From Zygnema cylindricum (lineage: Eukaryota > Streptophyta > Zygnematophyceae > Zygnematales > Zygnemataceae), in assembly GCA_037447655.1 (NCBI GenBank), contig JBBHKE010002158.1, positions 1 to 64,000 on the forward strand: 64,000 bases of DNA. Reading direction: 5' to 3'. Below are positions 1 to 64,000 of this stretch, in pieces (position 1 is the first letter of the stretch; the number at the start of each line of letters is the position of its first letter). Made by a program: the position numbers and the translations under genes. The notes below the pieces were generated by a model that worked only from the letters and a program-made list of their open reading frames with translations, was not told the DNA's origin and ran no database searches.

Positions 1-467
1 GGCTTGTTGGAGCAACCTAAGTTCATTATTCGAAAATCTCTCCTCCATTTTTTTTTTCTCTCTATTCTTCATTCCAATTTTGTCTCTCTTTTTTTTTCGG
101 CATTTTGGATGCCTCTGTTGAGTGTTTTTGTACCTAAAGTTTCATCTTTGAAGATCCCTCAACATTCAATTTCTACCTCTATCCGCCATGTTACTTTTTT
201 TGGACATCTTTTCGGTATATGGGAGCATCGGAGGGACTTCTTTTTTTACTTTCCCTTCCAAATTTTCCCAATTTCCGTTTTTCCACTCAATCATCCACTT
301 TATTTTGAGGAAAGGAAATATGGAAATTTGGAAATTTAGATGTATATATATATATATATATATAGATGAAATTTTGGGCGGAACAAAACACATGGAAAAC
401 AAAATGGCAACCAAAGGTCAGCTGGGAATTTATGTTTCTCAAAGTTTTTATACGGTTTTTAGATAAT
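1..467. other. Unassigned AT-rich DNA with a TA microsatellite
   Basis: No recognisable gene or retroelement domain was seen on either strand. The stretch is T-rich and contains an uninterrupted TA dinucleotide run at about 341-363. The short open frames here have no domain features and look like chance. Confidence 0.5.
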
Positions 468-1300
468 ATTCAACAGTTGTAGTTGAAGTTGTACACTTTT
501 AGTTGAAGTTGTACAGTTTTTATAGATCAGCTGAAAATTTATGTTTTCAAAAAGTTTTAAAAGTTTATGTTTTCAATACTGTTTTTGGTTAATATTCAAA
601 GTTGTAGTTTAAGTTGTAAAATTTTTTGATGAAGTTGTACGGTTTTTAGTCAAAGTTGTACATTGTTTGGTCAAAGTTGTACATGTGTTGTCAAAGTTGC
701 ACAGTTTTTATTTCAAGTTGTACAGTTTTTGTTCGAAGCTGTACAGTTTTTAGTCCATGTTGTATAGTTTTTAGTCCATGTTGTACAATTTTTAGTCCAT
801 GTTGTACAATTTTTAGTCTAAGTTGTACAGTTTTTAGTCCATGTGGTACAGTTTTTAGTCCAAGTTGTACAGTTTTTAGTTCAAGTTATACAGTTTTTTG
901 TCCAAGTTGTACAGTTTTTTGTCCAAGTTGTATAGTTTTTTGTCCAAATTCTACATTTTTTAGTCCAAGTTCTACAGTTTTTAGTTTAGTCCAAGTTGTA
1001 CAGTTTTTAGTCTTAGTTGTACACTTTTTAGTCCAAGTTGTACAGTTTTTAGTCCAATTTTAACAATTTTTTGTCGAAGTTTAACAATATTTTGTCGAAG
1101 TTTAAAAGTTGTTGTAATTGTACAGTGTTTCGTCCAAGTTGTACATGTTTTAGTCAAACAGTGTTTAGTCGACATTGTACAGTTTTAAGTCAACATTGTA
1201 CAGTTTTTAGTCAAAGCTTTAGAGTTTTTCTGTCAAAGTTCTATTGTTTTTTGCTGAATTTGTTCAGTTTTTTATCCAAGTTGTACAATTTTTAGTCATA
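468..1300. repeat. 21-bp minisatellite (first block)
   Basis: A degenerate tandem array with a period of about 21 bp. The plus-strand unit reads roughly AGTTGTACAGTTTTTAGTCCA. There are some 35-40 units with substitutions and small indels. Because 21 is a multiple of three, one frame stays open at 656-1,063 and reads as a Cys-Thr-Val-Phe-Ser-Pro heptad repeat. That is a by-product of the period, not evidence of a gene. The array resumes at 15,183 on the far side of copia element B, so B was inserted into it. Confidence 0.85.
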
Positions 1301-1305
1301 GTTTT

Positions 1306-2094
1306 TGTTTTTCTATGACCACCGGTGGAGGTGGAGGAGCAACAGTATTAGTAGAAGTAGACATGATACACTCTTAGAAGCTATCAAGAATTCTACTAAA
1401 CAATTGTTTACAAGTGCTCACCAAATCTTATACAAGCATCCAAACTTCACAAAGCTCTATCAGAATATGGAGCAGTATAAAAAATGACAACTCCCAAAGT
1501 TTCACTACAATTGACTTGACAACACTCAAGATAAATACTCAGAAGTTTCCCAAAAACTGTTTGCAGTTTTACTACTTGGAAGACTAGATACATTTTGTGT
1601 TCTGAGTCCTAAGTCTTATACTTTTGTTGTACCAACGATGCCAGTGTATCTGAGAGGTACGTCAAACCGCCAAGCTAACACTAATCTGTTTAGCTACCAC
1701 TGAGCTACCATTAAGATACCACTAAGCTAACTAGAATCGTATCTATCGCAAATCCTCTGTACTATACTTAATCATTTAGATTATCCGCAGATGTGCTGTT
1801 TGTACGGAACATATCAAATGAAATCGCATTTGCGTTGTCTTAACATAGTCGCAACTGCGTTGTTTTGACTGCGTCGCAGCTGCGTTGCTGCATCGCAGTT
1901 GCGTTGTCCCACCTGATGTGTGACATACGTATGTGGGTGTAAGTGCCACTCCAAAATTTGTGTAATATGCTTTAAGTGACGACGAGTGTCACTGTAGATC
2001 AATGTTTTGTTTTTTAACCTTATTTACTGAGGATTCTACAATGTTTTGTTTTTTAACCTTATTTACTGAGGATTAAAGCTTTCCAATATCAACA
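1306..2094 (-). repeat. LTR of copia B, left copy
   Basis: Homologous along its length to 14,433-15,182. On the plus strand it starts TGTTTTTCTATGACC and ends CCAATATCAACA. It differs from the right copy by a 39-bp period tandem duplication at about 2,001-2,075. Its second half is duplicated again at 3,055-3,492. U3 carries reiterated CGCAGTTGCG/CGCAGCTGCG motifs near 1,840-1,900. Confidence 0.75.
2001..2075. repeat. 39-bp tandem duplication inside LTR-B
   Basis: Two adjacent copies of a unit starting AATGTTTTGTTTTTTAACC, at about 2,001 and 2,040. They are identical across about 35 bp and absent from the other two LTR-B copies in the window, so this is a recent local duplication. Confidence 0.85.
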
Positions 2095-2644
2095 GAATCT
2101 AACCTTGTAAAATACATTATCTGACAGACATCGTCGCCCTCGCCAAACTCGAATGAATCTTTGGCGGCTTTTAGACATAGCGGCGCGCTGTGCTACGTGG
2201 TGCCACATCATTCGACGTTGAAAAGGATGGGAGGAGGAACGATGGCTCCCAAGCTGACAATTGTCAACTAGAAGGCCATGTTGTACAATGGCCATACAAG
2301 GAGTACAATCGGCCACTGTACCTTCTTCTACTATAATCTCCTTTGATTGGCCTTGGGTAGAGAAGTAGGTAGTTATGAGTAGGAGTTAAAAGCCTTAGCG
2401 TATTTGAGGCGCCTCTCTCCGAGTGACCTTTTGTATTTATAGGCCATTTTAGCCAGCCATAACTTACTCCCCAAGGGAGCAAATTCAGTGATTTTTTTTT
2501 CGTTTGACACAGGGGAGTCTTGTCCTCACTGAGGTGAGGGTGGTCAGAGTTTTTGTGTGCCTGGGCGGCACCTATTCATTGAGAAAGTGGAAAGGGAAAA
2601 TATTATCTTAGAGGCTCTGCATAGGTTGCTCATTCTGTTGGATA

Positions 2645-3046
2645 ATGGAGACCACAAAATTTGAGGTTATGGGCCCACCCTCTAAAGTGCCCATATTTAA
2701 TGGATCAGACTTTCTTTTTTGGGAAATAATGATGGAGGGAGAACTTTTTGAGAATCACCTATGGGGCATAGTGTCCAGGCAAATTTTATGCCCACCTCCA
2801 TCTGGGTTTGGAGGAACACGTTTTCCTGGCAACTCCGTCACAACAGCTGTTAAAACATCAGCCACCATCACGAATATTGACGAGAAAGGGGAGGAAATAA
2901 TCATCGAAGGAGAAAATGGAGGAGTTGCTTATCGAGAGACTTTATTCTCAAGGACAATACTAGAGCAGCACCACCAGCAATGGTGACTTGGAGTCAGATC
3001 GAAGGGTCAGAATATGAAAATTGGAACTATAAGGACAAGGTGGCTA
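2645..3046 (+). pseudogene. Copia gag N-terminus, truncated
   Basis: The reading frame starts MET and contains the family-A signature VMGPPSKVPIF, the tryptophan-bearing LFWEIMMEGEL segment and GIVSRQ. It is alignable by eye with the gag start at 21,216. The frame stops after 113 codons. A further gag-like stretch (EYENWNYKDKVAKL) follows in another frame up to about 3,046, so at least one frameshift separates the two. Gag would form the particle shell. Without CCHC or pol this copy is inert. Confidence 0.65.
2665..2679 (+). other. Primer-binding site matching the initiator tRNA-Met anticodon arm
   Basis: GGTTATGGGCCCACC, inside the gag frame seven codons after the ATG. It is complementary over 15 nt to the anticodon loop and stem of plant initiator tRNA-Met as I recall that sequence. 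The same 15-mer recurs at 8,237-8,251, 21,182-21,196 and 63,745-63,759 on the minus strand. Confidence 0.65.
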
Positions 3047-3054
3047 AGCTCTTA

Positions 3055-3492
3055 ATACTTTTGTTGTACCAACGATGCCAGTGTATCTGAGAGGTACGTC
3101 AAACCGCCAAGCTAACACTAATCTGTTTAGCTACCACTGAGCTACCATTAAGATACCACTAAGCTAACTAGAATCGTATCTATCGCAAATCCTCTGTACT
3201 ATACTTAATCATTTAGATTATCCGCAGATGTGCTGTTTGTACGGAACATATCAAATGAAATCGCATTTGCGTTGTCTTAACATAGTCGCAACTGCGTTGT
3301 TTTGACTGCGTCGCAGCTGCGTTGCTGCATCGCAGTTGCGTTGTCCCACCTGATGTGTGACATACGTATGTGGGTGTAAGTGCCACTCCAAAATACCTAT
3401 AATATGCTTTAAGTGACGACGAGTGTCCTTCTAGATCCATGTTCTGTTCATCACACTAATTTACTGAAAATTAAAGCTTTCCAAAATCAACA
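3055..3492 (-). repeat. Partial LTR-B, duplicated second half
   Basis: About the first 340 bp match 1,618-1,960 with no difference I could find, then the copies diverge. It ends CCAAAATCAACA and is followed at once by CTCCCCTAAATC, the polypurine tract seen in plus-strand orientation. This copy, not the full one at 1,306, is therefore joined to the element's natural 3' end. Confidence 0.7.
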
Positions 3493-3606
3493 CTCCCCTA
3501 AATCTTTAGACTCAGTGTATCAGCGCAGCTGCAATGTCAAAGCCACGCAGCTGCGATGTCATACTTAGTGCAGCATTGCACCATAGTAGCGCAAAAAATC
3601 AACTAG
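3493..3606 (-). other. Polypurine tract and 3' tail of copia B
   Basis: CTCCCCTAAATCTTTAG directly follows the LTR end, the complement of a purine tract that would prime plus-strand synthesis. The remainder to 3,606 is non-coding and contains several GCAGCTGC-type motifs. Copia A2 then interrupts; the coding part of B resumes at 10,226. Confidence 0.5.
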
Positions 3607-4604
3607 TGCAAATTTGTGTCCCCTATTGGACCGCAAAACTCAAGAAGCCTCTAGATAACTTTTGACTAACACACTTTCAACAAGAACCGTTGCTACCTAA
3701 GCGGGCAAATAGACAATCTGACTGCAACCCTGTGTAGTGTGGACTCCCTTGAGTCCACAACAAAAAGAATCACTGAAAACGCCCAGCCAGGCGATTAACT
3801 ATCAAAGTGGCAAAGATGCCAATATGTATTCAAGCTTATCGGGAGAGAGGCGGCTACCTCCTCAATCCTCTAAGTCCTAAACTCCTCTCACAACCCCTAT
3901 CTACTGATGGATGAACCAATCACAAGACTGTACAGTACAGAAAGGTACTCTGACCGATGTACATTTCTGTAGGGCTTGTGTACGACAAGGCCATGGAGTG
4001 GACGCCTATCTCCTCTAGACTTGTCCTCACGCTCCTTGAGATTCGCGCTTCCCAATGACATATTGCCAGGTGTCGCTTGGTCATGTCACCTCCAAAAACC
4101 GCCAAAGCGGTTATTTCGGGATCTCGACGATGATGTGGGCCGTTGGATCTAAACCGACTTAAATTGCTCGCCATTCAAAATCAAATGTCCAGTATATTTT
4201 TTTCGTTCGCACAAAATTCCAACTAGCTTCTATGTCCTCAATTTGTTATTCCGTTAATCGGATTGATGATCATAGTAATGTTTAATTATTTATAAAACCT
4301 TATGTATCCTAACGGACTACTACGACAGACTAGTAAGAGCTGACGGCTACGCCTCGCTTTGTCGGTCGGAGGTTCGAGTCGTGCGAGACTCAACCTTTTA
4401 TTCTGAGTGACTTGGGTCATTCTTTAGTCTTGCCTATAGAGCTCAAGTAGCCATGCCTCCATCGCCCTCTTTTTTCTTCAGTGACTACAACAAGTATGGG
4501 GGCTAGAGAGAGAAGGTGGAGGCAGGCTGCCCACACTTTTCTTTTAGCTATTTTAATCAATTAAGACCTAGAAAATACCTCCCCTAAATCTGGTGATTTC
4601 AACA
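3607..4604 (-). repeat. 3' LTR of copia A2
   Basis: Begins TGCAAATTTGTGTCC and ends GATTTCAACA on the plus strand, 998 bp. It is followed by the purine-tract complement CTCCTCTTATTTTC. It contains the antisense tRNA-like block (4,322-4,394) with B box GGTTCGAGTCG at 4,371-4,381. Confidence 0.8.
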
Positions 4605-4617
4605 CTCCTCTTATTTT

Positions 4618-7600
4618 CTAGTCTAATTTTAGTTTCTCTTTTAGCGCACACTTTTCTCTGCAGTATTTTAACTTGGGAGAGGGCAGAGTTTTTGTCATCA
4701 TATCAGCTACCATTTCCCCATCACCTCTATACACAAGATTCACAATTTTTTTTTCAACCTTTTCCCTTACAAAACTCAATCTTATATCCATGTGCTTAGC
4801 CTTAAAATGATGTTTTGGATTGGCTGCAATTGCAATTTTAGCCTGATTATCACAAAACACTTCATGCACCCCTTCTTTTTTCCTGATAAAAGTACGACTA
4901 GTTTTTCAACAGAAACGAGGGCCATATACTACCCATAGTGGACCGAAGACCACCTTTTGCTGTCGCTACCCAACAAATGCTCTCTTTTCTCCCACATATA
5001 ACACATACCCGTAAGCAGCATTTCTCAAAGTTTTATGGCCTGGCTACGGTGGGGCAGGGCTTTGGGGCTGGGGAAGGTTTTGCAGCCATGGTTGTGGTGG
5101 GATGAGCAAGTGGCTTTTTGCGGAGCAGGGAGTGCTGGGATGGCGGTGCAGGGTTGCAGGCTGCAGGTGGGCCAAGCGGGGCTGGGGCCTGCTGGGCGGG
5201 CGGCTTCCGGCAGGCATGGGTGGTCCTCCCTCCCATTGAATTCCCAAAATATTTTTAGCCTCCCCTAAATCCTTCATGTCAAAATCTGCTTCTAAGATCT
5301 TTCTTTAACTTATTGATATTTTCCATAGATTTACTTCACACCAGCAAATCATCTACATAAATTGAAATAAAAATCACACTATTCTCATCCTCAAACATAT
5401 AAATAGAATGGTCAAACTGATCCGAATATATCCCAGACCGGTGAGAAACTCATCTAGTTTCTTGTTCCATTGTTAGGGAGTCTGTTTCAGTCCATATAAG
5501 GACTTTATGAGCCTGCAAACTTTGCTCTCTTATCCTTCCTCTATAAATCCCTTTGGTTGTCGCATGATAATTTCTTCCTCTAGTTCACCGTTGAGGAAAG
5601 GGGTCTTGATATACATCTGGTGTATTTCCATGTGTTTCGCTGCTGCTAGACTAAGGAGAATCCTTACACATGGGAACCCAACCACCAGAGCAAAAGTCTC
5701 CTCATAATCTATCCCCTCTTTTTGGGTGAACCCCTTTGCTACCAACCGAGCCTTATATCTCTCAATGGTGGTTCAATTTCAGTTTAAATACCTATTTGCA
5801 CCTGATTGGTTTTCTGTCTGGAGGACAGTCCACCAGCTCCCAAGTATTAGCTTCCATGATGGAAGCCATCTCATCATTTATGGCTCTGACACATTGGTCA
5901 TTCTTTGGACTGTCCATTGCCTCCGAGTATGACTGAGGCTCATCTGGGTGAGATAGCTTTGTTACCTTATGAGCAACATGTTTTTCTTGTAGCCTTTTGC
6001 TGCTCCTTTGTCCTCCCTCAAATTCCGAAGCTAGAATGGAGGGAAGTCTCGGGTTCCTCCTTGCTGTCTAATCGGCTCCCCTATCCATGGGAGTCGGTTT
6101 CGACCCCTCCTCCTCTGTCTCTTTGGAGTGTATAGAGATAAGAGGTGATCCTGGTGTATCTCCCCAATTTTGGATCTCCCCTAAATCTGCAATCACGTTT
6201 TCACTTGTGTCCCTTCTGGGAAGATCTAAGTCCTTCTCACTCTCGGACTCAAAATTGATTCTTATCTTCTTAGTGTATTTGAAAGGATCAAATGACTTTC
6301 CTTCATCCATGACAACTAGATGCTTTACCCGAGTGATACCTTGTTTAGCTAAGTCATAGACTCTATATCCCTTGACATCCTCATCATATCCCACAATATA
6401 TCTCGGTTTCCCTTTAGCATCTAGTTTCTAGTTTTTCTTATTTGTGTCAAGACTATATACTTGACTACCGAATACTTTCAAGTGAGAAATATCTGGTTTC
6501 CTTCCAACCCTTCACTCATAAGGTGCCATTCCTTTAATGGTTGTAGTGAGAACTCTTTTCTTAATGTAGTTAGCACAGTTTATGGCCTCTGCCTAAAATC
6601 TTCTTACTATTTTCTTATCAGCCAGCATACTATACACACTATCTCCTAAAGTCTAGTTTAACCTCTCAGCTACACCATTATGTTCTGGATTATTTGGTAC
6701 AATTTTTTGATGCTTAACTCCCTCATCTCTCAAGTATTCCTCAAAATAGATAGAGGTTTACTCTCCCCCATTATCACTCCTTATTCGCTTAATAGGGGTT
6801 CCTTGCAATTTTTCACTCCAGGCTTTGTATTCTTTGAAGTACTTTAGTGTGTCAGACTTTGTTTTTAGGAAATAGACTCTAGAATATTTGGACGATTCAT
6901 CAGTAATTGTCAGCATATACCTCTTTCCCCCAACCGAAGGTACTCTTGCTGGTCCCCAGATATCTGTGTGGACCAGATCTAGTTCTTTATCACATCTATA
7001 CGTGGCAGTTTTGGGAAAGGGGAGTTTGTGAGCCTTACCTTGGGCACAGCCACTACAATTATCTATCATTTCATTATCCCCAAACTGAATGCATTCTACT
7101 ACACCAAGCTTCTTCATTTCCCTCAACCTATCAAAATGCACATGCCCTAACCGCTTTATGCCAGATCATCAAGCTCAGGACACCACCATAATAAACACTC
7201 TTCTTTTCATTACTCAGGTTAAGCCTAAACATTCCTTGGCTACCTTTTTGTGCTGTGAAGTAGAGCTTATCTCCATACTTAGCTGTAAAGACTCCTTTTT
7301 AAGTGAAGGTATCAAAATCCTTTTCATCTAGTACAAAGGTAGACACAAGATTTTTACTCAGCTGTGGAATGTAGAGCACATCTGAGAAGGTGAGTATAGA
7401 AGTCTTACCCTCAACTAAAACTTTCACATCTACTGAGCCCACTAAATCTGTAGTATCTACTCTCCCATCCCCATATTCTATTTCTACAGTAGGGATCTAT
7501 CTTAACTTAGTGAAGAGGTGCCTGTCACGACACATATGCATGGATGCACCTGTGTCGATGATCCATCCATCCGTGGAGGTTCCCGAATGGCTCCAAGAGC

Positions 7601-8247
7601 ACACTTCTGTTTCCAAGGGATCTCCTTCTCCTCCAGATTCTCGTAGAGAAGAAGCTCCCCATCCTCCTCCTTAGAGGACTCATCCACTTTCCATCTCCAT
7701 ACATAGACAAGAGAGATCATTACAGTAGTCTAACATCTTCCCTCCTTTGTAAGTCTTACTCCCCAGCCTTTGTTCAACCAGCTGAAGCTCCTAAATGGTA
7801 CCAGCTCAATAGATCTCCACTAAAGTCATCCACAACTCTTCGGCCTTCAAGAGGTGAAGATGAGAGGTAGCCAGTGCTTGAGTGAGGTGCCTCAGAGTGA
7901 AATGCATGGCATTCATGTTGGTGTAATCCCAAATCTGAATGTAGTTTTCCTTTGTCTATACGGCCAGCGCTCAGGGTGCCATGACAATGGGAGTAAGAGG
8001 TGTCTTCTTTCCTTTCCCCTTTTTCGGACACACTCCTGTCACCATCGTCTGCCTACTCCGTTGGAGGAGATGCTGGTGCAGAAAACGTCACTCCACCACA
8101 CCCTGGTGGAGTTCCCTGAGATGGACGTTTCACTTGTCCACTGACTATACCGCAGTATCGTTTTTCACACAATGCCCCTGTCATCACGACTTCCCAATAA
8201 ATGAACCCATATTCGTTAAAGATAGGCACCCTAGAGGGTGGGCCCAT
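4618..8247 (-). pseudogene. Copia A2 gag-pol remnant
   Basis: Read on the minus strand from 8,247: gag start (GPPSRVPIFNEYGFIYWE), a gag middle with an in-frame TAG at 7,791-7,793, protease neighbourhood near 7,550, GAG-pre-integrase and integrase at 6,758-7,141 (CSGCAQGKAH, LVHTDIWGPA, RSDNGGE), integrase tail at 6,068-6,394 (GYRVYDLAKQG), RT start at 5,530-5,745 (VAKGFTQKEGIDYEE), RT middle ending LGEAKNILGIQ near 5,230, then a deletion, and the RNase H end at 4,618-4,869 (FCDNQAKIAIAANPKHHFKAK). Several frames are needed, so it cannot make a polyprotein. Domain order is copia-type, with integrase before RT. Confidence 0.8.
5033..5231. other. GC-rich filler replacing about 450 bp of RT/RNase H in A2
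   Basis: Between the RNase H part (up to about 5,030) and the RT part (from about 5,232), the family-A sequence present at roughly 17,300-17,750 is missing. About 200 bp of unrelated sequence stands in its place. It is very G-rich on the plus strand (GGGGCAGGGCTTTGGGGCTGG and similar), unlike the AT-rich surroundings. It stays open in more than one frame, giving Pro/Ala-rich peptides that look like a composition effect. Origin unknown. Confidence 0.6.
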
Positions 8248-8251
8248 AACC
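8237..8251 (-). other. Primer-binding site of copia A2
   Basis: The plus strand reads GGTGGGCCCATAACC, abutting the LTR start at 8,252. The complement matches the anticodon arm of initiator tRNA-Met over 15 nt. It lies inside the gag frame. Confidence 0.65.
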
Positions 8252-8379
8252 TACAATTCGGTGTCCACCATTGGACTGCAAAGTTAAGGAAGCCTCTAGA
8301 TAGCTTTTGACTAACCCACTTTCAACTAAAACTGCTGCTACCCAAACGGGCAAATAAACAATATGACTGCACCCTTGTG
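8252..8379 (-). repeat. 5' LTR of A2, first piece
   Basis: TACAATTCGGTGTCC followed by sequence matching the first 128 bp of the LTR at 3,607. It breaks at 8,380 where LTR-C begins; the rest of the LTR appears from about 9,705. Confidence 0.7.
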
Positions 8380-9277
8380 TGTTGTTCTACAACCACTGGA
8401 GCAGGTGGAGCATTAGCAGTAGTAGTGGAAGTAGACATGATCTCACTTACAAAAACTAATCAAGAATCCTTTTAAGCAACTGTTTTCTACAGCTCACCAA
8501 ATCTGATACAATGAACCAAACTGTTTCAAACTATACCATAGTATAGAATATCACAAAGACTGACAACTCCCAAAGTTTCAGCTCAATTGATCCAACATAC
8601 ACCAACATATGCAACTCAGAAGTTACCCAAAAACAGTTTGCAGATTACACAGTCTGGATACTTAAAATGTTCTACGTCCTAAGTCTTATACTCTTCACTC
8701 AGTTGTCCAACTACATAGTGCTGTACCGCCGATACAAGTGTTCCAAAACGATACATCCAAAAGAACTAAACTGCCTCTAAGGTCTAAGTGCACCTACTTA
8801 CGCTAAGAACTAATCTATCATTGTACACTCAATATGACATAGAATCCTATACAGGTGATTTGATCAAATTCTTGTCGCGTGGCTAAGTGAATCTCGTCAA
8901 TTGACTTGATTCAGATCAACCGTAGTAGCGCAGTCCAATTCCTGATTATATTCAAATATCCGCAACTTCGTAGCAGCTGCGTTATCACATACAAAAGTTA
9001 GCCGCAGTTGCATTTGTCCTGTTGCGTAGCAATTGCGTTGTCATGTACCAAAATATCGGCAGTTGCGTTTGACCCGTTGCGTCACAGGCTGCGTTTGTCC
9101 GTACTAACCATATCAAAAAAAACCGCAGTTGCGCTTGTTCCATCTGCATCGCAGCTGCGTTGTCGGCACCATTCAAAAACCTGCATTGTGATTCTAGTGA
9201 CGACGCGTGTCCTTATAGATATATTTTTTCCGCGGTCCTATAAATTTGTTGAGACTTAAAGCTTTCCAAAAACAGCA
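8380..9277 (-). repeat. LTR-C inserted in the A2 5' LTR
   Basis: Starts TGTTGTTCTACAACCAC, homologous to the LTR-B start, and includes the complement of a gag N-terminus with a GACAT start near 8,438. It ends AAGCTTTCCAAAAACAGCA. It carries at least eight copies of CGCAGTTGCG-like motifs at 8,955-9,165. No coding body or polypurine tract accompanies it. Confidence 0.65.
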
Positions 9278-9704
9278 GCAGACAGAGCAGCGCAGCAGCG
9301 AAGCTGCGACACAGACAAAACAAACGAAGCTGCGGTTACTTTGGATATGATCCACACAGACAACGCAGCTGCTGCTATCTTGGATATGATTGGGTGCGGG
9401 ACACCGCACCCCGGTTGATGTGATTGTGATCCAATACGGGACAACACAGCTGCGATTGATATGAATCATGTCAACGGACAAGATTTATAAGAGAATCACA
9501 AGTGACTTAGCCTACAAGTATTTGTACAATCACTTAATATAGATTATGAGTAATATTGACTGTACGATGATAGATTGGGTTGGCACGATTACGAACATGT
9601 AGTTTTGAGTATGTGGGTTGATTTTGGACGTACCTCTCAGGTACACTTGTATCGGCGATAAAACACCGAAAGTATAAGACTTAGGACTTAGAGCCAGTGT
9701 CCCC
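9278..9704 (+). repeat. Second LTR-C-like segment in inverted orientation
   Basis: The reverse complement carries the same landmarks in the same order as LTR-C (TAAGTCTTATAC, CGCCGATACAAGTGT, CCGTTGAC, repeated CGCAGCTGCG) but is clearly diverged. With 8,380-9,277 it forms a head-to-head foldback. It is truncated at its outer end, where the A2 LTR resumes at about 9,705. Confidence 0.55.
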
Positions 9705-10225
9705 AGGTCATGTCACGTCCAAAAGCCGCCAAAGCGGTCATTTCGGGATCTCGACGATGATGTGGGCCGTCGGATCTTAACCGACTTTAATTGCTCGCCG
9801 TTCAAGAACAAATGTGCGATACATTTGTTTCGTGCGCACCAAATTCAAACTAGCTTCTATGTCCTTTATTTTTTATTCCGTTAATCAAATGATGATCTTA
9901 GTAATGTTTAATTAGTTATCAAACCCTATGTATCCTAACGGACTACTACAATAGCAGGTAAAAGCTGACGGCTACGCCTCGCTTTGCTGGTCAGAGGTTC
10001 GAGTCTTGCGGGACTCAACCTTTTGTTGAGAGTGACTTAGGTCACTCTTTAGTCTTGCCTATGGAGCTGAGGCAGCCATGGCTCCACCGCCCTCTCTCTC
10101 CTTCAGTTTTTACAACAAGTATGGGGGCTAGAGAGAGAAGGTGGAGGCAGGTTGCCTACGCTTTCATTTCCTTTATTTTAATCAATTAAGACCTAGAAAA
10201 TACCTCCTAAATCTAGGATTTTACA
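9705..10225 (-). repeat. 5' LTR of A2, second piece
   Basis: Matches the latter half of 3,607-4,604, including the tRNA-like block at 9,945-10,020 (B box GGTTCGAGTCT at 9,996-10,006) and the conserved stem-loop near 10,090-10,150. It ends GATTTTACA. Confidence 0.7.
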
Positions 10226-11776
10226 TCACCAACCCACTTACCTTAATGTAATTCATGCACATGGTATGCAGTCAGCAACTGCTATTGCAATCCTCTACTG
10301 GATCCTACAATACTTGACTTGGGAGGAGGAAGAGCTTTAGTGCATATCAACAATCATTGGGTCAAGGATAACATAATTTAATCACCCTAGAGAATACTTT
10401 TTTTCTTACAAAGTGTAATCTTACATCCATGTGCATACTCTTGAAGTGATGACTTGGGTTAGAGGCAATGGCAATAGCAGCTTGGATATCACACCAGATC
10501 ATCTGTGGACCAATCTGCATGTATCCTAGTTCTTGTAACATGGATTTTACCTATAAGAGTTCTTTAAGGGCCGAGCTTGCCGCCATATATTCTGACTCTA
10601 TTGTCGACTGTGCTGTGACCTTTTGAAGTTTGCTGCTCTAGCAGCAAGTCCCGTTCCCAATTTGTAAAATGAATCCCATGGTGGATTTCAGGCATGGCAT
10701 GTCACCATAGGTTGTATCACTCCACGTTTGCAGTTTTACTTCTCCTCCGTCTATTGTGAGTTTGATGTCTTTGGTTCCTGCCAAATATCTTACGACTCTC
10801 CTTGCTGCATCAAAATCAGATTTTCGCGGATTCTTTAGACTTCTGCTCACTACCCCAACTGCTGCAGCAATGTCAGGATGGGTAAAATACATGAAATATA
10901 TTAAGCTTTCCACTATCTATCTGTAAGGTATCAGTGTCATCGAATCATTCTCCCCTGACTCTAAATACTCACTAATAATGACACCCGGTTTTGTCTCTTC
11001 TCCCTCTAATTCTGCGGAAACTCCAATGGAGTTAGACATCCTTTTGCCCCCCGCATTCCGTTCTCATCTAACATGTTTCCAATAGCCTCTTTTTGAGTCA
11101 ACTTTATTACTTTCTAATTTCTGTCCCTCTCTGCCTAGATACCCAAAATATATTTTGCCTCACCGAGGTCTTTCATCTCGAACCGTGAATTTAGACTAGT
11201 TTTGATTCTATTAATTTCAGCCATTGATTTGCTAATTAATACTAAATCATCTACATACAACGCTATATACACTATCCCGTCCTCACCCTTTAGAACATAG
11301 CCATAGTGAGCAAAACTTATCCTTTGAAATCCTAGGCTAGTTAAGAATTCATCAAGCTTCAAATTCCTTTGTCTAGGGGCATGTTTTAGGTCGTACAAAG
11401 ATTTTAGCAATTTGTATACTAAGTGCTCTTTTCTTGGTTCTGCATACATTTCGGGCTGCTTGATGTAAATGGTCTCCTCTAGTTCTCCATGCAAAAATGT
11501 TGTCTTTATATCCATGTGATATACTTCCATATCTTCTATAGCAGCTAAGGACAGCAAAATCCTAAGTGTCGGAAATCGTACAACCGGAGAAAATGTTTCT
11601 TCATAATCAATGCCTTCATTTTGATTATACCCCTTTACCACAAGTCTGGCCTTGTATTGATCAATGGTGTTATCCGAATTTAAATTCACTTTAAATACCC
11701 ATTTGTTGCCAATCGCTTTTCGCTCCGGAGGAAGGTCCACAAACTCCCATGTTTGAGCCTCCATGATGGACTTCAT
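10226..11776 (-). pseudogene. Copia B reverse transcriptase and RNase H
   Basis: The RT frame at 11,135-11,776 (213 codons) starts in KSIMEAQTWEFVDLPPE and passes through KARLVVKGYNQNEGIDYEETF. It holds the catalytic ALYVDDLVLIS at 11,247-11,258 and ends LGEAKYILGI. RNase H follows in other frames: 10,638-10,913 (PDIAAAVGVVSRSLKNPRK, QTWSDTTYGD) and then a degraded C-terminus near 10,440-10,600 (QAAIAIASNPSHHFKS). Stops and frameshifts separate these blocks. RT copies the element RNA inside particles and RNase H removes the template; this copy is broken between the two. Confidence 0.8.
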
Positions 11777-12872
11777 TTCCTCGTTTGATGCCTCGATCTA
11801 GTGATTCGGCTCCAGTGATGAGAAGGCCTCTCGGATGGTCAGAGGCTCCCTTAAGGCTGCCGAGTAGGCAAAGTGAGAGCTTGCTTGTACGCGGCTGCTG
11901 GATCTTCTTCCCCCCGGAAATTCTAAAGTTGAGATCGACGGATGCCGCGCATTGCGCTGATTGCACTGATTGCGATCCGTGGGCATTGACCGTTGTAGGT
12001 CCGAGTGGAACTGAACTTGTTGAGGAACTTGGAGAATACCAGACTCTTGAGCCATCACCTGAGAATTTGGTATCCGCGAGACAATTTCTTGCATGCAATC
12101 GAAAATGACATACTCTTGTACCTTTTGTTCTTTTTGTTCTTATGTCATTTGAAATAAATCTATCGAGTCTACTTCATCTTTGAAAATGATGTTTCTTGCT
12201 ACAACTATTTAATGCTTCTCAAACACAAAGACCCTATAACCTTTTGAGTGATAATCATATCCTAACAAAATACCAGGTAACCCCTTTGGTTCCATTTTCC
12301 ATCTAGTATTAGACGTATCCAAGATAAAGCACTAACTACCAAAGACTTTAAAATGGCTAACATCGGGTTTACTACCTATCGAGATCTCGTAAGGAGTAGT
12401 CTCTATCGATCTTGATCGTATTTTATTCCTAATAAAAACTGCACAATTTAGGGCCTCAACCCAGAATTTCGGATCCACATTTTTATATGTGAGCATCGAC
12501 TTAGAGCTCTCCTTGAGAGTTCTATTTAACCTCTCCGACACCCCATTTTGTTCTGGTGAATATGGATTAGTCATCAGTAGACTTATACCTTCCTCAAGTA
12601 AAAAAGATTCAAATTCGTTTGATGTACATCCAACACCATTGTCCGATTCTGAGCTCCAAAATAGGTAAATTATGAAGTTTTTCAACCAACGCCTTATACT
12701 GTTTGAAGTGACCAAACACTTCGCTATTTTCTTTCATGAAATAAACCTTTGTGAACGTGGAGAAATCATCTCTGAAGGTGACCATATATTTCATCCCTCG
12801 GCAGATGGATTCTTTGCAGGTGCAAAAACATCTAATGAATGTGTTGTAAGAGTTTTGATGACCAAGTCTCAA
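11777..12872 (-). pseudogene. Copia B integrase core and integrase-RT linker
   Basis: The integrase core lies at 12,332-12,872 in two overlapping frames. GVGCTSNEFESFLLEEGISL follows the second catalytic Asp in ESDNGVG. The Glu in NGVSERLNRTL lies exactly 35 residues later, giving the DD35E spacing. KPDVSHFKVFGS closes the core. The linker to RT (11,785-12,098) is Ser/Gln-rich with FPGGRRSSSRVQ, as in the other copia copies. At least one frameshift at about 12,640 splits the core, so it is inactive. Confidence 0.75.
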
Positions 12873-13573
12873 ACTCTTTAGGAAATTGCAATTTGTGGAT
12901 TTTGCCTAAAGCGCAGCCGTCACATGTTGATCGGCTGACCTGTGAGGGATACACCCTCTATTTTTCCAACAAGTACCATTTTTCTCAAACTATCATAGTT
13001 TACATTGCCTAATAGTTTATGCCACAACTCATCTGAATACAAAACACCGGAGTACACAACATCATTTTTCTTCGTATTAGCCATATCCTTGCGGTACATC
13101 TTGCTATTATCTCTAGTACCTGTAACCGCAACCTTTCAATTTTTGTTAGCAATCTGCCTACTATTTTTCAAATTAACCTCAAAGCCTTTACTCTCTACCA
13201 AAGACGTTGAAAACATAACTTTCTTAAAATCAGGCACAAATAAGACATTGTGAAGAGTCCTTTCAGTTGCCTTGCCCTCTACATCAACTAGCAAAGACAC
13301 ATCACCCACAGGACGAGTCTGAACACTCATTCCAGAAGCATAATAAATATTTTTCTCCGGCGTTGTTTTCAAATTTTTGAAGATGGCTTTGTTCCAGCAC
13401 ATGTGGGCTGATGCTCTTATATCCATTATCCATCCAGGGTCCTTCGCGCCCTCCATTGCTCCTGCCATAGCGAATAGATCCGTTTCATCTTCCTCAAAAA
13501 ATAGGTCATTCGCGCCCTCCATTGCTCGTGCCATAGCGAATAGATCCGTTTCATCCTCCTCAAAAAATGTCAA
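12873..13573 (-). pseudogene. Copia B protease and GAG-pre-integrase region
   Basis: The protease site reads GWIMDIRASAHMC, where copia proteases have Asp-Ser/Thr-Gly. Gly is replaced by Arg, so the active site is lost. Downstream are LLVDVEGKATERTLHNVLFVP and a degraded zinc-binding region near 12,900-13,130. The frame at 13,136-13,573 has 145 codons. Ahead of the protease is an acidic linker in which a 22-residue block (FFEEDETDLFAMARAMEGA and neighbours) is duplicated. Confidence 0.7.
13442..13573 (-). repeat. 66-bp coding tandem duplication in copia B
   Basis: Two adjacent copies of a unit encoding EEDETDLFAMA-AMEGA, 66 bp apart, starting near 13,447 and 13,513 on the plus strand. They differ at two or three positions and preserve the frame. 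Confidence 0.8.
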
Positions 13574-14491
13574 TGTCTTGTTCGGAGTGAAGAAGAAGCT
13601 AAAAACAATGTATTTCCACGAGGTGTAGGCCCCGTTAAGTTTTCTGTAAAACTAACTTTGTTGCCATGCTGGCCAATATAAACCTGTATTCTTAGCTTTT
13701 TTAAACTTAGGACAGAATTTGTATCCATGACCTTTCTCACTACAATAGAAACTTGCATTATTGGATTGTCTATTTCCACCCTGATTAAACTGTCTGAACT
13801 GATTAAACTGATTTCTTTGCTGATTAAACTGTCCTTTCCTCTCTAAGTCTGAATTAAAAACCTCTACCTGCTCAATATTGAGAATATTAGATGTAGCTTC
13901 CACCTCTAGTAAAATATTGATAGCTAACTATAAAGTCCAGCTAGCTATATCTTTTTGTTTAAGCGTATCAGATGCTCCTTTCATACTATGAGGGAGACCC
14001 CTCATGAGCAATGCTGCCTGTTGAAACTGAGGAAACACCCCACCTGCACAAGCATGTGCATCTACAAGGATATAAAATTTGTTAGAATATTCAGCCGTTG
14101 TACCTCCAGTGTACTTATAATCTCAAATATTTCCATCCAATAGAAGTTCCTCATGGACATTAGCATTTTCATAATCATTTTTAAGAGATTTCCTGGCATC
14201 AATTTATTTTTTCAATTTTATCCGAGACAAAGTTAAGTTCTCAGATATACAAAATTTCAAAATAGAACGAGCTTGCGTAATTTTATTAGACCATGACGGA
14301 TGAGATTCATCCAGCGAACCATCCAAAATATCCAAAAGATTAACATTCTCAAAATGAGTCTCCACCATATACGCCCAGTAAACATACTTTCCCCTGGAAA
14401 AGATAGGAATTCTTGATGACAGGCCCATAACCTGTTGTTCTACGACCACCGGTGCAGAGGGAGGACCAGCAGTAGTTGTAGAAGTAGACAT
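13570..14491 (-). pseudogene. Copia B gag
   Basis: The start at 14,491 opens MSTSTTTAGPPSAP, then VMGLSSRIPIF over the primer site, KYVYWAYMVETHF, and LLDILDGSLDESHPSW. The frame is lost at 14,204. The C-terminal part at 13,652-13,903 has an Asn/Gln-rich linker (FNQQRNQFNQFRQFNQGG) and a zinc knuckle reading FYCSEKGHGYKFCPK, in which the first Cys of CCHC is replaced. Gag normally assembles the particle and binds RNA through the knuckle. The start lies 59 nt inside the LTR, upstream of the primer site. Confidence 0.75.
14422..14432 (-). other. Primer-binding site of copia B
   Basis: The plus strand reads GGCCCATAACC, abutting the LTR start TGTTGTTC at 14,433. The complement GGTTATGGGCC matches the initiator tRNA-Met anticodon arm over 11 nt. 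It then diverges from the 15-nt family-A version. Confidence 0.55.
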
Positions 14492-15182
14492 GATACACTC
14501 TCAGAAGCTATCAAGAATCCTTCCAAACAGCTGTTTACAAGTGATCACCAAATCTTATAGAAGCATCCAAACTTCACAAAGCTCTATTAGAATATAGAGC
14601 AGTATAAACAATGACAACTCCCAAAGTTTCAGTACAATTGACCCGACAACACTCAAGATAAATACTCAAAAGTTTCCCGAAAATTGTTTGTAGTTTTACT
14701 TCTTGGAAGTCTAGATACATTTTGTGTTCTGAGTCCTAAGTCTTATACTTGTGTTGTACCGACGATGCCAGTGTACCTGAGAGGTACGTCAAACCGCCAA
14801 GCTAACACTAATCTGTCAAGCTACCACTGAGCTACCATTAACGTACCACTGAGCTAACTAGTTTTGTATCTATCGCAAATGCTATGTACTATACTGAATC
14901 ATTTAGAATATCCGCAGTTGCGTTGTCTGTACGGAACATATCAATTGTAATCGCATTTGTGTTGTCTTAACTTAGTCGCAACTGCTTTGTTTTGACTGCG
15001 TCGCAGTTCTGTTGTTGCATCGCAGTTGCGTTGTCCCACCTGATGTGTGGCATATGTATGTGGGTGTAAGTGCCACTCCAAAATACTTGTAATATGCTTT
15101 AAGTGACGACGAGTGTCCTTGTAGATCCATGTTTTGTTCATCACACTAATTTACTAAGGATTAAAGCTTTCGAAAATCAACA
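14433..15182 (-). repeat. 5' LTR of copia B, right copy
   Basis: Starts TGTTGTTCTACGACC and ends CGAAAATCAACA, 750 bp. It abuts the gag primer site on the left and the 21-bp minisatellite on the right. Confidence 0.8.
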
Positions 15183-15410
15183 ATTTTACAGTTTTAGACA
15201 AAGTTGTACAGTTTTAGAAGAAAGTTTACAGTTTTTAGTCGAGAGCTATACACTTTTAGTCGAAAGGTGTAAAGTTTTTGGTCCACAATGTTTGGTTGAA
15301 GTTTTAAAGTTTTATTGTTATACAATGTTAAGAAAATTTTACAGTTTTTTTGTCCAAAGTTGTACAGTATTTAGTCGGAAGTTATATAGTTTTTCGTCAG
15401 AAGTCTTTCT
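15183..15410. repeat. 21-bp minisatellite (second block)
   Basis: ATTTTACAGTTTTAGACAAAG and similar units continue the array of 468-1,300, more degenerate. It was split from that block by the insertion of copia B. Confidence 0.7.
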
Positions 15411-15808
15411 TTCTCACTCCCTTTCCCTTCCTTTTCTGTACCTCTCATGCAAAATAAAAATTACCATGTTTTTATGAGAAATTTTGACACGATGTACGTC
15501 GATGAGTTGTTGTTTTTATTTTTTATATGTTTACTTCCCTCAGGTTAAAGTTGAAAAGTTTGACTGTCCAAGTTTTACAAAATGTTGAATTAAAAGTAGT
15601 TAGGAAAATTTTTGTTTGACCCAATATATTATTGACAATTTTATTAGATTATGAGTTGATAATGTTTATTTGATTGTATTCAGTTCATGTCCATGATGAG
15701 GAACAATAATTAACCAACTTTTATGAACCTATTTTTCTTCACAGGTTGATGAGATGTGGACAGTGCTACTTTAACAAAAGATCATTACAATGAGAGTGGC
15801 AACAAACC
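15411..15808. other. Unassigned spacer between copia B and copia A
   Basis: AT-rich DNA with a short CT-rich start. No domain, LTR landmark or tandem repeat was recognised. Confidence 0.4.
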
Positions 15809-15813
15809 TCTCA
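15809..15813. repeat. Target-site duplication, left of copia A
   Basis: tctca, repeated exactly at 22,239-22,243 beyond the other LTR. Five base pairs is the usual copia target duplication. Confidence 0.85.
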
Positions 15814-16855
15814 TGCAATTCTGTGTCCTCCATTGGACTACAAAATACAGGAAGCCTCTAGATAGTATTCAACTAACCCACTTTAAGCCACGGCCACTAC
15901 TGCCGAAGAAGGCAAACTGACAATTTGACTACACCCCTATGCAGCCTATACTCCCCTGAGTCCGTAGCAAAAAGAATCACTGAAAACGGCCAACCAACCG
16001 ATTAGTTATAGGGTGGCAAAGATGCCAATTTATACTAACTCTCAGAGAGAGAGGACTATCTACCTAAATTTTCCCAAGTCCTAGTTTTTCCTAATTCCCT
16101 CTCACAGCTCCTATCTACTGCCCGTACGAACCAATCACCAAACTGTATAGTACTAGAAAGTACTACTGCCGATGTACCTTCTGTACGGCCTCTGTACGAC
16201 AAGGCCATTAAGTGGACGCGTGTCCACTTTCCACTCGTCCGTACGCTCCTCGGAATTCCCGCGACCGAATGATGTCTTCCCACGTGGCGCCAGGTCATGC
16301 CACGTCACTAAATGTCAAAATGACCATTCCGGGATTTCGGCGATGATGCGCGCCGTTAGATTTGACGCGAAATTCAATCTCGGCCGTAATAAATACTTGC
16401 GCGATATTTATTTCGCTGTCGAAACAAAATGCGCGATATCCGTTTCAAACAAGTACAGTACTTCGTATTTTGTAGAACTGTATCTATGTGTGGCGTTAAG
16501 GGTTCCAGTTAAATGAATCTAGTACATTAGAATAGTTTAAATAGTAATGAAACCTTATATCTCCTAACAGACTTCTACGACAGATTGGTTAGAGCTAACG
16601 GCTACGCCTCGCTCTGCCGGTCGGGGGTTCGAGTCCTACCGGACTCAACCTTTTGTTGAGAGTGGCTTAAGCCACTCTTTAGTCCTTCCTATGGAGTTGA
16701 GGCAGCCATGGCTCCATTGCTCTCTCTTTCTCTCCTTCAGTGACTACAACAAGTATGGGGGCGAGAGAGAGAGAAGAGATAGAGGCAGGCTGCCTACATT
16801 TTCTTTTCTAATAAATTTAGACCTAGAAAATATACTAAAACTACTTATTTCAACA
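15814..16855 (-). repeat. 3' LTR of copia A
   Basis: TGCAATTCTGTGTCC to ACTTATTTCAACA. It contains the complement of a gag ATG about 20 nt inside the boundary, a TATA complement (16,024-16,035), GTAC cores at 16,150-16,245, the tRNA-like block (16,576-16,654) and the conserved stem-loop (about 16,717-16,785). Confidence 0.92.
16576..16654 (+). other. Antisense tRNA-like block in the copia A 3' LTR
   Basis: TACGACAGATTGGTTAGAGC resembles a tRNA D arm, and GGTTCGAGTCC at 16,626-16,636 is a canonical B box. About 39 nt separate the two landmarks, as in a tRNA with a modest variable loop. A T4 run follows at 16,651-16,654. A possible anticodon loop CTACGCC is flanked by a weak five-base stem. 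There is no convincing acceptor stem, so this is not a tRNA gene. It runs opposite to the element. Confidence 0.6.
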
Positions 16856-16868
16856 CTCCCCTTATTTA

Positions 16869-17909
16869 CTAGTCTAATTTTAATTTTTCTTTTAAGCCAC
16901 ATTTTTCCCTACAATATTTTAATTTTGGAGAGGGCACAGGTTTTGTCATCATGTCAGCCACCATTTCCTCATCAGATCTATATACAAGATTCACTATTTT
17001 ATTCTCCATTTTTTCTCTTACAAAACTTAATCTTATGTCCATATGTTTAGCCTTAAAATGATGTTTTGGATTGGCTGCAATTGCTATGGCTGCTTGATTA
17101 TCACAAAAAACTTCATGCACTCCCTCTTTCATATACCCTAGTTCTTGCAGTAAGGACTTGACCCACATCAACTCTTTCACGGCAGAACAAGAGGCCATGT
17201 ACTCAACCTCCATAGTGGACTGAGCAACCACCTTTTGTTACTTACTGCTCCAACAGCAAGCACCTTCCACAACATACAACACATACCCAGAAGTGCATCG
17301 TCTCATAGGTGCGTCCCCATAACTGGCATCACTCCAAGTAGTGATGTCAGTGTGCTCCCCTCCCAAATGCAACCATAACTCTCTAGTTCCCACCCGATAT
17401 CTCACGACTCTCTTGGCTGCCTCCCAATCCCTCTTCCTAGGATCATTAAGACTCCTACTGAGTACACCAACTGCCGCCGCTATGTCTAGCCTGGTACAAT
17501 TCATAAAATAGATTAAGCTTCCTACGACCTGTCTATAAGGGATAGACTTCATGAACTCTCTCTCCTCTGGACTCATATGATCGTCTAAGATCATCACTCC
17601 TCCTTCTACATTCCCATCACTTACTTTTTTCAAGTCCATGGAAGTGGTACAACTGTTAGCATTTTCCATCTGGAATTTCTTAAGCATATTACCTATTGCT
17701 TCTTTCTGAGTAAGTCTGATAATCTTCTTCCCCCTATCTCTCTCCATTTGGATCCCCAAAATATATTTTGCCTCCCCTAAATCCTTCATATCAAATCTGC
17801 CCCTAAGATCTTTCTTTAGCCTATTGATATTCTCCAAAGACTTACTTAACACAAGCAGATCATCCACATAAATTGCAATAAAAATGACACCATTCTCATC
17901 TTCAAACAT
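16869..17909 (-). pseudogene. Copia A RT C-terminus and RNase H
   Basis: From 17,909 the frame carries the RT catalytic box AIYVDDLLVLSKS (YVDD at about 17,859-17,870), LGEAKYILGIQMERD, and DIAAAVGVLSRSLNDPRKRD. RNase H follows with TTWSDASYGDAPMRRCTSGY. A TAA at 17,232-17,234 replaces a Gln codon that copia A3 and A6 retain (KQQKVVAQ). The frame then continues as AQSTMEVEYMASCSAVKELM, FCDNQAAIAIAANPKHHF and ends KEKLKLD at 16,869. RNase H acidic residues are present on both sides of the stop. Confidence 0.88.
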
Positions 17910-18490
17910 ATAGATAGAATGGTCAGAGCTGATTCGGATGTATCCAGATCGGTGAGAAACTCATCTAGTTTCTTATTCCACTGTCGGGGAGCCTGTTTCA
18001 GTCCATATAAGGACTTTATGAGCCTGCAGACTTTGCTTTCTTCTCCTTCTTCCACAAACCCCTCGGGTTGCCTCATAAAAATTTCTTCCTCTAACTCACC
18101 ATTAAGAAAAGCAGTCTTAATGTCCATCTGGTGTATTTCCATGTCTTCCGCTGCGGCCAGACTGAGGAGAATCCTTACCGATGGGAATCGAACAACTGGA
18201 GCAAAAGTCTCCTCATAGTCAATCCCCTCTTTTTGGGTGAACCCTTTCTCTTCCAATCGAGCCTTATACCTCTCAATTGTATTATCTGGGTTCAGTTTTA
18301 GTTTAAATACCCATTTACATCCAATAGGTTTTCTGTCTGGAGGGCAATCCGCTAGATCCCAAGTATTTGCTTCCATGATAGAAGCCATCTCATCATTTAT
18401 GGCTCTAATCCATCTTTCTTTCTCTGGACTATTCACTCCCTCTAAGTAAGACTGAGGCTCATCTGGGTGAGATAGCTTAGTTACCTTATG
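17846..18490 (-). pseudogene. Copia A RT N-terminal half
   Basis: The frame starts near 18,436 in NSPEKERWIRAINDEMASIM and passes through GCKWVFKLKLNPDNTIERYKA and FTQKEGIDYEETFAPVVRFP, MDIKTAFLNGELEEEIFMRQ, and GLKQAPRQWNKKLDEFLTD. A one-base loss at about 17,945 then throws it out of frame. Comparison with copia A4 and A6 shows where the frame should continue. Upstream, another one-base loss near 18,520 separates this half from the integrase frame. Confidence 0.88.
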
Positions 18491-20301
18491 AGCAGCTTGT
18501 TTTTCCTGTATCCGTTGCTGCTCCTCCTTCCTCCCTCAAACTCCGAAGCTGGAATGGATGGAAGTCTTGGATTTCTTCTCATTGTCTCATCGGCTCCCTT
18601 GTCCATGGAAACCGGTTCTTGTGCCGCTTCATCTATCTCCTCGAAGTCCATGGGAGTATGCAAGGTTTCCGGTGAGTCTCCTGTATCTTGGATCTCCCCT
18701 GAATCTGTAATCACGGTGTCACCCATGTCCCTTTCGGGGACAACCGAGTTCTCCTCACTTTCGGACTCAAATCTGATCCTTATCTTCTTTGTATATTTGA
18801 AGGGGTCAAATGACTTCCCTTCATCCATGACAACTAAGTGTTTGACCAGAATGATATCTTTCTTTGCTAAGTCATAGACTCTATATCCCTTAACATCCTC
18901 ATCATATCCCACAAAGTATCCAAGTTTTCCCTTAGCATCTAGTTTCCAGTTTTTCCTATCCGTGTCAAGACTGTAAACTTGGCTACCAAATACTTTAAGG
19001 TGTGAGATATCTGGTTTCCTTCCAACCCATCTCTCATAAGGTGTCACTCCCTTTACAGCTGAGGTAAGGACTCTATTTTTAATATAGTTGGCACATTTCA
19101 TTGCCTCTGCCCAAAATCTCTTTCCTATTTTCTTGTCTGCCAACATACTCCATGCACTATCTCCTAGTGTTCTATTCAACCTCTCAGCTACCCCATTTTG
19201 TTCCGGATTATATGGTATAGTTTTCTGGTGTTGCACTCCCTCATCTCTCAGATATTCCTCAAACTGGTTACAGGTATATTCCCCCCCATTATCACTCCTT
19301 ATCCTCTTAATAGGGGTTTCATGCAATTTCTCACTCCATGCTTTATATTCTTTGAAGTAAGTTGATGCTTCAGACTTATTTTTCAGAAAGTAGACTCTAG
19401 AGTATCTAGACCAATCATCAGTTATTGTCATCATAAACCTCTTTCCTCCAACCGAAGGTACTTTTGCAGGTCCCCAAATGTCTGTGTGGACCAAATCTAA
19501 CACTTTCTCACCTCTATATGTGGCTGCTTTGGGAAAGGGAAGTCTGTGAGCCTTACCTTGAGCACAACCACTACAATCATCCATCATTTCATTATCCCCA
19601 AATTGAATGCTATCTACTACCCCAAGCTTTTTCGTTTCCCTTAACCTATCAAAATGCACATGCCCCAACCGCCTATGCCAAATCATCACCTTAGGAACAC
19701 CAACATAGTAAGCATTCTTCTTTTCATTACTCAAGTTAAGCCTAAACATTCCTTGGGTACCCTTATCTGTTGTAAAGTAAACTTCATCCGGATACTTAGC
19801 TGTAAAGACTCCCTTTCTAGTGAAAGTATCAAACTCTTTGTCATCTAACACAGACGTAGAGACAAGATTTTTACTCAGCTGAGGAATGTAAAGTACATCT
19901 GAGAATGTAAGTATGGAAGTCTTACCCTCCACTAAGACTTTCAGATCTACTAATCCCACTAGATCTGTAGTAACCACTCTCCCATCCCCATACTCTATCT
20001 CTACAGTAGGAATCTTTCTTAACTTAGTGAAGAGTTCTTTATCACGACACATATGCATGGATGCACCTGAGTCGATGATCCATCCTTCCTGTGGAGCTTC
20101 CCGGATTGCTCCAAGGGCACACTTCTGCCTCCGAGGAATATCCTTCTCCTCCAAACTCTCGTCAAGAAGAAGTTCCCCATCCTCCTCAGAGGACTCATCC
20201 TCGGTTTCTCCTGACACTTTTGTAACCACAAGTGCCTTTTTCTTCCCTCCGGAAGAACCCCCTCCACGGTTCTCTTGGAGCCTCAGCTGTGATAGCTTCA
20301 C
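18481..20301 (-). pseudogene. Copia A protease, GAG-pre-integrase and integrase (606-codon frame)
   Basis: The longest open frame in the window. An acidic linker (DESSEEDGELLLDESLEEKD) leads to the protease site WIIDSGASMHMC, with Asp at residue 77. A GAG-pre-integrase zinc region follows (WHRRLGHVHFDRL ... CSGCAQGKAH). The integrase core has Asp in LVHTDIWGPA, Asp in IRSDNGGEY and Glu in NGVAERLNRTL, the last two separated by the expected 35 residues. KPDISHLKVFGS and GYRVYDLAKK follow. The frame runs out after GGRRSSNG because of a one-base loss near 18,520. The first Met is internal; the true frame continues upstream into the CCHC knuckle. Confidence 0.9.
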
Positions 20302-21216
20302 ACAATCTGCAATAAAGTGTCCCGGCTTTTTGCAAAAATGACAAAGACCCTTTGGGGGCCTTCGTCCCCCAGAATGATCTCTTTCCCCTCTATAAGGTTT
20401 CTTCGGGTCCTTCCCCCATCAATCCCCTCCTGCTGCTAGAGCTTGAATGCTCTTTCCTCCTCTCCTAATCTCCATTGTGTTTTCCTGCACAAGTATCATC
20501 CTAACTACTGTGTTCCATTTCCATGAACTATCAGGCATTCCTTGTACTCGGTACACTATGTTTTCGAACTCATCTGGTAATTTCATGATAAGGGTGTTAA
20601 CTTTCATTTTCATTGTACCTGTCCACCCGGCACTTTCCATTTCTATATACAAACAAAAAAGATCATTACAGTAATCTAACATCTTTCCTCCTTTGTAAGT
20701 GTAACTCAATAGCTTTTGCTTAGCCAACTGGAGCTCCTAAATAGTTCCAGCTCTATAAATCTCCACCAAACTCTCCCACAACTCCTCGACCTTGTAAATG
20801 TGAAGATGAGGAGTGGCCAAACCTTGAGTGAGGTGCCTCAGAATGAAGTTCTTGGCAGCCATGTTTACATCCTCCCACATTTGAGTATCGTTCTCCACGG
20901 TCTTCACGGTCGCCGCTCCCGATACTGTGGCAATAGGAGTGAGGGGTGTCTCTTTCCCTTTCTCCTTTTCGGCCACACTGGTGTCCCCATCATCTGCCTC
21001 CTCCGCTGAGGCAGCCGTTGTTGCAGAAAACCTCACTCCCCCAAATCCTGGTGGAGTTCCAGAAGGTGGACGTTTCACTTGTCCACTAACGATACCCCAG
21101 TATCGTTTTTCACACAAAGCTCCCATCATCATGGCTTCCCAATAGATGAACCCAGATCCATTGAAGGTGGGCACCCTAAAGGGTGGGCCCATAACCTGCA
21201 ATTTTGTGTCCTCCAT
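20302..21216 (-). pseudogene. Copia A gag with CCHC knuckle
   Basis: The start codon at 21,214-21,216 lies inside the 5' LTR, 20 nt before its end. MEDTKLQVMGPPF follows, with VMGPP encoded by the primer-binding site. GFIYWEAMMMGALCEKRYWG and LRHLTQGLATPHLHIYKVEELWE are gag-like. A TAG at 20,737-20,739 interrupts after 159 codons; the same frame continues ELQLAKQKLLSYTYKGGKM for 102 more codons to a TGA near 20,419. The knuckle CHFCKKPGHFIADC (about 20,300-20,345) has perfect CX2CX4HX4C spacing. Confidence 0.85.
21182..21196 (-). other. Primer-binding site of copia A
   Basis: The plus strand reads GGTGGGCCCATAACC and abuts the LTR start TGCAATT at 21,197 with no spacer. The complement matches the anticodon loop and stem of plant initiator tRNA-Met over 15 nt. 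It does not match the tRNA 3' end (TGGTATCAGAGC type). Confidence 0.7.
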
Positions 21217-21410
21217 TGGACTACAGAATACAGGAAGCCTCTAGATAGTATTTAACTAACCCACTTTAAGCCACGACCACTACTGCCTAAGAAGGCAAAC
21301 TGACAATTTGACTGCACCCTTGTGCAGCGTGGACTCCCCTGAGTCCGTAGCAAAAAGAATCAATGAAAAAAGCCAACCAAACGATTAGTTATAGGGTGGC
21401 AAAGATGCAA

Positions 21411-21627
21411 ATTTATACAAACTCTCAGAGAGAGAGGACTATCTACCTAAATTTTCCCAAGTCCTAGTTTTTCCTAATTCCCTCTCACAGCTCTTATCTA
21501 CTGCCTGTACGAACCAATCACAAAACTGTATAGTACTAGAAAGTACTACTGCCGATGTACTTTCTGTACGGCCTCTGTACGACAAGGCCATTAAGTGGAC
21601 GCGTATCCACTTTCCACTCGTCCGTAC
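21411..21627 (-). promoter_or_regulatory. Copia A LTR promoter: TATA box and upstream GTAC cluster
   Basis: TTGTATAAAT on the minus strand at about 21,411-21,420 is the TATA candidate. Upstream in element sense (higher coordinates) seven GTAC cores fall between 21,507 and 21,627. GTAC is the core bound by plant SBP-box proteins and the copper-response core in green algae (established knowledge); use here is inference. The 3' LTR shares the layout. Confidence 0.5.
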
Positions 21628-21958
21628 GCTCCTCGGAATTCCCGCGACCGAATGATGTCTTCCCACGTGGCGCCAGGTCATGCCACGTCACTAAATGCCA
21701 AAATGACCATTCCGGGATTTCGGCGATGATGCGCGCCGTTAGATTTGACGCGAAATTCAATCTCGGCCGTAATAAATACTTGCGCGATATTTGTTTCGCT
21801 GTCAAAACAAAATGCGCGATATTCGTTTCAAACAAGTACAGTACTTCGTATTTTGTAGAACTGTATCTATGTGTGGCGTTAAGGGTTCCAGTTAAATGAA
21901 TCTAGTACATTAGAATAGTTTAAATAGTAATGAAACCCTATATCTCCTAACGGACTTC

Positions 21959-22037
21959 TACGACAGACTGGTTAGAGCTAACGGCTATGCCGCGCTCTGC
22001 CGGTTGGGGGTTCGAGTCCTGCCGGACTCAACCTTTT
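21959..22037 (+). other. Antisense tRNA-like block in the copia A 5' LTR
   Basis: Same landmarks as at 16,576-16,654: GACTGGTTAGAGC, B box GGTTCGAGTCC at 22,009-22,019, then CTCAACCTTTTGTTGAG with a T4 run that can also form a small hairpin. Confidence 0.6.
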
Positions 22038-22238
22038 GTTGAGAGTGGCTTAAGCCACTATTTAGTCCTTCCTATGGAGTTGAGGCAGCCATGGCTCCAT
22101 TGCTCTCTCTTTCTCTCCTTCAGTGACTACAACAAGTATGGGGGCGAGAGAGAGAGAAGAGATAGAGGCAGGCTGCCTACATTTTCTTTTCTAATAAATT
22201 TAGACCTAGAAAATATACTAAAACTACTTATTTCAACA

Positions 22239-22243
22239 TCTCA
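22239..22243. repeat. Target-site duplication, right of copia A
   Basis: tctca, identical to 15,809-15,813. Confidence 0.85.
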
Positions 22244-22364
22244 CTCGGTGTTTCAAAATTAAGTTGAACTTACGGTTGACAAAGGTAGGTTTTTATAACC
22301 GACGACCGTCGAATCGAAATGTTTATGGTTCACAATCGTAGTAACAATAACTTCTGTCATAAAT

Positions 22365-22600
22365 AATAATTGTAAGAATGATTACAATTTCAGCTATAAT
22401 AAAACGCGTAACAATAATCTCAATAAGAATAATACAAATAGTAATATTAATTAAGTAGTAATAATATTTTTAATTTTAATTGTAACAATGATTACAATTT
22501 CAGCTATAATAATACGCGTAACAATAATCTCAATAAGAATAATACGAATAGTCATAATAATTAAGTAGTAATAATAATTTTAATATTAATTATAGTCATA
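22365..22600. repeat. Two-unit tandem repeat of about 110 bp
   Basis: AATGATTACAATTTCAGC followed by ACGCGTAACAATAATCTC and AATTAAGTAGTAATAAT occurs twice in order, starting near 22,376 and 22,488. The copies differ at a few positions. No coding signal. Confidence 0.75.
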
Positions 22601-22617
22601 GATTTTAATGATAAGAT

Positions 22618-22827
22618 TATGATAATAGTGATTTATATGATAATGATCGCGATAATAGTGATTTCAATGGTAACGATTGCGATAATAGTGATTTTTTTTA
22701 TTAGGCTCTCGATAATAGTGATTTCTTTGATAAGCCTCGCGATAATAGTGATTTCTTTGATTAGGCTTGCGATAATACTGATTTTCTTTGATAAGGCCCC
22801 CGATAATAGTGATTTTTTTGACTAGTA
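22618..22827. repeat. 30-bp satellite, about seven units
   Basis: The unit is CGATAATAGTGATTTCTTTG plus a variable end, period 30 bp. The period leaves a 68-codon Ile/Val/Phe-rich frame open at 22,619-22,825. Its hydrophobicity is a composition effect; no start context or domain supports a gene. Confidence 0.85.
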
Positions 22828-22869
22828 AATCAATACGCGTTACACGGGCATGTACCCTGTCCAGTTTAT

Positions 22870-23115
22870 CATGCCTATACTGCGTCGCACGGTAATGCTA
22901 CATTGTGCCAGCAGTACGGCGGTCTGTATTGCGGACGCACAATAACGTTAAGTTTTGCCAACCGTACGCGGTTTGTACTGCGGCGGTTGGCAATGTTACA
23001 TTATGCCAGCGGTACAGCCGTTTGTAGTGCAACGGCTGGCAGCGTCAAATTATGCCAACCTTACGCAGCCCGTAGCGCAGACGCACGACAACGTTATATT
23101 GTGTCAGATTTAGTT
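22870..23115. repeat. About 49-bp satellite with internally palindromic units
   Basis: Four to five units of the type ACGTTACATTGTGCCAGCGG ... TGTACTGCGGCGGTTGGCA. Within several units GCCAACCG (or GCCAGCGG) pairs with CGGTTGGC (or CGGCTGGC) at the other end. The arms change together, for example AACCG with CGGTT. Confidence 0.7.
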
Positions 23116-23120
23116 GTAGG

Positions 23121-25698
23121 TGCAATTACGTGTCCTCCATTGGACAACAGAATTCATGAAGCCTCTAGATAGTTTTTAACTAACCCACTTTCAGCCACAA
23201 CGACTGCTGAAAAAGTAGACAAAATGACAATTTGACTGTACTCTTGTGCAACGTGGACTCCTTTGAGTCCGTAGCAAAAAGAATCACTAAAAACAACCAA
23301 CCAACCGATAAGTTATGAGGTGGCGAAAATGCCAATTTATACAGACTCTCAAAGAGAGAGGTGGTCTACCCAAAATTATGCTAAGTCCTAACCCCTCTCA
23401 CAATCCCTATCTACTGAAATACAAACCAATCAAATAACTGTATAGTATAGAAAGGTACTGCGGCCGATGTCCTTTTTATACGGCCTGTGTACGACAAGGC
23501 CACTGAGTGGACGCGTGTCAATATTCCACTCGTCCGTATGTTCCCGGAAGTCTTGCGACCAAACCTCCACGTGGCGCCAGGTCATGCCACGTTCGAAAAC
23601 GCCAAAGTGACCATTCCGAGATCTCGGCGCCAACATATGCCGTTGGATTAAATGTGACATTAAATGTCAGCCGTCGAAACAAATGTCCGATTCATTTGTT
23701 TCATGCGGGATCACGTTCGCACAGTACTTTAACTAGTTCTATGTTCCTTCATTTATAATTCAGTTAATTGGTTTTAAGATCCTGTTACAGTTTAAGTATT
23801 TATCAAACCCTATATAACTTAACGAACTTCTATGACAGACCGGTTAGAGCTGACGGTTACGCCTCGCTCTGCCAGTCAGAGGTTCGAGTCCTACCAGACT
23901 CAACCTTTTGTTGAGAGTGACTTATGTTACTCTTTAGTCCTGCATATGAAACTAAGGCTGCCATGGCTCAACCACCCTCTCTATCTTTCAGTGACAAAAC
24001 CAGTATGGTGGCTAAAGAGAGGAGGTAGAGGCAGGCTGTCCGCCTTTTTCTATTTCCATTTAACTGATCTATTTAGACCTAGAGAATACCCTATAAATCT
24101 AGTAATTTTAACACTCCCCTTATTTTCTAGTCTAACTTAAACTTTAGTTTTAGTCCACACTTTTCTCTGCAATGTTTTAACTTAGGAGAAGGCACTGGTT
24201 TTGTCATCATATAAGCCACCATTTCCTAATCAAATCTATATACAAGATTCACAATCTTATTCTCAACTTTTTCTCTCACAAAACTCAATCTTATGTCTAT
24301 ATGCTTAGCCTTGAAATGATGTTTTGGATTAGCTGCAATTGCAATGGCTGCTTGATTATCACAAAACACTTCATGCACTCCCTCCTTCATATACCCCAAT
24401 TCTTGCAACAACGCCTTGACCCACATCAACTCTTTCACAGTAAAACAAGAGGCCATGTACTCAGCCTCCATAGTAGAGTGAGCAACTACCTTTTGTTGCT
24501 TACTGTTGAACAACAAGCACCTTTCCCCACATACAACACATACCTAGAAGTGCATCTTGTCATAGGTGCATCCCCATAACTGGCATCACTCCAAGTAGTG
24601 ATGTCATTGTGCTCCCCTCCCAAATGCAACCATAACTCTCTGGTTCCCACCTGATATCTCATGAGCCTTTTGGCTTCCTTCAGTCTCTCTTGCTACGATC
24701 ATTAAGACTCCTACTAAGTAATCTAACTGTTGCGCTATGTCCGGCCTGGTACAGTTCATAAAATAGATCAATCTTCCTACGAACTTTCTATAAGGGATAG
24801 ACTTGATAAACTCTCTCTCCTCTGGACTCATTTGATCATCTAAGATCATCACTCCTCCTTTTACACTCCCATCACTGACTTTTTTCAAGTCCATGGGAGT
24901 GGTACAATTGTTAGCATTTTCCATCTGGAATTTCTCAAGCATATTACCTATTGCTTCTTTTTGAGTAAGTCTGATAATCCCTTTCCCCCTATCTCTCTAC
25001 ATTTAGATCCCCAAAATGTATTTTGCCTCACCTAAATCTTTCATATCAAATATGCTTCTAAGATCTTTCTTTAGTCTATTGATCTTTTCCAAAGACTTGC
25101 TAAGCACAAGCACATCATCCACATAGATTGCAATAAAAAAAACACCATCCTCATCTTCAAAAATATAGATAGAATCGTCAAAGCTGATCCAGATATATTC
25201 AGACTGGTGAGAAACTCATCTTGTTTCTTATTCCATTTCCTTGGAGCATGCTTCAGTCCATATAAGAACTTTATGAGCATCCAGACATTGCTCTCTTCTC
25301 CTTCCTCCACAAACCCCTCAGGTTGCCTCATGATAATTACTTCCTCTAACTCACCATTAAAAAAGGCACTGTTAATATCCATCCGGTGTATTTCTATGTC
25401 TTGCGTTGTTGCTAGACTGAGGAGAATCCTAACTGATGGGAACCGAACAACTAGAGCAAAAGTCTCCTAATAGTCAATCCCATCTTTTTGGGTGAACCCC
25501 TTTGCTACCAATCGAGCCTTATATCTCACAATGGTATTATCTGGGTTCACTTTTAGTTTAAACGCCCATTTACTGCCAATCGATTTTTCTGTCCAAAGGA
25601 CAATCCGCTAGTTCCCAAGTATTTGTTTCCATGATGGAGGCCATCTCATCATTTATGGCTCTATTCAATCTGTCTTTCTCCGGAGTGTTTACTTCTTC
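23121..25698 (-). mobile_element. Ty1/copia element A3, 5'-truncated
   Basis: The 3' LTR is 23,121-24,113 (TGCAATTACGTGTCC to AATTTTAACA), followed by the purine-tract complement CTCCCCTTATTTTCTAG. The coding remnant runs 24,226-25,698. It is cut at 25,699 by the LTR of copia A4; the missing gag-integrase part does not reappear on the far side. Confidence 0.8.
24226..25698 (-). pseudogene. Copia A3 RT-RNase H remnant
   Basis: RNase H end at 24,226-24,516 (KQQKVVAHSTMEAEYMASC, FCDNQAAIAIAANPKHHF). RNase H start and RT end at 24,604-24,942 (NCTRPDIA). RT middle at 25,071-25,382 (EGFVEEGEESNV, GLKHAPRKWNKK), with the region of the YVDD box out of frame. RT start at 25,570-25,698 (RLNRAINDEMASIMETNTW). 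Several stops and frameshifts. It keeps a Gln codon where copia A has a stop. Confidence 0.8.
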
Positions 25699-26799
25699 TG
25701 GGTTTCTCCTTGACCTCCATAAGTCCTCAGAGTACACAGCTTCCAAAAAGCCTCTAAGATAATCCTGACCCCTTTGTGTTTCAGCAAAAATAACAGCCAC
25801 CCTGGCAGACAAAAACTCTGACCAACTGCAACCCTGTTAAGGAAAGACTCCTTTGAGTCGATAGCAAAAAGAATCTCTAAATTTGCTCCCCTAAGCTGTA
25901 AGTTATGGAGGGTCAAAGTTGACCTTTAGTACAGAAGCTCTCTGGAAGAGAGGGTCCTATCTCCTAATTTTTCTAAGTCCTATATCTCTCACAGACTCTA
26001 TCTACTGATGTAAGGAACCAATCAGAATACAGTTCCGTACGCAAAAGTACAGCTGTCGGTGTACTATATGTACGGACATTGTACGACATGGCCTAAATGT
26101 CGACACATGTCATATCCAGATTCGGTGCCATAATCTCCGGAGATTCCACGATCCAATGTAATTCCGCCACGCGTCATCTGATGTGGCGATGGCCACAAAC
26201 CGCCGAAATCTTCTTCCGCGATCTCGGCGCTAATTCCGGCCGTCCGATTAGAATCGAATTTAATCGTAGCCGTAATAAATACATGCGCGGTATCCGTTTC
26301 ACTTACGAAATAAATGCGCGGTATTGATTTCTTGCATGTACCGTATTCCGTACTTATACATTATCGGATCTATGTATACCGTAAATGGTTTCAGTTAAAT
26401 GATTTATCCTACGTATTAATGTTTAAATAATTATCAAACTTCATATTACGTAATGTTATTCCTAGAGTTAACGGCTAAGGCTACTGGCTACTCCCTGTCT
26501 ACCAGCGTGTAAGTACAAGGATCAATTCCTGTCGCCGACACAATTTTTTTAAATAAATAAACCCTAACTAATATAAACTTCCCGTAAACCTCTAGATAGC
26601 CTAGGTAGCCATGGCTCTAGCTCCCTCTCCAATTTCTCAGTGACTGCGACAAGTTTGAGAGTTGGAGAGAGAAGTTAGAGGTAGACTGCCTCGGCTTCTT
26701 TCTATATTTCTATTTAGACATAGAAAATACTAAGAATATACCATTAATTTCTACTCTCCCCTTATTTTCTAGTCAATCTTTAATTTCAGACCGCACTTC

Positions 26800-28551
26800 T
26801 CCCTATAGAAAATTAGCTTAGGGGAAGGCACAGGTTTGGTCATCATATCTGCTACCATCTCACTATCTGGTCTGTACTCTAAACTGATTATTTTGTTTTC
26901 TACTTTCTCTCTAACAAAGCTGAGTCTGATGTCCATGTGTTGGGCTTAAAAATGATGTTTAGGATTGGCAGAAATAGCGATTGCTGCCTGATTATCACAA
27001 AATATTTTCTGCACACCACTCTTAAGGTGACCAAGCTCACCAAGCAAAGACTTGACCCACATCAATTCTTTTACAGCTAAGAAAGAGGCCATATACTCAG
27101 CCTCCATGATGGCCTGTGCAATAACCTTTTGTTGTTTGCTACTCCAACAGCAAGCCCCATCACCCACATATAATACATATCCAAAAGTGCATCTCCTCAT
27201 CGGAGCATCACCATAACTGGCATCACTCTAAGTAGTGATGTCAATATTCTCCCCACCCAAATGCAACCATAGATCCCTAGTTCCTATAAAATATCTAAGG
27301 TTTTCTCTTAGCTACCTCCCTATCCTTCTTAGTGGGAGCATTTAGACTTCTACTCAGCACTCCTACGGCTGCAGCTAAATCCGGCCGGGTACAATTCATA
27401 AAATAGATTAGACTTCCCATTACTTGCCTGTAAGGAATAGTGTGCATGAACTTCTGTTCTTCAGGAGATAATTCCTCGTGTAAGACTATGACTCCTTTCT
27501 CACTTCCCTCACTTCCCTTTTTCAACTCCATTGGAGTAGTACAACTATTAGCTTTATCCATTTGAAATTTTTCAAGCATGTTCCCTATTGCTTCCTTTTG
27601 AGTCAGTCTTATAATATTTCTTTTTCGGTCTCTCTCTACTTGAATTCCCAAAATATTTTTTGCTTCTCCCATATCCTTCATTTCCAATCTCCCCTTAAGA
27701 TCGATTTTCAGTTTATTATTTTTTTCCATTGATTTACTTAAAACAAGCAACTCATCAACATAAATTGCAATAAATATAAAACCTTCCTCATCTTCGAAAA
27801 CACAGATTGAGTGATCTGAGCTGATCCGAATATATCCTAGACCGGTAAGAAACTCATCAAGCTTCTTATTCCATTGTCGAGGTGACTGTTTCAAACCATA
27901 AAGAGATTTAATTAGCCGTCATACCTTACTCTCCTCACCTTCCTCCACAAAACCTTCGGGTTGTCGCATGAAGATCTCCTCTTCCAATTCTCCATGCAAA
28001 AAGGCTGTCTTGATGTCCATCTGGTGCACTTCTATGTCTTCCGCTGCTGCTAAACTGAGAAGTATGCAGACGGAGGGAAATCTAACCACCAGGGCAAAGG
28101 TTTCCTCGTAGTCAATTCCCTCTTTTTGTGTAAATCCCTTTGCCACTAATCTGGCCTTGTAGCACTCAATTGTGTTATCTGGGTTCAGTTTTAATTTGAA
28201 AACCCACTTACAACCGATTGGTTTTCGGTTAGGTGGACAATCAACCAGCTCCTAAGTATCGGCTGCCATGATTAAGGCCATCTCCTCATTGATGGCTGTC
28301 TTCCACCAGTTTCTTTTTGGACAAGTCATCGTCTCTCCATACGTTTGAGGTTCATCTTGATGAGATAGTTTAGTTACCTTGTTATTAATTTGTTTTTCTA
28401 GTAGTCTTTTGCTACTTCTCCTCCCCCCCTCAAAATTTGAGGCCGGAATAGATGGTTCTCGTTGATTCTTTCGAACAAACTTGGCTTCTCCCCTATCCCT
28501 TGATTCCGAAACAATTTCCACCACGTTTTCCGCTTCGGGTAGAGTTGTCAC
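26800..28551 (-). pseudogene. Copia A4 RT and RNase H
   Basis: RT start at 28,252-28,551 (FEGGRRSSKRLLEKQINNK, SHQDEPQTYGE). The frame at 27,919-28,146 carries KGFTQKEGIDYEE and FLHGELEEEIFMRQPEGF. The frame at 27,295-27,894 begins with SPRQWNKKLDEFLTGLGYI and contains AIYVDELLVLSKS. The fourth residue of the YVDD box is Glu, so the enzyme is probably dead even where open. RNase H follows at 26,946-27,200 (SKQQKVIAQAIMEAEYMASF, FCDNQAAIAISANPKHHF). Confidence 0.85.
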
Positions 28552-30300
28552 TGGAGTTTCCAGAGCGAGTCCTTTTCGGTGTGACTTGTACCTGCAAGAA
28601 TGTCATCTTCTCTAAAACCTGGATAGTTAGGAAGCTCAAAGTCATCGGAATTTTCTGACTCAAATCTGATTTTTTCTAACTTCGTATATTTGAAGGGATC
28701 CACAGACTTTCCTTTATCCATAACTACTAGATGCTTTACTAAGATTATATCTTCCCTTTTTAGATCATAAACTCTATATCCTTTAACATCCTCATCATAT
28801 CCTAATAAGTATCCCGGTTTTCCTTTAGGATCTAGCTTCTAATTGGAACGATCAGTATCTAGACTGAATACTTGACACCGAAAACCTTTAAGTGAGATAT
28901 GTCTGGTTTCCGTCCTGTCCATCTCTCATAAGGTGTTTGATCTTTTATAGCTGAAGTAAGAACTCTATTTTTGAGATAATTAGCACAGTTCATTGTTTTG
29001 CCCAAAATCTTTTTCCTATCTTTTTATCTGACAACATACTTCTAGCACTTTCACTTAATGTTCTATTTAACCTTTCAGCTACCCCATTCTGTTCCGGATT
29101 TTCTGGAACTGTCTTTTGGTGTTGAACCCCATCTTCCCTCAGAAAATCCTCAAACTGGTTAGAAGTATACTCTCCACCATTGTCACTCCTTACTCTCTTG
29201 ATTGGAGTTTCATGGAGTTTTTCGCTCCATGTTTTATATTGTCTAAAACAATCCTGAGCTTCGGACTTGTTTTTCAAAAAATATACCCGGGAATACCGAG
29301 ACCAATCATCAGTTATAGTCATCATAAATCTCTTCCCCCCCGGTGAGGGCACTTTAGCCGGTCCCCAAATATCTGTGTGTACTAGATCTAGAATTTTTTC
29401 TCACTTATAGGTGGCTGACTTAGGAAAGGGTAATCTGTGTGCTTTACCTTGAGCACATCCACAGCAATCACTTATATCATCACTCTCACTGAACTGAATC
29501 CCTTCCACCACTCCCATCTTTTTCATCTCTCTTAACTTATCTAAATTCACATGCCCAAGCCTCTTATGCCATATCATAATATCATGAACACCACCATAAT
29601 AAAGTTTCTTCATTTCATTACTTAAGATCAACCTAAACATCCCATGGCTACCTTTCTCAGCAATGAAATAGACATCATCCTCAAAACTAGCAGTAAAGAC
29701 TCCTTCCCTAGTGCTAGTGAAAAAACCCTTATCATCTAATACAAATGTAGAGATAAGGTTTTTGTTTAGCTCCAGAGTAAACAATACATCGGAGAATGTT
29801 AATATGGATCTCTTTCCTTCTACTAACACTTTTAGATCTACCGATCCTACAAGAGTAGTGGTGACTATCCTCCCACCCCGGTACTCTATCTCTATGGTGG
29901 GAATCTTTCTTATGTTAGTGAACAGGTGCCTATCCTTACACATGTGCATGGAGGCACCTGAATCTACAACTGAGCCTGTTTCACCTTTCAATCCTCTGTA
30001 AGCACATATCTGCCTTCGTGGAATTTTGACCTCATTTTTTGCCTCCAACTCCTCATCCTAAAGGAGCTCATCGTCCTTGTCCTCGGATTCAGCCTCAAGT
30101 ACCTGTGTGATAAGGGCCTTTTTCTTTCCTCTCGGGGTACCACCGGTCTGCCCCTCCTTTAACCAAAGTTCGGTTAGCTTAGTGCACTTTGCCATATAGT
30201 GCCCCAATTTCTTACAAAAATGACATAAACCTTTGGGAGTCCTTGGTCCAAACTCGTCGGTCTGATTTTTTTGCTCCCTTCCTCCATAGTTTTTGACTTG
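28552..30300 (-). pseudogene. Copia A4 protease and integrase
   Basis: The frame at 29,401-30,048 carries the protease neighbourhood (VVDSGASMHMCKDRHLF) and the GAG-pre-integrase zinc region (WHKRLGHVNLDKLREMKK, CCGCAQGKAHRLPF). The frame at 28,990-29,352 carries the integrase core (TITDDWSRYSRVYFLKNKSE, RVRSDNGGEYTSNQFED, PEQNGVAERLNRTLSES). A CCHC-like CHFCKK stretch and Gly/Lys-rich linker lie at 30,100-30,240. Frameshifts lie near 29,400 and 28,985, and a stop lies before the acidic linker near 30,055. Confidence 0.82.
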
Positions 30301-30302
30301 TA

Positions 30303-31019
30303 TCCAGTGTACTTTCTATACGGACACTTTACGACAAGGCCTAAAAGTCAACACATGTCCTATCAGGATTCGGTCCCGTAATCTCCGGAGATGCCCCGAT
30401 CCAACATAATTTCGCCACGTGTCATTCGATGTGGTGATGACCACAAACCGCCGAGATTCTCTTCCATGATCTCGGATTTCTTCCCGGGCGTCCGATTGAA
30501 TGCAAATTTTAAATATAGCCGTTATAAATACTTGCGGGATATTTGTTTTGTTTAAAGAAACAAATGCGCGGTACTCGTTTCTTATATATACCGTATTCCG
30601 TACTTTAACATAACTAGATCTATGTATCGCTTAAATAGTTTCAGTTAAATGAATTATGTTACGTGGTAATGTTTAAATAAATATTAAACCCTATAACATG
30701 TATCACGAGACTTAGACTTAACGGATAAGTCTATCGGCTTCGGGCTGCTTAACGTCCGGCAGGTACCAAGATCAAATCCTGGTTGCAACACCTTTCCTTT
30801 TAGTTATTAAACTACCTATTAATAAATAAACTAATCTATTTTTTCCGTAAACCTTTACATAGCTTATATAGCCATGGCTCTAGCTTCCTCTCCAATTTCC
30901 CAATGACTACGACAAGTGTGAGAGTTGGAGAGAGAAGTTAGAGATAGACTGCCTAAGCTTCTTTCTGTATTTCTATTTAAACCTAGAAAATACTTAAAAC
31001 TAAACTATCAATTTCTACA
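30303..31019 (-). repeat. Truncated 5' LTR of copia A4
   Basis: Matches 26,045-26,755 and ends TCAATTTCTACA. Roughly the first 350 bp of the LTR on the plus strand are gone. A degenerate B box (GATCAAATCC) remains near 30,770. Confidence 0.75.
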
Positions 31020-31689
31020 CTTCACTCATTTTTCCTTCAACATAGTGCTGTACCGCCGATACAAGAGTTCATAAAAGATACCTCCAAAAGAACTAAAGTG
31101 CCACTAAGGTTTAAGTGCTTCTAATCACGCTAAAGCTAATCTATACTTGTACAATCAATATTACTGAGAATCCCATACACGTGATTTGTTCAAATACTTG
31201 TCGCTTGACTTACTAACAATTGTTTGGGTACGTCCATCCAGCTGTTGCAAAACATCTGTTAGCGAGTCACTTATTTATTCTCTTATAATTCTTGTCCGTT
31301 GACTTTATTCATATTAACCGTAGCATCTTAGTTTAATTCCTGATCACATTCAAATATATGCAGTTCTGTAGTAGCACCTCTTTCCCATACCAAAAACGGC
31401 CGCAGGTGCTTTTGTCTTGTTGCGTAGCAACAGCGTTGTTTAGTACCAAAAATATCTGGAGTGGCGTTTGACGCGTTAGGTCGCAGGCTGCGTTTGTCCG
31501 TACAAACAATATCAGAAATAATCGCAACAGTGTTTGTTCCATCTGTGTTGCAACTGCGTTGTTCCAATGCTAGTGCCGATGCCATTAAAAAACGTGCACT
31601 ATGTTTCAAGTGACGACTCGTGTCCCTATAGATCTTTTTTTCCGCCATCCTACAAATTTGCTGAGACATAAAGATTTCCAAAAACAACA
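31020..31689 (-). repeat. Partial LTR-C
   Basis: CATAGTGCTGTACCGCCGATA and later landmarks match 8,690-9,270. It ends TTTCCAAAAACAACA. The first half is missing on the left, where copia A4 abuts it. Confidence 0.65.
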
Positions 31690-31875
31690 TATTATACCTT
31701 CCTTTTTCAGATCCATTTTCCAACCAAAATCGTTTTGTCTTGTAATCGTATTAGTGTGTGCAAAAAGGGAATTTTTGTTTGTTCCCGAAAAATTCAAAAC
31801 TTGTTTTTCCATTTTTATCGTATTTGAGGTGAAGGCTGAAGTTTATGTAGGTTAGCGAAACTCTAATTTTTGTAT
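31690..31875. other. Unassigned spacer
   Basis: Short stretch with no recognised domain between LTR-C and the copia E gag remnant. Confidence 0.35.
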
Positions 31876-32604
31876 ATACCAACTCGTGCGAAAGATTCCA
31901 GTTTCCGCAACCTTTTTATACTTTGGACAACTTCTACAGCCATGTCTATTTTCATTACAATTATAACATACATCAGGCCTCTTTTTAATATGACTATTCT
32001 GAAACTTTTTTCGAGCACTTTTGTATGTAAAGCTTCAGCTTGTCACTAACTTTAAAAGTTTCTACTAGGCTCTTCATCTAACACATACTGAATTGCTATC
32101 CCTAGGTTCCACTTATCTAGTGGTATTTTTTTCAAATTGTCAAAAGCTCCTTTATATTCACAAGGAATTCCTCTCATTGGCAACAATGCTTGTTGGTTGT
32201 TAGGAAAACTGCCACCTGAACAAGCATTTTATACAAGTAATTTTCTTGAACCATAACAATATTTTGCCATACTACCGCCTGTGTACTTATACTCCCAAAT
32301 TTTTCCAGCCGTAATCATCTCGTGCTGAAAATTAATTATGGTGTGCGTATCTTTCAAAGAGTTCCACATTTCTAACACCTTTACAATGTGGATATGAGCC
32401 ATTGCAAGCTCCTTTGGAATGAGAAGTTTGATAATGTGAACACATTGCAAATTCTTCTTCTTCCAGCCGACATCCGATTCGGCTAAAGATCCATCAAAGA
32501 CATCCATAATGTTAATATTCAGAAAATATAACTTCACCATATCCGCCCAATAGATATAGTCCGTGTTATCAATGATAGGTATTCTTGAGGGTGGGCCCGT
32601 GACC
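31876..32604 (-). pseudogene. Copia E gag remnant with CCHC knuckle and primer site
   Basis: On the minus strand: a degraded N-terminus with the primer site at 32,590-32,604, then a 103-codon frame at 32,229-32,540 (NINIMDVFDGSLAESDVGW, AGKIWEYKYTGGSMAKYC), and near 31,890-31,960 a knuckle CYNCNENRHGCRSC with perfect CX2CX4HX4C spacing. It is closest to the B and G gag types. No pol follows; LTR-C lies beyond it. Confidence 0.7.
32590..32604 (-). other. Variant primer-binding site of copia E
   Basis: The plus strand reads GGTGGGCCCGTGACC, differing from the family-A site at two positions (ATAAC to GTGAC). Copia G shares both changes. Confidence 0.5.
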
Positions 32605-34614
32605 TACTGTGTAGTGACAACCGTAGTAGCACCAACTACCACTACATCACAAGCCTTCACAGAACCAAAAGGTGAAGCACTCAAAATAACGACTTCGGCC
32701 CACTGCACAAAGCAATCAATATGGCCAAATGGCTCCAAACTACACCAGCGTGTAGTTTACCACGTGTGCTGACAACTCACAGAGTATCAATAAAAATGCT
32801 TACTTAAACCAAGAGATATAGCCCAAAGAATATCCCTTAAAATGCACAAAATGTGCCCTTTAAAGCCTTGTACAAGAGATACATCAGAATCACTAAGTCT
32901 TAAAATTTATACTAATAAATTCTACTACTACCTACCTGAGTCACAACATGGAAAAAAAGTGTTACGGTACTTTCTAACTGGCACACGAAACAATTCAAAA
33001 GTTTTTAGAATGCGTTGACCGGCTTTGATTGTATAATACCGTGCATCGCTATTAGTGTTAATAATATATACGCCACTTAAAACATTTTTAATCCGTACAC
33101 ACTTGTCCGATTTTTAAGTTGAGACCGCTAATCGGAAGCTAAGAATCTTACATTTCCATCGCAATCATCAGATCCACAATCCAACATGTGTGTAATGAGA
33201 AAATATGTTTTAAATGGCAAAAAAAACATTAACCCTAATAGTGATTCACAGTGTATAGTGGCGGTGTTTAAAGGGTACATTTTTGTACATTTCGTGTATT
33301 TGAGTAAAATTGCCTTACACTTTACGTACATCTACGTATAGTGTCCATATTTTTCCGTATTTTCTAGGGCTATTTATTTAAGGATTTTTTGGCTACATTT
33401 TTGTACATTCCCTTATACTTCCGTACAACTTCCTTACATAGTTTGTACATTTACGTACAATGGCCGTACATATTTGTCTTTTTAGGGTTTTTTAAAGGGG
33501 ATTTTATGGTTTTTACTTTTAAGGGTACATTACCTTACGTTCCTTTGCGTTTCCTTACGTTATATTTAAGTACAATTGCCTTCTATTTTCCGTACTTTTA
33601 AGATTTTTAGGGTACACTTTCTGAATAATGTCGTACATATCGTTGTATGTTTCGTTCTTTATCATATTTAAAAAATTTTTTTTTTGGGTTAGACTATCCG
33701 TGTGTTTTTTGAGATCTGCGTTCATTCATGTACAACAAAAATTGTGAGGAATTTACGAAAAGTATAAAATCGACGAATGTTATGCAGTTTTCATAAATAA
33801 GTCAAAATATGTACGAATTCGACAACTATAGACGAGACCGCGTGTCCTTTTTTTGGAAATTTCCGTACACTTCATCTGTACGTAGTATCAGTATATTTTT
33901 TCCGTACGAAAAATATATGCATTTTACGAAAGATTCAAAAACTAGAAAAAATAACAAAATTTCGTAAAAATGTCAAAATCCGTATGAATCAGACATCTAT
34001 GGTATGAATCACAGATTTCTCATGCCAATTAAACGTACGCATGAAAGACCAAAAAAATAACGAATATGCGCATGAAATAAAATTTAATACTTTTTAAAAT
34101 GCGTTAGACCTACTTTGACTTTATAATCCCTATACAAAAAAATGGACTTGTGGTCGACTTTCTGGAAACCTTTAAATCATAGTTCAAAAGTAGGCGTTTC
34201 TATCGTAGACCTTTTGTAGGCACCTTTATCTTAAGTTGTGTTATGGAATTTTCATGTGATCTTCTTAGATCGCTATTTTGATCAGCGACCTTTGATCGTC
34301 CAAATCTGACGGTTTAAATAAAAAATCCCTTAAAACTCACAGAAAAATATTTTTTTGTCTGAATGTTTTTTAAAATTTAGACGTGACGTTTAATTCTCTA
34401 TCGATCGATGTGCAACTCAGCCATGTCACTATTTTTTTTCATTTTGGGACCAATACAATATGGGTCTTAAGGTCATAATGTATATTTTGCTTACAATAGG
34501 CATATTGTATGGGCCTACTTTCACATACTTTTGAACTATGTTAAACAAGCGGTGTCTGTTTTTCCGTTTTTTTGCAGTCCGCAGTACGGACGTCGTTCGT
34601 TTGTAGTACGGAAG
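32605..34614. other. Unassigned DNA, probably copia E LTR then GTAC-rich degenerate repeats
   Basis: Position next to the primer site predicts that an LTR starts at 32,605, but its far end cannot be fixed. From about 33,250 to 33,660 short motifs such as CGTACA, TTGTACATT and CCTTACG recur without a fixed period. The short open frames have no recognisable domains. Confidence 0.4.
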
Positions 34615-35547
34615 CTAGCCTATACTCGCCTGAGTCCGCAACAAAAAGAATCTCTGATATTACTCACCTGAGCATTAAGTTATGGCTGTTCAAAGACAAC
34701 ATATTTATACAGATGGCCTTTGGGAGAGTGGGCTTTCAAAAAAAATTTAAGTCCTAAGATCCTACTCATAAATCCTCTAGACCAATCAAAACATTGTACG
34801 CTAAATAATGTATATACAAAGTACGATAGCTGTTGTACTTTATGTACTGGAATATTTGGCACCACTCTCGGTCTGCCACGTGGCAAATAAGACGTCTCCA
34901 TTTTAACCCTTTCTTCTTCGGCATCCTAAACGATGGTGTCGTGTGTCATCTTTGTCCCCTTGGCGAAGTGCTCCCAAAAAAATACTTCCGGCATGCCGAC
35001 ACTCACGTGTGCCGTCCGTTCGTAATTCGACGATCAATGTCGGTTGTTCGATCTGATGGCGCACCGAATAATGTTGACCGTTGAAATTGAACGTTCATCG
35101 TTCCGTGTTGACCGTTGAATGTCTATGGTCGTCATCCACTTTGACCTTTGAAATTGTGTCTTTACCTTGCGAACCGTTTATCGCGAAACAACATTTGATT
35201 TCGTTTCGTTCATTTTGTACGGTACATTATTTTGTGCGGTACTGTACGTTTCAATGATTCATTTCGTTGGAATGTGTTGCTGCGTTACTCTATAAATATT
35301 CATCAAATACAATATCAATATCGATTCATCAAGACCTACAGAATAAGGCAGAAGGTTGTTCCATACGTCTGTCATCCAAAGGTCACTAGATCAAATCCTT
35401 GTTCTGGCAGCCGATCTTTTTTAGGAGCTATGTCTTGCCTGTCTTCTGTTGCTTGCCACTTCTCAATGACTACGACAAGTATGAGAAAAATGTAGAATGC
35501 CCATAGACTGACTAAGAAGATAGATTTTAAAATACCCTTTTTCAACA
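34615..35547 (-). repeat. LTR of copia A5, truncated
   Basis: CCTGAGTCCGCAACAAAAAGA matches the family-A LTR from about 140 bp inward. It ends TTTTTCAACA, followed by CTCCTTTTATTTTCTAG. A degenerate B box and the ATGACTACGACAAGTATGAG stem-loop are retained near 35,380-35,490. Confidence 0.7.
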
Positions 35548-35812
35548 CTCCTTTTATTTTCTAGTCTATCTTTTCTTTCATTCCACACTTCTCCCTACAA
35601 AATATCAATTTGGAAGAGGGAACCGACTTAGTCATCATATCTGCTATCATCTCTCCATCCGGTCTATATACCAAACTAATTATTTTATTCTCAAATTTCT
35701 TTTTAACAAAGTTCAAACGAATATCCATATTTTTTGCTTTAAAGTGATGTTTAGGGTTTGCTGCAATTGCAATCGCAACTTAATTGTCACAAAATATCTT
35801 TTGCACTCTATT
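35548..35812 (-). pseudogene. Copia A5 RNase H C-terminus
   Basis: The minus strand reads VQKIFCDN, a stop, then AIAIAANPKHHFKAK and MDIRLNFVKKK in the RNase H end seen in the other copies. It is joined at about 35,812 in the same frame to an unrelated gag (copia F). Confidence 0.7.
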
Positions 35813-36629
35813 CTTATTGACGGTGAATCCGAAGTTGTTATCCGCCTTTGCTCGTAAAATAGCTTGAAGATGTGAAAGCTTCTTCGGTAAAACATTAAGA
35901 AAAACGCTTAACTTATTCGCATCCAAGATTACTCGGCCATTGTTGATTAATTGCTTGAGTATAATATTGAAGCGCTTCATGGCATCGTCCATCGATTCAT
36001 TTGACTTGATTTTAAAATTCATAAAGTCCATATAATCATTTTGACCCTTTTTCTCAACGCATTTCTCATATTACTCCTCAAGTGCTTGCCAACACTCATG
36101 GGCCGTGCCGTGAGCGAGAAAACGATCAAGCAAGGAAGAAGTGCAATTTTTCATCAAATGGTCGATGTCGCAATATCTTTTAACCTCCGTTGGGCACCCT
36201 GCTTGCTCTCGATTGGCATTTTCTCCTCTCCGTTAACAATCCTCCAAATCTTCTTGAGAATAAGTTGGTCAGAATTGAACTTCTTCCAAACGATATAATT
36301 GGTGCCATTAAAGGCCACGAATTTCCCCGCCATATTATAATTTTCTTCGTTTTCCAATCCTTCGCCGTAACAGGACTCTCTTCTTCTATCTTCGTCTTTT
36401 CCTTCCTAATCCTCTCTTCTCTCTCACTCTCATTAGCTCCTTCATAGAATGGATCGATAGCCGAAAAGGAAGTGTATTCTTTGCTCTCACTCGGTTGAGT
36501 TTGAAAACGAGAATCTACATATCTCATAAGTGTATCAAACATTTCTTCAAATTTTCTTTACGTATTCCGGGTCTCCTCAAATTGAGAACACAAAAAACTG
36601 AACTCTCTTGCTCTCTCTGAAGTCGACAT
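35780..36629 (-). pseudogene. Copia F gag (UBN2/DUF4219-like)
   Basis: Start at 36,627-36,629 (MSTSERAREFSFLCSQFEE). An in-frame TAA follows after 23 codons and an acidic stretch (YEGANESEREERIRKEKTK). A frameshift near 36,350 leads to FVAFNGTNYIVWKKFNSDQ and IWRIVNGEEKMP, the plant gag-polypeptide type (DUF4219, then UBN2). Next comes SNESMDDAMKRFNIILKQL and VFLNVLPKKLSHL. The last frame (35,780-36,031) runs into RNase H residues of copia A5. The family differs from A/B in gag type and primer site. Confidence 0.72.
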
Positions 36630-36692
36630 GGGGAAGGATTATTTCAATTTTTCTTCCTCCCCATGCGCACTCTCTCTAACTCTGAAGCACTT

Positions 36693-36704
36693 GCTCCGAC
36701 ACCA
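36693..36704 (-). other. Primer-binding site of copia F (tRNA 3'-end type)
   Basis: The plus strand reads GCTCCGACACCA; the complement TGGTGTCGGAGC has ten of twelve positions in common with the usual plant copia site TGGTATCAGAGC. This is the conventional tRNA 3'-end primer, unlike the anticodon-arm sites elsewhere in the window. Confidence 0.6.
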
Positions 36705-36706
36705 AT

Positions 36707-37490
36707 TGAAGGATCTTAAGCAAAAGACATTCACTCAAATAAATCCACAAATCGTTAATCATTACACAGCGGAAGCTCATAAAAGACAAGAGGAATATTC
36801 GGCCAAAAAGATTTATAAGTGTTCTTGGCCAAAGCCTCTTTACATCATCTCTCTTCTCTCTTCTTTAAATAATCTCTAAGATTAATCATCTAAAGTAGAT
36901 TAATTGACATACTCTATATTGTACAGTGCTGCCTATATACTCGCTACTTTGCACTAACAGACAACAAAGGTAAGACAAGCAAGACTTAGCATAGCGACAA
37001 GCTCTGTCCCTAGCTAACTGTCACACACTAGGTAAGACAAGCAAGACTTAGCATAGCGACAAGCTCTATCCCTAGCTAACTGTCACACACTAGGTAAGAC
37101 AAGCAAGACTTAGCATAGCGACAAGCTCTGTCCTTAGCTAACTATCACACACTGCAGGGAAATTTCCACGAAGGAAGGTGCATGCGCTTTCTTCCTTCAA
37201 AACGACTAACTCCATAAGCTGACTTTACACGTGTCGCTTCATGAACACACCTGCACGCAAAATGAAACACCTGCACACGAAAACAAAAGTCACGCGAAAC
37301 GAAATATTACATTTTGTTCTCGGATAACAAAGGTACCGCCACGAAACGACGTCGTACATAATGTATGATGAAGTGACACTTCTCGTCCAACAAATAAATG
37401 TTGGTTACGACGCTACGCAAAATGCCACGAAACAACAATATCCCAACATGACCCACACTAAAAATGAACCAAAATCCCACATTGCAATCC
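36707..37490 (-). repeat. LTR of copia F with a three-unit 62-bp repeat
   Basis: Begins TGAAGGATCTTAAGC just beyond the primer site. Three near-identical 62-bp units starting AGGTAAGACAAGCAAGAC lie at 36,968, 37,030 and 37,092. The outer end is not certain; the coordinate given is where the purine tract begins. Confidence 0.55.
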
Positions 37491-37497
37491 TAACAAG

Positions 37498-37992
37498 GCA
37501 GAAGAAAAGGGAGAGGAGGAGGAAGAGGGAAAGTGGGAGAGGAATAAATGGAGGGGGAGAAGGAGAGGAGAGAAAGAGGGAGAAGGAAAGAAAGAGGGGA
37601 AGAGGGAAAGGGAGGGGGAGAGAGGGGAAAGTGTTAAAGGGAGAGGGGAGAAGTTGGGGAGGGAGAGTGAGAGAGGTAGGGGGAGAGAAACAAGAGGGAG
37701 AGGGGGGGAAGAAGTGGATAGGGAGAGGGAAAGTAGGAGATGGCGAGGGAGAAAGAGAGGGAGAGGAGGAGGAAGAGGGAAAGTGGAAGAGGAATAAAGG
37801 GAGGGGTAGAAAGAGAGGAGAGGAAGAGGGAGAAGGAGAGGGTGGAAAAGAGGGTAGGGAAGAGGGGGGGGAAGAAAGAGGGATTGGTGAAAATAGGAGA
37901 TACAAGGGGAAACGAGGGAGGAGGGAGGGGAAAGTGTTATAAGAAGACGAAGGAAAGATGAAAAGAGAGAGAGAGAGGAAGGGGAAGAGGGA
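37498..37992. repeat. Purine-only tract (GA-rich), about 490 bp
   Basis: The plus strand is almost only A and G in GGAGAGGGA/GAAAGAG units. It holds long open frames on both strands (for example a 193-codon Lys/Arg/Glu/Gly frame) that are composition artefacts. Such mirror-like purine tracts can form triplex DNA. Confidence 0.9.
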
Positions 37993-37999
37993 GTGAATG

Positions 38000-40900
38000 G
38001 ATCGATTCAACACTCAATGTTCAACAAAAAATACTTGTAATAGTGGAAGAAATGACATAGCACAACATTACATCACATTGAATGGGCATTGAGAGACATA
38101 TTGGGAAAATAATCTCTCAAAATAACCAAAATAACAAATCTTTTTCTTTTACCTTATTTCTTTATTTGTTCCCCTCACTTTCTTTCAATTGATTATACAT
38201 TCAACATTGATTCCACCAGCATTACTAGAAATAATAAAATTACATTCTCCCACTACCTCTATATTTAAGATGGCGCGACGCGTGAGAACGTGTGCCGAAA
38301 GAAGCCTCTAAAATTTTGCCACCTGTCCGCTTGAACACGAGAACACTCTAATTTTGACTTTGACCGAAAACATAGCTACACGCAGCATTGTGCATCGGGT
38401 AAAAACTTTTCGCGATAAATTTGATATTCAATATCCTGAAATAAGGAACGGTCAGAGGGCTCGATATATCGCTTTGGAACCAACAAAAATCATCTCGATA
38501 TATTTGGTGGGAGGTGGGTGTCCATACAGATTAAGTATGGTAATATCGTACGGGAGATCTCCCCCCCCTCCTCTACCCGACTGTTGGCGCCACCGGAAAT
38601 TAGAGGGTGTTTGGGCGGGGGAAGCGGGGGGTAGGCTGAGGGGGGAGCTTTTGAACAAAAAAAATGAATCCCAACTTCGCTTTGATGTATAACGGTATAA
38701 ATTTATTGACATATCGAACCGATATATCGAGAAATATCGCGATGTGGAGCTTCTCAATATATTGATTATTGGGTACCCAAAATTAGGTATCGTTTAGAGG
38801 GGTACATAACACTACACCTCTAACCGTTATTAGTGTTATAAAAAAATTAGCGTAAACGCCAATTTAGTGTTAATAACGCTAATTTGTGATTGTGTGTCCA
38901 AAAAAAAATAGCATTAACATTAATTTGGCAGTTAGTGCCAATTTGTGTGTCGACTTCGTAGCGTGTACGCTGAGCTGTCATCAATAAATTGTCAAGCCCT
39001 CCAAACTCGTACGGGCAATTCGTACAAAGCCACAAGTAAAAAAACCAGAAAAACGTTCTGCCATGTACATCGTGGGTGTAGTAACCAAATCTACACAGAG
39101 CGAATCAACAATAACTTTTTGAAACATAATTTTAATTCCCTACATGATTCCAACTTCGCATCTGAAATTTTTGCATATTCACAACAAGGAAAGGAACAAT
39201 TTAAGGACTAATCAGCTGAAAGCTTTAGCCGTATTGATAAAAATCAAGAAAAGAATAATGTTTATGAAAAACAAAAAAAAAGATATTCCACTCGTGAGTC
39301 AAGTTAAAAAAAAATGATGTTCATGAGGATTTAGGAAAGTGGGTTGTGCAAGTGTGTTGAGTTTAGCAAACACTATTGTGTATCTAAAATTCTTATTCGC
39401 GATAAATTTGATATTCGATGTATCAAATATCAAACGGTCAGAGGGCTCGATATATCGATCCGAGACCAACAAAAGTTATCGCGATGTATTTGGTGGGAGG
39501 TGGCGGTCCGTACAACTGTAGTATACAAATTTTGTAGGGGAAAATGAACAATATTCCCTAGACTCCTTTGATCCCTTGCCCCCGCGATATGTCGGTTATA
39601 TATCCCGATATTGAGCTTCACCATATATTGACACAATATATCGATTTTTGGATACCCGAAAAAAGGTATATATTGATTATCGGCAACGGGCCCTCGATAC
39701 ACAGGACGAGAGGGATGATTTCGATAGAGGAAAAATATCAAGTGACGAGAAAACAAAGGATGAAAACATGTGTAAACAAGTATAGTGAGGAAGAGGAAAG
39801 CCTCACTAAAACAGAATTACATTATATTGTGACAGAAGTGGATGTTACAATTAGGAAGATGATGGAGGGAGGCAAGAGAGAGTGCAAGAAAGAGAGAAAG
39901 ACGAGGATGAAAGGGAAAACTAGAAGGATAATTATGAGAAGAGGAAGAAGAAAGATAACAGTTTTAGGAAGAAGATAAAAAATAAGAAGTAAGGGAAAAA
40001 AGGAGGAAAAGGATAGAATTTTTGACTTTCGTTAATGAAAACGGAGCAGCGTGTTTTTTTCAAGTGTTTTATTCTTTCTCTTTTTGGTGAAAAGATAAGT
40101 AGAAATATATACAAATGGACTCTACTAAACTGAAGCATTTTTTCTTTCGCGTATTTTCTGTTTTTTTTGTCCTTTTATGTTATTGAGCTCAAAAATGTAC
40201 TAGGTAGATTATTTACAGTCTTGTGCATATATGTCTTATTTTAAAATATATGTTTTAACTACTTTTTTAATTTTACTTTTATGGTTTTGGCATTTAGCAC
40301 ATGATAATGTATTAACTTGTAATGTTTTTTGTATGCACGTTTTTTATGTCGCTTAAATCAATTTACATGCAATGAAACATTCACCAAGTTAACTTAAAAA
40401 TGTGAGATCCTACTGCTAAACGTAGGGAATGCGCGTTTGGGCCTTGCCGGATATTGTCTTTACCCAAATATTATTCAAATGAAACTCTAAATATATACCC
40501 AGAAAGGATGGGAAGGAAGGAAGAAGGAAAGAAGCAAGGGTGAAATGACGGTTACACTCCAAATTTTCCAATAAAGTGAAATCATGTCAAAAAAATTATG
40601 GAAAAATGACAATAACAAGGACCCTACAACGAAAATTTACTTATTAAGAAACTTGATACATTTGCAAAAATCGAAGGAAAATTAATTAAACAGTAGATAA
40701 AAGAAGAAATAGAAATATGGGGCAAAGGGAGAAAACAACAAATACTAGCCTATATCACCATATAATAGCTTATTTCGAGTTGTCCCATTAAGACTTTCAC
40801 AGCTTTTCCACCAATTCTTGCTCATTCTTCCAAATTTTTGCCAGATTTCTTTTCCTATTGTAAATTGTAATTATTTCGAGTTTTATTAGTTGGGGTTTGA

Positions 40901-41300
40901 CATCGCTCGCGAAATTTCATTTGTAATCTAACCCAAAAATATGATGCATCTAAGCTTTTTTACCTCTACTTTTTTTCCCTTTTTTTCCCTACATTGGGGT
41001 TTAATAACGGCTTTTATAGTAAAAAAGCCAACACGTCTCCTCGTTGTCTTTAAATACATAAACTTTTAAAATCAAAGAAAGCCAAGTACGACACAACAAA
41101 AAGTTCGAGGAGAAATGGTATTCCATATGGATTGACATTTAAAATCCGGCGGCAAACTGGCATGTTATTATTAAGGTATCGGTGTTTGTTTTTTGAAAAT
41201 TTTAAAAATATGTCAACATTTTCTTTATTTTAGGTGGTAAAGCATGTGGCAAGTAGTTCTATGTGGGGATCGACTTATAGGAACCTCATGAAGAAAAAGA
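38000..41300. other. Unassigned AT-rich DNA with a dispersed GATATATCG repeat
   Basis: No coding domain seen. Segments at 38,398-38,530 and 39,390-39,520 share GCGATAAATTTGATATTC, CGGTCAGAGGGCTCGATATA and TTTGGTGGGAGGTG. A second shared pair lies at 38,700-38,795 and 39,590-39,680. A 38,600-38,650 stretch (GTGTTTGGGCGGGGG) resembles DNA-transposon ends but has no partner. 38,830-38,950 contains short inverted repeats around AGTGTTAATAACGCTAA. Confidence 0.4.
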
Positions 41301-41718
41301 ACGCGGGTCAAAAGAAAAAGTAGGGGTGTAATGACTGAAAAATTTAAACCATGGAATTTTAGTTAAAGATTGGACAATTCCGTTCAATATATATCGCAGT
41401 TTGAAGGCGTTGTAAAGTTGGAGGAATGGTGTTCCCAAGAGCCATAAATGGTAAAGTAAAATAAATTTGAATTGTCCGAATGAATCCAAACAACAATGGC
41501 ATTAAAATATTCACCGGGGGGAGAAAAACGCTTTCTTTTTGAACAGGCCTGAAGAAGGAGCTGAAGCTGATGAAACAGCTGTTGAGAGAACTGCCTTTAA
41601 AAGAAGTGGTCATTCTGAGAATATGATATATGGGACATTTTTTTTCGGAAACTTCTACACTTGGAATTAGTGTCAATCCGTTATTTTCCATGCCTTGTAA
41701 GTCTTTATTCTCCATTTT

Positions 41719-43649
41719 TATCTTAAGTAGACGCAAATGGCTCGCCACGTTAGCCATTTGTGTTCGATACATATAAACTTTTTGAAGACAGGATGCCGCG
41801 ACACTCGACAAGATGTTCACGTTATCCAAAGAGTAGTTTTAGTCCAAACTCGGTCGATGATGGAGGAAAGTCCTAAGGTCGACCGCATCATTTTCAGCGC
41901 CTGTAGAGGTAGCCAATAATAATCATTAAATAGCTTTACGTTACCAAAAAGGTAGGGATAAATTATAATGCGTTTGAAACAAGGTACGCGACAAAGTGGT
42001 TTTCTTTTTGACATTGCTTAATAAACTAAAATTTAAAATAGCAGGATAGGAGGTTTAATAGTGGAAATTAATCAACAAACAAGAATTTTAGAAGAAATTT
42101 TCAAGGTGAGTACCTTGGAGCTATCAATAATCAAGAAATCTAATTGGGTATGATAAGGCAACTAGACCAAGGACTCGACTCATGTTACTACACGGGTTTC
42201 TTAAGAATATAAAGACATAGGGATACAATTATTTATAAACATATACATACAATATTTGTACATGCGTGTATATATGTGTGACGGCAAACAAAATGGAAAA
42301 ATATCGACTACATAACCAATTTGCTAAAGAAATCCTTTCGTGAACACCGTCTCCTGTTATTTCCTCATGAATTGCATTTGACAGTAATGAGTTCCAGAAT
42401 GACAACTCCAAAACTACTCATAGAAACGCCACAAAAATCACATATGTTAATTCTAAAAAATCGTAAGTTACCAAACAATTATTCTTACCAGCAATTTCGA
42501 AAATAAACAAAAACAATGAAGGATTTCTCAGCCACTACGATGGAATCGAAGGAGTTTCTTATGTTAACAGAAAAAAAACAACTTCTTTATGTGTGGATAA
42601 ATTCATCTTAATTGTTTTTTATGAACATACACATGTTTGACTCCTAAAAAAAAAAAAATCAAAATTGTGCTCTAGGGAAAAATGGAAAAGCTGATCTCAC
42701 CTTTAAACGTCGCTTTTCGCTGTGACTTGATAAGTAGAGTAATACTCCGGATCCATGTAACCATGAGTTCTAGCAATTGCAGTTCTCTTCGCTAATTCCT
42801 CTTTGTTTTCATTGTCCTTTAGAAGACCGAAATCACAAACTTTCGCTTAAAAAAGTATGAGAGTCCGAATTGAATTTGCCTTGAAACACGAGGAGCGTTT
42901 TATCACGTTTTAGGACACAATTTATGCCCAGATGCCATTTCTCGTTATTCTGCACAGGGTTCATTTTTGGTTACCAAATGTACAATGCATGTTATTCGTT
43001 TGTCACATACAACTTCAGCACATTGAAAAATGCGCTATAGGACACTTGACGGGAGATCTTTGCACAATGAACTAAAATCTAAATGACATTACTATAGATA
43101 ACAAGACCCCTAGAAATGAATGAAAGAAAAGAAATCCAAAATACACTTTCAGGTCAACCAGAAGCTGGCAGAATAAAAAAGATAAGAGACTACAAAAACA
43201 GTACAGCGTGCATAAGCAAGCAATCCAACATAAAGTATTTTAGTTTGATAGATAGATTGAAATTTGTGAACTAAAATTTTAATTACTAAACCAGTTCAAC
43301 TGATTGAATATAAGACCAGCGTGACATGAAACATTAACTTATTCAGTTTCATTTTAAGCATTAAGAAAAATCTAATTTGCAAGTAAAAACTCAAGCACAC
43401 ACACCCGCAAGAAACATCTCTATAGGACAAAATTCGGAAAAAAATGAAAATAAGATTTTAATTATTGATTCAATCTTAATAAATGGCTTGTATATTACCT
43501 GCATAGTTGTGTCCAAAAAGATATTGTCTGCCTTAACATCGCAATGAATAATCGTCAGTTTTGCTTGCGTGTGAAGATATCGCAATACTTCGGCAGCTCC
43601 AAGAGCGATATCCACTCGTTGTTCAAATGTCAAAACAAGTTGACTTGTG
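41719..43649 (-). pseudogene. Receptor-like protein kinase remnant (split gene)
   Basis: Four minus-strand pieces fall in kinase order. Piece 1 (43,499-43,649): RVDIALGAAEVLRYLH and the catalytic loop IIHCDVKADNIFLD, ending at a good donor CAG|GTAATA. Piece 2 (42,701-42,845): KVCDFGLLKDNE, then ARTHGYMDPEYYSTYQ and AKSDV, ending AG|GTGAGA. Piece 3 (42,413 downward): after acceptor GAGTAG, FGVVILELIT, then a stop at 42,365-42,367. Piece 4 (about 41,719-41,915): VAASCLQKVYMYRTQMANVA, the subdomain XI region, after an internal stop. HCD instead of HRD marks a non-RD kinase. A TAA at 42,703-42,705 sits where the conserved Tyr of SDVYSFG is expected. The N-lobe and ectodomain are missing. Domain identity is clear; exon limits are approximate. 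Confidence 0.7.
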
Positions 43650-43689
43650 CTGATTTGGAAGAACGCCAAAAAAGAAATCTTAATAACTT

Positions 43690-44055
43690 CTCTATCTCTC
43701 TCCATCCCCCTCTTTTTCTCTCCCTTTTTTCCACTCTCCGTCTCTCCTATCTGTTTCTCCCCCGTCCCTCTCCCCCCCTCTCTCCCCTCTCCCTACATCC
43801 ATTTCTTCCTTTGTCCATTATTTCCCTCTCCCTTTCCCTCTCCCTATCTCTCTCTCTCTTCACCTCCCTTTTGTTCTCCTCTACCTCTCACGCTCTCCAT
43901 CTCTCCAACTTTACCTCTCTCCCTCTCTCTTCTTCCTCTCTCCCTCTCTCCCTCTCTCACTCTCCCCGTCTCTCTCACTCTCCCCGTCTCTCTCCCCCTC
44001 CCTCCCTCACTCTCCCTCTCCCAGTCACTCTCACTCTCCCTCTCCTTCTCTGCAT
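43690..44055. repeat. Pyrimidine-only tract (CT-rich)
   Basis: Plus-strand CTCTCCCTCT units, the complement in type of the purine tract at 37,498-37,992. Together they bracket the kinase region in inverted orientation. The open frames here (Leu/Ser/Pro-rich) are composition artefacts. Confidence 0.85.
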
Positions 44056-44079
44056 CTTATTAAATTGGCAGGTGAATGA

Positions 44080-44538
44080 CGGTTGAATACAGGGTAGAAT
44101 GTGCATTTTCCAACAGCAAAAGCTTCAAGCCATTACAATAGGAGTTAATGTCACCCCCGGTATACTTATAATCCTAAATTTTCCCTGCAGTTATAACCTC
44201 ATTCTGCTCACTTGCTAGGACAAATGACTCCCGCAAAGCCTTCCATATATCAGATGCTTTAGAGATATTGATATATGTCATGTTCAGATCTTCGGACAAG
44301 TGTAGTTTGAGGGCAATGCATTCGCATTTTTTTTTTCAAAATCAGAATCCGTATTCGGAAGAACATCGGAAATCACATCATACAATCTCACTTGCTTAAG
44401 GTAAGACTTAGTCAAATCCGCCCAATATAAATATTTTTGGCCATTAAACACCGAGATCCGTGAGGGTGGTCCCGTGACCTGTTGATTTGAGGCAACCGGT
44501 GACCCAGAGGAGGAAGAAGAAGCACCAGCAGTTGCCAT
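44080..44538 (-). pseudogene. Copia G gag
   Basis: Start at 44,538 (MATAGASSSSSGSPVAS), then VTGPPSRISVFNGQKYLYWA over the primer site and RLYDVISDVLPNTDSDF. After a frameshift at about 44,330 it continues to a DYKYTGGDINSYC block, with a stop before it. It lacks the zinc knuckle, being cut near 44,080 by the pyrimidine tract. Confidence 0.7.
44465..44479 (-). other. Variant primer-binding site of copia G
   Basis: The plus strand reads GGTGGTCCCGTGACC and abuts LTR start TGTTGATTTG. It carries the same GTGAC variant as copia E. Confidence 0.5.
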
Positions 44539-45299
44539 AATATTCAGATTACCATAGAGGAAACTCTCGCTGAAACCTCAAAAAGACCGACTTCACAATG
44601 AAGCCCCAAGCAAACATTACACACAATAGGTCTGCAAATTTTCCACAATATAAAAAGTATAACAAAGAAAATTCATGCTGAATTTCACAGGGTTCTGCCA
44701 AAAGATCACAATGATCTTTTTATTCAAAAAAAAAACACAAAAACTGCTTCGCAGTTTTCCATTCACTAAATTCCTAACTCCAAAATCTTCTAAGTCTTAC
44801 ATATACAAAGTAAACCTACCGCTGATCTAAACCGTACCACATTAACCGTGGTTTGTTGGTACACTAAACATTAATCAAACTAAACCCCGCCATCTACCGT
44901 ACAAGTATTTACATCAATCCTTAACTCTACCCATTGCTAAAGTACGCAGTCAAAGTTAGTTCGCTGAAATGACGGCTCTGTCAATATTTCTCTTCCAAAA
45001 ATGAAGGCGAACTCCGTCCGCCGTCCGCGTATTCATTCATCATCAAAGATGAACCTCCACGTGTAAATCTAACCCCTCAAGTAAATCTATACTTTGACAA
45101 CCTACTCAACCAAGTTCGACTTCCCCACGGACTGACACGTGTACATAGAGGGTACCAAATCTATGAACTCCCTTTGGAGTTACATACCACACCAAATCTT
45201 GTCTGTGTCAACTCAGGTTGGACACAAAAACCGGCAAAGTCTAGACTCTCTTTCTTACACACGAGATATAGAGAGGACTAAAGGTTTCCAAAACCAACA
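44480..45299 (-). repeat. LTR of copia G shared by a gag and a pol end
   Basis: TGTTGATTTGAGGC to TTCCAAAACCAACA, 820 bp. On the left it touches a primer site and gag; on the right it touches a purine tract (CTCCCTTAAACC) and RNase H. A normal element has one or the other on each LTR, so this single LTR is both a 5' and a 3' LTR. Confidence 0.7.
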
Positions 45300-45868
45300 C
45301 TCCCTTAAACCTTTAGACTCTTTCAGCCACTAAGTCCACATACCTCTCTACAAAGCTTCAACTTAGGTGCAGGTAAAGGCTAAGTCATCATATCTGCTTT
45401 CATCATCTCATCCGGCAAATAACTGAGTTTAAAATTATGTTCACCACATTCTCTCTTACAAAATGCAACTTTACATCAATGTGTTTGCTTTTGAAGTGAT
45501 GACTTGGGTTAGATGCAATCACTATAGCAGCTTGGTTGTCACACCACGTTATTTGAGGTCTATATTACATAAAACGAAGTTCTTGAAGGAGAGAATTTAC
45601 CCAAAGTAACTCATTGACAGCTGAGCTAGTTGCCATGTAATCAGCCTCGATTGTAGACTGAGCTGTGACATTCTAAAGCTTGCTGCTCCAGCAACATGTT
45701 ACACTTCCGATCTTCAGAATGAATCTGGTGGTGGAGCGGCGGCTTGGTATGACTATGTAGCTCGCATCGGTTCAAGTATGAATCTTGACCTCTTCTCCGC
45801 CGAAAGCAAGTCGTATATTCCGTGACCTTGCAAGGTACCAAAGGACCCTCTTAGCTACCTCCCAATCC
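45300..45868 (-). pseudogene. Copia G RNase H
   Basis: From 45,868 on the minus strand: DWEVAKRVLWYLARSRNIRL, a stop, RRSTTRFILKIGSVTCCWSS, AQSTIEADYMATSSAVNELL, WCDNQAAIVIASNPSHHFKS. Several stops. It is cut at 45,869 by the start of the gypsy LTR. Confidence 0.75.
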
Positions 45869-46060
45869 TGTCGTGCATGTGACAAAAGAAATGATAAACA
45901 TGCAACACAACCAGTTGAATGATAAAACTCAAAGAATTAAACAAGAAAGTCATGGACTATTCGAGAAATTTGCGACATAAATCCGTACAAGCAGCAAGTA
46001 ACAAATAAACATATCACATGAAATAGAAAGTTAAGGTGAGAGAGGAAGCTAAGAGGCTTA
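45869..46060 (-). repeat. Candidate 3' LTR of the gypsy element
   Basis: TGTCGTGCATGTGAC begins exactly where the copia G RNase H frame breaks. The segment ends just before the purine-tract complement TTTATTCCCCCCCCC. About 190 bp. It is a candidate from position only, because no second copy is present. Confidence 0.45.
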
Positions 46061-46067
46061 GTTTATT

Positions 46068-46102
46068 CCCCCCCCCAGCTCTTTAGCCTGCTAAAGAGCT
46101 GG
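46068..46102 (-). other. 3' polypurine tract with abutting perfect hairpin
   Basis: The minus strand reads CCAGCTCTTTAGC, AG, GCTAAAGAGCTGG and runs straight into a G9 tract then AATAAA. The hairpin arms are 13 bp and perfect (46,075-46,102), and the last Gs of the arm are the first Gs of the purine tract. Confidence 0.7.
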
Positions 46103-46269
46103 CTAATACAAATGGTTACTCTCGGCAGCCGTGATAAAACTAATGGCCGTTTGGAACGGCCGTCAAAGGATGGACCAAACACTCCATGTGAAATCCATGG
46201 TTGCAATGGTCGCATAGTAGCATGGAAGTTTCTCCGTCAACGCGATTTCAAAGTGTGCATTCTTTAGCC

Positions 46270-47660
46270 TCAATGATAGGCATGCGCATAGAATCCATAT
46301 CCTGATAGAGATCCGACAAATAACATGGGGCGCAATTATTTTAATGCTCTTGAAAGGTTCGCGTATCTGCTCCTTGAAGTCCTAGTATACCATTCGTGTC
46401 TACTCCGATAATTTGAAGAATATGAGGTGGAATATAGGTGTTCAAGGTATCGAAGGATTGATGTAGTAAGTAGACATAATCTCCCACACTGTAAGGCTTC
46501 TGCAAGGGACGGTAGTTGTTGCTCCGTGTATTGGCAAAGCGCAATGTATCGCGGTGCTGGGGGATCTGCAGGTTTTGAAAAGCCATGGGCATCTCTCGGG
46601 CAAAAACACCTTCTTGTTAGTAAGTTCTTCTAGAAAAACCTCGTTAGAAAGTAAGGGAAGCGGAAAGCTTGCGGCTTTCTCGATATTCTTTCCCAACACG
46701 GGTTGACGCCCAAATAATACATAGTATAGATTGAAATTAGCAAGACTCGCCTGTACCGACATTCGATACCCCATGGCAATATAACCAAAAAACTTGTCTC
46801 AACACTGTTATATGTTTCTCCAAACAATGTTTGCGTAATGCCCGCTTGAAGGTCTACACTGCACGTTCTGCAAATCCATCAGCCTGTGGATGATCGCGAC
46901 TGGTTCGACAATGGTCTATGAGAGCGTCATCTAGCATTTCTTAGAATTCTCCACGGAATTTAGTCCCTTGATTTGTGAGGACTTCGGCTAGAGCGCCGTA
47001 TCTCATAAAGACATGTTCCTTAAAAGCAGCGATGGTGATCTTAGCAGTTTTGTTTGGTTACGCTACTACTTCAACCCATTTGCTAAAATTTTCAATCATG
47101 ATCATTATATATTGTTTTCCTTTCCGAGATATCGGGAACGCGCTTGCCAAATCGCACGACTAGCGGTAAAATAACCCTTTGATAGGTAATGGTTGGAGGG
47201 TGTTGTGCCGGTTGCTAAATGAGGTGCGTAGACGATCAAAAATTGCACACTTTTTGACATCAGATTGCATCCTAGACCACCATTATCGTGCTTGCAGCAA
47301 GCTTAAGGTACGCTTGGCCCCATAATGACCCAGTACCGTGTGAATTTGTTCAATCAGCAAGAGGCGTGCAATAGGGCGAGGCATGTGTGTGTGACTACTG
47401 TACGCTAACAATTGAACTAGCAATCGAACTAACCAAAGATAATTTTTAGCTCTTTTCTTTACTCGTTCCTCCTCCTCGGATGTAGTGCCTCGTCGTACGG
47501 TTTGTGAGGAGAGGAAAATAATTAGTTGTCCATCTCGCCATGGATCTTGGGCAGAACGAGAGGCGGGCAGCGAAGCTAAAGAATGTGTGTTACAAAACCC
47601 TGCCGATATAGTAGCTAAGTCGTCATCAAAATTTTGTCGGACTTCATTGTCTGTGGTCAG
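46270..47660 (-). pseudogene. Gypsy integrase
   Basis: The zinc head is near 47,310 (EQIHTVLGHYGAKRTLSLL). The core starts near 47,150 with a stop, CDLASAFPISRKGKQYIMIM and ENFSKWVEVVA. Then come KEHVFMRYGALAEVLTNQG, where the catalytic Asp of the usual TDQG is Asn, and HPQADGFAERAV with the Glu. The 46,442-46,774 frame holds SVQASLANFNLYYVLFGRQ. The C-terminal domain at 46,341-46,592 reads YSVGDYVYLLHQSFDTLN and IPPHILQIIGVDTNGILGLQ. Several frame changes and the Asp-to-Asn change make it inactive. Confidence 0.8.
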
Positions 47661-47672
47661 TGGCAAAGGATT

Positions 47673-47949
47673 TCAAGAAATGTCGTCTACATTCAGACTA
47701 AGTAATCCTGGATGGTGAATTATTTCCACATCATATTCTTGTAAAATTAATGCCCATCTTGCTAATTTCCCTAACAGTTTTTCGTTTGTCATTAGCCAAT
47801 GTAAGGTTTGATGATTTGTTAAAGATGTGGTTTTCCGTAAAGGTAATGAAGAAAGTGTACAATATCCCAAACTGCCGCCAAACATTCTCTTTCATAACTA
47901 CCGTAATTTGAATCCGCGCGATTATTACTTCTGCTTGCGTAAGCAACAA
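47673..47949 (-). pseudogene. Gypsy RNase H
   Basis: The frame at 47,673-47,885 carries LTNHQTLHWLMTNEKLLGKL, ARWALILQEYDVEIIHHPG and NVDDIS, the C-terminal half of gypsy RNase H. The N-terminal part lies in another frame up to about 47,949 (ECLAAVWDIVHFL region). It follows RT and precedes the integrase zinc head. Confidence 0.82.
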
Positions 47950-48029
47950 CGTATTCTTCTCTTGTTAGTTCTCGCTGAGTTAAGATGGCCTTGATGCTAG
48001 GCTTACCAAATTTTGTTTGTCAACAGAAA

Positions 48030-49000
48030 GGTTATTTGTTATAAGGAGGTCGGAGAATTGTAGCACTAGAGAGGGCATCTTTCAACTTATGGAACGCTAA
48101 AATCTGATAAGGTCCTCTAACGAAAGGAACTTTTTTCTTGAGCAAATCGTTCAATGGTGAAGCGATAGTGGTGAAACTAGGAACAAACCTGCGATAATAA
48201 TTAGCTAATCCTATGAAGGCTCGAAGACTCATAAGATCAACGAGGTTGGCAGTTTGCTGATAGCCTCGGTTTTTGCTTCTAGTGGTGTGTTTCCATTGGA
48301 GGAAGGCACACCCTTGGACCCGAAAGTTCATTTAGTTGGATGACATTTTAATCGGACCTTTTTGAATTCAGTTAGGACCCAATCTATATGAGCTGCATGA
48401 TCTTCAATTGTGGTAGAGGCAATAATCAAATCATCAATATAACATCGTGCAAATTTGCAGCTACCTAAAACTAAATCCATTACTTTTTAAAAAAGTGCGG
48501 GGGGGTTCTTAAGTCCAAAAGGCATGACAGACCACTCCCAGCGACCATCACTACCCCAAAAGGCGGTTTTATGCTTTTCTTCTCCTCTATTTCAATCTGA
48601 TTAAAACTTGTCCTAAATTAAGAATGCTGAAATATTTAGCACCTCCTACATGATCAAATATATCTTCAGCCAATGGCATTTTTTATGACGATCTTGTATC
48701 GTTCTAGCATTGAGTTCACGATAATCGCGGCACATGCGGCAATCATTAAAGTTTACTTTGGCATCTTTTTTTCGGTGCTGCAAAAGTAGAGCCCGATCGA
48801 TAAATGAGGCCAACTTCCTCCAATTCAGCGCAGCGTTGGTCCACTAATTCCCATTTGATTTCAGATAAGCGATGTTTCAGCTTGAAAATGGGACAATCGT
48901 CTTTGGGATCTATAGACATGTTATAGGTGGTATGGCGACCAAGATCATTCATAGAGAAAGCAAAAACGTCGATATTTTGGAGAATCACTTTGTTCAAAAT
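48030..49000 (-). pseudogene. Gypsy reverse transcriptase
   Basis: N-terminal part at 48,746-48,997 (LQNIDVFAFSMNDLGRHTTY, CAELEEVGLIYRSGSTFAAP). The middle is broken by stops. The catalytic strand FARCYIDDLIIAS has YIDD at 48,430-48,441, preceded by MPFGLKNPPALF. The thumb/connection at 48,032-48,331 reads RAFIGLANYYRRFVPSFTTI and SPLNDLLKKKVPFV. Sequence style is Ty3/gypsy, not copia. Confidence 0.85.
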
Positions 49001-49373
49001 CTCATGTTCAGATTAAGAGAGATTAAAGCCAAATTTCCATTTAGGATTTTCCGAACTTTTAAACGTCATCGCTTCCATGGCTTGTGCAAAAGCTAGTGGT
49101 TCATCCGCGATAAGTGACTGACCTAATGAGTAAACAACCGGTGATTTCTTTAAGCAGTTTGTCCAATGGTGCCAACTGCGAGTAGAAGGCGTTGACATAT
49201 GAATACAGGAAGCAGATTGGGTAGCACTATATGTTGGAATAGAGCATGACATGTGGCTAGGGTTCAAGAAATCGTAGATTGTGACATCTGGAGAAGGTTT
49301 TATAAGGGATGGAAAGAGGAAAAATTGAGAAGGTGTCCCCAAAAGGGTGGCTAGAGATTGTGTATGTATGTGT

Positions 49374-50530
49374 TTAGAAATTGATGATGCATCCCCCCCC
49401 CCCAGCTAGATGAGACGGATGGGTTTGTGCATATCGACTTGCTGCAACCAAAGCCACGACAAACGAGGGATTGAGGTCCATTATCACGACCAAAAGGATC
49501 AACTCTTGTTCTAGTCGTAGAGCAACCATAGTGTTGGGAAGGAAATGCATAAGGTGTTTCCTTTCTGTGGCTGTAGGTGCATTTAGGCCGCCTGTGTGAA
49601 TATTTTTAAGCAGGCTCGGTCCATCACCAGAGAAAGCGTGAGAGTGTGGATAAGACACTAGAGTGGGGAGTACTTTGAGTGGTTGACCTGAGACGTTGAT
49701 GTTGTAATTCGGGGGGTGATGAGGCTGCAAACAAATTTGGACTTTGTGAAAAGGAAGAAGTGTTGTTTGAATTTTTGTAAAAGGGTGTCTGACTGAAAGA
49801 TTTCCTTCTCTTAGGCGACCACTATCAATCAAGTTGGTCCATTTTGGTCGGACCCGATGAGCTAAAGACCCGTGTCGAACGGCATCAATGATAAGAGGAG
49901 GACCAATTAATGCTTCTATCCGCTTGTAATTAACTAACACTGTAGGTCGAGGATCGTTATAGGCAGCCACGTTTTCCAAAACATATCCCAATGGTTGATT
50001 GAATGAATGCAAAAAATGCATGATACCAAGTAATTCAAAGAATAATTTAGTGGAAGGGTCAGCTAAGCCAAGACCTTTGCTTGCAGGTGACATTCCCATA
50101 CACTCCCAACATGCAAATAGAAGATAAATTGGTTCCACATCGAGAAGGTGTTGATTGCCTATCAAACAAATATCTTGAGGTAAGGTTGTATGCATGTGAG
50201 CAAAGGCAGATTTAGGGATAAGATGTGGATATTTTCCTTGTAAAAGATAACAGTGATGTGTCAAGGTTTTCCGAGCTAGAGGGTCAATGTCAACCACTAG
50301 TAATGTTTGATAAGTAATCTGTTATGAAGGCATGAAAGTAGAGAGGTACCTATGCTTGCGAATAGATCTAAAATGACTAGACCATCTTGATGAGGTTTGA
50401 CCTGAATTGGTTTCAAATTAATGTAAAGAAAACCGGAGTGATCTACAGAAAATAAGAGGAAGAGGTGGAACATGCGATAAAGGAATTTGAAGTGTGTGTT
50501 CGTAGATGTGATCAAAGTCGCGGGAATCAA
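49374..50530 (-). pseudogene. C5-cytosine DNA methyltransferase domain captured by the gypsy element
   Basis: About 385 codons in two frames meeting near 50,310. Frame 1 has motif I, ILDLFASIGTSLL (SAM binding). Frame 2 (307 codons, open from 50,297) has motif II VDIDPLARKTL, a LPQDICLIG stretch (motif III position), motif IV LLFACWECMGMSPASKGLGL with the nucleophile Cys but Glu where Pro is usual, KLFFELLGIMHFL, motif VI GYVLENVAAY, DAVRHGSLAHRVRPKWTNL (motif VIII position), ERKHLMHFLPNTM and a final MDLNPSFVVALVA (motif IX/X position). By memory of the families, KGL...LFFEL, ENV and AHR.R..W.NL resemble DNMT3-type enzymes. It sits between protease and RT in line with the polyprotein. The frameshift between motifs I and II inactivates this copy. 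Confidence 0.8.
49393..49407 (-). other. Candidate central polypurine tract
   Basis: The minus strand reads AGCT followed by G11 at the 3' end of the methyltransferase frame. The 3' tract at 46,068-46,080 likewise reads AGCT then G9. Internal purine tracts prime extra plus strands in some retroelements; that role here is inference. Confidence 0.4.
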
Positions 50531-50651
50531 TAATAAAATCTAGATTATCAAAAAGTTAATGCAAAGAATGACTTTCAGGCAGAATTTCCTATGCGGAAAG
50601 AGAATGAAAAGTTTCAAATCCCACCGCATTTCCGGAATAAACAGGGACAGA

Positions 50652-51593
50652 TTAGTTTGCGTGAGCCATAACCGGAATGGGTTGTCGTGCTGAAATTAGC
50701 GGGAGACAAATATTCTTTTCCGGATAATTGGTATGATGGTAAGAAAAAGTCTGATTGTATACATCAACGCCGCCTCCTACTCTAAAAACCACATCTTGCC
50801 CCACCAAACACTCATAATTACTACATTTGGTGACCAATGCGTGAGCACAAACTTTCGCAAAATCAGATTCTCTACCGTTTTGAAACCTAAAACACAGTGG
50901 ATTTAATGTCCAAAATTGGTTGGGTAGTTCTCGCTCAGGTGAGTAAATGTGTGGTGGTGGATCAGCTGTCAGACCTAGTTTGAGTGCAAAAGATGACCCC
51001 AAAATAACTGGTTTTGAACCGGTGTCCATAAGTGGTAATGACGGTATGACACCATTGATTGAAAATGCACCCTTCCGATTATCTAAAAAAATGATGTGTG
51101 GGTCAAGTGAAAAACGCTCGTTGGTAGAGATTGGTTTAAGAACGTCAAGATTACGATTCATTTGTAAAGCATGTAATGCAACAGATGAGATGGATCTGAC
51201 AGTAGTTTTAGGGTTGGGAGAATCGGAAATCATAATATGACTATCTTGAATTGAGCCGTCAAGAATGGCGAGTGCTTTTGCTATGATGATGGAAGTTGTT
51301 TCGGGCAAATTGGTTACGGTTTCTTTAGAAAATGATAATGGGAGAAGGGTACTAGATTGTTTACCCTCGCGATTGTGATAAAATGTTTCCATGTCAAACG
51401 TGTTTGCCCGCTTTTGAATGGTTGAATCTCGTAAAACTCGATCAGCTAGCGTGGGAAGATGGACATCTGTACAAGCCATACCAGTTAGATAACTCGGCGG
51501 TTTCATTTGAGCCATCAAGGCTGCAAACTGGTATTTGATCATAGCAACCAATTGAGTTTGCATTTCCTCTCTCTCTTTTTCTCGTCGAGACAC
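50652..51593 (-). pseudogene. Gypsy protease region (313-codon frame)
   Basis: Opens MSRREKEREEMQTQLVAMIK (probably internal to gag-pol). The aspartic protease motif is SLPLMDTGSKPVILGSSFAL (Asp-Thr-Gly intact). CLVGQDVVFRVGGGVDVYN follows, like the second protease half. It ends shortly before the methyltransferase. The frame is clean for 313 codons, the longest intact piece of the element. Confidence 0.75.
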
Positions 51594-52580
51594 TTTAGGT
51601 GTAGAGTGTTTTTTCTAGCTCCGTAACAGGTTGGACTACTTTGGCAGATCTAGCCAGTATTCTACCATATCGAATATGATTTTGAAAAGAAAATTTAAGG
51701 TTTTTAATGTGACAACGATACACACAATGTTCGGTCTGTTTGCAGTGTGTACAGGTCACAAAAATTTTCGGGCACACCCGAGCATCATGTTGGTCTTGCC
51801 ACATCGGAAACAAATCCGATAGGATGGTTGATTTGGTGGAGTTCCCATGGCTGGGACCCTTGGTGGCCGATTATTTGGCCCTAAGTTACGAGGATTTGGG
51901 GAATTGAAAGGGTTGCGATCTTTTTGAGGGGTTTTTGGTCGATCGTGGGCCTCCAACCAAACAATTCGTCATCTCGTATTCTATGGCGCATTGAGCTGCC
52001 TGGTTAAACGTAAATTTGAGACCATATGTTTGGGTAAGATGGCTTTGAATAAATTTCTTTAACCAGAAAAGAAACAGTCCAACAAAATTCTGGACAGCTT
52101 CGACATCTCATATTTGATCGGATAACTCTTCCCGCAAGGTCTCAATGCAGGCTCGTAAAGCAGGGGCAATTTCGCCCGGGTTACGCTCAAAATTTATAAA
52201 TTACTTACCTTGGTCAGGATTTTGCATACGATAGTCCTCTTGTAACAAAGTAAACATTTAGTGAGAGGGTCTAGTAACGGGATAGTCATCCCGGGTTGTG
52301 CCGAGACAGCGGCTCGGGCTGCAATGGCATACTAGTTGGGAACCTTTGCCACAACCGGGTCTAAAACATTGCCAATCGCATCTAAGACCTCGAGAATAGC
52401 AGCTTGATAAGGAAATTTTGATTGACCTACGACCTCAAGCATACCAGCATACTGTGGAGAATATTAAGTCATCGCAAGTATGCCATCATACTTGCGGGAA
52501 TGTAAGGTAAGGGCGGACCCGCGAAGTTAAGGCCCGAGAAGGGAGAAAGCGACACGCATGTCAAATATATTTTGGTAACA
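51594..52580 (-). pseudogene. Gypsy gag capsid and double zinc knuckle
   Basis: Capsid-like residues VVAKVPN near 52,340, FLFWLKKFIQSHLTQTYGLK and FTFNQAAQCAIEYEM at 52,090-51,970, in broken frames. Then a Pro/Asn-rich linker (51,756-51,956) and two knuckles read across a frame change: CFRCGKT...HDARVC and CTHCKQTEHCVYRC. Confidence 0.7.
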
Positions 52581-53753
52581 AAAAGCTAGATCTCACATTT
52601 CAGTGTCGAAAACATTTGAAAATGAGATAAACTCATAGTATCCTTCATTCCGAAAAAGCACAATAGACGTTTGCTACGAGTACCCTCCCATGTGGAGGCC
52701 ATCAAAAGAGACGAGTTAGTCGAATTAAAATCTTGAATCGGTGCTTGCGGAGACCAAAAAAGAAAGGAAATTTGAATTTTTTTCCCTTTTGTTATCAACC
52801 TCTTCCACAAATACCGTGGAAAGGGTGGATGAAAAATATGAGACTTTGGTTAAATATGAACGAGTAGATGACGCTCTAGATTCACTTAATGGACTTAACG
52901 TCAAAGGAACCAAATTTGTTCAATTCGATTGATCAAAATTTGATGAACCGAAAGTTCCACCACTACGTGTAGATCCGTATGAAGTGGTCAAGATTATCCC
53001 TATCAGTGGGCATAAAAATGATTGAGAAAACAATCTAATCTGCTAATAGATACGCCCTATACGAGGTGCAGCAAATGCCAAACCATACCACATACGTAGG
53101 CAACAACCTTAAACAGTCTCTAACAAGGCTACGATGGCCAGATCTAGTCAAGAGGCCGCTTTTATCAAAACCTCTACCCTGCAAACAAGTGGGCAAGGCC
53201 AAAGGAATCTATATAGGCAAAAAATTGCTAAACAAGCACCCAGAGGTGCAGATCTAACGCTCCACAAGCAGAAAATAGTTGTATCCAAGGCCACCAACAC
53301 CCAGATCTAACAATAAAATTCCACCCCAAACAGACAACAAGAAAAACACAAGGCCAGTCACTACCAGATGGCAAGCATGGAAAGCGTGGACGGTACAAAT
53401 GCTCAATACAATTAGGTTTAGGTGAACCCAATCCACTCACAAACCCTTTAAACAATCAACAACTATCTTCACACGTTCCTGCACCCGCAAGGCATTGTGA
53501 ACTACAAACCACTCTTAGCAATGTGGTGATGGCGAAGGGTGAACTGTCATTGTTTCCTACAACCGAAGTTTTATAAAGATCGCGCAACGGATTCGCTCCA
53601 CTAACTCCTCTCCAATTCCAAATTGTCGAGCCGACACCATAGCTCAATTACAAACTTAGTTAGTAGCCTGCAAGGGCACGCGTATCAACACTATTTCACG
53701 CTCTACCCAACTATAAAGCAATTTTAATTTTATGTGATAATTTGTGCAGCCTA

Positions 53754-53800
<47 letters not shown>
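52581..53800. other. Probable gypsy leader, then unassigned DNA ending in a (TA)n tract
   Basis: 52,586-52,760 on the minus strand may still belong to the gypsy 5' region (APIQDFNSTNSSLLMASTWE). A 63-codon plus-strand frame at 52,741-52,932 (VERVDEKYETLVKYERVDDA) is not recognised. No 5' LTR or primer site was found. Uninterrupted TA repeats occupy about 53,757-53,801. Confidence 0.4.
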
Positions 53801-53803
<3 letters not shown>

Positions 53804-53850
53804 ATGGTTTTTTTTTTTTTAGGTTTTTTTTATTGGTTTAAGTTTTCTAG

Positions 53851-54315
53851 GTGGATGAGGAGGAAGAAGGGGAAGAGGAGAAAGAGGATGAAGATATTTT
53901 AGAGCTTCTACGGATTAGTAGTATAGGGAAGAGAGAAAAAAACACAGAAATTCCACGAAAGCAACAGTGTGCTTTTGGTGGTATAAATGAAGTAAAGAGA
54001 GAGGAGGTTTTTGAGGATGTCGAGGAGTGTAGAGTGTATGACTTAGAAATGAGAAAGTTAGATCTAGGATCCATAAGTGAAAACGGGAAAGATAAAAATA
54101 ACGAGGATAATTTTATAGATAATAGGGAAACAAAAAACTGGTCGGAAAGGGAGACTTCAACGGATTCCGAGGAAAATGGAGAAGTGAAACTCGAAGAGGT
54201 TTTAAAGGATAGGAGAGAAGAGGAATATTTAATGAAATGTTTAGGGGAGGAGAAATACTTATTGGGAATAAATTTAGAAAGAGAGAGTGGAAAGAAATCC
54301 ATGGAGGAAAGTTGA
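53851..54315 (+). CDS. 154-codon ORF stitched from copia polyprotein pieces
   Basis: An open frame of 154 codons, very acidic and basic (Glu/Asp/Lys). Three stretches align by eye with separate parts of the family-A polyprotein in the right order: KNTEIPRKQQCAFGGI with the linker before protease (DIPRRQKCALGAI), VEECRVYDLEMRK with the integrase tail (VKGYRVYDLAKK), and CLGEEKYLLGINLERESGKK with the RT segment DLGEAKYILGIQMERDRGKK. About 3 kb of element has been removed between them without closing the frame. No enzyme domain survives. It may be chance, or a non-autonomous element protein. Confidence 0.5.
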   Translation: MDEEEEGEEEKEDEDILELLRISSIGKREKNTEIPRKQQCAFGGINEVKREEVFEDVEECRVYDLEMRKLDLGSISENGKDKNNEDNFIDNRETKNWSERETSTDSEENGEVKLEEVLKDRREEEYLMKCLGEEKYLLGINLERESGKKSMEES

Positions 54316-55500
54316 ATGGTTATGGGTTTGAGAAGGGGTGGATGGATGGGAGGAACAGGGTATATCTGGGGAGATGGATGGCTGGAAGGAATGGGATGGA
54401 AGGTGGTGGAATGAAAGAAATGGATGGGACTTCATAAAATTGGATCAACAAGAGAAATGCCTTAACTCATCTAATGGACCTTTAAAATGTGGGGAATATT
54501 GTCATAAAAGGTTTATGAAAGGAAAAAAAAAAGGAAAATAGACTAGAAAATAAGGGGAGTGTTGATATTTGAGTATTTTATAGGTGTGTATTAGGATAGA
54601 AAAAGAGCAGAAGCAGTCTGCCTCTGACTCCCTTATCCAAGCCCCCATACTTGTTGTAGTCACTGAAGGCTAGATAGGGTGACACAGTCATGGCTGCCTG
54701 AGTTCTCCAAGAGAGACGTTCATAAAAAGGATTGACTAGCGCAGGGTTTGATCCAGGTACCTGCCCACAATCAAAGTAGCCGTTAGCTCTAGCCGTTAAG
54801 TCTAGAATAATGCTAATATATGTAGGGTTTGACAAATATTTAAATAGTAACACGTAGACTAGTTCGATTAACGAGATATAGATATGTAGTACATGGAAAT
54901 AGTTTTAGGTAGTACGGAGTACGGTTTCGATGTTTTATGAAACGGATATCGCGCACTTGTTTCGACCGCGGAACAAATACCGCGCCTCGAATTTCAGCGG
55001 CTATGATTATATCCGCTTTTGATCAGACGATCGCGATAGGCGCCGCGATCACGGAAGAGGTACATTTGGCGTTTTACGGTCATTGCCACGTTAGATGACA
55101 CGTGGCGTGATACCATTGGATTACGAGAACTCCGAAGATTACGGGAACAAATCATGATTTGACACATGTCGACATTTTGGCCATGTTGTACAATGGCCGT
55201 ATAGAAAGTACACCGACACCTGTTTTTTTCTGTACGACACAGTGATTTGATTGGTGCCGTACTTCAGTAGATAGAGTTTTAGAGGGGGAATAGGACTTAG
55301 GAAATTTTGGGTAGGTAGCTGCCTCTCCCAGAGAGCATCTTGTATAAATGGCGAACTTTGGCCAGCCATAACTATCAATTTACTTGACCATTTTGAGTGA
55401 TTCTTTTTGCTGCGGACTCATGGTAGTCCATGCTACATGGGGTGTAGTCGGTCAGAGTTTTTGCTTGCCAGGGCGGCACTTATTGAGTGGGAAAGTCAAA
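53851..55500 (+). mobile_element. Internally deleted mini-copia (A8) with 3' LTR
   Basis: Plus-strand body at 53,851-54,559 ends in the purine tract ACTAGAAAATAAGGGGAG, followed at 54,560 by an LTR start TGTTGATATTTG. The LTR has the A4-type stem-loop, a degenerate tRNA-like block and a TATA box (TGTATAAATG, 55,341-55,350). Its far end is not sharp; after about 55,500 family-A pol sequence of the next element begins. No 5' LTR was found. Confidence 0.6.
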
Positions 55501-55689
55501 GTGGGTGAATGTGTCCAAAACTTATATTCTAACTTTGCATTCTTTGGTGGAACCGAGCACACAGAAAGTCTTATTTCACAGGGGTGAAGTTATAATGGGT
55601 TTGTGATTGTCAAGGGGTTAGTCATTTGGGTTTATATCAACTTGGAGTCGGCACTATCTAGATAAGCTTCTTTTGGATCTGCGATTTTT

Positions 55690-57449
55690 GTGGGCAATGG
55701 AGCACACAGAGTTTCAGTGATAAGCAACTTTTCACTGAGCTAAAAAAGATCCCTACTGTAGAGATAAAGTATGGGAATGGAAAAGTGGCTACCACAAATC
55801 TAGTGGGGTGAGTAGATGTGAAAGTCTTAGTGGAGGGTAAGACTTCTATACTCATATTCTCAGATGTACTCTACAATCCTAAGCTGAGTAAAAATCTTGT
55901 TTCTACATCTGTGTTAGATGACAAAGAGTTGGATACCTTCACTAGTTAAAGAGTCTTCACAGCTAAGTAAGGGGATGAAGTCTACTTCACAGCAGATAAG
56001 GGTAGCCAAGGCATTTTTAGGCTTATCTTGAGTAATGAAAAGAAGAATGTTTATTTTGTTGGTGTTCCAAAATTGATTATTTGGCATAAGTGGTAGGGGC
56101 ATGTGCATTTTGATAGGTTGAGAGAAATGAAAAAGCTTGGTGTAGTAGAAGGCATTCAGTTTGGTGATAATAAAATGGTGGATGATTGTAGAGGATGTGC
56201 TCAAGGAAAAGCTCACAGACTTCCTCTTCCCAAAGTCGCCACACTTAGTGTGAAAAAGGTACTAGATCTAGTCCACACAGATATCTGGGGACCTGCAAGA
56301 GTACCTTCGGTTGGAGGGAAGAGGTTTATGCTAACAAGACCGATGACTGGTCTAGGTACTCTAGAGTTTTCTTCCTTAAAACAAAGTCTGAAACACCAAC
56401 ATACTCCAAATAGTATAAAGTCGGAAGTGAGAAGTTGCATGGAACCCCCATTAAGAGATTAAGGAGTGATAATGGGGGAGAATATACCTCTAACCAGTTT
56501 GAGGAATATCCGAGAGATGTGGGAGTTCAACACCATAAAATTGTACCACATAACCTGGAACAAAATGAGTTAGCCGAAAGATTAAACTGAACAGTAGGAG
56601 ATAGTGTATGTAGTATGTTGGTTGACAAGTAAATAGGAAAGAGATTTTGGACAGAAGCCATGAACTGTGCCAACTACATTAAGAATAAAGTCCTTACCTC
56701 AGCCGTAAAGGGAATGACACCTTATGAGAGATGGATTGGAAGGAAACCATATATCTCACACTTAAACTATTCGGTAGTCAAGTTTACAGTCTTGATACGG
56801 ATAAGAAAAACTGGAAAGTAGATGATAATGGTAAACCATGATACTTTGAGCAGCAAAAGGATATAATAGAAATAGGCTGCTCATAAGGTAACTAAGCTAT
56901 CTCATCGTGATGAGCCTCAGTCTTACTTGGAAGTAGTGAACAGACTAGAAAAAAACAAATGGGTTAGACGCATAAATGATGAGATGGCTTCCATCAAGGA
57001 AGCAAATACTTGGGAACTAGCGGATTCTCCTCCAGACAGAAAACCTTTTAGCTCTAAATGGGTATTTAAACTAAAACTGAACCCAGATAATACCATTTAA
57101 AGATATAAAGCTCGTTTGGTAGCAAAGGAGTTCACCCAAAAAGAGGGGATTAACTATGAGGAGATGTTTTTTTTAGTTGTTCGGTTCCGATCAGTAAGGA
57201 TTCTCCTCAATATAAATGCAGCGGAAGACATGGAAATTCACCAGATGGATATTAAGATCGCATTTTTCTATGGTGAGTTAGAGGAAAAAATCTTCATGCG
57301 GCAACTAGAGGGATTCGTGGAGAATGGGGAAGATAGCATAGTTTGCAGGCTTATAAAGTTCATATATGGACTTAAGTAGGCTCCCCAACAATGAAAAAAA
57401 AAACTAGATGAGTTTCCCACCGGTCTGGGATATATCCAAATCAGCTTTG
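55690..57449 (+). pseudogene. Copia A6 integrase and RT start
   Basis: GAG-pre-integrase at 56,103-56,320 (HFDRLREMKKLGVVEGIQFG, GCAQGKAHRLPLP, LVHTDIWGPARVPSVGGK). Integrase core continues in other frames to about 56,800 (RSDNGGEYTSNQFEE, then an AERLN-like region with a stop). RT start at 57,116-57,379 (FTQKEGINYEEMFFLVVRF, MDIKIAFFYGELEEKIFMRQ). Many stops. Breaks at 57,449 within DEF..GLGYIQIS. Confidence 0.8.
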
Positions 57450-58832
57450 TCAAGCACGATTATATTTACTGCCTATGGAGGATTTTCGACAATATTACTA
57501 CTCCGTTGGTTGTGGTTTCAGACCAACTTTGGAGTTGGTCAATATTGAGCCGGCAGGGCACCAAAAGCCATTTTTGAGAGACGATTATGATCACACAAAT
57601 TGTTTTTTTGTTTTGTAATCGAACGTCCTATTAAAGTTTAAATAGAATAGCTAATAGAACTTTTTTTCACTTAATTTGAATCATTAGGCTACAAGATATG
57701 TGAGGTCAAAGTAGTGTTTTGGTGCAGATTGTAGAAAATTTGACGTTCAATATATTTTCAACGGCTGGGTTAGACATGTTTTATTTTATATTGATAGATA
57801 GGACTTTTTAATAGATTTCTAATGAATGTTTGTTTTGATTGATTAGATAGACATTATTAGAGATATAACAGTTTCTGTAAACTGCATAATCTAGGTTAAT
57901 TATTGACTTTTTGAAGTAATGATTGCTTTTGCCGGTTGGAAATCAGTACACGCTGTCCAACCGACTTTTCATAAGTCATAATTTTTGAAGTGTTCTATAA
58001 ATAAACATAGAATGAGTCCCGTAGTGTCAGATTTTGATGCTAAGTATTAGTTTTAAGTACTTTAGGTTGTTGGAATTCAATATTGTCTTAGAAAATAAAG
58101 GCTCATAAATCTCTCTCAGTTTTGTCGCCTTCCAAAACCTGAACTCACCAAAAAAGAGCTATTTTGCCAGCCTCTCTTTTGCCATCTTTAGTTCATGTTG
58201 GAGTTGCCTTCCTGTTAGTCAATTTGTGTCTTGTTTGGCAACAAGGATACTTGGGGCTTTCTGATTGCAATAATCCTTGGGATTCTAATAGAGGGAGTTG
58301 GACGGATCCGTGATTGAGAGGGATCCGTGGGGTTTCGGGACCTTTGGAGTCTGATCATGGGAGTTTTCCGTAGCCTCAGTTTATTCCTCTGGGTGGGTCA
58401 AAACCCTTATTAAGTTAGCATTCGGGGACGCTTGGATGTTACTTATTTTGTGCTTAATTCTTTGGAATATGTTTATGTATTGTGGTGAATGGCTTCTGTT
58501 TGACTAGGGTAGGAGGCAATATTGTTAAGTCTGCAAAGATCACTGTCATAAATATTGTGGCAGTCTAAAGTATTTCCATTTTGATTTGATTTGTTAATTC
58601 CCACGATTAGGGTAATGGTTGACTCTCTTTTGTTTAAAGTTGTTAGCATAGCCCGCCGAGCTTGATGATGTTAAAGCTCGCGGTTAGACAGAACTGAGAG
58701 ACCGTGCAATGTTGTGTTTTTTAAGTTGCACTAATGTCTTTGATTTCAGTTTTTTTTTTTTTTTAAATGTAAAAAAAAAATATAGATGGATGTTGGAATA
58801 AAAGGGGAGGTGGGGGGGCACCTCGTAGAGAC

Positions 58833-59230
58833 ATGTTTGGAACCCCGGAAATGGGTGAAACTAGCTCTTCCTCCAAGAGGGCTGGCCAAATTCTACAGAT
58901 TTGGGGATGCCATCGGTGCCATCGGTTTCCCCTACAGGTGGAGGACAAGACATTCCAAATCTCCCAAGTCCTCCCCCAATTTCTCCTCTTCCGTCCACTC
59001 CTCCTATTGGGATGTCCACTGAAGATTTCCCCACTCTAGCCGAATCTGTCGAGCGAAGACGAGCATCTCGCCCATTTCCACTTGTTAGAAGGGCTTCACA
59101 TTCTCTTTCTTTTTATTTGGTTGCTTCTACCCACTCTTCTATAATTGGACTAGCTACCCGCTCTAGGCAACCTCACCTTAAGTTCTCAATTCCACCACCA
59201 GATTTACATGACACCGTTAGGAGGAACTAG
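58833..59230 (+). CDS. Unrecognised frames inside the 2.77-kb insert
   Basis: Overlapping plus-strand frames give EMGETSSSSKRAGQILQIWG with CHRC, and in another frame a Ser/Pro-rich stretch ending MSTEDFPTLAESVERRRASR. A nucleic-acid-binding gag or ORF1 protein broken by a frameshift is possible. No family can be named. Confidence 0.25.
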
Positions 59231-59323
59231 CTTAGGGCTTTGTATGGGCAACAATCACGTGATCACAAGGGTCTTAAAGATAATAATAAATGATCTAATA
59301 AATGATCTAGGTCGAGAGCAGAT

Positions 59324-59989
59324 GTGTTAGAATCACGGAGGAGCCAGAGGAAGGAAAAATCGAAGATGTCTTCGCTACTACATTTTTATTTTTTGTCTGC
59401 CGAATCCGTTTCTTTGGGGAGCGGTTATGGAAGACGAAACCCGAGAGATCTAACAGCTAGGAGGCCTATATTCGACTTAGGGGATCCCTCAACATTGAAT
59501 TTTCCCACATCTTTATCACCTTCTCCCAATTTTGGCAGGGTTTCGTCGAACGATGGGATAATTGCTGATAATCTCTCACCCACGTGGGAGGGGGAAAATC
59601 AAGATCAAGGAGGGGTGGTTTCGGAAGTAGTTGTAGAAGATAAACAACCTAATCTACCGGTCCACATTTCGGAGTTACTTGAGGTAGAGGGAAAAATAGA
59701 AACACCCAGAGGACCACTTTTTAGGGAAGGAGATGAAGGGGACCGAGTTTATGCACCCGTGGTTGCACAACGAGATTGGAGTCTTTTCTCCAATAAATCA
59801 GCTGGTATTGGAGCTATAGTGGAGGAGTTAGGCGTTGGTGGAACAGGGCCGAGAGATGACTTAGTTCCAATTCTATCATTGGAACTTACTCCGACCAATT
59901 ATTCGCAACTAGACTCCATTGTTTTCGATACATGTCTGCTAGAGCTCCTGATCCAGGGGAAGCACCTTTGGAAGAGATCCTTGACATAG
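59324..59989 (+). CDS. Hypothetical 221-codon ORF inside the insert
   Basis: Longest open frame of the insert. Arg-rich start, then FDLGDPSTLNFPTSLSPSPN and an acidic middle (VVSEVVVEDKQPNLPVHISE). No signal peptide, membrane segment or known domain was recognised. Its context within a transposable insert suggests an element protein. Near the end another frame (MSARAPDPGEAPLEEILDID) looks equally protein-like, so a frameshift is possible. Confidence 0.35.
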   Translation: MLESRRSQRKEKSKMSSLLHFYFLSAESVSLGSGYGRRNPRDLTARRPIFDLGDPSTLNFPTSLSPSPNFGRVSSNDGIIADNLSPTWEGENQDQGGVVSEVVVEDKQPNLPVHISELLEVEGKIETPRGPLFREGDEGDRVYAPVVAQRDWSLFSNKSAGIGAIVEELGVGGTGPRDDLVPILSLELTPTNYSQLDSIVFDTCLLELLIQGKHLWKRSLT

Positions 59990-60223
59990 ATAAGATTCCA
60001 ACACTTATAATGATTCAAGAGTGAACAGGACGATCCCGACATTGGGACGGAGTTGGTAACTTTTCTGTCTTTTTATTGTTTTTATCATCTATGTGTCCAC
60101 ACTAATGTTGTCAAGATGATCGTATTATTTCGACGTATGAAATTCTCCACGCGGAGTGTTTGTTGTTGCCAATTTTATATACTATTTTTCTTGCATGAAG
60201 CATCACAGTTATGGGCTCAAAAA

Positions 60224-61258
60224 CTCTAACCATTCTATCTATATGTTTGAAGATGAGAATGGTGTGATTTTTATTGCAATTTATGTGGATGATATGCTTG
60301 TGTTAAATAAATCTTTAGAAAAGATCAATATGTTAAAGAAATATCTTAGAAGCAAATTTGATATGAAGGATTTAGGGGAGGTAAGATATAATTTGGGGAT
60401 CCAAATAGAGAGATATAGGGGGAAAAGGATTATCAGACTTACTCATAGACAAACAATAGGTAATATGCTTGAGAAATTCCAGATGGAAAAGGAAAACAGT
60501 TGTACCACTCCGATGGACTTGAAAAAAGTAAGTGATGGGAGTGTAGAAGGAGTAGTGATAATCTTAGATGATCAGATGAGTCCAGAGGCGAGAGAGAGTT
60601 TATTAAGTTTATTCCTTGTAGAAAAGTCGTAGGAAATTTGATCTACCTTATGAACAATACAAGGTCGGACATAGCGGCAGCAATTGGAGTCCTTGGTAGG
60701 AGTCTTAACGATCCAAGGAAGAAAAATTCGGAGGCAACCAAGAGAGTCATGAGATATCTTGTAGGAACTAGAGAGTTATGGTGGCATTTCAGAGGGGAGC
60801 ACACTGCTATCACTACTTGGAGTGATGCAAGTTATGGGGATGCACCTATGAGAAGATGCACTTCTGGATATGTGTTGTATGTGGGGGAAGGTGCTTGTTG
60901 TTGGAGTAGCAAGCAACAAAAGGTGGTTGCTCAGTCTACTATGGCAGCTCAGTACATGGCATGTTGTTCTGCTGTGAAAGAGTTGATGTGGGTTAAATCC
61001 TTGTTGCAAGAATTGGGGTATATGAAGGAGGGAGTGCATAAAGTGTTTTGTGATAATCAAGCTGCCATTGCAATCGCAGCTATTCCAATACATCATTTCA
61101 AGGCTAAGCGTATGGACATAAGATTGAGTTTTGTGAGAGAAAAAGTTGAGGATAAGATTGTGAATCTTGTATATAGATCTGATGAAGAAATAGTGGCTGA
61201 TATGATGCCAAAACCAATGCCTTCTCTCAAATTAAAATATTGCGTATATTTTTTTTGA
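60224..61258 (+). pseudogene. Copia A6 RT C-terminus and RNase H
   Basis: Frame 1 (to 60,632): FEDENGVIFIAIYVDDMLVL with intact YVDD, DLGEVRYNLGIQIERYRGK, and MEKENSCTTPMDLKKVSDGS. After a frameshift near 60,620, the 206-codon frame at 60,638-61,258 covers DIAAAIGVLGRSLNDPRK, TTWSDASYGDAPMRRCTSGY, SSKQQKVVAQSTMAAQYMAC, FCDNQAAIAIAAIPIHHFKA, and ends KLKYCVYFF. It keeps the Gln codons where copia A has a stop. Confidence 0.88.
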
Positions 61259-61298
61259 CTAAAACTGAAGTTAAAGTTAGACTAGAAAATAAAGGGAG

Positions 61299-63540
61299 TG
61301 TTGAAATTACTAGATTTATAGAGTATTTTCTAGTTCTAAATATATCAGTTTAAAAAGGAAAAAGAAAAGGGCGAACAACCTGCCTCCACCTCCTCTCTCT
61401 AGCCACCGTACTTGTTGTAGTCACTAAAGGATAGAGAGGATGGTTGAGCCATGGCTGCCTTAGTTCAACAGACATGACTAAAGAGTGACTTATATCACTC
61501 TCAACAAAAGGTTGAGTCGGGCAAGACTCGAACCTCCGACTGGCAAAGCGCGGCGTAGCCGTTAGCTCTAACTAGTCTGTCGTAGTATATAGGGTTTGAT
61601 TCATATTTTAACTCGTACATGGTTGTGAAACTTGTTGTCCATAGCCTATTTCAGCCATGGATTACTCACAGAAAACACCCACAGACTACCCCAGAACAAC
61701 TGTGTTTCAGACAACACAGATTACTCCAAAATATACAAAATCACCTCAAACTACAACAATATGCAGTATATACTAGACACTATAACTTCTCAAAATAACT
61801 GACTAATCCACAAAGGAGTATAGAAGTTATGAGCTCCAGAGTTTCCTAAAAACAGCTGACAGCTTATCAAACTAACCAATTAAATCTCTCACATAATTCT
61901 ACAGAAATAGCAGAACACAATGAAACTATACAACAATATAGTTTCTATATCATATAACATACACACAAAGTTTTATATCCATATATCAATCAGATTGATC
62001 ACACTGACAGGTCAAAGATGCAGAAAAACAGTCTGCCATTACTTTAATAAATTCAGCTGATAATCAAAATAAAACTAAGTCCTACATTTTATACTGACAG
62101 AGTTATCTACTGAGCCTTACACTAATCAAGGTACTACACGTGTAACTAAGTACTGTACCCCAATAAAGTCACTATACGTAAACGGTATGTCTACTTTATC
62201 GGAAGTACGTCCAAAACCCTAATTGTAACTTTTATCCTATTTCAATAATGTAACACTAAAAACTAAATCAGTACATACAAATTAATGTTGTTTCAGATAT
62301 TTACAGATAGTGGCCGTACATACATTGTGCCACTTGCTTGGTCAGCAATTGGCGAATCTTTCCAAATTACTATAAGCGTCGTACTAGTCAATTCCTAATT
62401 CACGGATTGTCGTAAGATGTAAAGTAGATCTTCGTGATGGACGACACGCGCCCAAAGCATTAGCTGTGGTCCCATTTCAAATTGATGCTTAGTTAGCATG
62501 GTTCACACCTGAGTGCGTACGACGGGCTTTGTCACTTGTGGTCTCGCTCGAATCGCGTCCGTCGACACAATTTGAATCAACATTCGATACTGAAATCCGT
62601 ATAGTCAATTTACCGGATGTCTAGTCCAAACTTCATCTGTTTGATTCTGCAAATCCGCTCGTTCGATGTTAGACAAGTGTATGTGAGTGTCGGCGCCATT
62701 CCGAAATACCTGCTAAATCCTCATCTGATGACGCGTGTCCCTGTAGAAGTACGATACACTCTTTTGTCCTTATACTACTGTAACACTATTAAGGGTCAAT
62801 ACTAAAGTGTGTATACCAGAAATTATACTAAGTACAAATCCCTCTCTCACTAACCTATTTACTGAGTTCTAAAGTTTTCAAATGACAACAAAACCGATTA
62901 ACTAAAATGTGAACAATAGAGCATAGAACTAGTTAAAGTTTTGGTGCGGACATCTTTTCGCACGAAACAAATGAATTGGACATTTGTTTCGACGGCCGAC
63001 ATTTTATGTCAGATTTAATCTGACGGCATATATCACTGCCAAGATCGCAAAATGGTCACTTTGGCGTTTATGGACATGGCATGACTTGGCGCCACGTGGA
63101 GGGATAACATTTGGTCGCAGGAATTCCACAGAACATATGGACGAGTGGAAGGGTGACACGCGTCCACTCAGTGGCCTTGTCGGACACAGGCCGTATAGAA
63201 AGGACATCGGCCGTAGTACCTTTCTGCACTTTACAGTTATTTCATTGGTTCGTATTGCAGTAGATTGGGATTGTGAGAGGTATTAGGAATTAGCGTTTTT
63301 TGGATATACTGTCACCTCTCTCTTTGAGAGTTTGTATAAATTGGCATTTTTGCCACCTCATAACCTATCTCCTGGTTGGCCATTTTCAGTGATTCTTTTT
63401 GCTACTGACTCGCGGGAGTCTAGGCTACACAAGTGTGCACTCAGACTATCAGTTTGCCATACGGCAACAGTGGTTGTGGCTTGAAGTGGGTTAGTTAAAA
63501 GTTATCTAGAGGCTAGTCCAATGGAGGACACATAATTGCA
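61299..63540 (+). repeat. 3' LTR of copia A6 (interrupted)
   Basis: Pieces 61,299-61,632 and 62,891-63,540. The antisense tRNA-like block is on the minus strand at 61,507-61,585 (B box complement AGACTCGAACC, 61,524-61,534). The stem-loop is near 61,390-61,440, and TATA TTTGTATAAA at 63,331-63,340. Confidence 0.82.
61628..62895. mobile_element. Solo LTR (B/C superfamily) with target duplication
   Basis: LTR at 61,633-62,890 (1,258 bp), starting TGTTGTCCATAGCC and ending AAATGACAACA, flanked by aaact (61,628-61,632) and aaacc (62,891-62,895). No coding body is left, as after LTR-LTR recombination. The host LTR reads through when the insert is removed. Confidence 0.75.
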
Positions 63541-63779
63541 TTCTCCAACATCCTCTACAACCTCTGCCCTAACAGATCGTTGGTGAATCAAGATCCTTGA
63601 AACCCTGGTGGAACTTCCAATTTTGTAGTTGGCCCATGCACACGACCACTCACAATACCCCATAGCTGTTTTTCACATAATGCACCACTCATCATCGTTT
63701 CCCTATGTATGAACCCTATCCTATTGAAAATGTCCACCCTAGAGGGTGGGCCCATAACCTGTAATTCTTTGACCTCCAT
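63541..63779 (-). pseudogene. Copia A7 gag N-terminus
   Basis: Start at 63,779 (MEVKELQVMGPPSRVDIFN), then GALCEKQLWGIVSGRVHG and VPPGFQGS. A stop follows; the rest is lost where A6 ends at 63,540. VMGPP is encoded by the primer site at 63,745-63,759. Confidence 0.75.
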
Positions 63780-64000
63780 TGGTCTACAAAATGTCTAGCT
63801 TATATAAAGCCTTTAGGATAACATTTGTACTTTTGACTTTAGCAATGAATAAGTGCCACCATGGAACGCAAAAGCTCTAACTGACTACACCCTTATAAAG
63901 CATGGACTCTTTTGAGTTGCAGCAAAAAAAATCACCGAAATTGTTCACCTAAGCATTAAGTTATGGCTGGACAAAGATGGCCTATAAATACAAAAACACT
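63760..64000 (-). repeat. 5' LTR of copia A7, cut by the window edge
   Basis: TGTAATTCTTTGACCTCC abuts the primer site. The sequence continues as an A4-type LTR (GCAGCAAAAAAAATCACCG, then a TATA complement near 63,985) to the window end. Confidence 0.7.

Follow-up and report, generated by a model that had tools for sequence, protein, structure and literature searches.

A decayed Ty3/gypsy element and its domains

The window analysed here, a stretch of 64,000 nucleotides from Zygnema cylindricum, carries on its minus strand a decayed Ty3/gypsy element, whose coding remains run from 52,702 to 46,086 in the order gag, protease, C5 methyltransferase (DNMT), reverse transcriptase (RT), RNase H, integrase and PHD finger. 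The gag remnant (51,615-52,702), which includes a CCHC zinc-knuckle region, aligns to residues 197-293 of the relative P0150 at 52,254-51,967 (38% identity, E = 3e-13) and to residues 154-398 of L009, another copy in the same genome, at 52,702-51,970. The frame with the aspartic protease and the end of gag follows at 50,652-51,614 (P0150 protease, 38% identity, E = 5e-25; relatives' protease profile, E = 5e-18), and then, in two frames between 49,374 and 50,539, the methyltransferase domain. The span from 49,012 to 46,336 holds pieces of RT, RNase H and integrase. They comprise an RT remnant including YIDD (48,328-49,012; PF00078, E = 7.5e-6; relatives' RT profile, E = 1e-15), an RNase H remnant that takes in the end of RT (47,673-48,331; relatives' RNase H profile, E = 4e-18; 80% identity to L009 residues 1672-1808) and integrase remnants with an H2C2 zinc finger and core (46,336-47,672; PF17921, E = 0.0059). 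L009 residues 1810-2395 align at 47,828-46,086 with 62% identity. The protease-RT-RNase H-integrase order, the gypsy-type RT and the position of the integrase after RNase H are those of Ty3/gypsy elements. Protease, methyltransferase and RT, which the initial annotation had placed on one strand, are all present there, and a PHD-finger remnant at about 46,125-46,260, which it had missed, is added to them; its core MLLCDHCNHGFHMECL lies in one frame with stops on either side, and the region aligns with the PHD-bearing ends of P0150 and L009, in both of which Pfam recognises a PHD finger. The PHD profile itself gave no match on the window, because stops split this piece.

Homology to other copies continues beyond the coding part. 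A 5′ untranslated region at 52,988-53,820 was delimited by blastn homology to L009, L011-L015 and L017, and a 3′ untranslated internal region at 45,869-46,085 by alignment with a single copy, L016, and side-by-side comparison with L009. The latter region stops where L009 starts its 3′ LTR, and its end motif at 45,869 also occurs in L009, just ahead of that LTR; in the window, a copia-like RNase H sequence follows in place of the LTR. The span first proposed, 45,869 to 52,760, is kept at its 3′ end on the homology to L016 and is extended to 53,820 at its 5′ end. No LTR pair of this copy was found: a search for long direct repeats gave none, and nothing in the window convincingly matched the terminal repeats of five other copies. 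Downstream of pol there are a hairpin and a G9 stretch, and several other transposable-element pieces are found elsewhere in the window. The L009 protein matches the window in six pieces with shifting frames and many in-frame stops, in agreement with the original description of this copy as dead.

The methyltransferase domain

Motifs I, IV (with its cysteine), VI (ENV) and HRxR of C5 cytosine methyltransferases occur in order in the window. All features named in the initial annotation are present: LDLFASIG (motif I) lies in the frame 50,539-50,297, and VDID, WEC, ENV and AHRVR in the frame 50,321-49,374. The reading that these motifs are fortuitous and that no methyltransferase is present could draw on two results: PF00145 remained below its cut-off on the window copy (E = 0.046, 13.6 bits versus 22), and the window frame matched no PDB sequence at E ≤ 1. 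A first homology search with that frame gave one relative only, and searches were therefore started from relatives. The window frame matched P0002 (E = 4e-28) and P0150 (39% identity over 317 residues, E = 3e-62), and a profile of the relatives' DNMT domains matched the 49,377-50,321 frame with E = 4e-66, while 20 random sequences of the window's dinucleotide make-up gave no match at E ≤ 10 with the protease, DNMT, RT, RNase H, integrase or PHD profiles. PF00145 matched the L009 frame (E = 2e-11). The Pfam comparison proposed at the outset was too weak to be decisive for PF00145 on the window copy and positive for the gypsy RT model; the relatives' profile was positive as well. The relatives' matches, the profile set against random controls and the PF00145 match of L009 refute the fortuitous reading, whose probability we consider practically nil, and as judged by these sequence comparisons the stretch is a real methyltransferase and not a product of chance.

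Comparison with solved structures placed the enzyme nearest to DNMT3A (7e-18), followed by HaeIII (2e-7), the plant DNA methyltransferase 4onj (3e-7), which we take to be DRM, and HhaI (5e-5). With Foldseek (E ≤ 0.001; 50 listed of 73 rows) all listed matches were DNMT3 enzymes (DNMT3A/B/C) or their complexes, as obtained with a moderate structure model (pLDDT 69.6, TM about 0.45) that does not include motif I. By its nearest solved relatives and its predicted fold, the enzyme is DNMT3-like. Descent from DNMT3 is not proved by this, because viral methylases score nearly as high: among 36 IMG/VR loci with methylases matching the family, the best reached 64.2 bits with the family profile, versus 65.3 for a fragment of DNMT3A. 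Because this fragment is missing its C-terminal part, the comparison is biased against DNMT3A. With a possible viral origin in view, frames of at least 100 residues in the IMG/VR stretches were compared with the RT, RNase H, integrase, protease and PHD profiles, and none matched; IMG/VR queried with the window frame returned nothing. Motif IV usually has Pro before the catalytic Cys. Glu replaces it in the window and its subfamily (GWECQ), and among 157 relatives Glu was found in 31 and Pro in 90; to judge from the motif, this replacement may lower or change activity.

Copies in the genome and relatives elsewhere

The same genome has at least 127 matches to the window methyltransferase, a figure that includes the window's own and counts one copy as two rows, and at least 123 matches to PF00145. 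Among the best 12 PF00145 loci, the DNMT was of the retroelement type in 11, each with a protease and/or RT match next to it, and the remaining one was a host chromomethylase-like exon. The less decayed copies with the protease-DNMT-RT order that the initial annotation had suggested seeking do exist: L009 has an uninterrupted frame of 2395 residues with all domains in the window order, and its 931-bp LTRs show no differences (100% identity at C1344). At C1915 the terminal repeats were 99.5% identical over 1475 bp. Direct terminal repeats were found at five of seven other copies examined; at C232 the repeats (620, 187 and 108 bp) were variously placed, and elsewhere the repeat edges are not exact. 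Ty3/gypsy elements make target-site duplications of 4-6 bp; no clear one was seen in the inspected flanks of other copies. At least one uninterrupted copy has inserted recently, and the family is large and apparently recently active. When DNMT places within 3 kb of RT-RNase H places were scored by eye against DNMT lists that are lower bounds, 19 of 35 had a listed one and 16 did not; the domain may therefore be dispensable in some copies.

The window order of protease, DNMT and RT is shared by L009 and, outside this genome, by P0150, P0146 and P0142. In 80 of 157 relatives the DNMT follows RNase H; such relatives, many of them green algal, carry their kindred enzyme ahead of the integrase, between it and RNase H. 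RT-RNase H and DNMT trees, built separately and without P0038, P0145 (no RNase H found) and P0158 (short DNMT match), agree on a clade with the window order, which a branch in each tree separates from the relatives with the DNMT between RNase H and integrase. The two orders do not sort entirely without exception, since P0038 has the protease-DNMT-RT order, yet its DNMT groups with that of P0047, which has the other order (support 94). The best identity to an element of Closterium sp. NIES-53 was 54%. The enzyme's place between protease and RT, as initially annotated, is therefore common to relatives here and elsewhere, and the case raised against it, full-length relatives devoid of this stretch, is the opposite of what was seen.

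These data also bear on whether a host gene or another element simply became nested in a gypsy element. The other transposable-element pieces in the window would fit such a chance juxtaposition, as would C1643 (L016), where a DNMT stretch lies without RT or integrase in 9.9 kb. All that is left at C1643 is this stretch with some 200 bases from the 3′ end, beside unrelated sequence, and for that reason we read it as a fragment and set aside a solitary, perhaps domesticated DNMT. The same fusion occurs as a single 2395-residue frame in L009 and recurs in relatives of several sources; together with the agreeing trees this refutes juxtaposition, to which we assign only a very slight chance.

Constraint, predicted role and known systems

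For the methyltransferase domain the median dN/dS was 0.23 in 57 pairs (22 open-frame copies of 35 examined), with 54 pairs below 0.5 and every pair below 1; the pairs are not independent of one another, the copies were picked largely for open frames, and the near-identical L009 and L010 were both counted. Bootstrap 95% intervals excluded 1 in four of six close pairs tested. The methyltransferase is under purifying constraint in the copies, and this constraint is weaker than that on RT-RNase H (median 0.043, five pairs). Among 23 open-frame copies, motif IV with its cysteine was present in 20, motif VI in 21, HRVR in 16 and motif I in nine, several alignments beginning past the latter.

The element could be as described and its domain no longer mainly a DNA methyltransferase, serving instead in nucleic-acid binding, RNA methylation or as a structural part of the particle. 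The Glu in motif IV of the window subfamily and the weaker constraint than on RT-RNase H are consistent with this, as is the inactivity in yeast of KnitGypsy-Dnmt3 and SymbioLINE-Dnmt, for the second of which RNA methylation was proposed (in the passages of PMC5890265 drawn on here). However, most open-frame copies retain the catalytic Cys and the ENV/ENI and HRVR motifs, the usual GWPCQ is present in L094, a copy of a second subfamily of this genome, and DNMT3A is the nearest solved relative; we consider such a role unlikely, if a serious alternative.

We favour, with some confidence, the reading that the window copy is a dead member of a multicopy Ty3/gypsy family, predicted to mark its own cDNA, that has a DNMT3-like enzyme between protease and RT and a C-terminal PHD finger on its integrase. 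The DNMT domain would be packaged in the virus-like particle and would there methylate the element's new cDNA de novo, probably at CG, so that the copy would carry the mark before it integrates. Upkeep of the mark could thereafter fall to host MET1; one locus of the host gives two DNMT1-RFD matches, as would be expected of a MET1-like gene. The PHD finger probably reads a histone H3 tail and steers integration. Loss of CpG by transition was greater in the window copy than in the other copy in 13 of 13 comparisons; the excess was small in 11 near copies (0.14-0.25 versus 0.12-0.18 at other C/G sites) and reversed in two distant ones (0.22-0.24 versus 0.30), and the heavy CpG-decay signature looked for in these comparisons was not found.

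Alternatively, the host genome and not the element's own cDNA might be the target of the enzyme, which would then act in trans, disturb or dilute host silencing and thereby allow the element to be expressed. The high copy number would suit this, and an effect of that kind is discussed for Symbiodinium (de Mendoza 2018, PMC5890265, in part). Yet an enzyme fused into gag-pol would be expected to act in the particle, and K. nitens, with similar elements, has a land-plant-like methylome, although with fewer copies than Symbiodinium according to the same authors. We regard trans action as quite improbable and retain self-marking of the cDNA as the preferred reading. DNA methylation is a chief weapon of hosts against transposons, and a long-lived transposon lineage with its own DNA methyltransferase is therefore a paradox; here a single genome holds about 100 or more copies, at least one with identical terminal repeats, beside host MET1- and CMT-like genes that could maintain marks.

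The precedent named in the initial annotation was cited correctly. KnitGypsy-Dnmt3 of Klebsormidium nitens is likewise a streptophyte LTR Gypsy with a Dnmt3-related domain, intronless, inside the Pol frame, and under purifying selection (Ka/Ks < 0.2); in the yeast assay it gave no methylation, a result its authors call inconclusive (these and the following statements on the Klebsormidium and Symbiodinium elements as given in parts of PMC5890265). Its repeats are DIRS-like per figure legend, whereas direct terminal repeats in a simple pair flank the C1344 copy, in which a same-strand self-comparison yielded besides these only two short tandem repeats. No K. nitens sequences were recognised among the homology matches. 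Two Symbiodinium systems, SymbioDIRS-Dnmt3 and SymbioLINE-Dnmt, which the authors describe as independent of that in Klebsormidium, are also retrotransposons with their own C5 methyltransferase, but the first is a DIRS element with a tyrosine recombinase and the second a LINE, neither Ty3/gypsy; SymbioDIRS-Dnmt3 enzymes methylated CG de novo in yeast. Polyproteins of Ty3/gypsy elements with a related DNMT, mostly green algal where named (for example Haematococcus lacustris QJQ45_005505, and Chromochloris and Cymbomonas as assigned by source codes or names), often share the PHD finger with the window family and differ in having the DNMT between RNase H and integrase; green algae were already named among hosts of methylase-bearing retrotransposons (review PMC6338049, in part). 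The ChloroDNMTs of chlorophytes and charophytes, compared by description, are C5 methyltransferases of the same host groups and often have a PWWP domain (PMC12344493, in part). Marchantia polymorpha Mp_4g09160, Mp_8g17980 and MARPO_0091s0058 and Sphagnum fallax BDL97_09G086500, annotated as hypothetical, uncharacterized or by a domain only, have the protease-DNMT or protease-DNMT-RT order of the window, with 36% identity or less to its DNMT where listed; in the Sphagnum protein the DNMT profile matches in three pieces and part of RT is missing. By their sequences these proteins speak against a printed statement on the family's reach. Tentatively, and with somewhat less than even confidence, we propose that a methyltransferase entered a Ty3/gypsy lineage before green algae and streptophytes split and has been selected since, in at least two domain orders and into liverworts and mosses, usually with an integrase PHD finger; self-methylation would then be an old, stable replication strategy of such elements in green plants and no rare accident. 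As the family is present in Marchantia polymorpha, a standard laboratory plant, the enzyme's purpose can be tested there. Set against KnitGypsy-Dnmt3 as described, the features that look new are the PHD finger, the occurrence of two domain orders and the extension of the family to liverwort and moss.

The window copy and its family in the Zygnema genome

The decayed Ty3/gypsy element occupies positions 45,869-53,820 of the window on the minus strand, and the protease (PR), C5-cytosine methyltransferase (DNMT) and gypsy reverse transcriptase (RT) pieces claimed for it in the initial annotation were all present. The DNMT motifs are split over two overlapping minus-strand frames, one carrying motif I, LDLFASIG (50,539-50,297), and the other VDID, WEC, ENV and AHRVR (50,321-49,374). 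Pfam matches by themselves are insufficient: DNA_methylase (PF00145) reached E = 0.046, RVT_1 7.5e-6 and Integrase_H2C2 0.0059. The copy is indeed dead, as the protein of L009, a copy on contig C1344, aligns to it in six pieces, with frames changing and many in-frame stops.

Several features were observed around this copy. A hairpin, in the window AGCTCTTTAGC / GCTAAAGAGCT, lies at 46,060-46,100 on the minus strand and, in L009, at 9200-9245, and in both copies a run of 9 to 12 Gs, possibly the polypurine tract, follows it just past the pol end; another G run is found near 49,395-49,404. At 45,770-45,868 a copia-like RNase H sequence adjoins the element where L009 begins its 3′ LTR. The repeat at 53,851-55,000, present also outside the C1915 copy and next to the C1864 copy, apparently belongs to a different element. 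Several copia-like frames also occur on the minus strand at 6,494-30,000, one of them open over 645 aa (18,481-20,418).

A search of the genome (352.8 Mb, 2689 contigs) with the window DNMT frame gave at least 127 matches, including the window itself, and the others among the matches listed were 56-79% identical to it. Less decayed copies with the order protease-DNMT-RT, which the initial annotation had suggested seeking, do exist: the C1344 copy has a single 2395-aa frame with all domains, along which Pfam reports DNA_methylase (2e-11), RVT_1, RNase H, H2C2, rve and PHD. Its terminal repeats (931 bp) show zero differences, and those of the copies on C1915, C2602 and C449 are 99.5% (1475 bp), 96.3% (1220 bp) and 80.3% (1225 bp) identical, respectively. 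C232 has a 620-bp repeat pair at 96.6% and shorter pairs, and no terminal repeats were found within the flanks fetched for C1407 and C783. The near-identical repeats indicate that the family inserted recently, despite the dead window copy. A second subfamily of this genome, with the same domain order, is nearest to P0145, P0148 and Marchantia; its copy L094 has GWPCQ as motif IV.

Two further loci were noted. At C961:71320-72072 a family RT-RNase H (RH) match lies inside an uninterrupted 5743-aa frame, far exceeding the element frame. On C1643 (L016, 4020-5069, minus strand) there is an open 350-aa DNMT stretch, 86% identical to the window in DNA, with no RT or integrase (INT) within 9.9 kb; it is probably a fragment, but may be a domesticated gene.

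Protein relatives, domain orders and descent

A homology search with the window DNMT frame reported one protein, P0002 (E = 4e-28, 31% identity). Onward searches from P0002 (153 proteins, of which 120 were listed) and from P0120 (38 proteins, scoring limited to the 8000 candidates sharing most words) gave 157 distinct relatives, P0002-P0158. Named sources include Haematococcus lacustris, Cymbomonas tetramitiformis, Closterium sp. NIES-53, Marchantia polymorpha and Sphagnum fallax, and we take Chrzof1 and Mesvir1 as codes for Chromochloris zofingiensis and Mesostigma viride. Using domain profiles made from these relatives, DNMT was placed ahead of RT, or right behind the protease where the protein stops before RT, in 35 of the 157 and behind RNase H in 80, its position relative to RT being indeterminable in 42. 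P0150 (2358 aa), with PR-DNMT-RT-RH-INT-PHD in one protein, ranks at or near the top of the matches to the window for almost all pieces, with identities of 38% (PR), 39% over 317 aa (DNMT), 54-62% (RT pieces), 59-67% (RNase H), and 28% and 42% (integrase pieces). The Cymbomonas protein P0107 is annotated Methyl-CpG-binding domain-containing protein 9, a name that is probably misleading, as its domains are those of a DNMT-integrase-PHD retroelement polyprotein.

Separate DNMT and RT-RH trees were built by a quick method with SH-aLRT support from 44 elements (55 passed the length filters and were thinned at 75% RT identity), L009 representing the window's family. The trees agree, placing five DNMT-before-RT elements on one side of a branch and the 39 others opposite (support 100 for RT-RH and 99 for DNMT); P0038 is at odds with a clean split between the two orders. 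The simplest reading of these sequences would be joint descent, preceded either by a single old capture after which the domain changed position or by two captures whose donors were related. Against solved structures the family DNMT profile matched DNMT3A best (7e-18), far above HaeIII, plant DRM-type enzymes and HhaI, and the 60 chains with E ≤ 0.01 did not include DNMT1. The predicted fold of the window DNMT frame likewise matches DNMT3 enzymes among the 50 matches listed. When compared with the family profile, methylases on IMG/VR viral contigs (L053-L058) score almost as well as a fragment of DNMT3A, so a DNMT3 enzyme is only one possible donor.

Constraint on the methyltransferase and its possible role

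We examined 35 copies, picked largely for open frames; in 22 of them at least 80% of the DNMT domain lay in an open frame. For the 57 DNMT pairs with dS between 0.02 and 1.5, median dN/dS was 0.23 (below 0.5 in 54, none reaching 1); it was 0.043 for RT-RH (5 pairs) and 0.58 for PR (8 pairs; one at or above 1), the pairs being non-independent. Bootstrap intervals excluded 1 in four of six close pairs. The window frame gave 0.33-0.37 against its five nearest copies, as expected from constraint followed by decay.

The enzyme may be carried into the particle as part of the polyprotein and methylate the cDNA during or after reverse transcription, so that a new copy would integrate already marked and host MET1 would keep the mark. 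Two DNMT1-RFD matches at one genomic locus and an exon on C514, presumably chromomethylase-like from its motif, point to a streptophyte host with MET1 and CMT. It is probably a different organism from the Closterium strain that yielded a related element. The PHD finger on the integrase probably steers integration by reading histone tails; chromodomains in chromoviruses are thought to direct integration likewise. The Glu in motif IV, where Pro is usual, is a warning sign for the predicted methyltransferase activity. Possible gains would be evasion of host sensors of foreign DNA, milder host damage or self-limitation, and comparable ideas are raised by de Mendoza and colleagues (2018, PMC5890265).

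Comparison with known elements

In the open-licence PMC literature, mainly titles and the beginnings of abstracts, we found neither a report of DNMT-bearing gypsy elements in land plants nor a description of the two domain orders. One review (PMC6338049) counts green algae and charophytes among the hosts of retrotransposons with a methylase and says that land plants have none. An excerpt of a 2025 survey (PMC12344493) cites DNMT3 members in streptophyte and dinoflagellate retrotransposons as previously reported, and labels the LTR ones Copia. Retrotransposons of this kind were already known in Klebsormidium, according to a section of de Mendoza et al. (2018, PMC5890265). The window element adds one member to a known kind, and the breadth of the DNMT-gypsy family is of greater interest than the element itself.
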